From positions 212,234 through 276,233 of the forward strand of contig NQOV01000005.1 in the NCBI GenBank assembly GCA_002632265.1: a DNA stretch of 64,000 nt. The letters are read 5' to 3'. This document shows positions 1-64,000 of this stretch, one piece after another. The position numbers and the translations under genes were made by a program. The stretch is from Rhodospirillaceae bacterium MC!. Its GTDB lineage: Bacteria > Pseudomonadota > Alphaproteobacteria > MC1. The first letter of the stretch is position 1. Each line of letters begins with the position of its first letter. The notes beneath the pieces are model-generated. The model did not search any database and was not told the origin of the DNA. It saw only the letters and a list, made by a program, of their open reading frames with translations.

Positions 1-66
1 GAAAAATACGCTGGCAAAATGGACTTCGGCGACGCCAGCACCGTAGCCAAGAAAATCCTACTATAA
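1..66 (+). CDS. C-terminal end of a GatB/YqeY-domain protein (partial)
   Basis: Frame 1 is open from the first base to a TAA at 64-66 and gives a tail containing KYAGKMDFGDAS. That tail resembles the C-terminus of alphaproteobacterial YqeY proteins (GatB/YqeY family, a tRNA amidotransferase-related domain of unclear role), which usually end in a K-Y-x-G-x-M-D-F-G-x-A-S type sequence. Only 21 codons are visible, so the family call rests on recognition of this short tail. The upstream part lies outside the window. Confidence 0.5.
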   Translation, partial: EKYAGKMDFGDASTVAKKILL

Positions 67-158
67 GCACAGCTTTTCACTTCTAAATATAACTTTACAA
101 TTTCATGTTAAGATGTTATGATAGTACATATTATAATACCAACACGAAGAGATTCCCT

Positions 159-2966
159 ATGGCTATAAATAACGATAACAACGATATAATTAACATAACG
201 ATTGATTTCAATCAAAAAACAAAAGATGTAATTTTCTCTAATATAGAAAAATTATTTAGACATAATAAACTTACAGAAAATGAAATCAATAACTTATTAG
301 ATAAATCTTATTCGAAAAATACATTTGACCTTAACTTTACATTCTTAAAAGAAATAGATTCTAATATTAACATTAGCTTACAAAGACAAGACAACATTGG
401 TAATAATAGATATTATTCTCAACCTGTAAATAATAAATATTTATTATGTCATGAATGGTTCGCAAAAGGTAAAAAATTATTTGCCGAATGGTTACAAAAC
501 TTAGATCCTAGCGTGATTGTAGATGTAATTCAATTAACAAATGATCAACCAATAAATGAATACTTACAAACTAACAATTTTTTAAACCCACAAGACATAG
601 AAGAAAATAACGATATACTAAACATCAAGATTGATTTTAATCAAAAAACCAAAAATGTAGTTTTACCAATTATGGAAAAATTATTCGAACAGAATAAACT
701 TAGTGAAGATGAAATCAATAATTTATTAAATGAAAATTACTCAAAAAATACATTTAATCTTAATTTTGCATTGTTAAAAAAAATCGATCCCAATATTGAT
801 ATTAACACACAAAGAAAAGATAGTTATAATTATAATCGATATTATGGTAAACCTTTAAATAATCGCTATTTATTATGTAAAGAATGGTTCGTAAACGACA
901 AGCCACTATTTACCAAATGGTTACAAAATTTAGATCCTAGCATAATTGTTAATGTAATTCCACTTGTAAACGATGAAGATACAAAAACATCTAAAAACCC
1001 CTATATACTAGATGAAATAGAAAATATTACGCTAGAACAAATGTATATACTACTTTTATTTATAGCAAAATTTGGAGAAGACGCCTTAACGTCGTTTACT
1101 ACAAAAAGATACATACAAGCTTTTGATTTAATTACAAATAAAATCACAGAAATACAGATTCAAGCAAGTAGTTTATATACTACTAAATATAATTTTACTA
1201 AAGCTTTAACGGAAAACACACCACTAACAGGCACAGCAGAAAACATATATAATCAATATAAAGATTATGATATACAACAATTTAAAGAATTAATTCTTAC
1301 ATTTAATGATGACAATCCGAATCTTTTAAATAAAGAAGAAGTTATTACTTTATTATTTTTATTAGCAAGATTAAAAAATCACATGTTAGAAGTTTTTAAT
1401 TGTACCAATGACACAGCTTTTTATAATTTAATTATACCCCACAGATCATTTCAAAAATATTCTACTACTGCAACACTAGCAAGCATGAAATCAGATTTAC
1501 AAAATTATATAAATGATAAACCTAGTCTTAGCAGTCCGAATATAAAATTATTATGTGATCAACTTATAAATAAAAACATGAACGATTTTACACCATTAAT
1601 AGATAAACTTAAATCTCTTCAAAAAAAGGTAAATATAAATGATTATACAACCGAAGATAACACAACACAAGATACAACCCTATTAAATAAAGATGAAGTT
1701 CTTACCTTATTATTCTTAGTGGCAAAATTTAAAGAACAGACATTGAGAGAATTCAATTGTAGAGTTAAACAAGATCTTTATAGATTAATTGTATCAATAA
1801 AAGCAATTACCATATATGATAGTTTGACTGCATTGAATACTAGTGAAGGTGAAATAGCAAGACATCTACATGATAAAGATTCATATATTCCTAAAGACTC
1901 AAAAAGAATATTGTATGAAAATGAGCATAAAGAATTTGAAGATTTTCAAGAATTTATCAATAGAGTTAAATTCCTACAAAATAAAGATGATTTACATATT
2001 CCAGAAATAACAAAAGCCCAACCACTAAACAAGCCACATAACCGTATAATATACGGGGCCCCAGGTACTGGGAAAAGTTATTTATTAAATAACGAAATAA
2101 AAAAACTTAAAGAAATCCAAGACTTAGAATATACACGAGTTACATTTTATGACGGATATACACATGGGCAGTTCGTAGGATCATATAAGCCGATTCCCAA
2201 GGGCGATAGTATCACATATGCATATGTTGCAGGGCCTTTGATGAAAAGTATCGTGAATGCCGTTAATAATCCTGATAAAAATTATTGTCTGATAATTGAA
2301 GAGATCAACAGAGCGAGAGCCGATAAAGTATTCGGTAACACATTCCAACTTCTAGACAGAAAAGAAGACGGCTCAAGCGAATATTCTATCGATCTATCGG
2401 ACGAACAACAAGAATTCTTAAACAAATGTGATATCGACGAAGAAAAATTATATTTTCCTGAAAATCTATACATATGGGCAACTATGAACAGTGCCGATCA
2501 AGGGGTGTATGTGCTTGATAGTGCTTTTAAAAGACGTTGGAGTTTTGAACATATCGGCTTGAATGAAAATCAAGAGAACTTTGGCGAGTCTACTATAAAT
2601 TATCAAGTTAACTATACCCAAGAAAAAAGCACAAATTGGAATCATTTCCGAACTACCATTAATAACATTCTCATGAATGTAAACGTAATCGAAGATAAAC
2701 TACTTGCCCCATTCTTCATCAAACCGAGCGACTTTATAACAGAAAATAATATAACTGTGTTAAAAGAAAATGTTTTCATCAGTAAAATTTTAATGTATCT
2801 GTTTGATGACATCCTAAAACATAAATCAAAAGATACTTTATTCATATCTGAAATAAAAACCTTTTCCCAACTAAAAGAAACCTACAAAAAAGGAAAAGAG
2901 ATCTTTAATCATGAAATAATATCCGAACTAGAAACAACACAACAAGAAGCAAATAACGAGCAATAA
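159..2966 (+). CDS. mcrB: McrB-like AAA+ GTPase subunit with repeated N-terminal modules
   Basis: This is the motor subunit of a modification-dependent (McrBC/LlaJI-like) restriction system; family members hydrolyse GTP to drive translocation by the McrC nuclease. The start at 159 is preferred over the ATG at 105 because a GAAGAG lies just upstream and because MAINNDNNDI then aligns with the second internal repeat. In the 935-aa product the AAA+ core is C-terminal: Walker A GAPGTGKS (633-640), Walker B LIIEEINRA (711-719) and the McrB-type MNSAD (776-780). The N-terminal 600 residues are built of repeats: module A twice (about 9-126 and 151-269) and a shorter helical module B three times (about 288-335, 389-450, 508-570). 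mcrC follows after 2 bp. No methyltransferase gene is adjacent, which favours a type IV system over a LlaJI-like type II one. Confidence 0.9.
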   Translation: MAINNDNNDIINITIDFNQKTKDVIFSNIEKLFRHNKLTENEINNLLDKSYSKNTFDLNFTFLKEIDSNINISLQRQDNIGNNRYYSQPVNNKYLLCHEWFAKGKKLFAEWLQNLDPSVIVDVIQLTNDQPINEYLQTNNFLNPQDIEENNDILNIKIDFNQKTKNVVLPIMEKLFEQNKLSEDEINNLLNENYSKNTFNLNFALLKKIDPNIDINTQRKDSYNYNRYYGKPLNNRYLLCKEWFVNDKPLFTKWLQNLDPSIIVNVIPLVNDEDTKTSKNPYILDEIENITLEQMYILLLFIAKFGEDALTSFTTKRYIQAFDLITNKITEIQIQASSLYTTKYNFTKALTENTPLTGTAENIYNQYKDYDIQQFKELILTFNDDNPNLLNKEEVITLLFLLARLKNHMLEVFNCTNDTAFYNLIIPHRSFQKYSTTATLASMKSDLQNYINDKPSLSSPNIKLLCDQLINKNMNDFTPLIDKLKSLQKKVNINDYTTEDNTTQDTTLLNKDEVLTLLFLVAKFKEQTLREFNCRVKQDLYRLIVSIKAITIYDSLTALNTSEGEIARHLHDKDSYIPKDSKRILYENEHKEFEDFQEFINRVKFLQNKDDLHIPEITKAQPLNKPHNRIIYGAPGTGKSYLLNNEIKKLKEIQDLEYTRVTFYDGYTHGQFVGSYKPIPKGDSITYAYVAGPLMKSIVNAVNNPDKNYCLIIEEINRARADKVFGNTFQLLDRKEDGSSEYSIDLSDEQQEFLNKCDIDEEKLYFPENLYIWATMNSADQGVYVLDSAFKRRWSFEHIGLNENQENFGESTINYQVNYTQEKSTNWNHFRTTINNILMNVNVIEDKLLAPFFIKPSDFITENNITVLKENVFISKILMYLFDDILKHKSKDTLFISEIKTFSQLKETYKKGKEIFNHEIISELETTQQEANNEQ

Positions 2967-2968
2967 TT

Positions 2969-4315
2969 ATGCAAGTCCATTACTTATTCGAATCTCGCTG
3001 GAAAGCCATATCAGGATTAAAAGAAAGCTTAAAAGATGATTATGAAAAAATCATAAACGATCTTGCACGCCGTGGCATATATAAGGAACAAAATGGCAAA
3101 TATAAAATCGAATATGTGGGAATCATCGCTTTTAACAAAACAATTCTCGCCATATTGCCGAAATTCTTCCCACATATGGCCGAAGAAAGACAAGAACACG
3201 AATTAAAAATCATAATGCAGGTGCTAAAAACCCACGCCAAAAAAGAAAATAACTCCATACAAAACAATCTCCTATATTCCACATCCCTAAACGATCAGGA
3301 AAACACAACAAATAGACTAGCTTTAATTGATGACATCCTACGAGATTATATGCAACACGGCCTATACAAATCCACCAAACACATGGAAGAAATCAACGGC
3401 GACGGCGAAATCAATTGGGAAACAACCATAAACCAAGAACAAGCTCACATCATTAATAACACTCCCATATATTTAAATCTCCACACCAATTATATGCTTT
3501 CTGATAATGATCATTATATCACAAGATTACATAAATACATCCTTATAAAAGCAAAAGACGAACTCAACAAATTCCCTATCCAAAGCATTCTTAAAGATAT
3601 TATGGACGTCCCAAATTTTGACTTTACCTATAATACAGATAACTTAATAAATGAAGATATCATGAATAACGCCATTGATCGTGAATTGCAAAACGTAATG
3701 AGCGAACGAAAAACCATATTGCTAAAAAAAATGAAACTCTTCATCAATCAAGAAGAATTCTACGCCGAACAATCCCTAAAACTCTGGGGCGTGCATAAAT
3801 TTTGGAGCGTGTGGGAAAGTATTTGTAAAAATATCTTTAAGGATCAATCCAACACTTACAAAATCCCAAAACCATACTATAAACAACAAAATTCACACCA
3901 CAAAAATCCAGTACCAACCCTAATTCCAGACATAATCACAACCCACAACAATAATTTACTAATTCTAGACGCTAAATATTATAACTTCTCTTTCTCTAAA
4001 GACGGCACAATAAACGGCGAACCCCCAAAACTCGAGAGCATTATAAAACAATTCTCCTACGAACTCGCCCTACAACACATGAGTAATAGCGATTACAGTA
4101 ATAACGATCACACCAACATTCATAACTACTTCTGTATCCCAACCTACGAAAACAAAACCGCCCTTATAGGCGATCTCCACTTTAAGATATTCCCCCAGCT
4201 AAAAGCCATTAACATCATTCAACTATCCCACAAAGAAGTATTCCACATGTACATCCACAACAAACACTACCACCCCACATTCTATAAGGAAATCCTACAG
4301 ATCCCACAAGAATAA
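2969..4315 (+). CDS. mcrC: McrC-like (LlaJI-type) restriction endonuclease subunit
   Basis: This is the nuclease partner of the upstream McrB-like GTPase, 448 aa, starting 2 bp after the mcrB stop, so the two are translationally linked. A PD-(D/E)XK active site is visible: P320-D321 in LIPDIITT, then D334-A-K336 in ILDAKYY. The N-terminal 70 residues contain a wHTH-like region and the typical segment IEYVGIIAFNKTILAILPKF that precedes nuclease domains in LlaJI/McrC proteins. GC is higher than in mcrB, whose repeated N-terminal half is very AT-rich, suggesting the specificity half of mcrB has a different history. Cleavage requires McrB in the known family; the modified base recognised here cannot be read from the sequence. 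Confidence 0.88.
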   Translation: MQVHYLFESRWKAISGLKESLKDDYEKIINDLARRGIYKEQNGKYKIEYVGIIAFNKTILAILPKFFPHMAEERQEHELKIIMQVLKTHAKKENNSIQNNLLYSTSLNDQENTTNRLALIDDILRDYMQHGLYKSTKHMEEINGDGEINWETTINQEQAHIINNTPIYLNLHTNYMLSDNDHYITRLHKYILIKAKDELNKFPIQSILKDIMDVPNFDFTYNTDNLINEDIMNNAIDRELQNVMSERKTILLKKMKLFINQEEFYAEQSLKLWGVHKFWSVWESICKNIFKDQSNTYKIPKPYYKQQNSHHKNPVPTLIPDIITTHNNNLLILDAKYYNFSFSKDGTINGEPPKLESIIKQFSYELALQHMSNSDYSNNDHTNIHNYFCIPTYENKTALIGDLHFKIFPQLKAINIIQLSHKEVFHMYIHNKHYHPTFYKEILQIPQE

Positions 4316-4345
4316 AAGATGAAAAAAACTACCAATTTCAATATG

Positions 4346-4430
4346 TTCTTATGTAATATATTCTTATGCAATGCTTTCTTATACAATGCTTTCTTATACA
4401 ATGCTTTCTTATGCAATATGTTCTTACATC
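4346..4430. repeat. 15-bp tandem repeat, about 5.6 copies
   Basis: Units begin at 4346, 4361, 4376, 4391 and 4406, with consensus TTCTTATRCAATGCT and a partial unit from 4421. The array sits 30 bp after the mcrC stop and runs up to the 55-bp palindrome. An ORF can be read through it (repeats of FLYNA), but that is a simple consequence of a 15-bp unit and is not considered coding. Confidence 0.9.
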
Positions 4431-4437
4431 TTTTATT

Positions 4438-4492
4438 CATGAGTTCTTTCTTTGCTGGCCTAAATATTAGGCCAGCAAAGAAAGAACTCATG
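4438..4492. repeat. Long palindrome, GGCCAGC hairpin family copy 1
   Basis: The arms CATGAGTTCTTTCTTTGC and GCAAAGAAAGAACTCATG flank TGGCCTAA-ATA-TTAGGCCA, giving a nearly perfect 26-bp stem with a 3-nt loop. The core (GCTGGCCTA/TAGGCCAGC) recurs at 50067-50107 and 63884-63926 and, split by about 125 bp, at 49405-49567 and 49733-49895. A TTTTATTTGTGAT box follows at about 4504-4516 and recurs after other copies. It lies downstream of mcrC and could also act as a terminator, but there is no U-tract. Confidence 0.85.
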
Positions 4493-4522
4493 GAAAATAA
4501 GCATTTTTATTTGTGATCTAGC

Positions 4523-4563
4523 ATAATAATATATCTATAACAATATCTATAACAATATCTCTA
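4523..4563. repeat. Short 12-bp tandem repeat
   Basis: ATATCTATAACA occurs twice in tandem followed by a partial ATATCTCTA. It lies just upstream of the tRNA-Arg promoter. No function is evident. Confidence 0.6.
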
Positions 4564-4587
4564 TAAAATTGATCGGAAAATTTTATC

Positions 4588-4616
4588 TTGACATTATCAC
4601 ATCATTTATGTATCAT
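4588..4616 (+). promoter_or_regulatory. Sigma-70 type promoter for tRNA-Arg
   Basis: A -35 TTGACA at 4588-4593 and a -10 TATCAT at 4611-4616 are separated by 17 bp. The only gene downstream on this strand is tRNA-Arg at 4710. Confidence 0.7.
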
Positions 4617-4634
4617 AACTACTAATCATAAAGA

Positions 4635-4702
4635 GATGTGAGAAATACTAAGATGTTCTTTAGCCCTAATTTAAGGCTCATATTAGCTCATTTTTCACGC
4701 CC
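4635..4702. repeat. Short, degenerate copy of the GGGAAAAAGT/CTTTTTCAC hairpin family
   Basis: GTGAGAAATACTAAGATG on the left and CATATTAGCTCATTTTTCAC followed by GCCC on the right can fold back around AGCCCTAATTTAAGGCT. The right end matches the CTTTTTCACGCC end of the copies at 17285, 50192 and 63198. Unlike those, it is not beside a stop codon but sits between the promoter and the tRNA-Arg gene, in the predicted leader. Confidence 0.5.
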
Positions 4703-4709
4703 TTTACAC

Positions 4710-4786
4710 GCACCCGTAGCTCAACTGGATAGAGTGTTTGACTACGAATCAAAAGGTTGGGGGTTCGAGTCCTCCCGGGTGCACCA
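4710..4786 (+). tRNA. tRNA-Arg (ACG)
   Basis: A full cloverleaf of 77 nt: acceptor GCACCCG pairs with CGGGTGC, the anticodon stem is TTTGA/TCAAA with loop CTACGAA and anticodon ACG at 4744-4746, the T-loop is GGTTCGAGTC, and CCA is encoded at 4784-4786. ACG is read as inosine-CG after deamination in bacteria. Confidence 0.97.
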
Positions 4787-4793
4787 AATAACA

Positions 4794-4834
4794 CAAGCTA
4801 TAGTTTATTATAAACTATAGCTTGTATTTTTTTC
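4794..4834 (+). terminator. Rho-independent terminator after tRNA-Arg
   Basis: A perfect 14-bp stem CAAGCTATAGTTTA / TAAACTATAGCTTG with loop TTA is followed by TATTTTTTTC. It lies 7 bp after the tRNA and 12 bp before the convergent feoB stop codon. Confidence 0.9.
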
Positions 4835-4846
4835 ACATCACTTAGA

Positions 4847-7336
4847 TTATGTAATCTTAAGATTCGCTTTATTACTACGAGAGCCGAGCAACTTCATTAT
4901 GATGATCTCAAGTATCAGAATTCCCCATAATATAACTAACTGGGTTATTAATCTTGTGGTTGAGATACTGCTCAAATGCGTCAAACAAAAGAATGTTCCT
5001 GATACAACATACGCCAAGGTAAAGGACCACAGACCACTAAATAAAGCAATTTTCATCCCTCCCTCTTTCTTAGCCATGGAAATAGTCGCAAAACATGGGA
5101 AGTATGCCAAGATGAACAGTAAGAATCCTAAAGTTAAAGATGTATCTTCAAATCTTACAGCGTTATTTTTGATGATCTTGATATCATCATTATCGGCGGT
5201 AATGCTATAATCAAAGGTAGCTTGAAGACCGTCAATGAATATCCCTTTAGTTTCTACTAATTCGTGCTTAATGGTTGTCAATAATCCCATGGTGTTTTGT
5301 GATTCTCGTACCGTTGCATCATCTTTCACATTAAAGGCGATGAGTACTCCAGCCACAAGAACAAGAAGTATAATAACCCCCTTTAAACGACGCTTAAACC
5401 TTTTCATTCCACGTCTGGCCATTGCTTGACTGCCTGAAATCTTCTTCTTAATAAACATCAGCACAAACACCGCCAAGGCTATCACAACAATATATAAAGC
5501 AAAAACACTAATATTCACATTATTCTCTTGAGAAGTAGGCTCAACATTATTACTATCTGGATTGGTAGAACTATTATCAGCATTTGCAGAATCGCTATTC
5601 GCAGAATCGCTATTCGCAGAATCGTCGCCTTGTCCGTCCGATTGTGAGTAAATAGATGTCATAGTCCCCACCACAACTTCTTTAGCCACTGCTCCAGTGA
5701 TCAAGCCAACAGTAGCTTGCCAATCCTTATCGGTAAAGCCAATGGGATAAAGTAATACGGTGGCTTTTTTACTGATATCGGCTAAAATAGAGTCTTTCAT
5801 ATCCACATTTACATCGCCTTTCATACTCACAGCACCCAAAATACCAACAGACGCCACAAGAATCAAGAACATTCCGCCTAAACGTTGTAAAAATGCTTTG
5901 ATGTTATTCCCTGTAATCCTAAGGATCATATTCCATTGTGGACGCAAGTAATTGGGCATACGAACAATCAAAGGCGACTTTTTAGCTTGTAAAATGGTAC
6001 GTTTAACCACAACACCAGTAAATATCGCCAATAGAATACCTACTATATACAAAGAAAAGACCACTATCGCACTATATTGCGGTATAAAAGCCGCACAAAA
6101 CAAAGCATATACTGGCAATCTAGCCGAACACGACATAAAAGGCGACATTAAAATAGTAGCTTGTCTTTCCGCATGAGTCGGTAAAGTTCTCGCTCCTGCA
6201 ATCGTGGCGATATTACAACCAAAACCCACAACCAACGGCAAGAACATACTTCCGCTTAAACCTATCATATTCAAGAATCTATCCACAACGATGGACGCTC
6301 GGACCATATATCCCGAGGCCTCTAAGATCGACATCAATAAATACACCAAACCGACAACAGGAATAAAGCCAAACAAGGCCGCCAACGCTGTCCCGATACC
6401 GTCAACCACAATGGTAATTATCACATCAGGAGCATGGACCTCATGTAAAAGCCATGCGGGAACATCGACAAAAGGAATATTTGCCAACTGCCCTAATCCT
6501 GGAACTAAGATCCCATTCCCTATGGTCAACGCCACAAAGAAAACTAGATACATCATCACAAGAAAAATCGGCAAACCTAAATATTTATGCAAAACGATAC
6601 GATCTATTTTATCTTGTAAAACCGTGGTTTCCGTTTTTGCTTTCACTAGCGATTTGTTAGCATATTCTGCCGATAAATGATAAATAAAATCGTTGATCTT
6701 AATAATCTCTTTCAAGCTCGGAGTTTTTAATTGAGCTTTATCATCAAAGATAACATCTTGCAAATCCCCAAGATCTATAGGATTAGGCTTTAATTTATCA
6801 CGAGATACCGCAAATAATGCTTGCTCTATGGCTTCCTTTAACAAACGTAGCGAACTCTTATTCACCGCCGATGTGGAAATTACAGGCACATTTAAGATTT
6901 TGCTCAACTCATCCACACGGATATTGATCCCACGCACATGGGCGATATCTGACATATTACAAACTACGATATAAGGTATCTGCATAATCGATAATTGGAT
7001 ACACTGATACAAACCTTGTTCTAGATTAGTGGAATCTAAAACACTAATGGCAAGATCCGCTTGTTTTGTTTCTAGATATTGCTTAACCACTAATTCATCT
7101 GGCGAATTACCGTCCGATGAAAGTATGGAACTACACCCTGGTAGATCGATAATCTTCCCTGCGGTTTTTTCTTCCCTATTTAAAGAGAAAACCCCTTCGA
7201 CCTTTTCCACTGTAACCCCTGCCCAATTGGCGGTTTTATAGTTGGAATGTGTCAGTTGATTAAAAATAGTTGTTTTCCCACTGTTAGGCGTACCTACCAG
7301 TGCGACTACTGGCAGTTCATTTACATATTTATCCAT
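4847..7336 (-). CDS. feoB: Ferrous iron transport GTPase-permease FeoB
   Basis: This inner-membrane Fe(II) importer has an N-terminal G-protein domain (829 aa in total). Motifs visible are GTPNSGKT (15-22, G1), DLPG (64-67, G3) and NMSD (127-130, G4), followed by the gated permease segments with GxGCN (VGFGCNIATIAG). The C-terminal third carries a hydrophilic insert rich in repeated SANSD units (about residues 555-600) encoded by a 15-bp tandem repeat. feoA lies upstream on the same strand, as in most feo operons, but the two are separated by 147 bp containing a hairpin repeat. The likely trigger is low oxygen and low iron, though no clear Fur or FNR site was found nearby. Confidence 0.96.
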   Translation of the reverse strand: MDKYVNELPVVALVGTPNSGKTTIFNQLTHSNYKTANWAGVTVEKVEGVFSLNREEKTAGKIIDLPGCSSILSSDGNSPDELVVKQYLETKQADLAISVLDSTNLEQGLYQCIQLSIMQIPYIVVCNMSDIAHVRGINIRVDELSKILNVPVISTSAVNKSSLRLLKEAIEQALFAVSRDKLKPNPIDLGDLQDVIFDDKAQLKTPSLKEIIKINDFIYHLSAEYANKSLVKAKTETTVLQDKIDRIVLHKYLGLPIFLVMMYLVFFVALTIGNGILVPGLGQLANIPFVDVPAWLLHEVHAPDVIITIVVDGIGTALAALFGFIPVVGLVYLLMSILEASGYMVRASIVVDRFLNMIGLSGSMFLPLVVGFGCNIATIAGARTLPTHAERQATILMSPFMSCSARLPVYALFCAAFIPQYSAIVVFSLYIVGILLAIFTGVVVKRTILQAKKSPLIVRMPNYLRPQWNMILRITGNNIKAFLQRLGGMFLILVASVGILGAVSMKGDVNVDMKDSILADISKKATVLLYPIGFTDKDWQATVGLITGAVAKEVVVGTMTSIYSQSDGQGDDSANSDSANSDSANADNSSTNPDSNNVEPTSQENNVNISVFALYIVVIALAVFVLMFIKKKISGSQAMARRGMKRFKRRLKGVIILLVLVAGVLIAFNVKDDATVRESQNTMGLLTTIKHELVETKGIFIDGLQATFDYSITADNDDIKIIKNNAVRFEDTSLTLGFLLFILAYFPCFATISMAKKEGGMKIALFSGLWSFTLAYVVSGTFFCLTHLSSISTTRLITQLVILWGILILEIIIMKLLGSRSNKANLKIT
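5575..5630. repeat. 15-bp tandem repeat inside feoB
   Basis: The unit GCAGAATCGCTATTC is repeated about three times in frame, encoding SANSD-type peptide repeats (SANSDSANSDSANAD in the product). A 15-bp unit keeps the frame, so copy-number change would alter only loop length. Confidence 0.8.
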
Positions 7337-7380
7337 AATTTTTACATCCTTCCTTCATTATATGTAATGTCATAAAGTAT

Positions 7381-7475
7381 GGGAAAAAGTGATTAGTCAG
7401 AATTCTTAGGGCATGCGTGGCGTATCACACCACTATCATACATGACTTAAGAACACTAAATGAGTACCTTTTCAC
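7381..7475 (-). repeat. Stop-proximal hairpin repeat, copy in the feoA-feoB gap
   Basis: The left end GGGAAAAAGTGATTAGTC and right end AATGAGTACCTTTTCAC are imperfect inverted repeats, with an inner pair AATTCTTAGG / CTTAAGAAC. The element starts 8 bp after the feoA stop codon (minus strand) and fills most of the feoA-feoB gap. Related copies lie at 17194-17290, 50216-50312 and 63124-63202, all in the same orientation to the preceding gene. Confidence 0.8.
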
Positions 7476-7483
7476 ATATTTTT

Positions 7484-7726
7484 TTATTTAATTTTCTTGA
7501 TGATAATACAAGAGACTTCTTTTTTACGTAAAGCGAAATAAGAATCTCTTAAGCGTACCTTCATAGGATCGCCCATGGGAGCAGTATCTATCAACTGTAC
7601 CACGCCACCAGCAACAAAGCCAAGGTTTGTAAGCTTGCTTATATATGGTATATTCTCATTATCTAAGATGAATTCTTGAATTTCACCTTTTTCGCCAATT
7701 GCAAGATCCGATAAGGTGTCTGTCAT
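7484..7726 (-). CDS. feoA: FeoA-family ferrous iron transport protein
   Basis: An 80-aa SH3-like protein that assists or regulates FeoB. Family features seen are the opening SDLAIGEKGEIQEF, the central ISKLTNLGFVAGGVVQLIDTAPMGDPMKVRLRD and the C-terminal YFALRKKEVSCIIIKK, which match the usual FeoA length and layout. A strong ribosome binding site (GGAGGAAAAAACAA) precedes the ATG. It lies upstream of feoB on the same strand with an intervening hairpin repeat, so it is probably the first gene of a feoAB transcript. Confidence 0.93.
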   Translation of the reverse strand: MTDTLSDLAIGEKGEIQEFILDNENIPYISKLTNLGFVAGGVVQLIDTAPMGDPMKVRLRDSYFALRKKEVSCIIIKKIK

Positions 7727-8250
7727 TTGTTTTTTCCTCCAAATTATATTTTGGTTAAGTTAATGTCCTAATATAAATGGGTATTAGTAATCTTTATTTC
7801 ATTATTTTTTCATTGAAATAGAAAGATAACATCATTTACATTTTATACACTATGTATCCGTAGTTTTTTATCTCATAATACTATTATAGTACAAAGAAAT
7901 CTCAATGCAAGTACTAATTTAAAAAAAATTAAAAAAAATTGAAATACTTAACATAACTCAAGAAATATCCGTAAAATTCTTAATAAAATACCAAGACAAA
8001 GAAAATAATAAGCTATTTATACATATAATTTTTCTTATTCTCGCACAAGATTCCAGAATAGCACAAAATAAATTATTATTTTTCTTCTACCCCACATGAC
8101 AGATTCTAAATAGCAAGACAATTTATATATACAGCTGATTATATAATTTTTATCTTGACATTACTTTAATAACATGATGAAATACAATAAACTACAATAT
8201 TCTAAGAGACACTAAGAGATATTAAAAGACACAAAAGCAAAGGCATAACA
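7727..8250. other. Divergent intergenic region, feoA / DUF4910 gene
   Basis: About 520 bp of strongly AT-rich sequence without a gene. Toward the plus-strand gene there is a TTGACA at 8155-8160 with TGAAAT 17 bp later (weak -10), and an AAAGG ribosome binding site before the ATG at 8251. Near the plus-strand start, short AAGAGACAC/AAAAGACAC repeats occur at about 8202-8235. I see no convincing Fur or FNR palindrome. Confidence 0.5.
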
Positions 8251-9558
8251 ATGGAAATCACAGGCGATTTAATATATAAATGGGCAGAAGATATTTTCCC
8301 TTATAACAGAAGTCTTACAGGGAATGGGGTTTTGGAGACTCTGAATTATATTAAAAACATTTGCCCTAATATGGAAATAAAGACATTCCAAACAGGCGAG
8401 CAGGTTTTCGATTGGACTATCCCTAAAGAGTGGAATGTGAAAGATGCCTTTATCGCCGATGAAAATGACAATAAAATCATAGATTTCAAAGAAAACAACT
8501 TACATCTTCTTGGATACTCGACTCCCATTGATTGCCACATGACATTTACCGAGCTAAATAAACATTTATATTCTCTAGAAGATACACCGCAGGCCATACC
8601 TTATATAACTTCATACTATAAGGAAAGATGGGGTTTTTGCTTAAGCCACAATCAACGCACGGAGCTTATAAAGGATTCCATAAAAGATCCCCATAAGCTT
8701 TACAAAGTAAAAATAGATTCCACCTTAAGCGACGGTAAGTTGCATTATGGCGAGATCATTATACCAGGTAAAACAGACAAGGAAATCTTTCTCTCAACCT
8801 ATCATTGTCATCCGTCCATGGGGAACAATGAAGTTTCTGGTCTTGTTGTTACTACTGCTCTTGCGTCGTGGATCAACGGCATGAAAGATAACACAAATGA
8901 ATTTACCTATAGAATCATATTTATACCTGAAACTATCGGATCAATTGCTTATTTAAGCAGAAATCTTTCCAGCATGAAAAAAAATATTGTCGCAGGATAT
9001 GTATTATCATGCGTAGGCGATGAGCGAACATATTCCCATGTAAAATCTCGCTTAGGCGATAAGCTATCGGATGAATTGCTATCATACGTATTAGCCACCA
9101 AAGATCCTGCCTACAAAGAATATAGCTTTTTAGAACGTGGCAGTGATGAACGTCAATATTGTTCTCCTGGAGTTGATCTCCCTGTTTCGACCTTTTGCCG
9201 TTCGAAGTTTGGCGAATATCCTGAATATCATACGTCTTTAGATGATCTAAATGTCATCAGCCCACAGGGTTTATACGGATCATTTGCAGTTATACAAGAT
9301 ATAATCCACATTCTAGAACACAATAAAACCTATCAAACTACAATTCTATGCGAACCCCAGCTCGGTAAAAGAGGACTATATCCAACAATCTCAACCAAAG
9401 ATACCAAATCCATAACCGAAAACATGACCAACTTGATCCAATATTCCGACGGCAATCACTCATTACTAGATATTGCCAAACTTACCAACGTTGATTTTAA
9501 AATCTTCGTAGATCTTGCTAAAACCCTACTGGAACATCATATTATAAAACTAGTCTAA
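8251..9558 (+). CDS. DUF4910/DUF2172 aminopeptidase-like protein
   Basis: A 435-aa protein with the hallmarks of this M28-like family: the N-terminal FPYNRSLTG and QVFDWTIPKEWNVKDA segments (DUF2172 part), then LSTYHCHPSMGNNEVSG (residues 181-197), where H185, H187 and E194 resemble a metal site, and a C-terminal winged-helix-like tail. The family is known mainly from polysaccharide and surface-glycan gene clusters, where its substrate is not settled. The neighbouring FkbM methyltransferase and acyl carrier protein on the opposite strand fit that context. Function beyond peptidase-like fold is inference. Confidence 0.85.
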   Translation: MEITGDLIYKWAEDIFPYNRSLTGNGVLETLNYIKNICPNMEIKTFQTGEQVFDWTIPKEWNVKDAFIADENDNKIIDFKENNLHLLGYSTPIDCHMTFTELNKHLYSLEDTPQAIPYITSYYKERWGFCLSHNQRTELIKDSIKDPHKLYKVKIDSTLSDGKLHYGEIIIPGKTDKEIFLSTYHCHPSMGNNEVSGLVVTTALASWINGMKDNTNEFTYRIIFIPETIGSIAYLSRNLSSMKKNIVAGYVLSCVGDERTYSHVKSRLGDKLSDELLSYVLATKDPAYKEYSFLERGSDERQYCSPGVDLPVSTFCRSKFGEYPEYHTSLDDLNVISPQGLYGSFAVIQDIIHILEHNKTYQTTILCEPQLGKRGLYPTISTKDTKSITENMTNLIQYSDGNHSLLDIAKLTNVDFKIFVDLAKTLLEHHIIKLV

Positions 9559-9598
9559 ATTTATTTCACAACTTAAATAAATTAAAATAATAGATGGC

Positions 9599-10672
9599 CT
9601 AACAAACTGTAGCAAATAAAATAGTGTCAAGACCGCTATTATAGAAAGTTTGTAAGTAAAATTTATATCCCACATTTAAGCTTTCTAAATATTTAGGAAT
9701 GGTTTCGTAATCATCTGGCAAGTGATATATGGAAATTGCCAATTTAGGCTTGTAGTTAATTAGGGAATTCTTAGCTCCTTGCAACACATTTAATTCCGCA
9801 CCTTCAACATCTAGCTTGATATAATCTAGCTTATTTGCATTTTCTTGTTGTAATAAGCTATCAATGGTAATGGTTTCTACCTTGGTAACATGAGATTTAA
9901 AATTATTATCTATTTTGGTGTTTTTTAAGTGTTCGGCTTGTACAAGTGAACTAAGTTGTGGATTATCGTCATAGGTGGTAAACTCTAAGATCTCTTTATC
10001 TTTATCCCACAATGCTTTATCGATAACTCTGTAATTGGATGTATCGATCACTTTAGAAACCAGTTCTATATTTTTATTGAGAACTGATCTTGTTTTCTCT
10101 TCCACTTCCACGCCGAAAACTTTACCTGTTGATCCCACTTGATGAAGAACCCTAAAATCCCCCTCGCCGAAACAAGATCCGCCACAGATAACATAATCGC
10201 CTTGTTCCACTTGGATATCTTTACCATTACTACTATAATGTAACATATCGCTATTTTCGTACATGAATTTTGAGATGGATTCGCTATATAATTCAACTTC
10301 TTGATCATTAAGTGCGAAAGCATGCTTGCCAAATAATCCAGTGAAAAAAGACGGATTACTATTATCATTAAAATTAGTGGAAAAATCGTCTATCTTAACT
10401 CTTTTGTTATTGCTTTCTAGCATATCTAAGATCTTTCTACGAGAAACCAAACCAATTAAAGGGAAGTTCGGATACAATACTTGAATAGTTAAACGCACTA
10501 AATTTTCCTTAGAAAAGTTATCTGCCAGTTTATCGTATAAATAACTGTAACTATTTAGTTTTGTTGTGATGTTATCTTCTTGCTTTGCTATTAATTCCAC
10601 TAATTTTTTCTTAGGAACAAAAGCTATTAACTCCTTTCTTAATTTTTTAAAAAGACTACTTTCAGTAAACAT
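9599..10672 (-). CDS. FkbM-family SAM-dependent methyltransferase
   Basis: A 357-aa protein whose C-terminal 200 residues carry the FkbM fold: SAM-binding loop DYVICGGSCFGEGDFRVL, then VFGVEVE, and the characteristic IKLDVEGAELNVLQGA followed by KLAISIYH. FkbM enzymes O-methylate sugars or secondary metabolites and are frequent in LPS and flagellin glycosylation loci. The N-terminal 130 residues are not recognised. The gene lies 58 bp downstream of the acyl carrier protein gene on the same strand, so the two are probably co-transcribed. Confidence 0.88.
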   Translation of the reverse strand: MFTESSLFKKLRKELIAFVPKKKLVELIAKQEDNITTKLNSYSYLYDKLADNFSKENLVRLTIQVLYPNFPLIGLVSRRKILDMLESNNKRVKIDDFSTNFNDNSNPSFFTGLFGKHAFALNDQEVELYSESISKFMYENSDMLHYSSNGKDIQVEQGDYVICGGSCFGEGDFRVLHQVGSTGKVFGVEVEEKTRSVLNKNIELVSKVIDTSNYRVIDKALWDKDKEILEFTTYDDNPQLSSLVQAEHLKNTKIDNNFKSHVTKVETITIDSLLQQENANKLDYIKLDVEGAELNVLQGAKNSLINYKPKLAISIYHLPDDYETIPKYLESLNVGYKFYLQTFYNSGLDTILFATVC

Positions 10673-10730
10673 AGACTCAATACACCTTTATATCCGATTT
10701 TTATTATATTATATTATATTCTATTATATT

Positions 10731-10946
10731 CTATTGATGTTTGGTAACATAAGCTAAGATGTTCTTAAATGAATCCAGGGTTGGTATATCATTAGTAGAT
10801 ACAGTAATCCCAAATTCTTCTTGAATTTCCATAGCTATGGAAACTTGAGCAAAGGATTCCCAATCATCACAGTTACTTGCTGATGTATCTTCATTAATTT
10901 CAACTTCTAGAATCTCTTCTAAAATTTCTTTAATTTTACTTTTCAT
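10731..10946 (-). CDS. Acyl carrier protein
   Basis: A 71-aa ACP. Ser31 in DDWESFAQV occupies the 4'-phosphopantetheine attachment position (the usual DSL), followed by the helix MEIQEEFGITVSTNDI. Its W-x-S-F pattern resembles the specialised ACPs of surface-glycan or amino-acyl loading pathways rather than the fatty-acid AcpP. No adenylation or acyltransferase partner is visible in the window; the nearest neighbours are FkbM and the DUF4910 gene. Confidence 0.88.
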   Translation of the reverse strand: MKSKIKEILEEILEVEINEDTSASNCDDWESFAQVSIAMEIQEEFGITVSTNDIPTLDSFKNILAYVTKHQ

Positions 10947-11140
10947 TGAACAAATACACTCTATTTTTTACTTGTTAATAATACTACGATAAATCTTAAC
11001 ATAATTATATCATATTTGCAAGATTTATATTTATGCTCGCTTCTCATACATAAACTACTCTTAAATTTTTCACATCCATTATGAATTATGCACTCTGTAT
11101 TTGCATATATGAATAATAAATCCCATGATTTATATAATAT

Positions 11141-11170
11141 TTGACAGAGATAGAATAATCATGATATATT
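11141..11170 (+). promoter_or_regulatory. Putative promoter of the ABC permease gene
   Basis: TTGACA at 11141-11146 and TATATT at 11165-11170 are separated by 18 bp, ending 42 bp before the ATG at 11213. Confidence 0.55.
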
Positions 11171-11212
11171 CAAATTACATCAAATAAAGTTATAAGATAA
11201 AGGGGGTTGTCC

Positions 11213-11908
11213 ATGTCATTCATACATAATTTAGTTACTTATCTTTCTAATCAAGATTTACATGATTCTGCCATTTATATTATAAAGGGCATTCCTGTAA
11301 CTCTTGGATATACGATTTTAAGCTTAGTTATTGGCTTTATTCTTGCTATTATTGTAGCTATCATACAAGTTGTTGGCAATAATAGATTTATTATGCTCTT
11401 TAAATTTATAGCTAAAATATATGTTTCTGTCTTCCGTGGAACTCCGATGATTGTACAGATACTTTTAATTTATCAAGGTTTACCCCTACTTATTGGGTGG
11501 GTAATGTCGCCCTTTACTGCTGGAGTTATTGCTTTATCGCTAAATTCTGGGGCCTATGTATCGGAAACCATACGAGCAGGAATCGAGTCCATTGATTCAG
11601 GGCAGTTCGAAGGGGCCGAGGCTTTACATATTCCCACTCATTTATTGTGGCGTGATATTATTTTACCGCAAGCCTTTCGCAATATTTTACCTGCATTATT
11701 TAACGAGGCGATCACCCTATTAAAGGATACTGCCTTAATTTCATACATCGGCGTAACCGATATTCTAGAAAGAGCCAACGAAATAGGAGCTGATACATCC
11801 AACTATTTAGAACCGTTAATGATAGCCTCTGTTGTTTATTATATCTTGGTTTGTATCATTACAACTTTTGCAAGACTAATAGAAGCGAATCTTAAAGCTA
11901 AAAGTTAG
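11213..11908 (+). CDS. Polar amino-acid ABC transporter permease (HisM/GlnP family)
   Basis: A 231-aa inner-membrane permease with five or so hydrophobic segments. The family EAA loop is visible as GQFEGAEALHIPTHLLWRDIILPQAFRNILPAL, the site that contacts the ATPase. The ATG at 11213 is chosen over an in-frame TTG at 11207 because AGGGGG (11201-11206) sits 6 bp upstream. No ATPase or substrate-binding protein gene adjoins it, so it must work with components encoded elsewhere or be a remnant. Confidence 0.9.
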   Translation: MSFIHNLVTYLSNQDLHDSAIYIIKGIPVTLGYTILSLVIGFILAIIVAIIQVVGNNRFIMLFKFIAKIYVSVFRGTPMIVQILLIYQGLPLLIGWVMSPFTAGVIALSLNSGAYVSETIRAGIESIDSGQFEGAEALHIPTHLLWRDIILPQAFRNILPALFNEAITLLKDTALISYIGVTDILERANEIGADTSNYLEPLMIASVVYYILVCIITTFARLIEANLKAKS

Positions 11909-12314
11909 ATTCTCTTAGATTCTATTCAAGCATAAAAGCTAAAAAACAATATAAAATCAAAAAGTTTCACAAGCAAGCTTAATATAAATCCTTATAAATA
12001 TTATATATTTTATCGAAAAGTAAATTTATACATGTACCTTTAATAATTTTACTTGACTTGTATATAAAAAATATTATATAATGTAAATATAACATAAAAA
12101 AGTAGATATCACTCCTTTCATGCTTGTTTAGAAAGTATTTGCTTTTATGTTATAAGTTATCTATTGAAATACTTATGCTTTAAGCTAACATATGTATGGA
12201 AAGTTAACCTTTATGAATTTAAATCTTAAGTTCTTATAATAAATACTACCGAAATTTAAAGGATAAAGAAACTTTTAGCAATTAATCGATCACTCATTCA
12301 AATGGAGAATAAAC
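11909..12314. other. Intergenic region with hpf promoter and leader
   Basis: About 400 bp with no gene. It holds the hpf promoter at 12053-12082 and a leader of about 220 nt. Within the leader TATAACATAAAA (about 12086-12097) is complementary to TTTTATGTTATA (about 12152-12163), forming a closing stem around a 55-nt loop. No other feature is seen. Confidence 0.6.
12053..12082 (+). promoter_or_regulatory. Sigma-70 type promoter upstream of hpf
   Basis: TTGACT at 12053-12058 and TATAAT at 12077-12082, 18-bp spacer. A start near 12090 would give a leader of about 225 nt before hpf. Confidence 0.65.
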
Positions 12315-12683
12315 ATGACTCAAAATAACGTTCCAGTGAAAATTTCATTTCACAATACTAAACAATCTGATGCAATAGAAGAACGCATTCAGGAAAAAGC
12401 ACAAAAACTACAAAAACTTTCAGATAAAATTGAAAGCATTAATGTTACCGTAAGTACACCACAACATGCTGAAGACTTAAATAGTTATCATATACACTTA
12501 AAAATCGTAGTGCCAGGTAAACCGATCGCCATTAGTTTAACGTCAAAAGACGGCTATGCAAACGCATTTTTAGCCATATCAAAAGTATTCAAGTCCGCAT
12601 CTAGACGACTACGCAAAGCAAAAACAAAACGCCTAGCAAAAAGACACGTAGATAACAAAAATATAGACTTAGCTTTAATTTAA
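12315..12683 (+). CDS. hpf: Ribosome hibernation-promoting factor HPF/RaiA
   Basis: A 122-aa protein of the HPF/YfiA family, which binds in the decoding centre of inactive 30S subunits. The fold is recognised from PVKISFHNTKQSDAIEERI, VTVSTPQHAEDLNSYHIHLKIVVPG and the basic helix VFKSASRRLRKAKTKRLAKRH. It is close to the short-form length plus a brief tail and lacks the C-terminal dimerisation domain of long HPF. GGAG lies 8 bp before the ATG. The unusually long leader and strong terminator suggest a single-gene unit. Confidence 0.88.
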   Translation: MTQNNVPVKISFHNTKQSDAIEERIQEKAQKLQKLSDKIESINVTVSTPQHAEDLNSYHIHLKIVVPGKPIAISLTSKDGYANAFLAISKVFKSASRRLRKAKTKRLAKRHVDNKNIDLALI

Positions 12684-12710
12684 TTTAACCATAATATATC
12701 ATTTAAAAAT

Positions 12711-12752
12711 AAAGATCCCATAACTTCACATGTTATGGGATCTTTGTTTTTT
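12711..12752. terminator. Bidirectional terminator between hpf and rpoC
   Basis: Stem AAAGATCCCATAAC / GTTATGGGATCTTT with loop TTCACAT, followed by GTTTTTT on the plus strand and by TATTTTTAAA on the minus strand. It serves convergent hpf and rpoC. Confidence 0.9.
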
Positions 12753-12825
12753 ATGGCTTAAGGATATTTACATAGTATCCTTTAAGAGTATTGATTAGAT
12801 GTAATCAAGATTATCCAAGATTCTA

Positions 12826-15800
12826 CTAGTGAGTTGTAGGAGTTGCAACTTCTTCGCTTGCATTTTCTTCACTTGTAACACCGTCGGCAATTAGGGAATC
12901 GTCGGTTAGGTTTTCAACTGCAAAAGTGCCGTTTTCTTTTTGCTCTTTAATGAACGCTTCATCACGTTCTTTGGCAATTTTCCATAAACGACGAGCTTCC
13001 GCACCAGTACCAGCAGGAATCAAGCGACCAACAATAACATTCTCTTTTAACCCTAACAGGCTATCAGATTTATTCGATACGGCCGCATCCGTTAGAACTC
13101 GAATTGTTTCTTGGAATGACGCAGCGGAAATAAATGACTCTGTTTGAATTGAGGCTTTAGTAATACCCAACAACACAAGTTCGTATTCGCAAGGAGTTTT
13201 ATCAAGTGGTAGTTCGTTATTGATCTTCTCAAGAACTTTAACGTTTACTTCTTCGCCCACAAGTAAGGTTGTATCCCCTGGTTTAGTGATCTGTGCTTTT
13301 TGTAGCATTTGACGTAAGATAACTTCGATGTGTTTATCGTTGATTTCCACACCTTGCAAGCTATAAACCGCTTGAACTTCACGCACAAGATAATCCGCTA
13401 AAGCGTCAATCCCTTTAACTCGTAAGATATCATGTAAAGCGGGTTGACCGTCCATTAATTGATCGCCTAAACGTACACGATCTTTTTCTTGAACTGACAA
13501 CATACGCCCTTTAGGAACGAAATAAGAATAATCTTGACCATTATCGCCATGTAAAATAACTTCACGCTTGGCTTTATAATCACGGCCCCACTCGATAACA
13601 CCGTCTTGATCAGCTAGAATCACAAGATCGGTAGGCTTACGAGCTTCAAATAATTCGGCTACTCGTGGCAGACCACCAGTAATATCACTTGTTTTAGAAG
13701 ATTCCTTAGGAATACGTGCTAAAATATCGCCTGCTTTAATCTCATCGCCCTCGTTTACACTAATGATTTCCCCTGCCGATAAACGACGAGCAATAACTAC
13801 GCCGTCCACTTCAAGGGGTTGATTAGTTTTAGCATCAAGGATCACAATACGAGGATTCGAAGGAATCTTGTTTCTACTACCTTTCTCTTCAATTACCACT
13901 CGGCGAGTAATACCTGTGGCCTCATCTAGGCTTTCTTCCATGGTAATACCAACCTTAAGATCTTCATATTTAACAATCCCGTTAAATTCAGATAATACAG
14001 GATTAGTATATGGATCCCATTCCACAATCTTATCGCCTAAAGCCACCTTTTGAGCGTCTACCACTGATAACTTAGAACCGTGTTTTAAACGATAACGCAC
14101 TAATTCCTTACCGCTTTCGCTGTTAATTGTAGCCTCGGCATTATTACTCATCACGATATTATCGCCCCTTGAGTTAATGGCAATCTCTACATTTTCCAAG
14201 GCTACTACACCAGCAGTTGACGCTTCTTCACTTGATTGTTCCGAACCACCTTGAGCCGCACCACCAATATGGAATGTACGCATGGTTAATTGTGTACCTG
14301 GTTCGCCAATGGATTGAGCGGCAATAATTCCCACTGCTTCCGATAAATTAACCTTACGGTTCTTAGATAAATCTTGACCATAACAAGTGGCACAAATTCC
14401 ACGCTCTGCCTCACAAGTTAGCGGAGATCTTAAGCGAATCGATTCAAGATTATGCTCATCAATAACAGTAGCTTGCTCTTCGGATACTATCTCGCCTGCT
14501 TTCACAAGTACATTACCCTCGATGATCACATCATCAGCCACAGTTCTACCCCATACACGATTCCCAAGAGAAGAAACCACATTCGAACCATTTACCATGG
14601 CTTTTACCGTAATACCACGATCAGTCCCACAATCTTCTTCAATTACGGTACAATCTTGGGCCACATCAACAAGACGACGTGTTAAATATCCAGAGTTAGC
14701 GGTTTTAAGAGCAGTATCGGCAAGACCTTTACGAGCACCATGAGTCGAGTTGAAGTATTCCATTACTGTCAAACCCTCTTTGAAGTTTGAAATAATCGGA
14801 GTTTCGATAATCTCACCTGACGGCTTAGCCATAAGGCCACGCATACCAGCAAGCTGTTTCATTTGTGCCGCACTACCACGAGCTCCCGAATCTGCCATCA
14901 TAAATACAGAGTTTTGCAACTGACCCTCTTTGGCTGTTGAAATTTCTTTCATCATTTCTTCGGCAACTTTGTCGGAACATTTAGCCCATGTATCGATTAC
15001 TTTATTGTATTTTTCCCCTTGAGTAATAAGACCCTCTTGGAATTGCAATTCGTATTCATCTACAATCGCCTTAGTTTCGGCAATTAAGTTCTTCTTAGTT
15101 TCAGGGACTACCATATCATCCATACCGAACGAGATACCAGAATCACAAGCTGATTTAAAGCCCAATTGCATGATCTTATCAGCTAAAATTACAGTAGGTT
15201 TCTGCCCAATATGGCGGAATACTTCGGCTAATACGTTAGAAATTTCTTTTTTACCTAGTAACTTGTTAATTAAGCTATAAGGTATCTTGCTACTACGTGG
15301 TAACAATTCAGAAATAAAGAAACGCCCCGGAGTGGTTTCCACACGTTGAATGATCGGTTCATTATTTTCATCTACCGTATGATAACGAGTGATGATTCTA
15401 GAATGAACTGTGATAATTTTTTCTTCTAAAGCGTGTTCAATCTCGCCTAGGTTGGCAAATAACATACCTTCCCCTGGTTGATTTGCCACTTCTAAAGTAA
15501 GATAATATAAACCTAAAATCATATCTTGCGACGGTACAATAATCGGCTTACCATTCGCAGGCAATAGAATATTGTTTGACGACATCATTAACATACGAGC
15601 TTCAAGCTGTGCCTCTAAAGATAACGGCACATGTAAAGCCATTTGATCGCCATCAAAATCCGCATTAAAGGCGGTACATACTAGCGGATGTAATTGGATA
15701 GCTTTACCCTCGATTAGAATAGGCTCAAAGGCTTGAATTCCCAATCTGTGAAGTGTTGGTGCTCGGTTTAAGAGTACTGGATGTTCGTGAATTACTTCTT

Positions 15801-17046
15801 CTAGAATATCCCAAACTTCAGGAATTTCACGCTCTACCATACGTTTAGCCGCTTTAATGGTTGGAGCACGCCCGTAAAGTTCTAATTTAGCATAGATAAA
15901 TGGTTTAAATAATTCTAAAGCCATACGTTTTGGTAAACCACATTGATGTAATTTCAAACGAGGGCCCACGGTAATAACCGAACGACCAGAATAATCCACA
16001 CGTTTACCAAGTAAGTTTTGACGGAAACGCCCTTGTTTACCCTTAAGCATATCACTTAATGATTTTAACGGACGGCGATTATTCCCAACAATCGGACGAG
16101 TACGACGGCTATTATCAAATAGTGCATCAACTGATTCTTGTAACATACGTTTTTCATTACGCACGATGATATCAGGTGCATTAAGTTGTAATAAACGTTT
16201 TAAACGATTGTTACGGTTAATAATACGACGGTATAAATCATTAAGATCAGATGTGGCAAAACGTCCACCATCCAACGGCACTAACGGACGCAATTCAGGA
16301 GGAATCACAGGTAGCACAGTTAAAATCATCCATTCAGGACGCATATTACTATTTAAGAATCCTTCAACCAAACGGTATCTACGTACTAATTTAGAGCGTT
16401 TACTTTCCGAATTGGTATTAGCTAGATCCTCTTGAATTTGTTGCGATTCTGCTTGAAGATCCATATTTTTAAAGATAGTATGAATGGCCTCGGCCCCCAT
16501 GCTAACTTCAAAGGCGTCTTGACCGTATTGATCGATGGCGTCAAGGTATTCTTCTTCTGTAAGTAAGGCTTTAAATTCCAGTTCGGTAATACCTGGTTCT
16601 AAGACTACATAATTTTCAAAATATAAAACTTTCTCGATTGATTTCAACGGCATATCAATTAATAAAGCCACACGAGACGGTAAAGACTTCAAAAACCAAA
16701 TATGTGCCACAGGAGCAGCTAGATCAATATGGCCCATACGTTCACGGCGAACACGTGTAAGCGTAACTTCCACGCCACATTTCGGACATACGATATCTTT
16801 GTATTTCATACGGCGATATTTACCACATAAACATTCATAATCCTTTACAGGACCAAAGATTTTAGCACAGAAAAGGCCGTCTTTTTCAGGCTTGAAAGTA
16901 CGATAATTAATGGTTTCAGGCTTTTTAACTTCGCCATAAGACCACTTCAAAATCTCTTCAGGGCTTGCAATTGCAATTTCTAATTTATCAAAGCGGTTAT
17001 GATCTACTTTGCTTTGTGGATTAAATAGTTTAACTAAATCGTTCAT
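12826..17046 (-). CDS. rpoC: DNA-directed RNA polymerase subunit beta'
   Basis: The 1406-aa beta' subunit. Visible landmarks are the zinc-binding [22 protein letters not shown], the rudder/lid region [20 protein letters not shown], the catalytic NADFDGDQM with its three aspartates, the trigger-loop region [20 protein letters not shown], and the second zinc site [14 protein letters not shown]. The N-terminal part ([28 protein letters not shown]) is alphaproteobacterial in character. A short acidic tail ([14 protein letters not shown]) ends the protein. It follows rpoB after a 252-bp gap, much longer than usual, which contains a hairpin repeat. Confidence 0.99.
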
Positions 17047-17193
17047 AATTTACCTCATATGAGATCATAATATTATTTAATATCATGATAATTGTTTTTT
17101 AAGTCATTATTGTATTATTTCTAATACTTTTCAAGTTGCTTTGCTTAAATTCCAAGTTTATAAATACTTAAAACCTAAAGAAGAGCCAAAAAG

Positions 17194-17290
17194 GTGGGAA
17201 AAAGTGCTTAGTCAGTGTTCTTAATCATGGCGGGGTGTATACCCCATACATAAGCCCCGCTTAAGGACGCTAAAATGAGTGCTTTTTCAC
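17194..17290 (-). repeat. Stop-proximal hairpin repeat, copy in the rpoB-rpoC gap
   Basis: The outer arms AAAAAGTGCTTA and TGAGTGCTTTTT pair with G-U wobbles; the inner arms GTTCTTAA / TTAAGGAC and CGGGG / CCCCG extend the hairpin around GTGTATACCCC. It begins 8 bp after the rpoB stop codon (minus strand). This is the best preserved copy of the family. Confidence 0.85.
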
Positions 17291-17298
17291 GCCTTTTT

Positions 17299-20200
17299 TT
17301 ATTTGAGTTCCATGTTTAAGCCTAATGCTTGTAGCTCTTTAATTAACACGTTAAATGATTCAGGAATACCTGTTTCAAAGCTTTGTTCTGCACGCACGAT
17401 AGATTCATAAACCTTAGTACGACCCGATACATCATCGGATTTAACTGTAAGCATTTCTTGAAGTGTATAAGCTGCACCATATGCCTCTAAGGCCCACACT
17501 TCCATTTCTCCGAAACGCTGGCCACCGAATTGAGCCTTACCACCTAATGGTTGTTGGGTAACAAGACTATACGGGCCGATGGATCTGGCGTGCATTTTTT
17601 CATCTACCAAGTGATGAAGTTTTAGCATATAAATATAACCAACAGTTACAGGGCGATCGAATTTCTCCCCTGTACGACCGTCATATAAATCACTTTGACC
17701 AGATGTATTTACGCCTGCTTTTTCCAGTAATCTGGCGATATCTGTTTCCTTAGCACCGTCGAACACAGGAGTGGCCATGGGAACACCTGGGCGAAGATTA
17801 TGAGATAATTCTGTGATTTCATCATCACTCATTGTATCAATATCTTCAATAACATCAGGACGCTCATAGGCGGTTTTTAAGGTAGATCTAAGATTTTCGA
17901 ACTTGCCTGTGCGTTTGGCTTCATCAAGGGATTCGCCGATCTGCTTACCAAGACCTGCGGCCGCCCACCCCAAATGGGTTTCAAGGATCTGACCAATGTT
18001 CATACGAGATGGCACGCCGAGCGGATTAAGTACGATATCCACTTGAGTACCGTCTTCTAAGAATGGCATATCTTCAAGAGGTAAAATGCGTGATACCACA
18101 CCTTTATTCCCATGACGTCCTGCCATTTTATCGCCTGGTTGTAACTTACGTTTAACCGCCACATATACTTTTACGTATTTTAAAACACCTGTCGGTAAAT
18201 CATTCCCACGTTGCATACGGGTAACTTTATCTTCAAAGTTTTTATCGATGTCTTTGATTTGGTTTGAGAAATCTTCAATGGCACTTTCAATAAAAGATTG
18301 TGCTTCATCATCTTCCACAGAAAGACCCATTAGATCAGCTTCTCTTAAGACGTCCAGATCGCTAGTCTTGATCACTGCCCCACTTCTGATTTTAGGGCTT
18401 ACGCTACTGGTAATTGTTTGGCCGTCTAGCAATGAGTACATGCGATCTCTAAATGATGAGGCGTAGATACCACGTTCATCATCCTTATATTTACTAAGTA
18501 AATCAATGGCATTTTGATCGATGGCTTTTGTACGTTCATCTTTTTCCACACCACGGCGGTTAAATACACGAACATCCACAACCACACCTTGAGTCCCAGA
18601 ATGTAGACGTAATGAAGTATCACGATAATCAGATGACTTCTCGCCGAAAATGGCACGAAGTAATTTTTCTTCTGGAGTTACTGGAGTTTCGCCCTTAGGA
18701 GTTACTTTACCCACCAAGATATCGCCAGCACTAACTTTAGCACCCACATAAACCACGCCTGTTTCATCGAGATTACGTAAAGCATCTTCGCCGACATTCG
18801 GAATATCACGTGTGATTTCTTCTTCGCCTAATTTAGTATCACGAGCCATGATTTCCAGCTCTTCAATGTGAATTGAAGTGAAGACATCATCACGGGCAAT
18901 ACGTTCAGAAATTAGAATCGAATCCTCGTAGTTATAACCATTCCATGGCATGAAAGCCACAAGAACATTACGCCCTAAAGCCAATTCGCCCATGTCTGTA
19001 GAAGATCCGTCGCCGATAATATCGCCTGCGGTAATCATATCCCCAACCATTACTAGTGGTTTTTGAATAATACATGTGTTTTGGTTAGAACGCTCGAATT
19101 TCATTAGCTTGTAGATATCAACGCCGTCAGATTGCCCCTGTTCATCAAGAACACGAACCACAATGCGGTTAGCGTCAACCTGTTGGATAACACCCGAACG
19201 CTTAGCAATAATGGTTACACCACTATCACGAGCCACAGTTGCCTCCATACCAGTACCGACAAACGGTGCTTCGGCTTTAAGTAAAGGCACGGCCTGACGT
19301 TGCATGTTCGCTCCCATTAAGGCACGGTTAGCATCATCGTTTTCTAGGAATGGAATTAAGGCAGCGGCCACAGATACAATCTGTTTAGGCGATACATCAA
19401 TGTAGCGAATATCTTCTTTAGGAACCATCATAAGCTCACCAGCTTTACGACAATTCACAAGATCATTAGCGAATTCCCCTTCGCCATTTAGTAAAGCGTT
19501 TGCCTGTGCGATATTGTAACGCCATTCTTCTATAGCCGATAAATAATCAACTTCTTTAGTAACTTTACCGTCCACCACACGGCGGTACGGAGTTTCAATG
19601 AATCCGTATTTATTCACACGCCCAAAGTTAGCAAGCGAGTTGATTAGACCAATATTCGGACCTTCAGGAGTCTCAATGGGACAAATACGTCCATAATGGG
19701 ATGTATGCACATCACGCACTTCGAAACCTGCACGTTCACGAGTCATACCACCGGGTCCTAAGGCAGAGAATCTACGTTTATGGGTTACTTCACTTAAAGG
19801 ATTAGTTTGATCCATAAATTGCGATAATTGCGAAGAGCTAAAGAACTCTAGAACGGCCGCAGATACGGGTTTGGCATTAATTAAATCATTGGGCATTGCT
19901 GATTCTAAATCAGCACTATTGATTCTTTCACGGACGTTACGTTCCATACGAACCAAACCAACACGCAATTGATTTTCCATCAGCTCGCCCACAGAACGCA
20001 CACGACGGTTACCTAAATGATCAATATCATCGATTTCGCCATAGCCATCACGTAATTCGTGCAGTGTTTTCACTGTGCGGAAGATATCTTCAGGAGTTAA
20101 GGTATATTGTTTATCTTCAATTTCCTTTTGTTCGCCCACATTTAAGCGTACATTCATTTTCATACGCCCAACAGTTGATAAATCGTAAAGATTTTCATTG

Positions 20201-21444
20201 AAGAAAGTATCATTTAATTGTACTTCTGCGATTTCAATTGTCGGAGGATCACCAGGACGTAACATTCTATGAATATCAAGTAACGCTTCTTCACGGTTAT
20301 TATTTTTATCCGCTGATAGGGTTTCACGGATGTACCCGCCTGTATTTACCCAATCGATTTCCAAGAGATCCAATTCGCTTACGCCTGCTTTTTCAAACAA
20401 GTTTTTGCCTTCGCTATCCAGTTCGAAATATTCAGGAGTAATTTCATCGCCAATATGCAGTAAGATTTCGCCAGTTGTGTTATTCATCACATCTGATCCC
20501 ACATAACGACGAACAATATTAGTACTATCAACTAGCAATTCAGTTACGCCAGACTCGGCCCACTTTTTCAATGCTCGTTTAGTGATTTTTTTACCTGATT
20601 GCAATAGTGTTTCGCCTGTTTTAGCGTCCACAATCGGATTAACCACACGATGACCAATTAGATCAAGATCAGCTACTTTAACTACCCAACCTTTTGCTGT
20701 GTATGTATAATTTGCGATATTATAGAAATAATTTAAGATTTCACGTTTAGAATATCCACGCTCTTCGCCGTCCTTATGATCTGGTTTATCTAGGGCATAT
20801 AAAAGAGTGGTAACAGGTAATTTACTACGGCGATCAATGCGGACATTTAAAATATCTTTACTATCGAATTCAAACTCCAACCAAGAGCCACGATAAGGGA
20901 TCACACGTGCAGAATATGACGGAGTAGCACTCACGCCAGTTCCTTTAGTACTATCGAAGAACACCCCAGGAGAGCGGTGCATTTGCGAGATAATAACACG
21001 TTCAGTTCCGTTAATGATGAATGTTGCGTTATCTGTCATCAATGGCACATCGCCGATATAAACTTCTTGCGCACGAATCTCTTTAATTGTTTTTGCCCCT
21101 GTATCTTCATTGATTTCATACACGGTCAATGATAATGTTACACGCACAGGAGCGGCAAATGTAGCTCCACGTTGGCGACATTCTACCACATCGTATTTAG
21201 GTTCATCAAAATCGTATTTGACAAATTCTAAAACGGCCTCGCCATTGGAAGAAGATATGGGAAAGATAGAATTAAAAACTCCTTCTAATCCACGATCTTT
21301 ACGCTCGTCAGATTGAGTATCAAATTGTAAAAATCCTGCATAAGAATCCTTTAATACGCTAATTAGATTAGGCATTGGGATTACTGGAGTAATTTTTTCG
21401 AATGTTTTTCTTATACGTTTACGCTCGGTATATGTGCGATTCAT
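17299..21444 (-). CDS. rpoB: DNA-directed RNA polymerase subunit beta
   Basis: The 1381-aa beta subunit. The rifampicin pocket reads [22 protein letters not shown] then [15 protein letters not shown], with key residues as in sensitive enzymes apart from Phe before the S531-equivalent. Further landmarks are [16 protein letters not shown], the [12 protein letters not shown] segment, [17 protein letters not shown] and the C-terminal [29 protein letters not shown]. The gene is the first of its unit here: upstream lies the divergent cmk, not rplJL. The ATG is preceded by a GAGGG-type site. A long gap with a hairpin separates it from rpoC. Confidence 0.99.
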
Positions 21445-21749
21445 AGAAACCCTCTATAATATAATTTAATCATAATTTATAATTTACATGCCGTACATTG
21501 CACGCTATAAATTACTTTAAACTAAAAAATGAGATTCGCTTTTAGGTTTTCGGAAGTACGGATTCCCATATTATAAAAGCAATAAAAACATAACTTAAGT
21601 ATATGTTTTAGCATGTGAAAACATATTTCTTAAGGATATTTTAATAATCATATGCACGTATTATACTATTTTTGTATTGAATATACAAGTAAAAAGTTAT
21701 ATAATATTATTAAAGTTATATATATCACTCATTCATAAGGCAAAAAAGC
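21445..21749. other. Divergent promoter region between rpoB and cmk
   Basis: A 305-bp AT-rich region containing the cmk promoter (21677-21705) and, on the minus strand, a TATAAT-like box at about 21570-21575 that could belong to an rpoB promoter, though its -35 is weak. No rplL or other ribosomal protein gene is present. Confidence 0.5.
21677..21705 (+). promoter_or_regulatory. Sigma-70 type promoter of cmk
   Basis: TTGAAT at 21677-21682 and a perfect TATAAT at 21700-21705 with a 17-bp spacer, 45 bp before the ATG. Confidence 0.7.
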
Positions 21750-22385
21750 ATGATCATAACAATCGACGGAACAGCAGGTTCAGGCAAAGGCACATTAGCT
21801 AAAAGTATAGCAAAAGAACTTAATTGTGTATATTTAGATACAGGATTATTATATAGAGCTGTGGCCAAAAGTTTACTACAAAATAATATCGACCCCAAAA
21901 ATCAAGAGCAAGCCATAAAGCACGCACAAAATTTGGATTATAGTTTACTAGAATCTAAAGATCTAAGAACAGAAGAAGTCTCAAATGGAGCATCGATCGT
22001 CGCATCCATTGGCGAAGTTAGAACTGCTTTACTGGAATATCAACGTAATTTTTCCAAGAATCTGCCCAAAGATCGTACAGGCGTAGTCTTAGATGGACGT
22101 GATACAGGATCTGTCGTCTGTCCTGACGCTGATGTAAAATTTTTCATCGATATTCCAGTAGAAACACGTGCAAGAAGAAGAGTAGAGCAATATACAGAAA
22201 ATAACATCCAAACCAATTACGATGAGATTCTACAAACCATGAAAGAACGAGACGCACGAGACGCAAGCCGAGATGTAGCTCCCATGATCGCCCCAAAAAA
22301 TGCCCTAATTCTAAAAGATCCGACCCTAACCATAGAAGAAACAAAAAACCTAGCCCTAAACCACATCAAAACCACAATGCAATAG
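21750..22385 (+). CDS. cmk: Cytidylate kinase
   Basis: A 211-aa cytoplasmic kinase that phosphorylates CMP and dCMP with ATP. The P-loop IDGTAGSGKGTLAKSIA is at residues 4-20, the substrate loop YLDTGLLYRAVA follows, and LDGRDTGSVVCPDADVKFFID and the lid region RDARDASRDVAPM are typical. In many proteobacteria cmk precedes rpsA; here it is alone and its stop lies 5 bp from the convergent Sel1 gene. Confidence 0.96.
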   Translation: MIITIDGTAGSGKGTLAKSIAKELNCVYLDTGLLYRAVAKSLLQNNIDPKNQEQAIKHAQNLDYSLLESKDLRTEEVSNGASIVASIGEVRTALLEYQRNFSKNLPKDRTGVVLDGRDTGSVVCPDADVKFFIDIPVETRARRRVEQYTENNIQTNYDEILQTMKERDARDASRDVAPMIAPKNALILKDPTLTIEETKNLALNHIKTTMQ

Positions 22386-22390
22386 AAAAT

Positions 22391-23248
22391 TTAATGTTTT
22401 TCTAGAGAGAGTTTGTGCATTTCTTTTACGATTCGGTTGGAAAATATTTGGGCGATTTGGATGTCTTTTTTGCTCATATGTTTGAATGCACCTTGTAAAA
22501 TGGCGGTGGCTTTCTTTTTTTCCCCGAGATCGTATAAAACGGCGGCCCAAGCTGACGCACGTTTGTAATCAATGGGTGTATACTTGCCTTGGTAATAATT
22601 TATGGCTAAGAAGTATATGGCTTCTTGATTGAATAATAAAGCACTTCGAGTAAAATATTCGATGCCGTATTTTACGTTATTTTCTAGGGTTTTATCTTTA
22701 AAATATAATTCTCCTAGAATTTGTAAGGCGGTGGGGTTTTGAGCTAGGGATTTTACACTTAATAGCTTGATAGCTTGAGCATTATCTTTCTTATCTATGC
22801 TGATAATCGCAAGCCCTATATTGGCAGTAGGATCGTGTTTTTTACTGGCACGATGTAAAAAAATCATAGCCTGTTTCATATTCTTAGCCACGCCCTTACC
22901 CTGTAAATAATACAAAGCAACCAGAGATTCCGCTTGAGTATAACCCAACTTAGCCGAGCGTAAAATTAAAGGATAGGATTTCTTATAATCAGGTTCATAA
23001 AGCCGACCAAGAGCATATAAAGCCTTGGGATTTTTATTGTTGGCTATTTTCTTAAGGTTAATAATTTCCAATTGCTTTTTAGTATATTTATTTTTTGATG
23101 TTTTCTGTGATGTTTTGTGATTAATATTATTACCTGCAAAACTTACGCTAGTAAAGACGCATAAAAAACACAAGACATATATCAAACCATATATAAAGCC
23201 ATATATAAATCTGTGAGTAATATTTTTTGTTATGGTGATAAAAATCAT
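22391..23248 (-). CDS. Exported Sel1-repeat protein
   Basis: A 285-aa protein with an N-terminal hydrophobic segment (about residues 13-38, ending SVSFAGNN) consistent with a signal peptide. The rest is built of Sel1/TPR-like helical pairs, for example ALYALGRLYEPDYKKSYPLI, AESLVALYYLQGKGVAKNMKQA and AIYFLAINYYQGKYTPIDYKRA. Such proteins usually mediate protein contacts in the envelope. It is monocistronic and convergent with cmk. The partner is unknown. A second Sel1 protein, a lipoprotein, lies at 29272-29844. Confidence 0.8.
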   Translation of the reverse strand: MIFITITKNITHRFIYGFIYGLIYVLCFLCVFTSVSFAGNNINHKTSQKTSKNKYTKKQLEIINLKKIANNKNPKALYALGRLYEPDYKKSYPLILRSAKLGYTQAESLVALYYLQGKGVAKNMKQAMIFLHRASKKHDPTANIGLAIISIDKKDNAQAIKLLSVKSLAQNPTALQILGELYFKDKTLENNVKYGIEYFTRSALLFNQEAIYFLAINYYQGKYTPIDYKRASAWAAVLYDLGEKKKATAILQGAFKHMSKKDIQIAQIFSNRIVKEMHKLSLEKH

Positions 23249-23336
23249 GGGCGTATCCTGTATCCTGACAGTAAAAAGAAAAACATGGCTAAAATATAAA
23301 TTTTAACCATGCTTTATGACTTTGAAGATCTAAGTT

Positions 23337-24710
23337 TTAAGATAATGTAAATAAGATCTCTTCTGATGCTGTAACTTGTTCGTTATACTTAACACCTTTC
23401 ATGGTCAGATTATTTGATTTAGAAATAACCACAGGTATAACAGTATCAACATCTGTATCTTGTAGTTTTTTCAATTCAAACTTCAATAAGGGATCGCCCT
23501 TTTTAACAATTTGTTGATTATTAACTAAAACATCAAAATACTCACTATTGGAATGAATAGTATTAAGACCCACATGTAGCAGTACAGTTATACCGCACGG
23601 AGATTTCATATATAAAGCATGTTTCATACTTTTAGAAAGTGATATCTCGCCATCAAATGGAGCATATAAAGTATCGCCCGTGGGTTGAATGGCCACCCCT
23701 GATCCTAAAACATGCTTACTAAACACTTCATCATTTACCGAGCTTAGCCTTACAATAGTACCAGTAATAGGAGCATAAATTGAACAAGCTTCCTTGCATT
23801 CTTTAGTATATACTCGCTCTAGTACGCCAATGCCGATATTCTGATTATCAAAAAGACTATCATCATCATGATCTATAAGTGTTTTTTGAATATCTTCATC
23901 GTTGAGATTATTAAGGATCTTTGCGAATAAATCAGTACACTGACCAAGATATAAAGTATAATGCCTTTCATCAGAAGTGATATTTACAGGATTAAGATCC
24001 CTTAATTCTTCTTCATTCACAAGATCCATGTTGTTGATTGAGAAACTAATATGGGTGATATCGCCAATCATTCTGCCGATGTTTGAACGTCCACCTAAGG
24101 CATTCATATATTGGCAAGCTGTACGGAAGAAATCCTTTACAATTGCGGTTTCAATGGGCTTAGTAATATATTGAGCCACTTCGCCCATATTAATACGGAT
24201 TCTATTATGATCAAAGATAATAGTGTCCTTAGCTCCGTATCCTTGTAGGATACCCTCATGTAAAAGAGTAACATCTTCGATACTAACAAAAATATTCTCA
24301 TCTAGAATGTAGAAAGAATATAAATTACGCCAACCACCAAGGGCTTTTAAAATATCGCCCCCTGATTTTGATAGTTTATACGCCTTATCAAAATTCGGCA
24401 ACTGGTTAGATTGCTCCACAAGATGAGAAACATCCATATTAAATTCGATATACAAAGATTCTTTATCGTGGCGTTCAATGCTTACAAGCTTTAAGCGTTT
24501 AAGATAATAATCATCAATTTTTGTATCTTTCTTACAAGAAACAATTATGGTGTTTGGTTTATCGCTTTTTAGAGCGAGAATATTTGTTTGCGAGCCTAGC
24601 CCTTTAGTAAAATCACGTAAAAAGGAGTACTCATGGCTATTATCATAAAAATCCTTTTTATTGGTTTCCAAGACATCCAAGCCATTGCTAATAATATTAT
24701 ATAGAGACAT
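23337..24710 (-). CDS. PTS-like protein: three Cys-less EIIB-like domains fused to EIIA-Glc
   Basis: A 457-aa soluble protein with no membrane segments, so no EIIC. The C-terminal domain (about 309-457) is a clear EIIA of the glucose family: IYAPITGTIV, GSGVAIQPTGDTLYAPFDGEI, and both conserved histidines, H364 (KHAL) and the phospho-acceptor H379 (LLHVGL). Upstream are three EIIB-like units opening with the family's LG(G)xxN(I/L) signature: about 29-100, 112-185 and 194-268. Aligned without gaps to the E. coli EIIB-Glc motif (ALGG...DACITRL) from memory, the phosphorylated Cys is Asp50, Leu136 and Asp217. The protein should accept phosphate from HPr but cannot pass it on in the normal way, which suggests a sensor or regulatory role. 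No other PTS gene is nearby. Confidence 0.82.
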   Translation of the reverse strand: MSLYNIISNGLDVLETNKKDFYDNSHEYSFLRDFTKGLGSQTNILALKSDKPNTIIVSCKKDTKIDDYYLKRLKLVSIERHDKESLYIEFNMDVSHLVEQSNQLPNFDKAYKLSKSGGDILKALGGWRNLYSFYILDENIFVSIEDVTLLHEGILQGYGAKDTIIFDHNRIRINMGEVAQYITKPIETAIVKDFFRTACQYMNALGGRSNIGRMIGDITHISFSINNMDLVNEEELRDLNPVNITSDERHYTLYLGQCTDLFAKILNNLNDEDIQKTLIDHDDDSLFDNQNIGIGVLERVYTKECKEACSIYAPITGTIVRLSSVNDEVFSKHVLGSGVAIQPTGDTLYAPFDGEISLSKSMKHALYMKSPCGITVLLHVGLNTIHSNSEYFDVLVNNQQIVKKGDPLLKFELKKLQDTDVDTVIPVVISKSNNLTMKGVKYNEQVTASEEILFTLS

Positions 24711-24820
24711 AAATACAATCCTAACATTTCTATAGTTAATTCGATTCGTTTATTATTATTATTAACCTTATACTAACATAATTAAAAGCAAAATACAACA
24801 ATATAGTAAATTTATCTCAT

Positions 24821-24856
24821 AAAAAATAGATCTTAGTTTTATAAGATCTATTTTAT
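24821..24856 (-). terminator. Terminator downstream of dmsC
   Basis: Stem AAAATAGATCTTA / TAAGATCTATTTT around a short loop, with a run of T on the minus strand, lies 34 bp after the dmsC stop. Confidence 0.8.
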
Positions 24857-24889
24857 TTACAAAAAAAAGTTATTTTACAATTATTTTTT

Positions 24890-25804
24890 TTACATAATTT
24901 CGGTATTTTTCAAAGCGTAAAAAATATCACGTGAAATAAATAGACCAATCACAACCAATATGAATGCAACAATCATTAACATACTCGGTTTTTGCGAAGA
25001 AAATGCACGAATGAAATTAAAAGAAAAATCAATACAAGCAACTAAAATACCTATGGCAATCAGCCAATTACTTAAACTTAACTGTGTAAGATATCCGTAA
25101 ATATTATGTGAAACTTCGCCACTTACATTTGCCAAATAAAATTCAAAGTTTGGTTGATAAATAAAAGACAGTAACAAACCAATTATCATCACTCCAAAAG
25201 CTGTAGCATACATGGATTTAGTACTTAAGATATTACTACCAGTCGTATGTATTTGAGCAAGTACAATAATAGCAGATAACAAACCACCAAGCATACAAAC
25301 CGCACTTAAAAAACGCATGAATGTATAACCAAAAGCCCAAGCGGGATTGGTTTGGACCATTTGTCCGTAAAAGCTCGACATAAATATCAAAGCAAGCAAG
25401 CCGAGAATCGGTGTAATGAGCAACAGGATTCTTGCTATGGGTAATCTAGTAAGAAATATCATAATTAAAAAAGAACAACCAGTAAAAGCCGAACAGAATA
25501 TCACTTCTCTAGGTAATGCTGTGGAAAATACACGCCCTAGAATGTAGAATCCATGTAATTGATCGCCTAAATGAATTGTACTTGAAATAATAGCAAGTAA
25601 ACCCAGTAAGAAAGCAAGACCATATACTCGACGAATCAAAGTTGTATTCATTTTGCCATTTTCTGTGATATTCAAAGATTTATTCAAAGGAGTTTTCGCA
25701 AAAACAAAAAGCAACGATACCACAAGACTTAAACCTAAAGACGCTTGCATTAATAGGGTAAAGATGATCAATGGTGTTTCATGTAATGTAAAAGAGTGTT
25801 CCAT
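24890..25804 (-). CDS. dmsC: DMSO reductase membrane anchor subunit DmsC
   Basis: A 304-aa integral membrane protein with about eight hydrophobic segments that anchors the DmsAB dimer and oxidises menaquinol or ubiquinol. It opens with HSFTLHETPLIIFTLLMQASLGLSLV, typical of DmsC, and contains RVFSTALPREVIFCSAFTG. Its ATG overlaps the dmsB stop (TAATG), so translation is coupled. A terminator follows. Confidence 0.92.
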   Translation of the reverse strand: MEHSFTLHETPLIIFTLLMQASLGLSLVVSLLFVFAKTPLNKSLNITENGKMNTTLIRRVYGLAFLLGLLAIISSTIHLGDQLHGFYILGRVFSTALPREVIFCSAFTGCSFLIMIFLTRLPIARILLLITPILGLLALIFMSSFYGQMVQTNPAWAFGYTFMRFLSAVCMLGGLLSAIIVLAQIHTTGSNILSTKSMYATAFGVMIIGLLLSFIYQPNFEFYLANVSGEVSHNIYGYLTQLSLSNWLIAIGILVACIDFSFNFIRAFSSQKPSMLMIVAFILVVIGLFISRDIFYALKNTEIM

Positions 25805-26493
25805 TATTTATCTCCTGTTATAATTAGCGGACTAACGGCATCTTCAACCTTTTGTTGCGGATTCGGAGCAGTTAGATTGCCCTCTTTATCCCCCGATGGC
25901 TTAGCCTGTGGCGATGGTTTAATTACTAAATTAGGCCCTGTAATAGAACTACTAACTAAAGGAGCAACGCCAGCCACATTACCATATTTTTTACGTAGTT
26001 CTGAAATTTCGCCCACTTCTAGCACACGATCAGGACAAGCCTCTACACAAATGGGTTGTTTATTTACTTCTAAACGTTCCACACACATATTACATTTATC
26101 CATATGTCCAGTGGTTTCGTTAAATTGTGGTGCACCATAAGGGCAAGCCATTTCACAACTTCGGCAACCGATACACTTATCATGATTAACCACAACGATA
26201 CCATCTGATTCTCTCTTGTGCATTGCCCCAGTCGGACAAACTTTCGTACAAGCAGGATCCGTACAATGATTACACGATATTGAAGTATAATAAGCAAATA
26301 CGTCATTAGTATAATTACCGTCGCCATCTTCTTGCCAAGTACCGCCTTCATATTCATAAACACGGCGGAAGTTCTGCCCTACTTTTGTTTTAGTTGCTAC
26401 ATTTAAATGTTTATAATCTTTACATGCCATTTGACAAGTTCTACAACCAATACATTTACTTTGGTCAACGAAAAATCCAAATTGTTTTCCCAT
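25804..26493 (-). CDS. dmsB: DMSO reductase iron-sulfur subunit DmsB
   Basis: A 229-aa electron-transfer subunit with four cysteine clusters for [4Fe-4S] centres: CIGCRTCQMACKDYKHL near the N-terminus, CNHCTDPACTKVCPTGAM, CIGCRSCEMACPYGAPQ and CNMCVERLEVNKQPICVEACP. The last 60 residues (from about SSSITGPNL) form a hydrophilic tail rich in Pro and Lys, as in E. coli DmsB, though the sequence is its own. It lies 44 bp downstream of dmsA and overlaps dmsC by one base. Confidence 0.95.
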   Translation of the reverse strand: MGKQFGFFVDQSKCIGCRTCQMACKDYKHLNVATKTKVGQNFRRVYEYEGGTWQEDGDGNYTNDVFAYYTSISCNHCTDPACTKVCPTGAMHKRESDGIVVVNHDKCIGCRSCEMACPYGAPQFNETTGHMDKCNMCVERLEVNKQPICVEACPDRVLEVGEISELRKKYGNVAGVAPLVSSSITGPNLVIKPSPQAKPSGDKEGNLTAPNPQQKVEDAVSPLIITGDK

Positions 26494-26537
26494 AATTTTA
26501 TTTCCTTGAGTTGAAATTATTAAATAATTACTTAAAG

Positions 26538-28991
26538 TTAAACTTTTTCCACTTGTACTAAGTTAGAATGCTGGCCGTTTGCTTTCATGTGTACAGTAGC
26601 TTGATTACTGGTTAAAGTATTCATACAACCGCCCTTATCGACACCGCTCGAATCGGGATTATATGTAGCTCCGTCATCGCAATATAGCACGCCAGGACGA
26701 ACACGAGTAGTAACTTTAGCAGTAATTTCAATCTTACCACGTTTGTTATATACATGAACTTTTTCCCCATGTTGAATGCCACGAGATTTTGCGTCAATGG
26801 GATTGATCCATAAGCCTTGCGGATTAACTTCACGAATCGCATCGATCTCATAATAGGTAGAACGCACATGAGATTTAGCATGAACACTTAACATTTGTAA
26901 TGGGAAGTCTTTCATAGTAGCATCATCGGGATTATAGTTATCGAATCTATTCACATGAATCGGCAGAACTGATATGCTTTCGCCATTTTTGAATGTCAAT
27001 TTTTTATTGAGCTTTTCCGCCAATAAAGAGTAAATTTCTATTTTACCTGACGGAGTTGAAAGCTTATTCTTACGAGGATTATTAATGAATGCTTTATAAG
27101 CAATTTTATGGGGAGCTTTCACACTATCCTTATGGATACCCTTTTTTTGCATTTCTTCAAATGTTGGCGGATTCAAGCCCGCTTTTTTAGCATTAACCAT
27201 TGTGCTTTTCCAAAGGGATTCAACCCAATCCTTTTGGGTTTTGCCTTCTGTGAATTCTTTTTCTAAGCCTAATTCTTTGGCGATACCAGTGGCCATATCA
27301 TAGGCGGTTTTAGTATCCCATAAGGGTTTCACGGCTTCGTTGGCCATGATGACATAATTCATTCCACTTGATTGCCCCTGTTGAGCAATATCCATTTGTT
27401 CATGATGAGTAGCGTCAGGCAAAACGATATCAGCATATTTCACACTTGAAGAGCCTGTAATATTCACATCAACAATGAATTCCACTAGGCTTTCATCTTG
27501 TAGTACTTTAGCGGTATGGTTAGCATCTCCGTGCTGATTCACTGGATTACTACCATAATGCCATAGGAATTTAATGGGAGCTTTTAATTTCTCTGCCCCT
27601 TGTACGCCGTCAGTTAGAGCGGTCATTTCATTCCAACGAGTTATAGCGTCAACCCATGTATAAAATGAAATTGATTGTTTAACTGGATTAGTTCCCACAG
27701 GGAAACCCTCAACAGGATACGAACCACTTGCGTTAGTTCTTGCTCCAGTACTTGTCCCACGGCGTCCCATAGATCCAAGAACGGCAGCTAATAGCATGAT
27801 AGCACGAGAGTTTTCTTCGCCATTGGAATGACGGCTAACGCTCCAACCCTGACAGATGTAAGGATTTTTTGCACTTGCCAATTCACGAGCAAAAGCAGTA
27901 ATTACCTTAGGCGAAACACCACAAATTTTACTTGCCCATTCTGGAGTTTTCTCGATACCGTCAGCACCTTTACCCATAATATACGCATGATAAGAAGAAT
28001 TAGCAGGAGCTGATTTTGGTAATGTATGCTCATCAAAACCTAGGCAATATTTATCTAAGAAAGCTTGATTGTGTAACTTTTCTGTGATCATAACATGGAT
28101 CATACCAGCGATTAAGCTTGCGTCTGTTCCTGGGCGTAAAGCTATCCATTGTTGGGCTTTGTTGACTGTTGTATCGCTGTATCTAGGATCAACGGAAATA
28201 AATTTAGTGTTATTTTTTTCTAAAGCTTTAGTAAAGTAATAGTTATGGCCACCACCTGACATACGAGTCTCAACGATGTTTTCACCAAATGAGACAAATA
28301 GATCAGAGTTAGCTATTTCGGAAATATCAGAGCTATCAGCCCAACCACCACCGAAAACGATATCCGACGCACCATATAAATCGCCACAACTGTAATCGCC
28401 GTATTTATCAGTAAAACCGCCGAATAAGTTCATTAATCTTGCAAATACTGACGCATCAGCGGGCCAAGATTTAGACATCGTACCGCCTAACGTTCCAGTA
28501 CCATAACCTAAATAAAAGGCCTCGTTGCCATATTTTTCTTTAACTTTTTTCATGTTGTCGGCTATTTCTTTGAACGCCTCTTCCCATGTGATACGCTTGA
28601 ATTTTCCCTCGCCACGTTTGCCGATTCTCTTTAATGGATACTTTAAACGATTGGGATTATTAACTCTAAAACGAGTAGAACGCCCACGTACGCAAGCACG
28701 AACTTGGGTAGTAACTTCGAATTCTTCATCATCATCGGTTGTGTTATCTGTTTCCACAAACTTAATTCTGCCGTCTTTAACGTGAATTTGTAACGGACAA
28801 CGAGAACCACAATCCACAGTACAAGCACCCCACCCAGTTTTATCAAAAGCCAAGTGGTCAGGTTCTGCACCTTGTTCGTTTTTATTGTGATCAGCAGGTT
28901 TTGCACTTACAATCTTAAAGGGTAACGCAGTAGAGACAACGCCTGTAGCTGTTACTCCTGCTAGTCCTTTTAAAAAACTTCTTCTTTCCAT
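26538..28991 (-). CDS. dmsA: DMSO reductase-type molybdopterin catalytic subunit DmsA
   Basis: An 817-aa molybdoenzyme exported by Tat: the twin-arginine motif RRSFLKG is at residues 3-9, followed by a hydrophobic stretch and a cleavage region near VSAKPADH. A cysteine cluster for the FS0 centre is present (CTVDCGSRC then CVRGRS). GTLGGTMSKSWP and KYGDYSCGDLYG carry the serine expected to ligate Mo in the DMSO reductase family. The likely role is anaerobic respiration of DMSO or related S/N-oxides at the periplasmic face. First gene of dmsABC; an FNR-type box lies about 200 bp upstream. The dedicated chaperone DmsD is not in the window. Confidence 0.95.
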   Translation of the reverse strand: MERRSFLKGLAGVTATGVVSTALPFKIVSAKPADHNKNEQGAEPDHLAFDKTGWGACTVDCGSRCPLQIHVKDGRIKFVETDNTTDDDEEFEVTTQVRACVRGRSTRFRVNNPNRLKYPLKRIGKRGEGKFKRITWEEAFKEIADNMKKVKEKYGNEAFYLGYGTGTLGGTMSKSWPADASVFARLMNLFGGFTDKYGDYSCGDLYGASDIVFGGGWADSSDISEIANSDLFVSFGENIVETRMSGGGHNYYFTKALEKNNTKFISVDPRYSDTTVNKAQQWIALRPGTDASLIAGMIHVMITEKLHNQAFLDKYCLGFDEHTLPKSAPANSSYHAYIMGKGADGIEKTPEWASKICGVSPKVITAFARELASAKNPYICQGWSVSRHSNGEENSRAIMLLAAVLGSMGRRGTSTGARTNASGSYPVEGFPVGTNPVKQSISFYTWVDAITRWNEMTALTDGVQGAEKLKAPIKFLWHYGSNPVNQHGDANHTAKVLQDESLVEFIVDVNITGSSSVKYADIVLPDATHHEQMDIAQQGQSSGMNYVIMANEAVKPLWDTKTAYDMATGIAKELGLEKEFTEGKTQKDWVESLWKSTMVNAKKAGLNPPTFEEMQKKGIHKDSVKAPHKIAYKAFINNPRKNKLSTPSGKIEIYSLLAEKLNKKLTFKNGESISVLPIHVNRFDNYNPDDATMKDFPLQMLSVHAKSHVRSTYYEIDAIREVNPQGLWINPIDAKSRGIQHGEKVHVYNKRGKIEITAKVTTRVRPGVLYCDDGATYNPDSSGVDKGGCMNTLTSNQATVHMKANGQHSNLVQVEKV

Positions 28992-29192
28992 TAATTAGCT
29001 CCTATACTTAATTTCAATTTAATTCAATTCATGTAAAATTCTAATAATTTTATATTTCCGCTCTCATGATTGTATATCCTAAGATCGTCCATATGCTAAT
29101 ACATATATACTAAACATCATTACAATACTTTAACATAAGGGTTAAATATAAGCAAGTTTTTTTTGTAATTTTATTGAGAGTAAATATTGGAA

Positions 29193-29206
29193 TTGATTTA
29201 AGTCAA
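29193..29206 (-). promoter_or_regulatory. FNR/ANR-type box upstream of dmsA
   Basis: TTGATTTAAGTCAA matches the FNR consensus TTGAT-N4-ATCAA except for one base and is nearly palindromic. On the minus strand a TAAAAT follows about 20 bp downstream, as expected for FNR-activated promoters. DMSO reductase operons are classic FNR targets. Confidence 0.75.
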
Positions 29207-29271
29207 AAAACCTTAAAATCATAAGAACGAACATAAGAACGAACATAAAAAAAGAAATGTGAAAAATAAGT

Positions 29272-29844
29272 TTATGGTGCATGGATAGTATTTCTTAATT
29301 TATCGGCTATGGCTTTTGCTCTTGTGATACTATGGGGCGATAAAGAACGGCTAATACTTTTAAGAAACTCATCGGAATAGCCATTGGATACCGCAATATA
29401 AGCCCACGCATAGGCCATGATCAAGCTTTGCGATACTCCTTGACCTTCAGCATACATCACACCTAAATTATTTTGTGCTGATGGTACGCCTTTCTTGGCA
29501 GCCTTAGACCACCAAAATACGGCTTTTTGTAAATCCATGTCTACGCCTCTACCATTGGCATACATAAAGGCGATGTTCGATTCCGCTTTAAGATTGCCTA
29601 ATCTTGCAGATTTAAGATACCAATATGCAGCCTTATCAAAATTCTTCGCCATTCCCTTACCAGTTTCATACATACGCCCTAGCGTATTTTGGGCGTCGCT
29701 ATTATTTTTTAATGCCAACTTTCTCATACAAGTAGTAGCACTGGGATTTTGCTGACATGAACTAACTAACTTATTGGTAGTTGTACTTTTTGCACATGCC
29801 GTAGTTAATAGTAATAGCACGCACAATAATATAATCTTTCTCAT
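29272..29844 (-). CDS. Sel1-repeat lipoprotein
   Basis: A 190-aa protein starting with a lipoprotein signal peptide: MRKIILLCVLLLLTTAC, with Cys17 as the acylation site. Three Sel1 repeats follow: AQNTLGRMYETGKGMAKNFDKAAYWY, AESNIAFMYANGRGVDMDLQKAVFWW and AQNNLGVMYAEGQGVSQSLIMAYAWA. It is probably anchored to the outer or inner membrane facing the periplasm and acts as a protein-interaction scaffold. It is monocistronic, between dmsA and the GmrSD-like gene. Confidence 0.85.
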   Translation of the reverse strand: MRKIILLCVLLLLTTACAKSTTTNKLVSSCQQNPSATTCMRKLALKNNSDAQNTLGRMYETGKGMAKNFDKAAYWYLKSARLGNLKAESNIAFMYANGRGVDMDLQKAVFWWSKAAKKGVPSAQNNLGVMYAEGQGVSQSLIMAYAWAYIAVSNGYSDEFLKSISRSLSPHSITRAKAIADKLRNTIHAP

Positions 29845-29969
29845 TATCTACTCCAAACATATAAATTTATACAGACATAATATCATACTTTTAAGCTAAA
29901 ATCAATCTAAAATAATCATCCCATAGTATACATTGCTTTTATTATTACTTTTATTATTACTTTCAATAA

Positions 29970-32036
29970 TTATTCTATGGTTATTTCCAAAGAGATTAAC
30001 GGAATCTTTAATTCAGCAAATAAATAACGTAACTGGTTTATTTTTACTTGATTATTAGTTCGTGTACCTATGTAATAATCGTCAATAAATGGTTGATAAC
30101 TCATATCATTTTTCTCAAGACTTACACCAATTTTTTTAAGTAAAGCTTTGTTATTCACAATATTATCTCTATGATTTTCAAAGATTTCTTTTAGAATGAA
30201 TCTATAAAAATCCGTATCCTTATTGCAATCCGTAAGAGTGTTGTTATATTTTATTTGCTTGATATTTATGGATTTATAGTCAAACTGATCCGCAAGATTA
30301 AAGGTTTTTTGCTGTGGATCATTTTTAATTTGAGGGAAATCCCATATATTTATAAAACGCTCATAAAGATCTTGAAAACGCTCTTCATATTCGCATTGTG
30401 TCCATTTATCGTAGGTTCTTAGTTTGGAATTTAGCCATAATTTACTAAATTTATAGCCCTTTTCTTCATTTTTATCATTCATATCTCGTTTATCGATGAA
30501 GTTTTTATTCCCTAAAGATGAATTGGTGGCCACTAGCGTAAGATTTGCCAATGTGTGTAGTTTTGTTTCAAGAAAATTATAATCTTGATCGCTAAGATCT
30601 TTTTTCCAATGGGTTTTTGCGGTTTGTGGGAAGATATGTTCGATATCGAGATTATCGATATTAACAATCTCTTTATTCTGATGTCTTTCAAGTTTTAAAA
30701 ATAAATAATTTCTGTTATGTGGTTTCATTCTATAAATATTTTTACTTTTTAGGTCGTTCTCGATTCTCTCATCAGTGGGAAAATTATCATTTTTTAACAG
30801 GCCTTTAACGATAAATTCCATATATTTTTCCACTGACGAACCAATTAAGATACTTTGATCATGCAAACTTGCGAAAATATTACCTAAAGCGTTGGTACTA
30901 TCTCCAACAATTGCTCTACGCCATACAAATGATTGAATGGTCTCTAATATTTTTATAACAGATTTTTTAGGTAAAAGATCTTGTTTATAGTTATCTAAGA
31001 CACTAAAAACAAACGGATATGATACGGTAGTTTTCAGTTTATTTATATACATTAATTGCTCTTGAATCTCTTTATTTTCGTGTTCTGATCGCAACAATGA
31101 TCTATAATATTGTGAAAACTTTTTCAACTCTCGCATATGCTCTTTGAGATTCTCATAATCTTGTATGATATCTTCAAAATTATTCTTATAGTCAACATAT
31201 ACTTGACTTTTTATCGGGATGATTTTTGTTTTAAAGGTAAGAAAATCCCTAATAAAATCAGATGTTTGTAATTCTCGTATTTGTTTATCGTTTATTATGG
31301 TGGTATTTTCTTCTATTTGTTGCCACATGTCATAAATTTCTTGTTGTTTTTCATTATCCAATCTCATGAGAATCAGATTGCGTATAAGATCACTATCCGT
31401 TAATTTTTTCCCTGTTGAGTTTAAACTTTCAAATATTTGTTGCGGATCGTCGCCCTTATCTTGTTCTAAGGCAATGGATACGATATCAAGCTTGAGAATA
31501 TTATTGAATAATATTTCCAATTGCTCATCTGATTGTTTACTAAAATATTGATTGAAATACATAAAATTAATATATATTTGATTGGTTTTTAAGTTATCAG
31601 GGCATTTATGATCATTATTATTGTGAAATAAATAGTTTAAAACAATGTTATTTTCTTTATTTGTGATCAACTTTAACGTTTCGGATTTATCTTTTTTGTT
31701 AATATTTATTAAATAATCTCTTACTTCTTCATATCTATAATCATCATTTTGTTTATAGATACCATGTAAAGCAATTAAAGCGATTGTTATAGTTGTTAGG
31801 CGTTGCTGACCGTCTATAATATAAAAATCCTTTGATCTAAAATCTTGATCATTATCTTTTAAATAGACGATACTACCGATAAAATGCTTGGCCTTACCTG
31901 CCATTTTTTCTATATCGCCAACTAGCTCTTGGCAATTTTCTTCTTTCCAACTGTAATTTCTTTGATATACTGGTATGCGAAAACATGTTTTTGGTTCTTG
32001 TAAAAATTCAGCTATCTTTAATTTATCCGCTTCCAT
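29970..32036 (-). CDS. GmrSD-like type IV restriction protein (DUF262 + DUF1524)
   Basis: A 688-aa fused protein. The N-terminal DUF262 (ParB/sulfiredoxin-like NTPase) carries FRIPVYQRNYSW (19-30) and the catalytic IDGQQRLTTI (74-83). The C-terminal DUF1524 carries the HNH-like nuclease residues LDIEHIFPQ (463-471) and NLTLVATNSSLGNKNF (498-513). E. coli GmrSD cleaves phage DNA with glucosylated hydroxymethylcytosine; related DUF262 proteins serve in other anti-phage systems. It stands alone on the minus strand. The target modification is not predictable from sequence. Confidence 0.88.
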   Translation of the reverse strand: MEADKLKIAEFLQEPKTCFRIPVYQRNYSWKEENCQELVGDIEKMAGKAKHFIGSIVYLKDNDQDFRSKDFYIIDGQQRLTTITIALIALHGIYKQNDDYRYEEVRDYLININKKDKSETLKLITNKENNIVLNYLFHNNNDHKCPDNLKTNQIYINFMYFNQYFSKQSDEQLEILFNNILKLDIVSIALEQDKGDDPQQIFESLNSTGKKLTDSDLIRNLILMRLDNEKQQEIYDMWQQIEENTTIINDKQIRELQTSDFIRDFLTFKTKIIPIKSQVYVDYKNNFEDIIQDYENLKEHMRELKKFSQYYRSLLRSEHENKEIQEQLMYINKLKTTVSYPFVFSVLDNYKQDLLPKKSVIKILETIQSFVWRRAIVGDSTNALGNIFASLHDQSILIGSSVEKYMEFIVKGLLKNDNFPTDERIENDLKSKNIYRMKPHNRNYLFLKLERHQNKEIVNIDNLDIEHIFPQTAKTHWKKDLSDQDYNFLETKLHTLANLTLVATNSSLGNKNFIDKRDMNDKNEEKGYKFSKLWLNSKLRTYDKWTQCEYEERFQDLYERFINIWDFPQIKNDPQQKTFNLADQFDYKSINIKQIKYNNTLTDCNKDTDFYRFILKEIFENHRDNIVNNKALLKKIGVSLEKNDMSYQPFIDDYYIGTRTNNQVKINQLRYLFAELKIPLISLEITIE

Positions 32037-32119
32037 GGAATATTTCCCTATAAGTTTAAATAAGTTATAATGTAATCTAAGTTATAGCATGAAATAAAAA
32101 TACAGTCAATTAGAAATAT

Positions 32120-32153
32120 AAAAACCACTATACTTTAAGATAAAGTATAATGG
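32120..32153 (-). terminator. Terminator downstream of nemA
   Basis: Stem CCACTATACTTTA / TAAAGTATAATGG with loop AGA and a GGTTTTTAT run on the minus strand, 31 bp after the nemA stop. Confidence 0.75.
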
Positions 32154-32183
32154 TGTGGATGATTGGTTAATCGTTGGTGGGGG

Positions 32184-33281
32184 TTAATAGTCTAAATATC
32201 CTGCACGTTCTCCGCCGAAGTATTTAGTTGAATCGCCGTCCTTAAAGGGGGTGTTGTTTTTGATTTTGGTAACTAGATCGGGGTTGGCGATGAAAGGGCG
32301 ACCGAAACCGATGAGATCTGCATAGCCTTCTTCAACTTCTTTACTGGCGGTTTCAGGGGTGTATTTGCCTGCGTAAATGATAGTATTCTTAAAAGCGTCT
32401 CTTAGTTGCTGTTTAAATGATACGGGCATGTCTGGAGCGTCGTCCCAATCGGCGGCGGCAATGTGGACATAGGCAATATCATGTTTATTCAGTAACTTAC
32501 AAGCCTCGATGTATGTTTCTATTGGATTAGCGTCGGTTGTACCATTTAAGGTGGTTAAAGGGGCAAGGCGAACGCCGATTTTATCTTTACCGATGGCATT
32601 CACTAAAGCGGTTACGGTTTCATCTAGGAAACGTAGGCGATTTTCTAAAGATCCGCCATATTCGTCGGTACGGGTGTTGGCTTCGGAATCTATGAATTGG
32701 TTGATTAGGTAGCCGTTGGCTGCGTGTACTTCGATACCGTCGAAACCTGCTTCAATGGCGTTTTTGCCTGCTTGGGCGAATTGTTTAACACGCTCTTTAA
32801 CTTCGGCAGATGTTAAGGCTCTCGGTTTTGAATGCTGTAACATTTCGCCTACGCCTGATGAGGCCTCATTGCCGTTACTGGCGAAGACTTTCACGCCGTC
32901 GGCCACAAGTTCAGAAGATGAAACAGGAGCTTTACCGTCTGGCTGTAAGCTTGTATGTGAAATTCTGCCCACGTGCCATATTTGAGCGAAGATAACTCCG
33001 CCATTTTTGTGTACGGCGTCAGTTGATAATTTCCAGCCTGCAATTTGTTGTTTATTGTAAATTCCCGGTGTCCAAGCGTATCCTTGACCTTCGGCACTGA
33101 TTTGTGTACCCTCGGAAATGATCAAACCTGCGTCAGCACGTAAGCCGTAATATTCCGCCATCATTGCGTTAGCTATATCGCCCTTGCTTGCTCTTGATCT
33201 TGTCATCGGTGGCATGATGATTCTATTTTTAAGATCTAAAGATCCTAATTTTACTTTTTCAAATAATATATTAGTTGACAT
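32184..33281 (-). CDS. nemA: Old yellow enzyme family flavin reductase (NemA-like)
   Basis: A 365-aa FMN-dependent oxidoreductase that uses NADPH to reduce electrophilic alkenes such as N-ethylmaleimide. Family motifs are LKNRIIMPPMTRSRA, AQIWHVGRISH with the active-site His, GFDGIEVHAANGYLINQFID, YGGSLENRLRF and GFGRPFIANPDL. Length matches E. coli NemA. It is monocistronic and followed by a terminator. No TetR-type nemR gene is adjacent. Confidence 0.95.
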   Translation of the reverse strand: MSTNILFEKVKLGSLDLKNRIIMPPMTRSRASKGDIANAMMAEYYGLRADAGLIISEGTQISAEGQGYAWTPGIYNKQQIAGWKLSTDAVHKNGGVIFAQIWHVGRISHTSLQPDGKAPVSSSELVADGVKVFASNGNEASSGVGEMLQHSKPRALTSAEVKERVKQFAQAGKNAIEAGFDGIEVHAANGYLINQFIDSEANTRTDEYGGSLENRLRFLDETVTALVNAIGKDKIGVRLAPLTTLNGTTDANPIETYIEACKLLNKHDIAYVHIAAADWDDAPDMPVSFKQQLRDAFKNTIIYAGKYTPETASKEVEEGYADLIGFGRPFIANPDLVTKIKNNTPFKDGDSTKYFGGERAGYLDY

Positions 33282-33529
33282 GTTTTAATACTCTTTCGTT
33301 TTTATTAATAATCGATCTCTCAATTATATAATATAGATATATTTTTTTATAAATCAAGTAGGGATAGGAAAATAACCGTAATGATTCTAAAATGATAACA
33401 TGTAATAGCTACATATATCACTTAAATCATACATCGATATTTCCCTATCCCTTAAATTGAGTGTAGTGTGGAAAGATTGTTTGTATCTTTAATTTTTGAT
33501 TTTTGATTTCTGTTAAGATTTGTTTTCTA

Positions 33530-33886
33530 TTAACCTTCGTTAGTGCCTATTAACTGCCTAATTACATCATTTTCCGTGTCATTTACAGATTTTAGAGCTT
33601 GAGCAGTAGCCTTATAAGCGGTAGCCGATGTGGCAAGTTGTAACACATTGGTGGTTAAATTCATATCATCTTCGTTTGCCATATCAAGATTGCCAGAAGC
33701 AGTATTATTATTATAATTACTATGGACTGGTATATCGTTCCAGTCATAACCGTAATCATTATTATACTCATGTGCTGTACCTGTTGCTATATTATAAGCA
33801 GTATGTGCAACTGATGCACCTGTTCTTTCCAATGAATTAGCAAGTACATTTTCTGCATTTGACGTTTTAATAATTGGCTGTACCAT
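33530..33886 (-). CDS. Small flagellar rod/hook-like protein
   Basis: A 118-aa protein. The N-terminal SLERTGASVAHTAYNIATGT resembles the 'x-ANNIAN-x-x-T' helix of flagellar rod and hook proteins, and the C-terminal LTTNVLQLATSATAYKATAQALKSVND resembles their conserved end (V-N-x-I-x-x-Q-R-A-Y-E-A-N-x-K-x-I). The two coiled-coil ends are joined by only about 40 residues, so this looks like a miniature FlgB/FlgC-type protein. AAAGGAGAAAAAAAG precedes the ATG. The gene follows an uncharacterised 166-aa gene after 24 bp. The flagellar assignment is inference from this pattern. Confidence 0.5.
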   Translation of the reverse strand: MVQPIIKTSNAENVLANSLERTGASVAHTAYNIATGTAHEYNNDYGYDWNDIPVHSNYNNNTASGNLDMANEDDMNLTTNVLQLATSATAYKATAQALKSVNDTENDVIRQLIGTNEG

Positions 33887-33910
33887 CTTTTTTTCTCCTT
33901 TAAAGATTGA

Positions 33911-34408
33911 TTAAATAAAAGCAACTAATTTCAAACCATAATCCCTTGGTTTAGAATTAATTTTAACTGCAAGTGTGGAATTACTATAAACCCTAGCTCC
34001 CCTAGTTTTCGATCTTAAAGGTGCTCTCATACCTTTATAACTAGCATAGGTTAACTTAGATTGAAAATAGGTTCTTGCCTCCTGCCCTATGCGGATAATA
34101 GTACCAAATAAAGAATTGGTAATATTCGTTAAGGGTAAAGGATTCTTAGCGTCCCTAATTGTTAATCCTGATGGCAATCTAAATTGTGGTTTATTACGCC
34201 CACCATTTCCACCAGAAAAGAATTTGTTGGAATTCCCTTGCCCTCTCTTCTGAAACTCATTAGAGTAAAAAAACTTACTTTGATGTTGGCTAGAATCTTC
34301 CATATTTACTTTAGATACTAACATATTATGTTTGTCAATAAATTGAGAAACTAAGCTTTTACTATTAATTGAAGTTGCTGAATTTGGCATTGGTTTTATA
34401 TTCCACAT
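33911..34408 (-). CDS. Uncharacterised protein, 166 aa
   Basis: I do not recognise this protein. The N-terminal 80 residues are rich in Ser, Asn and Gln with a glycine-rich stretch FFSGGNGGRNKP; the C-terminal part contains FGTIIRIGQEARTYFQ and many Lys/Arg residues. No signal peptide or membrane segment is evident. An upstream TTG at 34429 and an internal ATG at 34390 are alternative starts; none has a convincing ribosome binding site. It is 24 bp upstream of the rod-like gene on the same strand, so the two may work together. Confidence 0.55.
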   Translation of the reverse strand: MWNIKPMPNSATSINSKSLVSQFIDKHNMLVSKVNMEDSSQHQSKFFYSNEFQKRGQGNSNKFFSGGNGGRNKPQFRLPSGLTIRDAKNPLPLTNITNSLFGTIIRIGQEARTYFQSKLTYASYKGMRAPLRSKTRGARVYSNSTLAVKINSKPRDYGLKLVAFI

Positions 34409-34541
34409 TCTCAAGAGATAAAATCTCAAGGGTTTAACTTAAATACACACTCTTATATATTGGATTCTTCTTGAATAAAAATATAAGTAGTTAACGATCT
34501 TTATATTATCATAATTTAATTTAAGAGTCAAGTTATAATGT

Positions 34542-34579
34542 AAAAAGATCTAACTATAATGATAAGTTAGATCTTTTTT
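34542..34579. terminator. Terminator between pepA and the 166-aa gene
   Basis: Stem AAAAAGATCTAACT / AGTTAGATCTTTTT with a 9-nt loop; T-runs occur on both strands. It follows the pepA stop on the minus strand. Confidence 0.85.
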
Positions 34580-34663
34580 ATTAAGATTTTATTAATAATA
34601 TCATAGTGATAATATTAATCTCTATATGGTATAAATATAGTATAAATTAGTAGGCAGTAAAAA

Positions 34664-36166
34664 TTATTGTCTTGATTCATAATTAGTTATTATGAAATTA
34701 GTTAACAGACGCACACCGAATGGGCGATAACCTGGGCTATTAGTATCGTTCCAATCGCCTAAGCAAACACCAGCGATGTCCACATGAATCCAGTTTGTAT
34801 CTTTTTCCACAAAACGCTGTATGAATTGTGCGGCGGTGGTAGCTCCTGCGGCACGTGAGTTTGTGCTATTTCTGATGTCAGCACGTTTAGAATCCACTTT
34901 CACATCGTAGTTTTTATGGAGTGGCAATTGCCATACTTTTTCTTCTTCGATTTCCCCTGCAATTGTTAGATTCTTAGCGATCTCATCATTATTTGAGAAG
35001 ATCCCTGCATATTCGCCACCTAGAGCAGTAACCATAGCTCCAGTTAGGGTAGCCATATCAAGAACTAGGCGAGGTTTGTATTCCTTTTGAATGTAAGAAA
35101 TACAATCCGCTAGCACCAAACGCCCTTCGGCATCTGTGTTGATGATCTCTACGGTTTTACCGCTCATGGTGGTAACGATATCCCCTGGACGGGTAGAATT
35201 ACCGTCTGGCATATTTTCCGCTAAGCCAACAATAGCTATCACATTCACATTGGCATTACTTAAAGCTAGAGCTTTCATTGTGCCGATTACCGCAGCCGAT
35301 CCGCCCATATCTGCTACCATGTGTTCCATACCTGATGACGGCTTGATCGAAATACCACCGCTATCGAATGTGATACCTTTACCAACTAAACCAACAGGAG
35401 CATGACGAGTATCATTATTTAAGTGCATAACCACCATACGAGGAGGTCTCACACTACCACGACCTACGGCATAGAATGCTCCCATACCGAATTTTTGGAT
35501 GTCATTTTCATCGAAGATCTTCACATCCACACCAAGGGGAGATAACTCTTCTTTAATTAAATTCGCATAGGTTTCAGGATACAAAACATTCCCCGGTTCA
35601 TTAAGAACATCACTAGCTAAAAAACTCCCCTTAGCGGTATTTTCATAGGTAGCGAATTGAGTTGCTGCACGTCCGTTTGAATAGCACATGATTTTAAAAT
35701 GTGATATTGATTGCTTATTTGAAGATTTCTCATCGGTTTTATATTTATCGAATTGATAGCTCTCCAACAAAGCCCCATATGCCAAACTAGCAGAACTTTC
35801 CCAAGAGCGTAAAGCAGTTATTTCTTCTGATTTATCTAGCACCACCGAAACGGTACGGAAATTATATTTTGCAAGAGCAGTATATATTTTGCCACCAATT
35901 GCCATATAAGAACTATGTTTTGCAACTTTCTTTTTGCCCATGCCTACTACTAGAATAGCTTCTTGACGAGTATTCGCAGGAGTCATAATGAAAACAGATT
36001 CGCCTTCATTACCTTTAAAGTTAGCAATTTTCATAGATTTTGTTATAACATTTTCACAACGTTCATCTAGAGTTTTTAATGATGGAGTATATTTTTTGTC
36101 AGAATATGAAAGAAATACAACAACACCTGTTTCAGGAAGTGAGTGTTTACCGAAAGAAATACGCAT
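34664..36166 (-). CDS. pepA: Leucyl aminopeptidase (M17 family)
   Basis: A 500-aa cytosolic metallo-aminopeptidase. The C-terminal catalytic domain shows VGKGITFDSGGISIKPSSGMEHM, the metal-binding NTDAEGRLVLAD signature, and ATLTGAMVTALG; the N-terminal third is the usual lower-conservation macro-like domain. Length matches PepA. In some bacteria PepA also binds DNA; nothing here shows that. It is transcribed alone and divergently from cysQ. Confidence 0.97.
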   Translation of the reverse strand: MRISFGKHSLPETGVVVFLSYSDKKYTPSLKTLDERCENVITKSMKIANFKGNEGESVFIMTPANTRQEAILVVGMGKKKVAKHSSYMAIGGKIYTALAKYNFRTVSVVLDKSEEITALRSWESSASLAYGALLESYQFDKYKTDEKSSNKQSISHFKIMCYSNGRAATQFATYENTAKGSFLASDVLNEPGNVLYPETYANLIKEELSPLGVDVKIFDENDIQKFGMGAFYAVGRGSVRPPRMVVMHLNNDTRHAPVGLVGKGITFDSGGISIKPSSGMEHMVADMGGSAAVIGTMKALALSNANVNVIAIVGLAENMPDGNSTRPGDIVTTMSGKTVEIINTDAEGRLVLADCISYIQKEYKPRLVLDMATLTGAMVTALGGEYAGIFSNNDEIAKNLTIAGEIEEEKVWQLPLHKNYDVKVDSKRADIRNSTNSRAAGATTAAQFIQRFVEKDTNWIHVDIAGVCLGDWNDTNSPGYRPFGVRLLTNFIITNYESRQ

Positions 36167-36305
36167 AAGATTTTTAATCCTTTTATAAAATTATGATTTA
36201 TGATTGAATGAGATTTAACATATAAATAAAAATATAGTATTTTAGTTATTTTTAGTATATAATTAAAACATATTGTATATTTTATTCTATCAAAAAGGCT
36301 TTCTT

Positions 36306-37205
36306 ATGGCAAGTAAATTTAATGATTTTATTAAAGAAAATGAATTTAGTGAGGATTATTTTGTAAATAATTTAATAAAAATTTGTTATCAAGGTGCTTT
36401 TCTAGTAAAAAAATATTATCAAGAAGATATTGAAATAAAAGAGAAAAAAGATAAATCACCAGTAACTATCGCCGACGAAGAAACCGAAGCTCTAATTATT
36501 ACTAATTTGACTAAATATTTTCCTAAAATATCCACAATTGGCGAAGAAACGATCGCAAATAGCAAAAAAAACTTACCTTTTATTGAGACTTTTTTTTGTA
36601 TTGACCCCATTGACGGTACACGTCAGTTCATAAATAAAAATGGTTTTTTCACGGTTAATATCGGCTTGATCTACAAGCAAAAGCCCATATTTGGCATTGT
36701 GATTGATCCCATGAGTAATATTTGTTGGTTCGGAGGGCCTGGATACGGAGCATTTAAAATGGATTCCCAAGAAAGCAAGCCCTATGCCATTTCCGTCGAT
36801 AATACTAGATCCATACACAATCCCATATTGTTGGTTAGCTCGCTTAATTGGGAAGAAAAGCACACTAAGATATTTACAACTTTAGGCTATCCGCCTAAAA
36901 GTATCAAAGCTATGGGGAGTTCCATTAAAATGGTCATGATAGCCGAAGGCAAAGGCGATATCTATCCACGGATAGCCCCCACATGCGAATGGGATACTGC
37001 CGCCGCTCATGCTATATTATTAGCATCAGGTGGCGATATTTATGATCTTGCAACCCAAGCCCCCATACTGTATGGCAAACATGATCGCCGATATTATAAT
37101 AATTTTTTCATAGCCTGTAAAAGCAACAATATGGAAGACATACGCCCCATTATCAACTATAGCGATGTGGAAATTCAAAACATTTACGAACAAGGGTTCT
37201 TATAA
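36306..37205 (+). CDS. cysQ: 3'(2'),5'-bisphosphate nucleotidase CysQ
   Basis: A 299-aa inositol-monophosphatase-fold enzyme that hydrolyses PAP to AMP. Metal-site motifs are IGEET, IDPIDGTRQF and EWDTAAAHAIL. The ATG at 36306 is preferred over an in-frame ATG at 36273 because homology begins there (MASKFNDF). sua5/tsaC starts 4 bp after the stop, so the two are probably co-transcribed. Confidence 0.88.
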   Translation: MASKFNDFIKENEFSEDYFVNNLIKICYQGAFLVKKYYQEDIEIKEKKDKSPVTIADEETEALIITNLTKYFPKISTIGEETIANSKKNLPFIETFFCIDPIDGTRQFINKNGFFTVNIGLIYKQKPIFGIVIDPMSNICWFGGPGYGAFKMDSQESKPYAISVDNTRSIHNPILLVSSLNWEEKHTKIFTTLGYPPKSIKAMGSSIKMVMIAEGKGDIYPRIAPTCEWDTAAAHAILLASGGDIYDLATQAPILYGKHDRRYYNNFFIACKSNNMEDIRPIINYSDVEIQNIYEQGFL

Positions 37206-37209
37206 TATA

Positions 37210-38184
37210 ATGCTCAAGAAAGATACAAAAATACTAGAATATAATAAAGATAACATCAATCTAATCTGTAAAGAACTAACAAAAGGCGAAGTTATCGCCA
37301 TACCCACAGAAACGGTTTACGGACTTTCGGCGAATGCTTGTGATGAATTGGCAGTCTCTAAGATATATCATGCCAAGGGAAGACCGAGCTTTAATCCGTT
37401 AATTGTTCACTTTCACAGTATGGATCATATTAAAGAATATGTACAAGTAAATGAATGGGCTATCAAGATAATAGAAAATTTATGCCCTGCTCCCATTACT
37501 ATGATCTTAAAAAGAAAAGAGAATACTAAACTATCGCACTTGGTATCCGCTGGCCTTGATACTGTGGGCGTACGCATACCAGATCATCCCATAGCTTTAG
37601 AGATAATAAAACAAACCAATTTACCACTCTCTGCTCCGTCGGCGAATAGTTCGGGATTGGTAAGCCCGACCACAGCCGAACACGTCTTAAAATCCCTAGG
37701 CGGACGCATACCATATATTATGAATGGTGGTAATTCCCATGTGGGAGTAGAATCTACCGTGATTGATTTATCGGCAGATATCCCAACCATTTTACGATAT
37801 GGCTATATCACTCAAAGCACTTTGGAAGATATCTTAGGAACTCCAGTGAACACCGTTAATATTAACGATGACAACTCGCCTAAATCCCCCGGGATGATGA
37901 CAAGTCATTACGCTCCGTCATTGCCTGTGTTTAAAGATGTTTTACATCCTAAGGATAAACAAGCGTATATCGGCTTTGGTATACCTCACGATAATGAGCA
38001 AAATATCTATACTGATAATCTTTCCACATCAGGGGATTTAGTGGAAGCTTGTGCCAATCTCTTCAAGTTTCTTCACAAATACGATGATAGCAATTCCTAT
38101 ACAGCTATCGCCTTTGCCCCCATTCCTAACACTGGCTTAGGTTTAGCCATAAACGATCGCTTAAATCGTGCCACTATAAGATAA
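37210..38184 (+). CDS. L-threonylcarbamoyladenylate synthase (Sua5/YwlC family)
   Basis: A 324-aa enzyme forming threonylcarbamoyl-AMP from Thr, bicarbonate and ATP for the tRNA t6A37 modification. The YrdC core has IPTETVYGLSANA, KIYHAKGRPSFNPLIVH and the SxNxSG-like PSANSSGLVSPTTAEHV; the C-terminal Sua5 domain follows after the linker SPGMMTSHYAPS. Start 37210 is chosen since it clears the cysQ stop; an upstream in-frame ATG would overlap cysQ. It is followed directly by an 11-bp tandem repeat. Confidence 0.92.
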   Translation: MLKKDTKILEYNKDNINLICKELTKGEVIAIPTETVYGLSANACDELAVSKIYHAKGRPSFNPLIVHFHSMDHIKEYVQVNEWAIKIIENLCPAPITMILKRKENTKLSHLVSAGLDTVGVRIPDHPIALEIIKQTNLPLSAPSANSSGLVSPTTAEHVLKSLGGRIPYIMNGGNSHVGVESTVIDLSADIPTILRYGYITQSTLEDILGTPVNTVNINDDNSPKSPGMMTSHYAPSLPVFKDVLHPKDKQAYIGFGIPHDNEQNIYTDNLSTSGDLVEACANLFKFLHKYDDSNSYTAIAFAPIPNTGLGLAINDRLNRATIR

Positions 38185-38196
38185 GAATAGGATAAG

Positions 38197-38306
38197 AATA
38201 GAATACTAATAGAATACTAATAGAATACTAATAGAATACTAATAGAATACTAATAGAATACTAATAGAATACTAATAGAATACTAATAGAATACCAATAG
38301 GATACC
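38197..38306. repeat. 11-bp VNTR abutting a response regulator start
   Basis: Ten tandem units of AATAGAATACT, starting at 38197 with period exactly 11; the last two units diverge to AATAGAATACC and AATAGGATACC. The array fills the space between the sua5 stop (38184) and the ATG at 38313. The final unit supplies the only AGGA, about 11 bp before the ATG. Confidence 0.95.
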
Positions 38307-38312
38307 AATAAA

Positions 38313-38702
38313 ATGATTAACTGTCTAATTCTTGATGATAATAATAACCATAGTCATATACTTTCTGATTTTTTACAATCAGAAAACATTAATACTATGA
38401 TCGCCCACAGGGAAGATCAAGCCATTCATATATTACAAAATACTCCCATTGACATCTTGCTTTTAGATAGAATCATCCAAGGCAAAGACACAATTGAAAG
38501 CATTCCAATTTTCAAACAATTAAAACACGATCTTAAAATCATCGTCCTTTCCGCCATTCCCTATAATAAAAGCACGGTAAAATATGCCCATATCCTAAAA
38601 TACATAAATAAACCCTTTGACTTCAATGAACTACTTTCTGCCATGTATCACAAAGAAACCAAAGCCGTACGCTTAGAAATTAAAGATTATAAACTAACTT
38701 AA
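38313..38702 (+). CDS. Single-domain response regulator
   Basis: A 129-aa CheY-like receiver. D8-D9 (LILDDNN) form the acidic pocket, the phospho-acceptor Asp is in DILLLDRI (about 52), the switch Ser is in IIVLSAI and the conserved Lys in YINKPFDF. No output domain is present and no kinase gene is adjacent. Its translation start is placed right after an 11-bp VNTR, suggesting that repeat number could affect expression. It is more divergent than the CheY at 62600. Confidence 0.85.
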   Translation: MINCLILDDNNNHSHILSDFLQSENINTMIAHREDQAIHILQNTPIDILLLDRIIQGKDTIESIPIFKQLKHDLKIIVLSAIPYNKSTVKYAHILKYINKPFDFNELLSAMYHKETKAVRLEIKDYKLT

Positions 38703-38761
38703 TGACTATAAATTAATATCTTTAAATTTATCATATATATCATAATCTTACACTCCAGCAC

Positions 38762-38791
38762 TTGACAATTTATCAATAAATTTAGTATAAA
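38762..38791 (+). promoter_or_regulatory. Promoter of the 107-aa exported protein gene
   Basis: TTGACA at 38762-38767 and TATAAA at 38786-38791 with an 18-bp spacer, 50 bp before the ATG at 38841. Confidence 0.65.
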
Positions 38792-38840
38792 GAATTATTA
38801 TAACGCTCTACCGTTATAATAATTATGAAAGGAAAACAAC

Positions 38841-39164
38841 ATGATTAAACATATAATTTTTATTCTTACAATTATCTTAGGATTAACATTCTCTCTTAAT
38901 GGCGTATCACAAGCCGAAGAAACTGCCTACACGAATAAGGCCGCCATTCAAGTCTACATCGACAGACCAGACCGTTACGGCGGGAATGTGAATATAATCG
39001 GCATGTGTTCTTATAAATTTAATGGCAACATTCTTTACCTAAAATGCGATACTCCAAAAGGTCCGCAATCTTGGGTTATAAAAGCCTCTAACTTATACAT
39101 TACTCCCTTAAAAGGTAACGTAACATTCAAACTAAGCGACCGCAACAAAAAACTTCAACGCTAA
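38841..39164 (+). CDS. Small exported protein of unknown function
   Basis: A 107-aa protein with a clear signal peptide (hydrophobic residues 5-20, likely cleavage after SQAEE or near QAE). The mature part contains Cys residues in GMCSYKF and YLKCDTPKG that could form a disulfide, and several beta-strand-like stretches. GAAAGGA precedes the ATG, and the gene has its own promoter and terminator. I do not recognise the family; periplasmic location is inferred. Confidence 0.75.
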   Translation: MIKHIIFILTIILGLTFSLNGVSQAEETAYTNKAAIQVYIDRPDRYGGNVNIIGMCSYKFNGNILYLKCDTPKGPQSWVIKASNLYITPLKGNVTFKLSDRNKKLQR

Positions 39165-39182
39165 TCTTTAACGCAAATCAAA

Positions 39183-39212
39183 GAACCCCAGTTTTATTAT
39201 TAACTGGGGTTC
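39183..39212. terminator. Hairpin between convergent genes
   Basis: Stem GAACCCCAGTT / AACTGGGGTTC with an 8-nt AT loop, between the 107-aa gene and pseI. The T-tract is weak on both sides, but the position suggests a bidirectional terminator. Confidence 0.65.
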
Positions 39213-39216
39213 GCTA

Positions 39217-40299
39217 TTATATGGATTTCAATTCATCTTCCAACATATCTTCCAACATAGAAGCTTCCAAAGGAATACCAGAATCAGAAATTAAATCCTT
39301 GCTTGCGGTGGTATTTAGGATCTGATCGTAATATTTTGGGGCCAGGCCGTTGTTAGGACGGACGGATCTTATATGCTCGGTTGTAAAGGGTTCTCCTTTT
39401 TTGATATCTTTCACGAGATACAAAGATCTTCTAAATTTAAGGGATTGCTTTTCGGCCTCGGCGGTTTCTGTGCGGATTTTACCCATGAGAGTATGAGCGA
39501 GTTGGGTTTTTTCGCATAATTCTTGCAATTCTACAGGATTAAGGGAAAAGGCCTCATCAGCTCCTGATTTATCATCAACTTTGAAATGCTTTTCGATAAC
39601 AACAGCTCCCAAAGCCGTAGCAACAAACGGCACTTCCGTACCTAGGGAATGATCGGACAATCCTGCTAAGACTTGAAACTCTTCCGCAAGCCACGGTATG
39701 GTATTTAAATCACTATTTTCCGCAGGGGTAGGATATCCGCTTGTACAATGTAACAAGATGATATCATGATTATTTTCTCTTTTAATGGTCTCAACTGCCA
39801 AGGCGATTTCTTCAGGAGTAGCCATACCTGTGGACATAATTATCGGCTTATGGGTTTGTGCCACTCGGCGAATTAGGGGAATATCCACCATTTCAAAGGA
39901 CGCTATTTTATATACAGGACAGTTAAGATCTTCCAGCAAATCCACAGCAGTAAAATCGAAAGGCGAAGAAAATAAGGTTATGCCCAGATCTTGAGCATAG
40001 GCAAAAAGATCCTTATGCCATTCCCATGGCGTGAAAGCTTTGGCATATAGATTATACAGATTTTCGCCATCCCATAATCCGCCTTTGATTTTAAATTCGT
40101 CTCTATGGCTATTTAGGGTAATTGTATCGGCTTTATAGGTTTGGATCTTAACCGCATTAGCTCCGCACTCTTTCGCTTTTCTTATGATCTCGAAAGCTTT
40201 TTCCTTACTGCCATTGTGATTAGCTGACATTTCTGCAATAATCCAAGGTTTTGAATCTTTGGTTATTCTGTATCCATTTATATCTATTGATTTATTCAT
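39217..40299 (-). CDS. pseI: Pseudaminic acid synthase (NeuB family)
   Basis: A 360-aa synthase that condenses a 6-deoxy-hexose with PEP. WIIAEMSANHNGS and AVKIQTYKADTITL are NeuB-family motifs; GLWDGENLYNLYAKAFTPWEWH is characteristic of the PseI branch as opposed to sialic acid synthases. A C-terminal SAF (antifreeze-like) domain covers about residues 290-350. PseI makes pseudaminic acid for flagellin or surface glycans. It stands alone; the other pse genes are not in the window. Confidence 0.88.
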   Translation of the reverse strand: MNKSIDINGYRITKDSKPWIIAEMSANHNGSKEKAFEIIRKAKECGANAVKIQTYKADTITLNSHRDEFKIKGGLWDGENLYNLYAKAFTPWEWHKDLFAYAQDLGITLFSSPFDFTAVDLLEDLNCPVYKIASFEMVDIPLIRRVAQTHKPIIMSTGMATPEEIALAVETIKRENNHDIILLHCTSGYPTPAENSDLNTIPWLAEEFQVLAGLSDHSLGTEVPFVATALGAVVIEKHFKVDDKSGADEAFSLNPVELQELCEKTQLAHTLMGKIRTETAEAEKQSLKFRRSLYLVKDIKKGEPFTTEHIRSVRPNNGLAPKYYDQILNTTASKDLISDSGIPLEASMLEDMLEDELKSI

Positions 40300-40545
40300 A
40301 ATAAATAAACTCCACTTTTAAGATTATTATCACATTTGATTTTATGCTTTTATAAAAAAATGTTGACTAACGTTGAAATTAAGTATATCATACACTACAT
40401 TCAATTGTAAATGACAATTGTAAATGTATTGAGATACATATTACAAATTAACAAACACTATAGATATTATATAGTATCATTTACACTCATTTCACATTCA
40501 CATTGTGATTTATTATTATAAAATATTAAAACAAGGAATTATTTA

Positions 40546-41199
40546 ATGTTTAAAAAAATTATGTTAGTTATAACAAGTATTACGGTTGCATTTTTTTTGA
40601 CAATCAATATATCTACAGCAAAAGAACAAACTCCGCAAGAGTTTGTAGATACTATGTTTAATACGTCTATCGATATTTACAAATTAAATAAAACCTCTCC
40701 GAAAAAAGGCATGCAGGCTTCTTTAGATTATATTTCGGAACACTTCGCCATTGTTTCATCGGCAAAATTCGTATTAGGTAGATCTGTACGCAAATTCAAC
40801 AAGACACAATATGAAGAGTTCAAAACAGATCTTATAGCTATGCTTTCATACGCTTTACGAGAACGAATCGGTGGAATGCCCACTAAAAAATTCACAGTAA
40901 CAGGCGTTATCACTCGTGGTCATAGTTTATTTGTCTCATCTAAATTATTTCTAAATGACGGACGTATCTTGCATGGGGATTGGCGTATTAGAAAAAGTTC
41001 GAAAACTAACAAATTCCTATTACAAGATATTATCATTGAAGGGGTTAGTATTATCAAATCATACAAAGATTCTACCGCTAAACAGCTAAAAGACGCCAAC
41101 TATGACATTCCAGCATTCTTAAAACAAAAGGATGCAGAAGTAGCCATGCTACAAAGTGGTAAGATCCCGAAAAACATGGCTTTCATTAAGCATAAATAA
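40546..41199 (+). CDS. mlaC: MlaC/Ttg2D-family periplasmic phospholipid-binding protein
   Basis: A 217-aa protein with a signal peptide (hydrophobic residues 5-22, ending ISTAKE). The family signature is visible as VSSKLFLNDGRILHGDWRIRKSS and LLQDIIIEGVSIIKSYKD, with TPQEFVDTMFN near the start of the mature part. MlaC shuttles phospholipids between the outer-membrane MlaA and the inner-membrane MlaFEDB. None of those genes adjoins it here. Confidence 0.85.
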   Translation: MFKKIMLVITSITVAFFLTINISTAKEQTPQEFVDTMFNTSIDIYKLNKTSPKKGMQASLDYISEHFAIVSSAKFVLGRSVRKFNKTQYEEFKTDLIAMLSYALRERIGGMPTKKFTVTGVITRGHSLFVSSKLFLNDGRILHGDWRIRKSSKTNKFLLQDIIIEGVSIIKSYKDSTAKQLKDANYDIPAFLKQKDAEVAMLQSGKIPKNMAFIKHK

Positions 41200-41263
41200 G
41201 ATCTTAAAGTAGATTCTCTTGAGATTCATATGCCCTTACACCATATATTAATTCATTCAATAC

Positions 41264-41292
41264 TTGACATAAATTAATATATGGTTTATTAT
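41264..41292 (+). promoter_or_regulatory. Promoter of the PHP phosphoesterase gene
   Basis: TTGACA at 41264-41269 and TATTAT at 41287-41292 with a 17-bp spacer, 41 bp before the ATG. Confidence 0.65.
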
Positions 41293-41333
41293 GTAAAAAC
41301 TCAAATGAATAGCGATAGTAAAGGATGTAATAA

Positions 41334-42167
41334 ATGAAAAATAATAAGATCTTGTTTGATAATCATATGCACAGTCATTTCTCATGCGATAGCGAAGAGG
41401 ATGTCGAGAAATATATCAAATTAGCCATGGAACGTGGTTACAAAGAAATAACCATTACAGATCATAACGAATTATTCATCGAGCCAGGGGGTGAAGAAGA
41501 GAAAATTGGTATATATTATCCTGTAAAATATGAAACTCAAATGAATGAAATCCGAGTACTAAATAAGAAGTACGAGGGAATCACTATCCGTCATGGTATG
41601 GAATTGGGTTTGAATGTTAACCGTCAAGATTATTTCGAGATCCTTGATAAAATGGATAATTTAGATTTCATTATCGGTTCAATTCATAATCCTTGGGAAA
41701 TCCCCTTTGCTAAATTACATGAAGAACTAACTCCGCTAGAATTCCAAGAGAAATACTATACAATCATGTTACAAGCCATTAAAGAGCTTACATCGGCCTT
41801 TGATGTGATTGGGCATATTGATTTCCCTATCCGCTATGGTCCTGACGAATTCAGACACTTACATTTCCCCCAACTAAAAGACACCATAGCCGAAATTTTC
41901 ACATTCCTTATTGAGAACAATAAAGGTATAGAAATTAATCGTGCCTTACTGGATATGGGTCTAGATTATCCTCACCCTATCCCCGATGTTTTCAAACTCT
42001 ATAAAGATCTTGGCGGAGAAATTATAACCTATGGTAGTGATAGCCACAGCATAAAAGAATTCTCGCTGGATTTCCATAAACAAGTACAAGATTACGCTAT
42101 TGCCAACGGTTTTAAAACAATCTGCACCTTTGCCAAAAGAAAACCAATCTTTCACAATATCGCTTAG
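41334..42167 (+). CDS. PHP-family phosphoesterase, histidinol-phosphatase-like
   Basis: A 277-aa PHP-domain enzyme. The metal ligands of the family are in place: DNHMHSHFS (HxH near residues 10-14), TDHNEL, RHGMELGLN, GSIHNPWE, GHIDF and GSDSH. It resembles HisK-type histidinol phosphatases but no other his gene is nearby, so the physiological substrate is uncertain. A paralogue with the same motif order lies at 55552-56403 on the other strand. Confidence 0.82.
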   Translation: MKNNKILFDNHMHSHFSCDSEEDVEKYIKLAMERGYKEITITDHNELFIEPGGEEEKIGIYYPVKYETQMNEIRVLNKKYEGITIRHGMELGLNVNRQDYFEILDKMDNLDFIIGSIHNPWEIPFAKLHEELTPLEFQEKYYTIMLQAIKELTSAFDVIGHIDFPIRYGPDEFRHLHFPQLKDTIAEIFTFLIENNKGIEINRALLDMGLDYPHPIPDVFKLYKDLGGEIITYGSDSHSIKEFSLDFHKQVQDYAIANGFKTICTFAKRKPIFHNIA

Positions 42168-42231
42168 AGATAAATAAAAATAATATATATCAACATGATA
42201 ACAAGATAATGCAAAAATTAAAAAAAAATAT

Positions 42232-42260
42232 TTGACATTGTAAAAAAAATAATATATATT
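42232..42260 (+). promoter_or_regulatory. Promoter of tRNA-Thr
   Basis: TTGACA at 42232-42237 and TATATT at 42255-42260 with a 17-bp spacer, 54 bp before the tRNA. Confidence 0.65.
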
Positions 42261-42313
42261 ATAAACATCAAAAGCCTAAATAACTTTATAGTTAAGGCTT
42301 GAGATAGAAAAAA

Positions 42314-42389
42314 GCCGGCGTAGCTCAGTTGGTAGAGCAACTGATTTGTAATCAGTAGGTCCGCGGTTCGAGTCCGTGTGCCGGCACCA
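42314..42389 (+). tRNA. tRNA-Thr (TGT)
   Basis: A 76-nt cloverleaf: acceptor GCCGGCG with TGCCGGC, D-arm GTAGCTCAGTTGGTAGAGC, anticodon stem ACTGA/TCAGT with loop TTTGTAA and anticodon TGT (42347-42349), T-loop GGTTCGAGTCC, and an encoded CCA at 42387-42389. Confidence 0.97.
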
Positions 42390-42393
42390 TTTT

Positions 42394-42437
42394 AAAAGTG
42401 GTTTAAATTATTGTTTGAAATAATTTAAACCACTTTT
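42394..42437 (+). terminator. Terminator after tRNA-Thr
   Basis: A long AT-rich stem AAAGTGGTTTAAATTATT / AATAATTTAAACCACTTT followed by a T-run. It lies between the tRNA and the KAP gene, whose own promoter is not evident. Confidence 0.85.
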
Positions 42438-42464
42438 TTTATATTTTTAAGCAGGATCAACCCC

Positions 42465-43940
42465 ATGGCAGAAGAAAACAAAAAAAAAGATAGCATAGAA
42501 GACAAACTCGATAGAATTCCCATAATCGAAAAGCTAACAACTGGCTTGATCACAGGCGACTATAAAGACGGCTTTGTCATCGGTATCGATTCCGCTTGGG
42601 GCAAAGGCAAAACCACCTTTTTAAAACTCTGGGAACAACACCTAAACGATCAGGCAGAAGAATATAACATAAAATATTTTAACGCATGGGAAAACGACAA
42701 CAGCGATAATCCCCTATTATCATTAATGTTACACTTAAAAGATATTTTTCAGGAACACGACGAAGAATATGCCATTAATATGTTTTCTAAAATTGCAATT
42801 AAAGGATTAAAACGCATTCCTTATCTTAAAGATATCGCTAGCTTTATCGATGACGTAAGCAACATTATAGATGAAAACATTATCAGCATTTTTGACGAAG
42901 AAGAAGAACGTATTGAACTAACTGGCAAATTTAAAGACGCCTTAGAAGAATTATCATCAAAGAAAAAATTAATCTTCTTCATAGATGAATTAGATCGATG
43001 TCGCCCCACTTACGCCATTGAGTTACTAGAAAGCATTAAGCACCTATTTAATGTAAAAAATTGTATCTTCATAATCGCATGGGATAAATCCCAACTATCT
43101 CACTCCATAAAAACCATATACGGCAACGAAATGGACTCCACAGGCTACCTACGAAGATTCATAGACATCGATTACAAACTTCCCGAACCATCACGAATCA
43201 AATACGCACAAACCATTATCCCCAAAGATGAAACTAAATACTATAGCTATTTTTACGACATTTTACCAACTGTAATTGAAGTACACGAACTCTCATTAAG
43301 AGACATTGACAAATTAGCAATGTACTTGAATATCAATTTAAACATGACTAACCTAAAAGATGATTTACTAGAAGTTGAAAAAGTTTTTTATTCTATTTTA
43401 AAAGCTTTATTTTTAGTAATAAGATTTAGCGATAATGATTTATATTCTAGAATGATTAATAATGATTTTACAGAAGATGATATACAAAAAAACTTTAAAA
43501 TACCTAAAATACAAAATTATGACACTAATTTTAGTTTAAAAGATAACACATTCTGGTTTTTTTGTAATGACGATAGTTTACACTACATATACAATGATAT
43601 ATATGATGATATGCAAAATATAGATCAGTATAGAAATAATGAGCATATCATACAAGAGCAAATATTACGACAACATATAAATACAAAAGCTCATAAGCAT
43701 GAAGCAAAAAATTTACATTATATGCTATCTATTATTCTAGATTGTTTGCAAAAAAATACTCAAAAAACTTGTAGTATATTTGAGTATAACACCACTACAC
43801 CACTATATGACGGTTTTGGTAATTATACTCATAAATTCAAACAACTTCCAAAAGAATTAAACCTAGCCGAAATCCTAAGCGACACCAACGACATATTCAG
43901 CAAAATAGACTTTTGGGATGATGTGCAAGATGTACAATAG
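42465..43940 (+). CDS. KAP-family P-loop NTPase
   Basis: A 491-aa NTPase. Walker A is in DSAWGKGKTTFL (residues 42-53) and Walker B in LIFFIDELDRCRP (169-181), both in the form typical of KAP ATPases; NAWEND and FIIAWDKSQL are also family features. No membrane helices are inserted between the motifs, unlike many KAP proteins, so it is probably soluble. The C-terminal half (after about residue 300) is more AT-rich than the first. Its position just 3' of tRNA-Thr is a common insertion site for accessory genes, and KAP proteins are frequent in phage-defence contexts. An AGGA lies before the ATG. Confidence 0.85.
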   Translation: MAEENKKKDSIEDKLDRIPIIEKLTTGLITGDYKDGFVIGIDSAWGKGKTTFLKLWEQHLNDQAEEYNIKYFNAWENDNSDNPLLSLMLHLKDIFQEHDEEYAINMFSKIAIKGLKRIPYLKDIASFIDDVSNIIDENIISIFDEEEERIELTGKFKDALEELSSKKKLIFFIDELDRCRPTYAIELLESIKHLFNVKNCIFIIAWDKSQLSHSIKTIYGNEMDSTGYLRRFIDIDYKLPEPSRIKYAQTIIPKDETKYYSYFYDILPTVIEVHELSLRDIDKLAMYLNINLNMTNLKDDLLEVEKVFYSILKALFLVIRFSDNDLYSRMINNDFTEDDIQKNFKIPKIQNYDTNFSLKDNTFWFFCNDDSLHYIYNDIYDDMQNIDQYRNNEHIIQEQILRQHINTKAHKHEAKNLHYMLSIILDCLQKNTQKTCSIFEYNTTTPLYDGFGNYTHKFKQLPKELNLAEILSDTNDIFSKIDFWDDVQDVQ

Positions 43941-43956
43941 CCACCCCATTATACAA

Positions 43957-43978
43957 AATTTTACCGTACGGTAAAATT
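43957..43978. promoter_or_regulatory. Perfect ACCGTACGGT palindrome, copy 1
   Basis: A 22-bp perfect palindrome centred on GTAC (core TTACCGTACGGTAA, 43961-43974), with no loop. It looks like a dimeric regulator operator (TetR-type operators often have this form), but it lies between the 3' ends of convergent genes. Confidence 0.6.
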
Positions 43979-44010
43979 CATCAATAATATAGCTAATTTT
44001 ACTCCAAATA

Positions 44011-44024
44011 TTACCGTACGGTAA
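44011..44024. promoter_or_regulatory. Perfect ACCGTACGGT palindrome, copy 2
   Basis: The same 14-bp core TTACCGTACGGTAA as at 43961, exactly 50 bp away, ending 7 bp before the uvrC stop codon. Sequence between the two copies is unrelated. Confidence 0.6.
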
Positions 44025-44031
44025 AAATTAA

Positions 44032-46065
44032 TTAAGAATCATGGAAATGATTATATATAATCTCTGCCAGTTCCTTAGAAACGCCGTCAACCTTAAGTAG
44101 GTCATCTTTCTTAGCTGATCCGACGGCTTTGGCTGATCCGAAATGGTGGAGTAAGGCTTTTTTGCGTTTTGAGCCGACGCCTTTTATTTCGTCTAGGGGA
44201 TTTTTTAGCATGTCTTTTGAGCGTTTGATTCGGTGCGTGCCTATGGCGAAACGGTGGGCCTCGTCTCGTAGGCGTTGGATGAAGTATTGTAAGGGATCAT
44301 TAAGATCTAAATGAACGGTAGGTTGATCAATGAAGACCAAACTTTCATCGCCAGAGTTTCGGCGTTCGCCTTTGGCTACGCCCATGAGTTTAATGTGATC
44401 TTGCAAATTAAGATCAACTAAAACCCCATAAGCTTGATTGAGCTGACCTCGTCCACCGTCAACGATAATAATATCAGGCACAGAATCCATATCTACAGAC
44501 TCCACAGAATCCACCGAGTTATCAGCTATTTTGATATTTTTTAATCTACGAGTAAGAACTTCATTCATCATGGCGAAATCGTCGCCGTCCGCATATCCGC
44601 CGTCCGTTTGCGATGCCGAATGTTTAATATTAAATTTACGATAAGCTTTTTTTACGAATCCCTCTTTGCCTGCTACAATCATCGCTCCTATGGCGTTTGT
44701 GCCTTGGATATGGGAGTTGTCATATACTTCCACACGTGCAGGAGTGCGATCCATAGCTAACAAGTTAGCCATTTTATCTAAAAACTTAGTCTGTGCTTGT
44801 GTATCCATTAATTTACGTGAAAGGGATTGCTTGGCGTTATCTTCGGCATGGGCGATCACTTTAGCCCTATCGCCTCGATGATTGCTTGAGATTTTAATCT
44901 TATACGTTCCCACACTTTCATAATCTTGATTGGCAAGGCTCAAAGCGTCGATCATAAGATTTTGATTGGCAATGGAAATATTCAACATAATCTCATGGGG
45001 AGCAGGACGATTATTATAAAACTGCATAATAAACGAAGATAAGATATTTTTATCGCTATCTTCTTCCCCATGCTTGGGAAAATAAGAGCGATTACCATAA
45101 TTTCGCCCACCACGGAAGAAAATAACTTCAATGCACACAACTCCCCCATTACGCACTAAAGCGAAGATATCCACATCCTTAAGGGTTTCAATATTGATGT
45201 TCTGATCGCTTTGAATGTTAGTCATGGCCTTAATACGATCACGCCATACTAAGGCTTGTTCGTAATCCATATTATCACTGGCGATTTGCATTTTCTCGGC
45301 GAATTCCTTTTGGATATCTGAAGATTTACCAGACAAAAAACTCTCCGCTAAGATGATATTTTTTTCATAATCATCAACCGATATATGCTTAACGCACGGC
45401 CCCGAACATCGCTTGATCTGATAAAGCAAACAAGCCCTAGTACGTGATGAGAAATCGCCGTCGCTACAAGTACGCAATAGGAAGATCTTTTCAAGAATTT
45501 CTATAGTCTGATTAACTGCCCATGTGGAAGCAAAAGGACCGAAATACTTCCCTTTAGTCGCCTGCTTGCCACGATGTTTTAAGATTTGCGGATAATCATG
45601 ATCCTTACGAATCAAAAGCATGGCAAAGGATTTATCATCCTTAAGTAAAATGTTATATTTAGGATCTAAGGATTTAATAAGATTAGCTTCCAACAACAAA
45701 GCCTCGGCCTCGCTTGATGTATTGGTAAACTCCATGCGAACGGTTTTAGCTACCATAAGCTGTAAACGTCGATTTAAGCGGTTTTCGTTGGTATAGTTAG
45801 TAACACGACGTTGAAGATTCTTTGCCTTTCCCACGTACAAAATATCATCATTAACACCTATCATACGGTAGACTCCTGCTGTATCAGGCAAAGTCTTCAC
45901 AAAATCCTTAATGATACAAAACCCACGTTTAAGATTAGGGATAGTTAAATCAAGAAAATTCTCATGATGTGGGATGTTTTTTTCTGCAATTAATTTATTA
46001 TAGATCTTGCGTACTTTGTTTTGCGTATCAGCTAGGGATTTATCTTGTAAGAGATTATCATTCAT
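44032..46065 (-). CDS. uvrC: Excinuclease ABC subunit C
   Basis: A 677-aa nucleotide-excision repair nuclease. The N-terminal GIY-YIG domain shows AGVYRMIG and DILYVGKAKNLQRRV; the UVR motif region is around KIQASDNMDYEQALVWRD-like sequence (EKMQIASDNMDYEQALVWRDRI); the RNase H-like nuclease is at VEVYDNSHIQGTNAIGAMIV and DIIIVDGGRGQLNQA; two HhH motifs (DEIKGVGSKRKKALL and KVDGVSKELAEII) end the protein. folE is 9 bp upstream on the same strand, indicating a folE-uvrC operon. Confidence 0.97.
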   Translation of the reverse strand: MNDNLLQDKSLADTQNKVRKIYNKLIAEKNIPHHENFLDLTIPNLKRGFCIIKDFVKTLPDTAGVYRMIGVNDDILYVGKAKNLQRRVTNYTNENRLNRRLQLMVAKTVRMEFTNTSSEAEALLLEANLIKSLDPKYNILLKDDKSFAMLLIRKDHDYPQILKHRGKQATKGKYFGPFASTWAVNQTIEILEKIFLLRTCSDGDFSSRTRACLLYQIKRCSGPCVKHISVDDYEKNIILAESFLSGKSSDIQKEFAEKMQIASDNMDYEQALVWRDRIKAMTNIQSDQNINIETLKDVDIFALVRNGGVVCIEVIFFRGGRNYGNRSYFPKHGEEDSDKNILSSFIMQFYNNRPAPHEIMLNISIANQNLMIDALSLANQDYESVGTYKIKISSNHRGDRAKVIAHAEDNAKQSLSRKLMDTQAQTKFLDKMANLLAMDRTPARVEVYDNSHIQGTNAIGAMIVAGKEGFVKKAYRKFNIKHSASQTDGGYADGDDFAMMNEVLTRRLKNIKIADNSVDSVESVDMDSVPDIIIVDGGRGQLNQAYGVLVDLNLQDHIKLMGVAKGERRNSGDESLVFIDQPTVHLDLNDPLQYFIQRLRDEAHRFAIGTHRIKRSKDMLKNPLDEIKGVGSKRKKALLHHFGSAKAVGSAKKDDLLKVDGVSKELAEIIYNHFHDS

Positions 46066-46074
46066 AGTTTTATC

Positions 46075-46638
46075 TTAAATATTAAGTAATCTGAAAAGCT
46101 TATCTTGGTTCTCTATTTCTTCAAACTGACCGCTAAAATTGGTGGTTATCAATTGGCTATCGGGTTTTCTTGCACCACGGCAACCGATACAAGTATGATG
46201 AGATTTTAAAATAACCGCAACCCCCAACGGCTGAAGATGTTTCACAAGAGAATCGGCGATCTCCATTGTAAGAGTTTCTTGGATCTGTAAACGATTGGCG
46301 AAACAATCAACCAAGCGGGCCATTTTCGATATACCCACCACCTTTTCATCAGGTATATAAGCAATATGAGCCTCGCCCGTAAAGAGTGCTAAATGATGTT
46401 CACAGAAACTTTGGAATTTAATATCTCGTAAAACTACCATATCACGATAATTTTGAGTATCTTCGAATGTTGTATTTAATATCTCGGCAGGATCTTGCTT
46501 ATAGCCTTGGCAATATTCATCGAAAGCCCTGATAAATCTAGCAGGAGTTTCAATTAATCCCTCTCGTGTAGGATCTTCTCCTAGATATTTTAGTAAGGTG
46601 ATAATTGCTTTTTCTGCGTCATTTTTTGTTGGTTTCAT
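46075..46638 (-). CDS. folE: GTP cyclohydrolase I
   Basis: A 187-aa enzyme that converts GTP to dihydroneopterin triphosphate, the first step of folate synthesis. Zinc-ligand regions SFCEHHLALFTGEAHIAYIP and KSHHTCIGCRGARKPD, and KMARLVDCFANRLQIQE, are diagnostic. The ATG at 46638 is chosen over a GTG one codon upstream. It is the first gene of a pair with uvrC. Confidence 0.97.
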   Translation of the reverse strand: MKPTKNDAEKAIITLLKYLGEDPTREGLIETPARFIRAFDEYCQGYKQDPAEILNTTFEDTQNYRDMVVLRDIKFQSFCEHHLALFTGEAHIAYIPDEKVVGISKMARLVDCFANRLQIQETLTMEIADSLVKHLQPLGVAVILKSHHTCIGCRGARKPDSQLITTNFSGQFEEIENQDKLFRLLNI

Positions 46639-46757
46639 CACTTTTTCCCATATTATGTAAATTAAAACTTGATTTTTATTTATAATAATATAGAATAAAA
46701 AGAAGATGATTGCAAATAGAATTTAATTTTTATACAAACTTAAAGGGGATATTGGTT

Positions 46758-48341
46758 ATGGCACGATACGAAGTATTAACATCTGATGATGGAAATACAT
46801 GGCAACTAGACAATAAATTCACTGACGGAAGCCAAGCAAAACATTATACATTTAGCATAATTGAACGAGGGCAAACCTTCGTTAAAATGATAGAAATAGA
46901 AGGCTCTACAGAAAACACCATTTTATTCGGCGAACCTAAACCACCTGAAAGCGAAAGCGATGGCGGAGATTGGATGAGAAAAGCTAACCGAGAGGGTAGT
47001 CAGGAAGCTAAACAAAAATTATCCCAAGAAGAGCAAATCTCCATCTCTAATCTTGTAATGTTGGTGGGGGTAGCTGTTGTTTTAGTTTTATCTTCTATCA
47101 TTATCGGCAAGTATTTATTTCATATTAATGATATTGCGATTTTATTTTTCATATCTGCGGGTATTTTATCATTTGCAGGAATCTTTTATTATGTGATTGC
47201 CGTGATACCTGCTAAAATCTCTGCAATGACATTCCACCACAAGCAAAAAGCCGAAGAAGATACCATAGAAGAAGATCAAATCCTTGGAGCTGAACTCCGT
47301 CGTGATCAACTGGAAATCGGTACAGAAGAAGATTTAGTGCCTGAAGAAGCTTTCGAAATTAAAAAACGTGTACGACAATTCATAAAAAATCTTCAAGCGG
47401 TGTCTAAAGCCTCAAATTCAAGAGCGAGCATGGAAATGACTTCAAGAATGTCCGTATATGCGTTTTTGTCAAAAATTATCCGATCTCTTGCCTTTGAAGA
47501 GAAGTTGGATTTCGAAAAACAAGTACTTACCATGCAAGAAATATACTCATTACTGGGATATCCAGCACAAGAAATTTCCTTTTTTTCTAAAAATATACTG
47601 TTATTTGAGGCCCTGCCTTTAATACGTTCCATGTCTACCGCTGGGGTTATTGCCTTTGATATGTTCAATAACGATAAAAAAGGCGATTGCATTCGTCATA
47701 TTAAGAAATCTTTAGACGATTGGTCAACAAACGCTTTACAAAATCCATTCGCCACCGAAATTTCTGTAATAAGCTTTCATGCGGAATGCTCGCAAGACAA
47801 TTTAATTAGAAGTATCTGTAATAGTTTCATTGATTTCAACGTGATGAAAGAAGTTAAATGGACCTTAAACTATTCCGTATATGTGATTAAAACAGGTACG
47901 CCCATAGTGGATATCTTAAAAGATGTCATTTCATTCTCCAATAAAGCCACCAATCATGATCTAGTTCCTAGGGTTTCAATGTTTAGCGGTCCAATTATCG
48001 ATACTACAGATACAGGATTAACCGTAGTTGACTATGTTAATCAGATCTGCAATGAAAGTCATGACGGCTTGCTACTTGTTCCTAAATTTAAAGCTGTGGA
48101 TTTCCCACAACCACTTCTTGAGCAAATGAGAGAAGTGCCTGTGGCTATGGATGACAATCATACCGATCTCGATATGACAAGCGTGGCCATTTCCCTACAA
48201 ATGCTTGAACAATACTTCCGCACATCCGACTCTCCACAAAGCGAAGACAATGACAACTCACAAAAGCAAAAAAAGAGCAGTAATCAAGCCAAACCTCAAA
48301 CCCAACCCAAACCCACACACCCCCAACCAACCGCCAGCTAA
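46758..48341 (+). CDS. Uncharacterised membrane protein with degenerate cyclase-like C-terminal region
   Basis: A 527-aa protein. An N-terminal beta-rich module (RYEVLTSDDGNTWQL to about 60) is followed by two transmembrane helices (about 96-118 and 125-150) and a cytoplasmic region to residue 527 ending in a Pro/Gln-rich tail. Residues 333-447 (TEISVISFHAE, VPRVSMFSGPI, VVDYVNQICNESHDGLLLV) faintly recall the order of motifs in class III nucleotide cyclases, but metal-binding aspartates are not evident, so any such domain would be inactive. AAAGGGG precedes the ATG at 46758. The next gene starts 14 bp later. Function unknown. Confidence 0.7.
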   Translation: MARYEVLTSDDGNTWQLDNKFTDGSQAKHYTFSIIERGQTFVKMIEIEGSTENTILFGEPKPPESESDGGDWMRKANREGSQEAKQKLSQEEQISISNLVMLVGVAVVLVLSSIIIGKYLFHINDIAILFFISAGILSFAGIFYYVIAVIPAKISAMTFHHKQKAEEDTIEEDQILGAELRRDQLEIGTEEDLVPEEAFEIKKRVRQFIKNLQAVSKASNSRASMEMTSRMSVYAFLSKIIRSLAFEEKLDFEKQVLTMQEIYSLLGYPAQEISFFSKNILLFEALPLIRSMSTAGVIAFDMFNNDKKGDCIRHIKKSLDDWSTNALQNPFATEISVISFHAECSQDNLIRSICNSFIDFNVMKEVKWTLNYSVYVIKTGTPIVDILKDVISFSNKATNHDLVPRVSMFSGPIIDTTDTGLTVVDYVNQICNESHDGLLLVPKFKAVDFPQPLLEQMREVPVAMDDNHTDLDMTSVAISLQMLEQYFRTSDSPQSEDNDNSQKQKKSSNQAKPQTQPKPTHPQPTAS

Positions 48342-48355
48342 ATTAAGGTAATATA

Positions 48356-49228
48356 ATGATCTTGTTTCATAATTCTTCGTATATCTTACAATTCATAATC
48401 ACATTCATAGTAGTAATTGCTTTGTGCATTAAAACAACTAATATGATATTTACAAGCCCATGGCAAACGCAGATTACAAAAGAAAACCATAAAAAGATAG
48501 CCATATGTATTAGTATATTGACGTTCTTTTTAAGCTATATTCTTTCGCCTTTCCATGTGTTTGAATTACCATACCGTCCTTTTATTTGGCTTACAGTCAT
48601 CAAATTCATACTCCATTATCAACCTTATTTTATAATAAACTTACTATTTATCATCCCTATTATTGGGATAATTCCTGCCATTAACAAACTGAATAAACAT
48701 AAGTTCTCTTCCCCTTTCTTTTTGATATTAATGATTATATTACATTTAGTACTTACCGTACTATGGTTTAACATAATATATTTACTTAGTATAAAAACTA
48801 TGGGCAATATACTAGCCATGAGTACTTACGTATTCCTATTCTTTTGGTTAACTGTTACTACCTTACATTTTTTACATGAAAGCGATTCGCAAGATCAATC
48901 TCCCTTTAGAAAAATATGGCAAGTCTTCTTAATATCTACCGTAGCAATCGCCATAATTAATATATTATATACTCTCACTTATGCTGGATCAATAGTCTTA
49001 AAATTTGCAGGCTTAAAACACCATATAAACATAGTATCTAACCTAATTTTTTATATACTCGCCCTACTCTTCCTATTCACCCCCAACTATCTCAACAACA
49101 AACAAACCCATATTATTAGCGGAAAAGTAATAAAAATAGCCTCAATCACCATCGGCTTAATAACCCTTTTAATAATAGCCACCTTCCTAATCACCACCCT
49201 TATAACCCAATACAACCACTCCCATTAA
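48356..49228 (+). CDS. Polytopic membrane protein of unknown function
   Basis: A 290-aa protein made almost entirely of hydrophobic segments, about seven or eight predicted helices (for example FIITFIVVIALCI, FFLILMIILHLVLTVLWFNII and IASITIGLITLLIIATFLIT). It has no motif I recognise. It begins 14 bp after the preceding membrane protein gene and is probably co-transcribed with it; the two may form a complex. The 3' end becomes very C-rich on the plus strand, leading into the repeat block. Confidence 0.7.
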   Translation: MILFHNSSYILQFIITFIVVIALCIKTTNMIFTSPWQTQITKENHKKIAICISILTFFLSYILSPFHVFELPYRPFIWLTVIKFILHYQPYFIINLLFIIPIIGIIPAINKLNKHKFSSPFFLILMIILHLVLTVLWFNIIYLLSIKTMGNILAMSTYVFLFFWLTVTTLHFLHESDSQDQSPFRKIWQVFLISTVAIAIINILYTLTYAGSIVLKFAGLKHHINIVSNLIFYILALLFLFTPNYLNNKQTHIISGKVIKIASITIGLITLLIIATFLITTLITQYNHSH

Positions 49229-49330
49229 ACCACCCATCCCCCCCCACTCCAGAACATAAACATACCCTTACAACACAAAACATACCTACAAACCATACGA
49301 ACCACACGGATCGCAGATCATACGTATAGC

Positions 49331-49664
49331 ATATTCTCATTCCACATTATATCTTCTCAAAGAAATATAAATATAAATGCAACTTATATATCATTTCTAT
49401 TGCTTATATTTGCAGGCCTAAACCAAATCTAATTTAGATATATATAATAATACTTTTAGTATATTATAATAAATTAATGACATGTCTAAAAGTAGCCACT
49501 GATTAAACCATACTTAAAATAGCAATATATATATTTATTATATACCTATTTTAGGCCAGAAAATATAATAACAAACATAATATAAAGCAAAGCATTTCTA
49601 TTTGTGATATTCTTTTATAATATGGAATAACAATACTACACGAACCGCATGCCATAGAGATCGC
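49331..49664. repeat. Tandem duplication, copy 1 (334 bp)
   Basis: Begins ATATTCTCATTCCACATTAT and ends in ACGAACCGCATGCCATAGAGATCGC written across 49640-49664. It is almost identical to the next copy; the main difference is an extra 6 bp (ATATAA) near 49370. It contains an inverted repeat at 49405-49567. Confidence 0.85.
49405..49567. repeat. Split GGCCAGC-family inverted repeat, copy 2
   Basis: Left arm TATATTTGCAGGCCTAAA and right arm TTTTAGGCCAGAAAATATA enclose about 125 bp of AT-rich sequence containing smaller inverted repeats. It resembles a MITE-like element with terminal inverted repeats, or an expanded version of the compact palindromes. A TTTCTATTTGTGAT box follows at about 49598. 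Confidence 0.7.
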
Positions 49665-49992
49665 ATATTCTCATTCCACATTATATCTTCTCAAAGAAAT
49701 ATAAATGCAACTTATATATCATTTCTATTGCTCATATTTGCAGGCCTAAATTAAATCTAATTTAGATATATATAATAATACTTTTAGTATGTTATAATAA
49801 ATTAATGATATGTCTAAAAATAGCCACTGATTAAACCATACTTAAAATAGCAATATATATATTTATTATATACCTATTTTAGGCCAGAAAATATAATAAC
49901 AAACATAATATAAAGCAAAACATTTTTATTTGTGATATTCTTTTATAATATGGAATAACAATAACACACGAACCGCATGCCATACGGATCGC
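49665..49992. repeat. Tandem duplication, copy 2 (328 bp)
   Basis: Second unit, directly abutting the first, with scattered substitutions. After it the sequence continues with further short pieces reading CACAGATCGCAT, as if more unit ends had been present. Confidence 0.85.
49733..49895. repeat. Split GGCCAGC-family inverted repeat, copy 3
   Basis: Same structure as at 49405-49567, inside the second tandem unit: CATATTTGCAGGCCTAAA on the left and TTTTAGGCCAGAAAATATA on the right, followed by a TTTTTATTTGTGAT box at about 49923. Confidence 0.7.
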
Positions 49993-50066
49993 AAACCACA
50001 CAGATCGCATACAGTACCACCCCCCCCCGCATTATAACATACTGTTATACTTTATATCCATTTTGA

Positions 50067-50107
50067 TTTATTATTGCTGGCCTAAATAATAGGCCAGCAA
50101 TAATAAA
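50067..50107. repeat. Compact GGCCAGC palindrome, copy 4
   Basis: Arms TTTATTATTGCTGGCCTA and TAGGCCAGCAATAATAAA with a 5-nt loop AATAA. The core matches the copies at 4438 and 63884 but the outer 7 bp differ in both arms together. Confidence 0.85.
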
Positions 50108-50215
50108 ACCCACCATGAACCACCACAATAAAAACAATATCCTAAATAAAAATACTACTTTTATTTAGGATATTTTATATTACCCAACTGCTTTTTCACG
50201 CCCCTACCAAGAGTT

Positions 50216-50312
50216 TGGGAAAAAGTAGTTGAGTGCATGTCTTTAATCGTGGCGTACATGTATATGTACTACCTAAGCCCCGATTAAAGATATTGAATGA
50301 CTACTGTTTCGC
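50216..50312 (-). repeat. Stop-proximal hairpin repeat, copy after uxaA
   Basis: Outer arms GGGAAAAAGTAGTTGAG and TGACTACTGTTTCGC, inner arms CTTTAATCG / CGATTAAAG. It starts 3 bp after the uxaA stop codon (minus strand). A half copy with the CTTTTTCACGCCCC end lies next to it at 50184-50205. Confidence 0.8.
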
Positions 50313-50315
50313 ACT

Positions 50316-51806
50316 CTAAAGGGTTACGCCAGATTTGAAGATTGCTATCTCTTTGAAGTTATTCTTTTCGTTGTTGGTGGGTTGACCGTTGGCGACTGTT
50401 ACGATGTAATCGATGAATTCGGCTAGGAGGTCATCCATTGATATATCTTCACTTACTAGGCGACCAGCGTTGAAATCGATCCAGCGAGTTTTTCTTGTGG
50501 CAAGATCCGAGTTGGTGGCGATTTTTACGGTTGGTACGTAACCACCGTAAGGGTTTCCTCGACCTGTTGTGAATAAAACCATATGGCAACCTGTGGAAGC
50601 TAAGGCGGTAGTGGCCACTGCGTCGTTACCTGGGGCACTTAACAGGTTAAGGCCGGCAGTTTTTAAGGTTTCGCCATATTTTAGGACGTCGTTAACTTTC
50701 GACAGTCCTGACTTTTGCGTACACCCTAGGGATTTATCTTCAAGTGTAGTAATCCCGCCTTTTTTATTACCTGGAGAGGGATTCTCATAAATTTCTTGAT
50801 CGTGTTTGATGAAGTAACTTTTAAAATCGTTGATTAGATCTACGGTTTTATTGAATGTTGCCTTATCTTTACAGCGTTCCATAAGCAAGGTTTCTGCTCC
50901 GAACATTTCTGGCACTTCTGTTAGGACAGAAATACCGCCATTTTGGATGATATAGTCGGAAAATTCTCCCAACATGGGATTGGCGGTAATTCCTGAAAAG
51001 CCGTCTGATCCGCCACATTCAAGACCGAATTTTAACTTGCCTATGGATACTTGCTCACGTTTATCCTTTTGCATATTCTCATATAAGGCCGTTAATTCCT
51101 TAACTCCTTGAGAGATTTCATCGTCATGATCTTGAGAGATAAGAAAATGAATGCGGTTTTCATCATAATCGCCTAAAGTATCCTTAAATACGCCCAGTTG
51201 ATTATTTTCACATCCTAAACCAAGAACCAAAACACCGCCTGCATTGGGATGTTTTGCCGTATTTTGCAATATGGTCTTAGTATTTTCATGATCTTCGCCC
51301 AATTGCGAACATCCGTAATTGTGAGTTAGAACGGTTATAAGAGATTTATCCACGCTAGGATTTAAGCGTAAAAATTCTTCTTTTATCAGAGTGCCGATAC
51401 CATTCACACAACCCACAGTTGGAATTATCCACAAGTCATTTCTAATACCAACTTCGCCATTTTTACGCTTGAAAACCATAACTTTTTTTTCTGGAATATC
51501 CACATTAAAAGCTTTGAAATTTTCCACATATGTATACTCATTAAGATCTTTTAGGTTGGTTTTTAGATTGTGAACATGTAACCATTGCCCTGATTTGACA
51601 TCTGCCAGCAGATGTCCGATCGGCATACCGTATTTAATGATATTTGTATCCTTAAGCATATGATCTAAAGAGATTTTATGACCTTTGCCCACATCTTCAA
51701 TTAGGATAATTTCCTTATCATTAACGCTAAAGCTATAGCCTTTTTTAAGATCCACCAAGGCAATGGCCACATTATCATCCCTATGGATTTGTATGAATTC
51801 TTTCAT
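50316..51806 (-). CDS. uxaA: Altronate dehydratase
   Basis: A 496-aa enzyme converting D-altronate to 2-keto-3-deoxy-D-gluconate. The N-terminal SAF-like domain (to about residue 95, ending WLHVHNLKTNL) is followed by the dehydratase domain with NDLWIIPTVGCVNGIG, VLTHNYGCSQLGEDHENT, KFGLECGGSDGFSGITANPMLG and STGCHMVLFTTGRGNPYGG. Length matches UxaA. It is the last of three same-strand genes (lgoD-like, uxaB, uxaA) and follows uxaB by 49 bp. Confidence 0.95.
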   Translation of the reverse strand: MKEFIQIHRDDNVAIALVDLKKGYSFSVNDKEIILIEDVGKGHKISLDHMLKDTNIIKYGMPIGHLLADVKSGQWLHVHNLKTNLKDLNEYTYVENFKAFNVDIPEKKVMVFKRKNGEVGIRNDLWIIPTVGCVNGIGTLIKEEFLRLNPSVDKSLITVLTHNYGCSQLGEDHENTKTILQNTAKHPNAGGVLVLGLGCENNQLGVFKDTLGDYDENRIHFLISQDHDDEISQGVKELTALYENMQKDKREQVSIGKLKFGLECGGSDGFSGITANPMLGEFSDYIIQNGGISVLTEVPEMFGAETLLMERCKDKATFNKTVDLINDFKSYFIKHDQEIYENPSPGNKKGGITTLEDKSLGCTQKSGLSKVNDVLKYGETLKTAGLNLLSAPGNDAVATTALASTGCHMVLFTTGRGNPYGGYVPTVKIATNSDLATRKTRWIDFNAGRLVSEDISMDDLLAEFIDYIVTVANGQPTNNEKNNFKEIAIFKSGVTL

Positions 51807-51855
51807 TATTTCTTATCCTTATTTCCTATCATGATTTCTCGTCTTATGCGAGCTA

Positions 51856-53298
51856 TTAAAGTACTTCTTTAATAGCTTCTTTCATGCCTTTTTTGTCGAT
51901 ACTTTCCACGTAAGAAGCTACCAACTCAAGCATATTACCAAGCTTAGTAAGATCTTGATCCCAATGATCTTTCATGGCAAGAATTGGAGTAACGAGCTTT
52001 TTATAGTCGCCATTAAATTCGCCCCATGCTTTATTATACATATCTAGGAATTTTTGTTCGTCGTTCACTGCAATTTTTTCGCCGTTACGTTCGCCTTTGA
52101 AAAAGCGAATCATCGCAGCCATAGCAAAAACTAAACCCTTAGGCAGTTCACCATTTTTCTCATAATAACTTAAAACTTGCGGTAAAATTCTCGATTTATA
52201 CTTGGATGTGGAATTCAAAGAAATCGCCATTAGGAAATGCTTAACATAAGGATTTTTAAAGCGATTAATAACCGCAGTGGCAAAATTCTTTAACTCATCC
52301 TTATCCATATCCAAAGCAGGAATGATTTCATTTTGTAAGGTATTACTTAAATAGGTTCTAATGGTTTCATTTTCTAATGAATCTCTAACTGTATCAATAC
52401 CATACAAATATGAAACTGGAACAATAGAACTATGAGCCCCATTTAGAATTCCTACTTTTCTGGTTTTAAATGGTTTAAGATCATCAACAATTTTAATGTT
52501 TAAATTAACTTGATTTAACTTCAATTCTTTTTCCAAGATATCCTTAGGTCCTTGAATAACGAACAAATAAAAATACTCGCCTGTTGTCATGAAATCATCA
52601 GTATAGCCGATTTCTTTTTCCAATTCGTCCTTTTCATCCTTAGGATAACCAGTAACAATTCGATCAACTAAAGTTGAACACCAAACATTATCTTTTTCCA
52701 ACCATGTTTTGAATTCGCTTTCCAACTGCCATAAATCTGCCAATTGTAGAACGATTTTTTTAAGTTCGACACCATTATAATCGATCAATTCACAGGGTAA
52801 AAGAATCAAGCCCTTATCTGATTCGCCCTTAAAGGTTTTGAATCTTTCATGAAGAAATCTTGTTAATTTACCTGGATAGGAATTTTGTGGTTTATCATCA
52901 TATTTATCATTACTATCATAAACAATCCCCGCCTCTGTGGTATTTGAGACAATGAATCTAATATTCGGATCTCGTGCTAGCTCTAGATATTCATCGAATT
53001 TCTTATAAATGGGAATCTCTTTATTAACCGATGAAATAACACGATAATCTTTTACTACCTTGTTTTCTTCGTTAATACCTCGAATGATTGAAGTATACAA
53101 ACCATCTTGAGTATCTAAAAGGGGTAAAGTATCCGTATCAATGGGTCTGATGATGGTAACCCCTGCGTCTAAATCGGTTTTTTCATTTAAAATATCAATT
53201 TGCCAATCGAAAAAACATCTCAAGAAGTTTCCTTCGCCAAACTGTACTATTCTATTGGTGAATTTTTTATGTTCAAAATTCGTTCTATTTAATTTCAT
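51856..53298 (-). CDS. uxaB: Tagaturonate reductase
   Basis: A 480-aa NAD-dependent mannitol-dehydrogenase-family enzyme reducing D-tagaturonate to D-altronate. It opens with NRIVQFGEGNFLRCFFDWQIDIL, contains SNTTEAGIVYD and KVGILNGAHSSIVPVSYLYG, and has the usual UxaB length. GGAGAG lies upstream of the ATG. It sits between the alcohol dehydrogenase-like gene and uxaA, consistent with consecutive steps. Confidence 0.95.
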   Translation of the reverse strand: MKLNRTNFEHKKFTNRIVQFGEGNFLRCFFDWQIDILNEKTDLDAGVTIIRPIDTDTLPLLDTQDGLYTSIIRGINEENKVVKDYRVISSVNKEIPIYKKFDEYLELARDPNIRFIVSNTTEAGIVYDSNDKYDDKPQNSYPGKLTRFLHERFKTFKGESDKGLILLPCELIDYNGVELKKIVLQLADLWQLESEFKTWLEKDNVWCSTLVDRIVTGYPKDEKDELEKEIGYTDDFMTTGEYFYLFVIQGPKDILEKELKLNQVNLNIKIVDDLKPFKTRKVGILNGAHSSIVPVSYLYGIDTVRDSLENETIRTYLSNTLQNEIIPALDMDKDELKNFATAVINRFKNPYVKHFLMAISLNSTSKYKSRILPQVLSYYEKNGELPKGLVFAMAAMIRFFKGERNGEKIAVNDEQKFLDMYNKAWGEFNGDYKKLVTPILAMKDHWDQDLTKLGNMLELVASYVESIDKKGMKEAIKEVL

Positions 53299-53477
53299 TT
53301 TTCTCTCCTGTATGTGGACATATTACTTAAGTATATGTTTTTACATTATATTCTTACATATTAAGTTTTAGCATATTAAGTCTTGATATATTAAGTTTCA
53401 ACACATTAAGCTAACATATAAAGTAACTTTTAAAGTTTATATATGAATACTTATATGTTAAAACTTAACAACTAAAA

Positions 53478-54494
53478 CTAGCTAAATTTGATCATAGATT
53501 TCATTCTATTACCGTCATTATTCACAAGATCGTTGAATGCTTGCACAGCGTCTTCTTTCTCGTAAATATCTGTAACCAGTGAATCAATTTCAACTTTACC
53601 TGATGCTATGATCTCGATAACTTCTTCAAAATCTGATTTTAAAGAATTACGAGAGCCGAACATATTAAGTTCTTTTTTCAATAGTACAGAATGATTGAAT
53701 GTTGCTTCAGCCTTACCATTTCCGATCAAAATGATATTCGCTCCAAAGGCAGAATGCTCAATTGCTGATAGGAATGTTGAAGAATGGCCCACTGCTTCGA
53801 TACAAACATCAAAGCCATTACCATTTGTAATTTCTTCAACTTTTTTGTAAACATCATCCACCTTAGGATTAATAACGCCAGACGCTCCTTTTTCCATAGC
53901 TACTTCTAATCTTTTAGGGATCATATCTGTAACGTAAACTTCTGCTCCCTTTAATTTAGCCGAAATTAAAGCAAAGATACCAATGGCCCCGCCACCGATA
54001 ACCAAGACTTTATCGCCCTTTTTAACTGTACCCCTATTAACCGCATGATAGCTTATGGTAAAAGGTTCTACTAACGCCAATTGTTTCGGTGTTAGTTTGT
54101 TATTTTTATAGATTCGGTCAATGGGCATAACCACATATTCAGCAAAACCGCCATCCCTTTGTACACCCATGGTTTCATTGCTAGTACAAGCATTGACAAT
54201 ACCACGTTTACAAGAGTAACATTTACCACAATTGAAATAAGGGTTGGCTGTAACCACATCGCCCACTGCTAAACCTAGTTTATTGTCGTCAATTTCTGCT
54301 ATCTCTGCCGAAAATTCATGACCTGGGATTCGTGGATAAGATGTGAATGGCTGATCGCCTATAAATGTTTTCACATCTGCTCCACATATGCCTCCAAATT
54401 TTATCTTAAGTAAAGCCTCACCAGATTTTCGCACTGGTTTATCAACTTCAATTACCGCTATTTTGTTTGGTTCTTCTACGTGAACTACTTTCAT
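53478..54494 (-). CDS. Zinc alcohol dehydrogenase, probable L-galactonate 5-dehydrogenase (LgoD-like)
   Basis: A 338-aa medium-chain dehydrogenase. Catalytic zinc region GGICGADVKTFIGD and GHEFSAEI, structural zinc cysteines in NPYFNCGKCYSCKRGIVNAC, and the nucleotide-binding VLVIGGGAIGIFALISAKLKGA are visible. E. coli LgoD (YjjN) oxidises L-galactonate to D-tagaturonate, which is the substrate of UxaB, encoded next in this operon. The pathway assignment comes from this context; a related polyol dehydrogenase is the alternative. It is first in the operon, divergent from a GntR regulator. Confidence 0.8.
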   Translation of the reverse strand: MKVVHVEEPNKIAVIEVDKPVRKSGEALLKIKFGGICGADVKTFIGDQPFTSYPRIPGHEFSAEIAEIDDNKLGLAVGDVVTANPYFNCGKCYSCKRGIVNACTSNETMGVQRDGGFAEYVVMPIDRIYKNNKLTPKQLALVEPFTISYHAVNRGTVKKGDKVLVIGGGAIGIFALISAKLKGAEVYVTDMIPKRLEVAMEKGASGVINPKVDDVYKKVEEITNGNGFDVCIEAVGHSSTFLSAIEHSAFGANIILIGNGKAEATFNHSVLLKKELNMFGSRNSLKSDFEEVIEIIASGKVEIDSLVTDIYEKEDAVQAFNDLVNNDGNRMKSMIKFS

Positions 54495-54844
54495 TTTGAC
54501 TCTCCATTATAGATTCGTTTTTTTATTTAATATATGTAAATAAGTATTTTTATACATAGATATATGTATACTCATTAATCAGTATATGCTTATCTTATCA
54601 TAATGTCAAGAATAATATTTATTTTACGTGTAAATATTTTTAATGCAATTATCTTTTGTGTTTTTGAAAAAAATATGTTATAATATATTTGTAGTATTTC
54701 AATTGCGTACTTAAATACTAAACTTTGCATACAGTATACTTGATTTTGATTTCTTCATTATCTTACACTTATTTAAAGTAATTTAGATATTTAAGTGAAC
54801 AATTGATCCCCATAAATATAACAATAAATACGAGGAAGCTAAGT
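54495..54844. promoter_or_regulatory. Divergent control region of the hexonate operon
   Basis: About 350 bp between the lgoD-like gene and the GntR gene. GTATAC motifs inside inverted repeats occur at 54566-54571 (ATATGTATACT ... CAGTATATG) and 54734-54739 (ACAGTATACTT). FCD-type GntR regulators commonly bind short palindromes of this size, so these are candidate operators. A TATAAT-like box for the plus strand lies near 54679-54684. Confidence 0.5.
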
Positions 54845-55465
54845 ATGAAAAATAACATATACGAAACCCTAAAAGAAGATATTATCACATGTCAATATCA
54901 GCCTAAACAAATTCTTGAAGAGAAATTTTTAACGGAAAAATATAATGTAAGTAGAACGCCAATCCGTGAAATCATGAATACTTTGAAGCAGGAAGGCTGG
55001 TTAGAATCCAACGATAATAAAAAAGGTCTTAGAGTATCGCAAATAAATTTAAAAGGTATCAAAGATCTTTTCCAACTAAGATATGAGCTAGAACCTTTAA
55101 TTTTAAAGCTATCATTTGACAATCTTGATAGAAAAGAATTTCTTAAGTTAAAAAATAACACAATCAAATATAGAGATTTAAAAAAGCTATCGAAATTAGT
55201 TGAGCAAGATACCATACTACACAACCACATCTTAAACGCATCTCGCAATGAAATAGCAATAAAATTTCTTAATAATATCATGGATCAGATCAGACGAATC
55301 AGATATCTAACCCATGAAAATGAAGAAGAAACGTTACATTCTGCCAACGATCATCTACAAATTATAGAATGTGTTTTAAATGATGATCTAGAAAAAGCTC
55401 AAGAGATCTTGAAGTCGCACATTGATCGCAATCAGGTGTATACCATACGAAACATGATCCTATAA
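54845..55465 (+). CDS. GntR-family regulator with FCD domain
   Basis: A 206-aa transcription factor: N-terminal winged helix (IYETLKEDIITCQYQPKQIL, EKFLTEKYNVSRTPIREIMNTLKQEGWL) and a C-terminal all-helical FCD ligand-binding domain (LFQLRYELEPLIL, EQDTILHNHILNAS, ANDHLQIIECVLNDDLEKAQEILKSHI). Start 54845 is chosen because GAGGAAG precedes it; an in-frame ATG at 54803 lacks a site. Divergent from the lgoD-uxaBA genes, it is the likely local repressor responding to a hexonate or hexuronate intermediate. Confidence 0.9.
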   Translation: MKNNIYETLKEDIITCQYQPKQILEEKFLTEKYNVSRTPIREIMNTLKQEGWLESNDNKKGLRVSQINLKGIKDLFQLRYELEPLILKLSFDNLDRKEFLKLKNNTIKYRDLKKLSKLVEQDTILHNHILNASRNEIAIKFLNNIMDQIRRIRYLTHENEEETLHSANDHLQIIECVLNDDLEKAQEILKSHIDRNQVYTIRNMIL

Positions 55466-55468
55466 GAT

Positions 55469-55522
55469 ACTAAATGGCTGTAAAAAAGCATTCATTCTTG
55501 CAGTTTTTAGCCATTTATTATA
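55469..55522 (+). terminator. Probable terminator after the GntR gene
   Basis: ATGGCT-GTAAAAA and TTTTT-AGCCAT form an imperfect stem around AGCATTCATTCTTGCAG, followed by TTATT. It lies before the convergent PHP gene. Confidence 0.55.
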
Positions 55523-55551
55523 GTGATGTGTATACTTCTATCCTGTAAAAT

Positions 55552-56403
55552 CTATAGTTTATGATGTATAGGTTGATGATCTTTATAGGTGCATAGACTT
55601 GTAAAGCCGTGGGATTTTGCATAATCAATTGTGAGCTTGCGATTGGAATCGGCAAACTGGTCAATTCTATGGCTATCGCTCCCATATGTTAAAATTTCTC
55701 CGCCTAAGTCCTTATATAATGCCATTATTTGGGGTATTGGGTGGGGATAGTTTTTATCTGTTGAAGTTATCAACTTGGTATTAAGCTCAAGACCTTTGCC
55801 ATTTTGAATGGTAATTTCTAGGGTTTCGGCGATAATGTCTTTAAATTTGGGAAAATCAAGTGTTTTATATTCATCAGTCGGCCCATATCTTAAAATAAAA
55901 TCAAAATGTGATAAGACATCCACTTCCTTAATCATCGCCTTGACCGAATCTCTCATGGTAGTAAAATACATGTTATGAACTGTAAAAGGATCATGCTGAT
56001 AAATATCATCAACCTGCATATTCCACGGATTATGGATAGAACCTAAAATAAAATCGTATTTGCTTTCTTTTGCTATAGTTTCAAAATAATCCATGCACTC
56101 AACATTTAAACCTAGCTCTATTCCATGCTTAATCACAAGCTTTCCCTTATATTTTTCATTTAGCATGTGAATTTCTTCTGCCTCATTCTGATAATCTTCC
56201 ATGGTGTAAGCTGGCACGTCATATTCTGTCTGCCAATCTAGTTTTGCAGTTTTAAAATTTGCAGGATATAAATCATTGTGATTGGTAAATGTGATTTCTT
56301 GGTAAGAATTTTCTATGGCCTTTAACACGTATGTTTCGGGCTTTTCCTTACTATCAAATGAGTAATTTGTGTGGATATGATTGTCAAATAGAATATTGTC
56401 CAT
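55552..56403 (-). CDS. PHP-family phosphoesterase, second paralogue
   Basis: A 283-aa protein with the same metal motifs as the gene at 41334: DNHIHTNYSFDS, TNHNDLY, KHGIELGLN, GSIHNPWN, SHFDF and GSDSH. One ligand region reads TNHND rather than TDHNE. Many stretches are close to the 41334 protein (for example GLELNTKL versus GIEINRAL), so a duplication or two acquisitions of a histidinol-phosphatase-like family is likely. It follows ribF by 30 bp on the same strand. Confidence 0.82.
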   Translation of the reverse strand: MDNILFDNHIHTNYSFDSKEKPETYVLKAIENSYQEITFTNHNDLYPANFKTAKLDWQTEYDVPAYTMEDYQNEAEEIHMLNEKYKGKLVIKHGIELGLNVECMDYFETIAKESKYDFILGSIHNPWNMQVDDIYQHDPFTVHNMYFTTMRDSVKAMIKEVDVLSHFDFILRYGPTDEYKTLDFPKFKDIIAETLEITIQNGKGLELNTKLITSTDKNYPHPIPQIMALYKDLGGEILTYGSDSHRIDQFADSNRKLTIDYAKSHGFTSLCTYKDHQPIHHKL

Positions 56404-56433
56404 GATGTTTTTTTCTTTTCCTTTGGGGTTTGC

Positions 56434-57381
56434 TTAAGTTTGATTAAGTGATACAAGTATATTTTTAGCTGTGATTTTGTCTGCTTCTATGGCTTGTTTT
56501 AACTCATCAAGAGAGTTGAATTTTTTCTCATCTCGTATGAAGCGTATGAAACGAATGGCCACACGTTTATCATATACATCACGCTCAAAGTTGAAAATAT
56601 TGGTTTCAATCAAAGGTTTATTTAACTTGAATGTGGGACGCAAGCCAACATTTGCCATACCATAATATATCTGCTCTTCATTTAAGAATTGCACTTCAAC
56701 CAAATAAACGCCGAATTTGAGATCTGTATATTTACCAAGTAAAATATTAATTGTGGGGAAGTTTATTGTACGCCCACGTTTATCGCCATGTTTTACACGC
56801 CCTAGAACTTCAAAATATTTACCTGTATATTCTTTGACCTTTTCAGGCTCTTTATTGGTTAAAAATAATCGCATGTTAGTGGAAGAATATTTGCTTTTAT
56901 TTTCATTATCCATAAGTAAATCAACTACACATACCTTAATGTTATACTTTAAGGATTCGCCAATTAAAACATCCACGTTACCACTACGATTTTTTGCGAA
57001 TCTGTAATCCTTGCCGACTACAATATATTCCATATGCGGATTAGATTCTACTATTTTTTTTACGAATTCTTCAGCGGAAAGATTGGCAAAATCTTTATTA
57101 AACCTAGCAATGGAAACAAAAGCTCCACCATTTTCCTTAATTGTTTGGATCTTCTGACGTAAGCTCGCAAGAAGTGTATTCTTACTATTTTCATGAATCA
57201 CATTATAAGTATGAGGATGAAAGGTAAAGATTCCCCAATTTATATTGCCATTCTTCGCAATTTCACAAGCCTTATCAAAAAGGATTTTATGCCCTTTATG
57301 GATACCGTCAAAATTACCTAGAAGTAGAATTTTATTATTAGTAAGTGGTTGATCTGTAAAATTAAAGTTTTTTATCAGCAC
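56434..57381 (-). CDS. ribF: Bifunctional riboflavin kinase / FAD synthetase
   Basis: A 315-aa enzyme making FMN and FAD from riboflavin. The N-terminal adenylyltransferase domain has LLGNFDGIHKGHKILF, TFHPH and VVGKDYRFAKNRSGNVDVL; the C-terminal kinase domain has GRVKHGDKRGRTINFPTINI and GVYLVEV. Length is standard. It lies between an uncharacterised gene (26 bp upstream) and the PHP gene (30 bp downstream), all on the minus strand. Confidence 0.94.
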   Translation of the reverse strand: MLIKNFNFTDQPLTNNKILLLGNFDGIHKGHKILFDKACEIAKNGNINWGIFTFHPHTYNVIHENSKNTLLASLRQKIQTIKENGGAFVSIARFNKDFANLSAEEFVKKIVESNPHMEYIVVGKDYRFAKNRSGNVDVLIGESLKYNIKVCVVDLLMDNENKSKYSSTNMRLFLTNKEPEKVKEYTGKYFEVLGRVKHGDKRGRTINFPTINILLGKYTDLKFGVYLVEVQFLNEEQIYYGMANVGLRPTFKLNKPLIETNIFNFERDVYDKRVAIRFIRFIRDEKKFNSLDELKQAIEADKITAKNILVSLNQT

Positions 57382-57407
57382 AATTTTATTTCCATATTAC
57401 ATCAATA

Positions 57408-58919
57408 TTAGCTATTGACATTATATTTACCCGCAAGAACTTCTTTTAATAACCCAGGTATCTGCTCTTTAGTTGGCTCATGAGTGCCAAATGCTGCTTG
57501 GAACACTCCAGTTTCTTTTAACATTTTAAGAATCACATCGTTAATTTTTTTACTAAATTCCGGTCCTCTATGATGATGAAATTTAGCTTTTTTAAGTTTA
57601 CTAGCTAATTTTAATAAAATATTGGTTCTCGATTGAGTAGATAGCTTTTCGAATACTAAATCCTTATAGTTTTTTACAGGAGTTAACACTTGATACATGT
57701 GTCTTGTGATGTCTGGCAATTGTTGAGATCCTGTAGGAGATACAGTCAGATCAGTTAATAAATTGATCATAGCGAGAGTTGAAGGCATAACGTTTAATAA
57801 AACAGATATGGCTGCATCGATACTTCCACGAATCGCATCTAAGTTTGTTAGATTCGACGCACGTTGCAATAAAATTTCAGATGTTAACATGGAATTAATA
57901 ATAGTCCCGTCAGGTTTAACCAACAATTCTACAATTTTAGTTAACATATGGATTTCAATATCTTTTTTCCCGTTTTGGGTTAATTGATCGGCCTTACGTA
58001 ACTCTCTTAATGTGGCAAGTAAAAAGCTTAAACGAGATGAATTAAAATCCCCTTCGCCCATAATTTCCGCTAGATCCTTTAAGGAAGTATTCATGGATTC
58101 GGTAGGTGTAAAATCGTTACGACAGATTTTTAAGAATAAAAATGCTCTAGTTCCAGAATCAGGTAAACTATCGGTAAACTGTTTAATCAATTGATCCCAA
58201 GACAATAATTCACTAAAAATTCTATCGAAGAATTTTTCTGCTCCAGGCAGGGTCTTGTAATCCTTATAGGCTTGAATGTAGTACAATAATTTATCTAGCC
58301 AATTGTCGATTGTAGTAGATTCGAAAGAAAATCCTGTTAGAAGTCTAGACTGTTGATCCGTATTGGTTAGATCTGTAACGGAGCTTTTCACATCTGCAAT
58401 ACTATCTAGTTCATCGGTTAAAGTGGCCGTATATCTGGTCATATCCTGCATAAGGCCGTATATTTCCATTTTACGCCCTGCGATTAAATTATCCGCTGAT
58501 GATTGGATTTTTGCCAAATGATCAATGGCACTTTCTAGCAATGACGAGTTACTCGCAAGGCTACTTAATAGGCGTTGGCTGTGATAAAGTTCATAAGTTA
58601 ATGCGGTCTTTTTTGAAAGAAAAGAAGACAACAATTGACGTACCGCTTTATGTGCAACATCAGCGAAAATATCTTCTCTTGTTTTACAAACCTTAGACGT
58701 TCTAATTTTTACGATACCAGACGGTGCATGCTCCAATTCTTGATCATACACCACTACTTCCGCTTTTGTTTCCAGTGAAACACGTACTATAATTAGCCTT
58801 GTTTTTAGATTTTTAGCTAGATAGTCCTTAGCTTCATCTAGAGTTTCAAATGAATCTATATTTCCCCACACATTATCTTCTTTAATGCGAACGTCATATC
58901 TTCTTTGTGTATCTGTCAT
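57408..58919 (-). CDS. Uncharacterised 503-aa helical protein
   Basis: I do not recognise this family. From the ATG at 58919 (an upstream TTG at 58931 is the alternative), residues 7-50 (RYDVRIKEDNVWGNIDSFET to LIIVRVSLET) form a small module reminiscent of the start of the membrane protein at 46758 (RYEVLTSDDGNTWQL). The rest is predominantly helical, with repeated Leu/Ser-rich stretches (ALTYELYHSQRLLSSLASNSSLLESAIDHL) and no membrane helix or signal peptide. It precedes ribF by 26 bp. A cytoplasmic scaffold or chemotaxis/stress-related role is possible but unsupported. Confidence 0.7.
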   Translation of the reverse strand: MTDTQRRYDVRIKEDNVWGNIDSFETLDEAKDYLAKNLKTRLIIVRVSLETKAEVVVYDQELEHAPSGIVKIRTSKVCKTREDIFADVAHKAVRQLLSSFLSKKTALTYELYHSQRLLSSLASNSSLLESAIDHLAKIQSSADNLIAGRKMEIYGLMQDMTRYTATLTDELDSIADVKSSVTDLTNTDQQSRLLTGFSFESTTIDNWLDKLLYYIQAYKDYKTLPGAEKFFDRIFSELLSWDQLIKQFTDSLPDSGTRAFLFLKICRNDFTPTESMNTSLKDLAEIMGEGDFNSSRLSFLLATLRELRKADQLTQNGKKDIEIHMLTKIVELLVKPDGTIINSMLTSEILLQRASNLTNLDAIRGSIDAAISVLLNVMPSTLAMINLLTDLTVSPTGSQQLPDITRHMYQVLTPVKNYKDLVFEKLSTQSRTNILLKLASKLKKAKFHHHRGPEFSKKINDVILKMLKETGVFQAAFGTHEPTKEQIPGLLKEVLAGKYNVNS

Positions 58920-59317
58920 AATATCTTTCAACTACCTTTCTTTAATCTTTTAAATGTAAAGTATTTACAATATACAACATATATATGGAAAATGCAACAA
59001 ATAAATGAATTAATCATAAAAGAATATTATTTTTACTTGCTTTATTTTTGATATTCTTAAGTATGAAAAACACGACCATAATAAAAACTGTTGAAATATC
59101 AAGACCTTAAATTATAACGAATCAGAAAACAAAATATATTAAAAAATAATAAAACAATCACAAAAATAACATAAAAATTAAATAATTTAAGTTAGCATAT
59201 TCTCTATTAATACTCTCATTAACACTTTTTTAATACTTATTGTTCTTATTAACACTGTAAAGTAACTAAAAACAATCTCAACTCCTTATATCACGATCCG
59301 CAGGATTAGCCCATTTA
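58920..59317. other. AT-rich intergenic region
   Basis: About 400 bp without a gene of useful length; the only open stretch is 15 codons at 59062. Long A/T runs and no clear terminator or palindrome were found. Confidence 0.5.
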
Positions 59318-60070
59318 TCACGATCCATATTGAGACGGCTCTTTTTCGGATTCGGTATATACATAGTCATCATTTAGGATAAATTTATGTCCGAACATTG
59401 TGATATTTAGGGGATAGTTTTTACTTTTGCCTACGGCTTTGTAGCGTAGTTCAAATTCTTCTTTTGAGCAATTTCTTGGGACGTGGCAGAGTTTGATTAG
59501 AGATCTTGCGGTTGTGCGGGGTTTATCGGCCCATGTTAGGGTATCGGATATGGCTAGGACTTCGCTTGGGCTTACCATGGCGGTTATGGTTTGCCTTACT
59601 ATATTTAAGACTGATTGAAGGCTATACATATCTAGCAGGCTACGAGTCGCTCCTTCGGGGATTGGGAAATATTCGGCGGTGATTATGTGGCCAGAATCCA
59701 CTTTTTTATCGACTATGTGTAAGGTTGTGCCGAACTTTTTGGCTTTATCGTATAAGGCCCATGCACTGGGATATCGCCCAGGATATTCAGGGGGACCTGG
59801 ATGGATATTATAGGGGGTACGCTCTAAATTATCGATAATATCGGCAGGGATTATCACATCGGTACATATGGCGATCACTTGTGCCTCGTAATGGGTGAAT
59901 TCGCATATTTTATACAAATCATCCAGAGTCCAAACTTTGTATATGATATTTTTTAATCCGACAATACGAATTTCTTTTTCTACGCCGAGATCATTGCTAC
60001 CATGTTGAACTAGGATGATATCTATACTTGAACTTGCTTCTCTTTTTCTGTGAAATATTTTTTGTAACAT
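59318..60070 (-). CDS. Formyltransferase-like protein
   Basis: A 250-aa protein with the core of N10-formyl-tetrahydrofolate-dependent transferases: NIHPGPPEYPGRYPSAWALY carries the N-H active-site pair, and TTLHIVDKKVDSGHII carries the conserved Asp. It lacks the second domain of methionyl-tRNA formyltransferase and has a different C-terminus, so it more likely formylates an amino sugar or another amine. It starts 11 bp after the YibE/F gene on the same strand. The N-terminus IDIILVQHGSNDLG is unlike Fmt. Confidence 0.75.
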   Translation of the reverse strand: MLQKIFHRKREASSSIDIILVQHGSNDLGVEKEIRIVGLKNIIYKVWTLDDLYKICEFTHYEAQVIAICTDVIIPADIIDNLERTPYNIHPGPPEYPGRYPSAWALYDKAKKFGTTLHIVDKKVDSGHIITAEYFPIPEGATRSLLDMYSLQSVLNIVRQTITAMVSPSEVLAISDTLTWADKPRTTARSLIKLCHVPRNCSKEEFELRYKAVGKSKNYPLNITMFGHKFILNDDYVYTESEKEPSQYGS

Positions 60071-60081
60071 TTTTCTACTCT

Positions 60082-61314
60082 CTACTTATCTTCTATTGAA
60101 TTGTTTTCTATGGGTTTTACGATAAAATTCTTTTTCGGCAAGATCACACTTGCCACTAAGGCCGACGCTGGAGCTACTAAAATTAAGGCGATTGATCCTG
60201 CTAAAGTCTTTAATATTTCCGCTGATACGATCTTTAAATTTACTAAATGGATTAATTCTGTATGTCTTGCTCCAAACAGCACGAAAAGGGATATGAATCC
60301 GCCTGTATATGCCAGTAATAACGTGGTTGCCATTGTTCCCGTTACGCTTTTACCGACGTTGATACCAGATAAAAAAAGATTCTTCCGTGTGATATTTGGC
60401 GAATTCATAAGAACTTCATCCATGGATGTACAAACATCAACGGCAATATCAATGCACGCTCCAGAAGCTCCTATGATAACCGAAGCGAAAAATAGATCTT
60501 TCATATTGATAAAACTATATCCGCCAAAATATAAGGCTTGGGAATATGCTTGTTGCATGCCGTCCAAACGTAAGAGATTCCCCCATATGTAAGTAACTAA
60601 CAGAGCAATCACCAAGCCCAAAGATGTACCGATAAAAGCACTAATTCCCTTTTTATTGAATCCTGATACTAAAAAGACAATTAAAGCCGTAATTATCATA
60701 ATAAAAACTATCGTAAGTGGGATTATGGAGATCTTCGCTAAAATTGACGGCACATACAGACCTCCAATCAGCAAAACCACCCCAATAAAGGAAAATATAG
60801 CCTTTAAGCCGATCCACCCTGTGGATACTAAAAGTAAGATGAAAAATACACTAATCAAAATTGTTATCCACGGTAAGCGATAGTAAGATATGGCTAGGGA
60901 TTCACTTTGATCTTTAAATTTATTACTATCTATGACAATTTTATCGCCAACTTTAAATTGCTCATCAAATTCTAGATTGCCAAATAAAACATTTTTGACT
61001 TCTAAAGAATTATCCAAATTATTTTCCCCCTGTGGGAGCGTGATCAAGCTTTCTGTACCAAGATTAAATTGACCAACTACCGTAGTATCTTTACTATCTA
61101 TCCCCCCTATTTTATTCATGGTTAATGTTTCCTTTTCAAGAAATACGGGTGTTGATGTGGCGTTATCATCATCGATACTAACAACAGTGCTAACCTTGCC
61201 ATGAAGTGTAATATAATAACTCATACCAAACCAACATATTAATATAATAAACATCGTTAAGATAACTAAACCTAAACGAGAGAAAAAACTTGCGTTTTTC
61301 ATTCTAGCTATCAT
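60082..61314 (-). CDS. YibE/F-family membrane protein
   Basis: A 410-aa protein with an N-terminal membrane anchor (residues 13-33), an extracytoplasmic domain of about 120 residues and seven or so helices at the C-terminal half. Family motifs are IIGASGACIDIAVDVCTSMDEV and NVGKSVTGTMATTLLLAYTGG. The function of YibE/F is not established; transport is presumed. The 3' end adjoins the formyltransferase-like gene, an unusual pairing. Confidence 0.88.
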   Translation of the reverse strand: MIARMKNASFFSRLGLVILTMFIILICWFGMSYYITLHGKVSTVVSIDDDNATSTPVFLEKETLTMNKIGGIDSKDTTVVGQFNLGTESLITLPQGENNLDNSLEVKNVLFGNLEFDEQFKVGDKIVIDSNKFKDQSESLAISYYRLPWITILISVFFILLLVSTGWIGLKAIFSFIGVVLLIGGLYVPSILAKISIIPLTIVFIMIITALIVFLVSGFNKKGISAFIGTSLGLVIALLVTYIWGNLLRLDGMQQAYSQALYFGGYSFINMKDLFFASVIIGASGACIDIAVDVCTSMDEVLMNSPNITRKNLFLSGINVGKSVTGTMATTLLLAYTGGFISLFVLFGARHTELIHLVNLKIVSAEILKTLAGSIALILVAPASALVASVILPKKNFIVKPIENNSIEDK

Positions 61315-61492
61315 TATTGTATTGCTCCTCCTTTATTTTTGGCTCTTAAATTTTCGCTTTTAAATTTTCGATCATACAAGTATATCTTATAAAAGAAATT
61401 CATACAATAAAAAATTGCAAAGCCTAGAATTATATGTTATAACTAACCACATAATGATCTATCATGATAGAATTATATCGCAACCTACTAAA

Positions 61493-61544
61493 ATGAGATA
61501 AGTCGATGAGATAAGTCGATGAGATAAGTCGATGAGATAAGTCG
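61493..61544. repeat. 13-bp tandem repeat, four copies
   Basis: ATGAGATAAGTCG is repeated at 61493, 61506, 61519 and 61532, then decays to CTAAGATACGTGG. It lies between the divergent YibE/F and LysE-type genes, about 75 bp upstream of the latter. Confidence 0.9.
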
Positions 61545-61620
61545 CTAAGATACGTGGTTGAAATAAGTGGTGGTAAAAAAGTAATGCTTTTCATGCCTCT
61601 TAATATATTATAGGATGAAA

Positions 61621-62253
61621 ATGTTAACAATATACTTAAAAGGAATGTGGTTTTGTTTGGCTCTAATAGCAGCCATAGGACTACAAAATACTCATATTTT
61701 AAAAATGGGAATCAAAAAGAATCACGTTTTCATATGCTGTTTAATTTGCATAATAGGCGATGTTATCTTATTTGCCTCTGGTATCTTGTTAATCCCCAAT
61801 CTCACAATAAATTTTGATATCATAATTAAAATTTTAGTGATCGTTGGAGCTTTGTTTTTAGGATATTACTCCTATGATGCCTTTTATTCCGCTTTCAAAA
61901 AAAATGAAACCTTAAATATCGATAATCTAAGTGATAAAATCTCCCTAAAAAAAGCCGTGTTAACAACTTTAGCAGTAACATTTCTCAATCCCCACGCCAT
62001 GATCGATACACAGATTGTCGCAAGTTCCATTGCCACATCAATCGATTCTCAACATCGAATCCTTTTTTATTTGGGGACGATTTCTGGATCATTCATATGG
62101 TTTACAAGCTTGGGAATCGGAGCAAAACTCCTATCGCCACTATTTAAAAAACCTATTACGTGGAAAATTTTAGATTTTTTAATTGGAATTATAATGTTAT
62201 TTCTTTGTATTTCTTTAATTATATTTTTTCTCCAATACTTTAAATATATTTGA
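61621..62253 (+). CDS. LysE/ArgO-family amino-acid exporter
   Basis: A 210-aa membrane protein with six hydrophobic segments. GLQNTHILKMGIKKNHVF near the N-terminus and TFLNPHAMIDTQIV are the LysE/ArgO signature (AIGxQN and LNPHxxxDT). The family exports arginine or lysine. The ATG at 61621 is chosen because AGGA lies 5 bp before it; an ATG at 61615 is the alternative. No LysG/ArgP regulator gene is adjacent. Confidence 0.88.
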   Translation: MLTIYLKGMWFCLALIAAIGLQNTHILKMGIKKNHVFICCLICIIGDVILFASGILLIPNLTINFDIIIKILVIVGALFLGYYSYDAFYSAFKKNETLNIDNLSDKISLKKAVLTTLAVTFLNPHAMIDTQIVASSIATSIDSQHRILFYLGTISGSFIWFTSLGIGAKLLSPLFKKPITWKILDFLIGIIMLFLCISLIIFFLQYFKYI

Positions 62254-62452
62254 TAAAAAATGATAAATATCTAACACATTTATAAGATTGTAAAAAAAAT
62301 AATCATTTTCATTACTTTAAAAATATTAAAACAGTTAACAAAGGCTTTTTAATACTTAGATAATCCTTAACATATATATTATTATCACATTCAAGTTAAG
62401 AGAATCTTTTTTAACTTTAATAAATACGTAAACTATTTGTAAAACAACTGGT

Positions 62453-62466
62453 TTGACTAAAGTCAA
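62453..62466 (+). promoter_or_regulatory. FNR/ANR-type palindrome upstream of cheY
   Basis: TTGAC-TAAA-GTCAA has perfectly complementary half-sites and fits the FNR/ANR consensus (TTGAY-N4-RTCAA). Its centre lies about 78 bp upstream of the start expected from the promoter at 62503-62531. Confidence 0.65.
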
Positions 62467-62502
62467 TATGGAGTTTAAAACAGCCAAAAGAAAAAAAAGT
62501 TC

Positions 62503-62531
62503 TTGCAATATAAATTTACATATTGTATATT
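62503..62531 (+). promoter_or_regulatory. Putative promoter of cheY
   Basis: TTGCAA at 62503-62508 and TATATT at 62526-62531 with a 17-bp spacer. Confidence 0.55.
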
Positions 62532-62599
62532 AAAGTATCGATTTTATGTAGAGATTCTACATATCTTAATTTATATAAATTTCTTAGTGGAGATAAATA

Positions 62600-62986
62600 A
62601 TGGCTGTAGATTTAAATATGCCTGTATTAATCGTAGATGATTATAAAACAATGTTACGTATTATTCGTAACCTATTAAACCAACTTGGTTTCACAAATAT
62701 CGTAGAAGCAGCAGATGGTTCTGCGGCTTTAGAAGTATTACGCCAACAACCTGTAGGGTTAGTAATTTCCGATTGGAACATGGCTCCTATGACTGGTATT
62801 CAACTTCTTCGTGAAGTACGTGCTGACGCTAAACTAAAAGCGATCCCTTTCATTATGGTAACTGCCGAATCTAAATCAGAAAACGTTATTGTAGCTAAAG
62901 AAGCTGGTGTATCTAACTACATCGTTAAACCTTTCAATGCGGCAACACTTAAAAAGAAAATCGAAAGCGTAATCGGTGCTTTCTAA
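62600..62986 (+). CDS. cheY: Chemotaxis response regulator CheY
   Basis: A 128-aa single receiver domain. The acidic pair is in LIVDDYKTM, the phospho-acceptor Asp in LVISDWNM, the switch Thr in IMVTAES and the Lys in YIVKPFNAATLKKKI, with a FliM-binding-like surface (4-5-5 face) as in CheY proteins of flagellated alphaproteobacteria. It stands outside any visible che cluster, has its own promoter and terminator, and carries an FNR-type box upstream. Codon use is richer in optimal codons than its neighbours, suggesting strong expression. Confidence 0.92.
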   Translation: MAVDLNMPVLIVDDYKTMLRIIRNLLNQLGFTNIVEAADGSAALEVLRQQPVGLVISDWNMAPMTGIQLLREVRADAKLKAIPFIMVTAESKSENVIVAKEAGVSNYIVKPFNAATLKKKIESVIGAF

Positions 62987-63035
62987 TTTTACATAAATAA
63001 ATATTTATTTATTATTATAAGAACCTAGCTTTCAA

Positions 63036-63074
63036 AAAAAACTCTCTTACTAAATTTTAGTAAGAGAGTTTTCG
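63036..63074 (+). terminator. Terminator after cheY
   Basis: Stem AAACTCTCTTACTAAA / TTTAGTAAGAGAGTTT followed by TCGATTTTCGATTTT. Confidence 0.85.
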
Positions 63075-63123
63075 ATTTTCGATTTTCGATTTTTAATGTA
63101 AATTTATAATTTATATTTTAAGA

Positions 63124-63202
63124 AATGGAAAAAATACTTGAATGGGTAGTGTATATCCCATACATAAGCTCCGATTAAGGACGTTGAATAAGTACTTTTT
63201 CA
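63124..63202 (-). repeat. Stop-proximal hairpin repeat, truncated copy overlapping a gene end
   Basis: ATGGAAAAAATACTTGAAT on the left and AATAAGTACTTTTTCAC followed by GTCC on the right, with CATACATAAGCTCCGATTAAGG shared with the rpoB copy (written as 63159-63180). The left inner arm is missing. It overlaps the last nine codons of the minus-strand gene at 63175 and supplies its stop codon. Confidence 0.8.
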
Positions 63203-63540
63203 CGTCCCTTATGTATACGATTTTTACTTGTGTATATGTCATGAATAATGTCTGCTTTCATATGTTGCGATAATTTATTTTTACCATTCATATGCCCAAT
63301 GGGAGACGCTTTAAGCATTTCTTCATGGGTACGAGCAGTAATCGGATCGCTCGTGGTTTCACGTTCTTTATTTCTAAATATGAGACTCATATACTGTCTT
63401 AATGTTCGCCCCTCTCCATATACCATCTTGCGAATTATAAAAGATGTTATATAGGTAGTTAATATTAAAATTGATAGAAAGACAAACACACCACCAATCC
63501 CCAACACAAATAAACTTAGACTATGAAATAATAAAGGCAT
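63175..63540 (-). CDS. OadG-like small membrane protein
   Basis: A 121-aa protein with one strong membrane helix near the N-terminus (LGIGGVFVFLSILILTTYI), preceded and followed as in OadG-type gamma subunits of Na+-pumping decarboxylases, then a basic cytoplasmic tail. No oadA or oadB gene is adjacent, so the assignment is from the helix pattern only. Its last nine codons and stop are supplied by a dispersed repeat. Confidence 0.5.
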   Translation of the reverse strand: MPLLFHSLSLFVLGIGGVFVFLSILILTTYITSFIIRKMVYGEGRTLRQYMSLIFRNKERETTSDPITARTHEEMLKASPIGHMNGKNKLSQHMKADIIHDIYTSKNRIHKGREKVLIQRP

Positions 63541-63735
63541 TCTACACTCCTAATGTTGAAATTTTAAAAGAGAACTTTTTTTTAGTAAATACGTTCTTAC
63601 TCATGTGAATAAGTAACCACCCTTTCATCTTTTTCAAGCACATATTTTTATTTCTCACACACATGTATAAAACCATATGCCTATCCCCTAACCCCACCTA
63701 AATGCAAATGATATTTTTGCCCATCTCTATTTAGC

Positions 63736-63859
63736 ATTCATTTTTCTATAGCTCTCACTTCTTACCATTCATTTTTCTATAGCTCTCACTTCTTACCATT
63801 CGTTTTTCTATAACTCCCACTTCTTACCATTCGTTTTTCTAGAACTCTCACTTCTTACC
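63736..63859. repeat. 31-bp tandem repeat, four copies
   Basis: Units start at 63736, 63767, 63798 and 63829 and read ATTCATTTTTCTATAGCTCT then CACTTCTTACC with a few substitutions. Copies are directly adjacent with no spacers, so this is not a CRISPR array. No open frame is plausible through it. Confidence 0.92.
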
Positions 63860-63883
63860 ATTCGCTATTTATCATCCAGTCTT

Positions 63884-63926
63884 TATTATATTTGCTGGCC
63901 TAAATAATAGGCCAGCAAATATAATA
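63884..63926. repeat. Compact GGCCAGC palindrome, copy 5
   Basis: Arms TATTATATTTGCTGGCCTA and TAGGCCAGCAAATATAATA with loop AATAA. The core matches the copies at 4438 and 50067, while the outer arms are its own and are still complementary. Sequence after it (ATAACAAACA) matches that after the split copies at 49567 and 49895. Confidence 0.88.
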
Positions 63927-64000
63927 ACAAACAGAATACAACACAACCACTTTTATTTGCAATCTGATATGATATGATATGGTATGACATGACATGATAC

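Follow-up and report, generated by a model that had tools for sequence, protein, structure and literature searches.

A 457-residue alphaproteobacterial protein with three Cys-less EIIB-like units and an EIIA-Glc domain, a possible reader of PTS phosphorylation state

EIIBs are known as phosphate carriers. The protein of 457 amino acids analysed here contains three that have lost the carrier residue, beside an EIIA that is probably phosphorylatable, and the question is what such a protein could do. Its gene lies in the window, that is, the whole stretch of 64,000 nucleotides that was analysed, and an earlier note on this DNA had seen in it a possible sensor or scaffold for the state of the PTS. 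A sensor or scaffold is also the best inference that we can draw from the sequence. In the reading that we prefer, with a probability of roughly 0.4, the protein would be a non-transporting, stand-alone PTS paralogue or adaptor that senses how far the PTS is phosphorylated, by a mechanism that we infer below. The gene, its parts and its flanking elements are, in window coordinates:

23337..24710, minus strand: whole gene, 457 aa plus stop, a single open reading frame
24630..24710, minus strand: N-terminal extension, aa 1-27, a predicted helix of low confidence
24399..24629, minus strand: EIIB-like unit 1, aa 28-104 (profile 8.1 bits, shuffle maximum 7.0, reached by 0/1000 shuffles; fold; alignments)
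24141..24398, minus strand: EIIB-like unit 2, aa 105-190 (profile 15.8 bits, shuffle maximum 6.0, reached by 0/1000 shuffles; fold; alignment)
23886..24140, minus strand: EIIB-like unit 3, aa 191-275 (profile 30.0 bits, shuffle maximum 7.8, reached by 0/1000 shuffles; sub-cut-off PF00367; alignment)
23790..23885, minus strand: acidic linker, aa 276-307, of low confidence in the structure model
23340..23789, minus strand: EIIA-Glc domain with H364 and H379, aa 308-457 (PF00358; PDB relatives; alignment)
24719..24722, minus strand: Shine-Dalgarno-like AGGA, 8 nt 5' of the ATG (sequence reading)
24815..24870, minus strand: A+T-rich hairpin with a T run, separating the dmsC-like gene from the 457-aa gene (fold z = -4.2)
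23280..23315, minus strand: terminator-like hairpin 3' of the gene (16-pair stem; fold z = -6.4)

The upstream genes form a DMSO-reductase-like operon, dmsABC-like when the translations are read by eye, and the hairpin at 24815..24870 is its probable terminator. Both flanking hairpins carry T runs and, since the 457-aa gene sits between them, it probably has its own transcript, separate from that operon; a shared operon with the upstream genes was judged unlikely because of the hairpin in between. No consensus promoter was seen on reading the sequence upstream of the gene, and the genes next to it do not point clearly to a regulatory partner. Small Sel1-repeat-like proteins, called by Pfam at 22391-23248 (minus strand) and by eye at 29272-29844 (minus strand), bracket the gene together with the DMSO-reductase-like operon.

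Pfam alone recognises an EIIB in unit 3 only (PF00367, E 4.9e-4), at 19.9 bits and thus below the curated cut-off of 27. A profile built exclusively from 27 Cys-bearing EIIBs gives three separate matches in order, at aa 35-97, 118-189 and 197-266, the weakest being unit 1, and neither the linker nor the EIIA domain scores against it. The LGxxxN signature is kept in all three units. AlphaFold predicts for units 1-2 the succession alpha-beta-beta-alpha-beta-beta-alpha with a pLDDT of about 90, real double EIIBs being among the aligned sequences; the element order of EIIB-Glc is also found, at low confidence, in a second model made without EIIB rows over these units, and the high-confidence model was therefore helped by its alignment. 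In a Foldseek search of the PDB, the best six matches to units 1-2 are all either structures of EIIB or models that contain it, with E. coli EIIB at the top (TM 0.88 to 1o2f chain B, target-normalised). The EIIB fold of unit 3 is supported by the profile and by the full-length model. Structure prediction, proposed earlier as the check on these folds, thus agrees with the EIIB assignment, through AlphaFold and Foldseek for units 1-2 and together with the profile for unit 3. The prediction is not confident about how the domains are arranged within the chain (pTM 0.40). A recent internal duplication as the source of the three units was rejected, their pairwise alignments not being clearly above shuffles. 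A match to units 1-2 in G534 was discarded as chance, as the matching protein reads like a diguanylate cyclase.

By alignment, the position of the phosphorylated Cys is taken by L136 in unit 2 and by D217 in unit 3, as the earlier note had it; its third replacement, Asp50 in unit 1, is not secure, since a one-residue insertion makes the placing ambiguous between it and K51. None of the six Cys residues of the protein (59, 199, 258, 305, 309 and 372) falls at a phospho-Cys position. Moreover, all three units are without the arginines found after the Cys in the CITRLR (CxTRxR) motif. Lacking the acceptor Cys, the units are unable to carry phosphate in the manner known for EIIB. The idea that Asp mimics the phosphorylated state finds little support, with Leu in one unit, an ambiguous residue in another and a single secure Asp; it is further weakened by the loss of the Arg residues and by the Cys-less EIIBs found elsewhere, which show no preference for Asp.

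Such EIIBs were met in our survey of the class, in which a second EIIB is common on IIC-type permeases. When 11 second EIIBs of IICBB permeases were read by eye, the Cys was in place in two, one position off in one and lost in eight. EIIB units kept without Cys thus have precedent, about 8/11 of these alphaproteobacterial second EIIBs being Cys-less. A degenerate, Cys-less second EIIB lies at the C-terminal end of Nag/Glc-type permeases at eight loci (L029, L031, L032, L033, L034, L036, L037 and L038), and, judging from the sequences, seems widespread in alphaproteobacterial permeases of this type. No report on duplicated or degenerate EIIBs was found in the library of papers that was searched. 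A locus of Thalassotalea (L089, 3001-3555) holds an IIC permease with two Cys-bearing EIIBs, plus a separate single EIIB of about 125 aa. A Cys-less EIIB is therefore not unique to the 457-aa protein; three of them in an array on an EIIA, with no EIIC, were met in no other protein.

The EIIA domain matches PF00358 at aa 310-434 with an E-value of 3.8e-39 (133.7 bits, cut-off 27.2), and H364 and H379 align with H75 and H90 of E. coli. Among solved structures it is nearest to E. coli IIA-Glc and to a Phosphotransferase system IIA component, and Foldseek places it on E. coli IIA-Glc (1f3g) with a TM of 0.90. Profile, fold and alignments together thus bear out the description of three Cys-less EIIB folds joined to an EIIA that keeps both active histidines. 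Across 41 EIIA homologues, 31 positions are conserved at 80% or more; the domain keeps 22 of them, and G100, G102 and G110 are among the residues lost. With both histidines and these 22 positions retained, the phosphate-accepting half of the protein looks constrained and the relay half does not.

The rim of the EIIA active site has changed in its charges (E43 to K, E80 to K, E86 to T, D94 to N and E97 to H). In the E. coli IIA-IIB complexes, acidic residues of EIIA face Arg residues of EIIB. When the rim is defined after the contacts of E. coli IIA with HPr and with IIB in their complexes, its net charge here is +1, as compared with 0 to -6 in the 41 homologues. Since the docking rim is without its acidic residues, the partners of this EIIA have probably changed, and the loss of both the acidic rim and the EIIB Arg residues suggests a rewired EIIA-EIIB contact, either within the molecule or with another partner. 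Read otherwise, the altered rim could mean weaker docking to HPr.

How far does this architecture extend? It was not found in 41 relatives, nor in the genomes sampled from the class (385) and the phylum (398), so that the profile search proposed earlier for a matching architecture gave no second case. A pattern scan for near relatives in 84,980 species, which detects close relatives only, and a near-relative scan of viral contigs returned no relatives of the protein; in plasmids no match covers 80% of the query, those listed being ordinary permeases or unannotated records, and the defence and phage libraries hold no match. Within the genomes searched, the protein is an orphan. The EIIA domain itself belongs to a type that is, as the earlier note stated, rare in the class (13 of 385 genomes match).

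This isolation fits the view of the protein as a relic, that is, an old fusion of EIIB repeats with an EIIA in which the repeats, after drifting, no longer have a function, the EIIA exchanging phosphate or not. The units are too diverged to resemble one another clearly above shuffles, and the EIIA has lost conserved residues too, such as the three glycines named above. We nevertheless consider a relic, one of the two chief rivals, less likely than the adaptor, as the frame is intact across 457 codons, the fold and the LGxxxN signature persist in three units, both EIIA histidines are kept, and the gene has a ribosome site and is flanked by terminators.

Whether transport calls for the protein can be judged from the PTS genes of the host, a genome of 2.05 Mb that is 95.5% complete and was inventoried by profile searches and in a few sequence stretches. 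The protein has no PF02378 match in a Pfam search, which confirms that it lacks an EIIC. The genome encodes an HPr-EI fusion, and thus the EI and HPr whose presence was to be checked, together with a stand-alone Crr, an IIC-B-A permease, a mannitol EII with HPr and a fructose-type EII. The earlier statement that PTS proteins of this class mostly act in regulation fits poorly here, the sugar PTS being complete in this set. Only two EIICs of PF02378 type are present, each with a B domain of its own on the same chain; the IIC-B-A permease has an intact Cys in its B domain and an A domain of its own, and thus the 457-aa protein is not needed for transport or to complete a permease. The HPr-EI fusion (L022, 6568-9051, plus strand) begins with 160 aa that match no Pfam family. 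In relatives of this fusion an EIIA is often present at that place.

The genome also contains three free tandem double-EIIB genes, at 6202-6720 (minus strand), 7270-7797 (plus strand) and 8052-8579 (minus strand) of a stretch of contig C5 (34000-46686; locus L021), each preceded by what reads as a near-consensus sigma-70 promoter (TTGACA, 16-17 nt, TATAAT). Their products keep both Cys and have no EIIC. No short-frame EIIB proteins like them were seen in the other genomes of the class sample, and apart from these doubles, the permease and the 457-aa protein, no further hidden EIIB-like arrays were found in this genome. They open a less probable account, in which the EIIA would phosphorylate the Cys of the doubles and the Cys-less units would hold these through EIIB-EIIB contacts. 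The existence of free acceptors with intact Cys and without an EIIC of their own speaks for it, as does unit 3, whose best score is to one of them; units 1 and 2 are not most similar to the doubles, however, the genes are unlinked, Crr is the obvious other donor, and the EIIA rim is without the acidic residues that would normally meet the EIIB Arg.

Very improbable is a trap of Mlc type, in which the EIIB-like units would hold a ROK-family repressor and be always on because they are not phosphorylatable: Foldseek matches the unit folds to the EIIB in 3bp8, a Mlc-EIIB complex, and Mlc of E. coli is sequestered by dephospho-EIICB (PMC3901232), but no HTH-bearing ROK repressor was found in this genome at its 95.5% completeness, its two ROK matches looking like sugar kinases whose frame starts leave no DNA-binding N-terminus, and the 457-aa protein has no membrane domain.

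We therefore return to the adaptor that reads the state of the PTS. Its EIIA-Glc domain, with the active histidines kept, would take phosphate from HPr, and the phosphate would stop there, without transfer to the EIIB-like units of the same chain, from which the acceptor Cys is missing. The three units may serve as docking modules for the face of the EIIA, for a partner protein or for both, and the phosphorylation state of the EIIA could switch which contact they make, with a regulatory output. With a somewhat lower probability, the protein would be a PTS signalling protein of a new type, in which the pseudo-EIIBs are pure binding modules that changed together with a phosphorylatable EIIA, and the state of the EIIA decides whether a partner has access to the array. 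Against the adaptor speak the lack of an orthologue in the genomes searched, the altered EIIA rim, the pTM of 0.40 and the uninformative neighbour genes. If it holds, EIIB could be put to a second use purely for binding, much as the kinase fold is in pseudokinases, and the Cys-less second EIIBs of alphaproteobacterial permeases suggest that such reuse extends beyond one protein.

Among known systems, the NagE-type IICBA permeases (PF00367 and PF00358) share with the 457-aa protein an EIIB fold followed by an EIIA-Glc fold in one chain, and the EIIA histidines; the latter differs in having no EIIC, three EIIB units in place of one, neither the Cys nor the CxTR arginines, and an altered EIIA docking rim. 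Alphaproteobacterial IICBB permeases also carry a tandem EIIB unit without Cys, although there the degenerate unit comes after an intact EIIB on a membrane EIIC, and the chain carries no EIIA behind it. The free double EIIBs of the same genome are likewise tandem EIIB-Glc units without EIIC, and are the nearest to unit 3, but they keep both Cys and have no EIIA. E. coli IIA-Glc (Crr), a known state-dependent regulator, has the same fold and histidines, and differs in standing alone and in its acidic docking rim. Finally, regulators of the BglG, LevR, MtlR and AtxA types use PTS-like domains for sensing and not for transport, and are built from other EII types with DNA- or RNA-binding domains. 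The 457-aa protein is like them in concept, whereas Pfam and NCBIfam searches found in it no PRD/BglG/LevR-type or nucleic-acid-binding domains.
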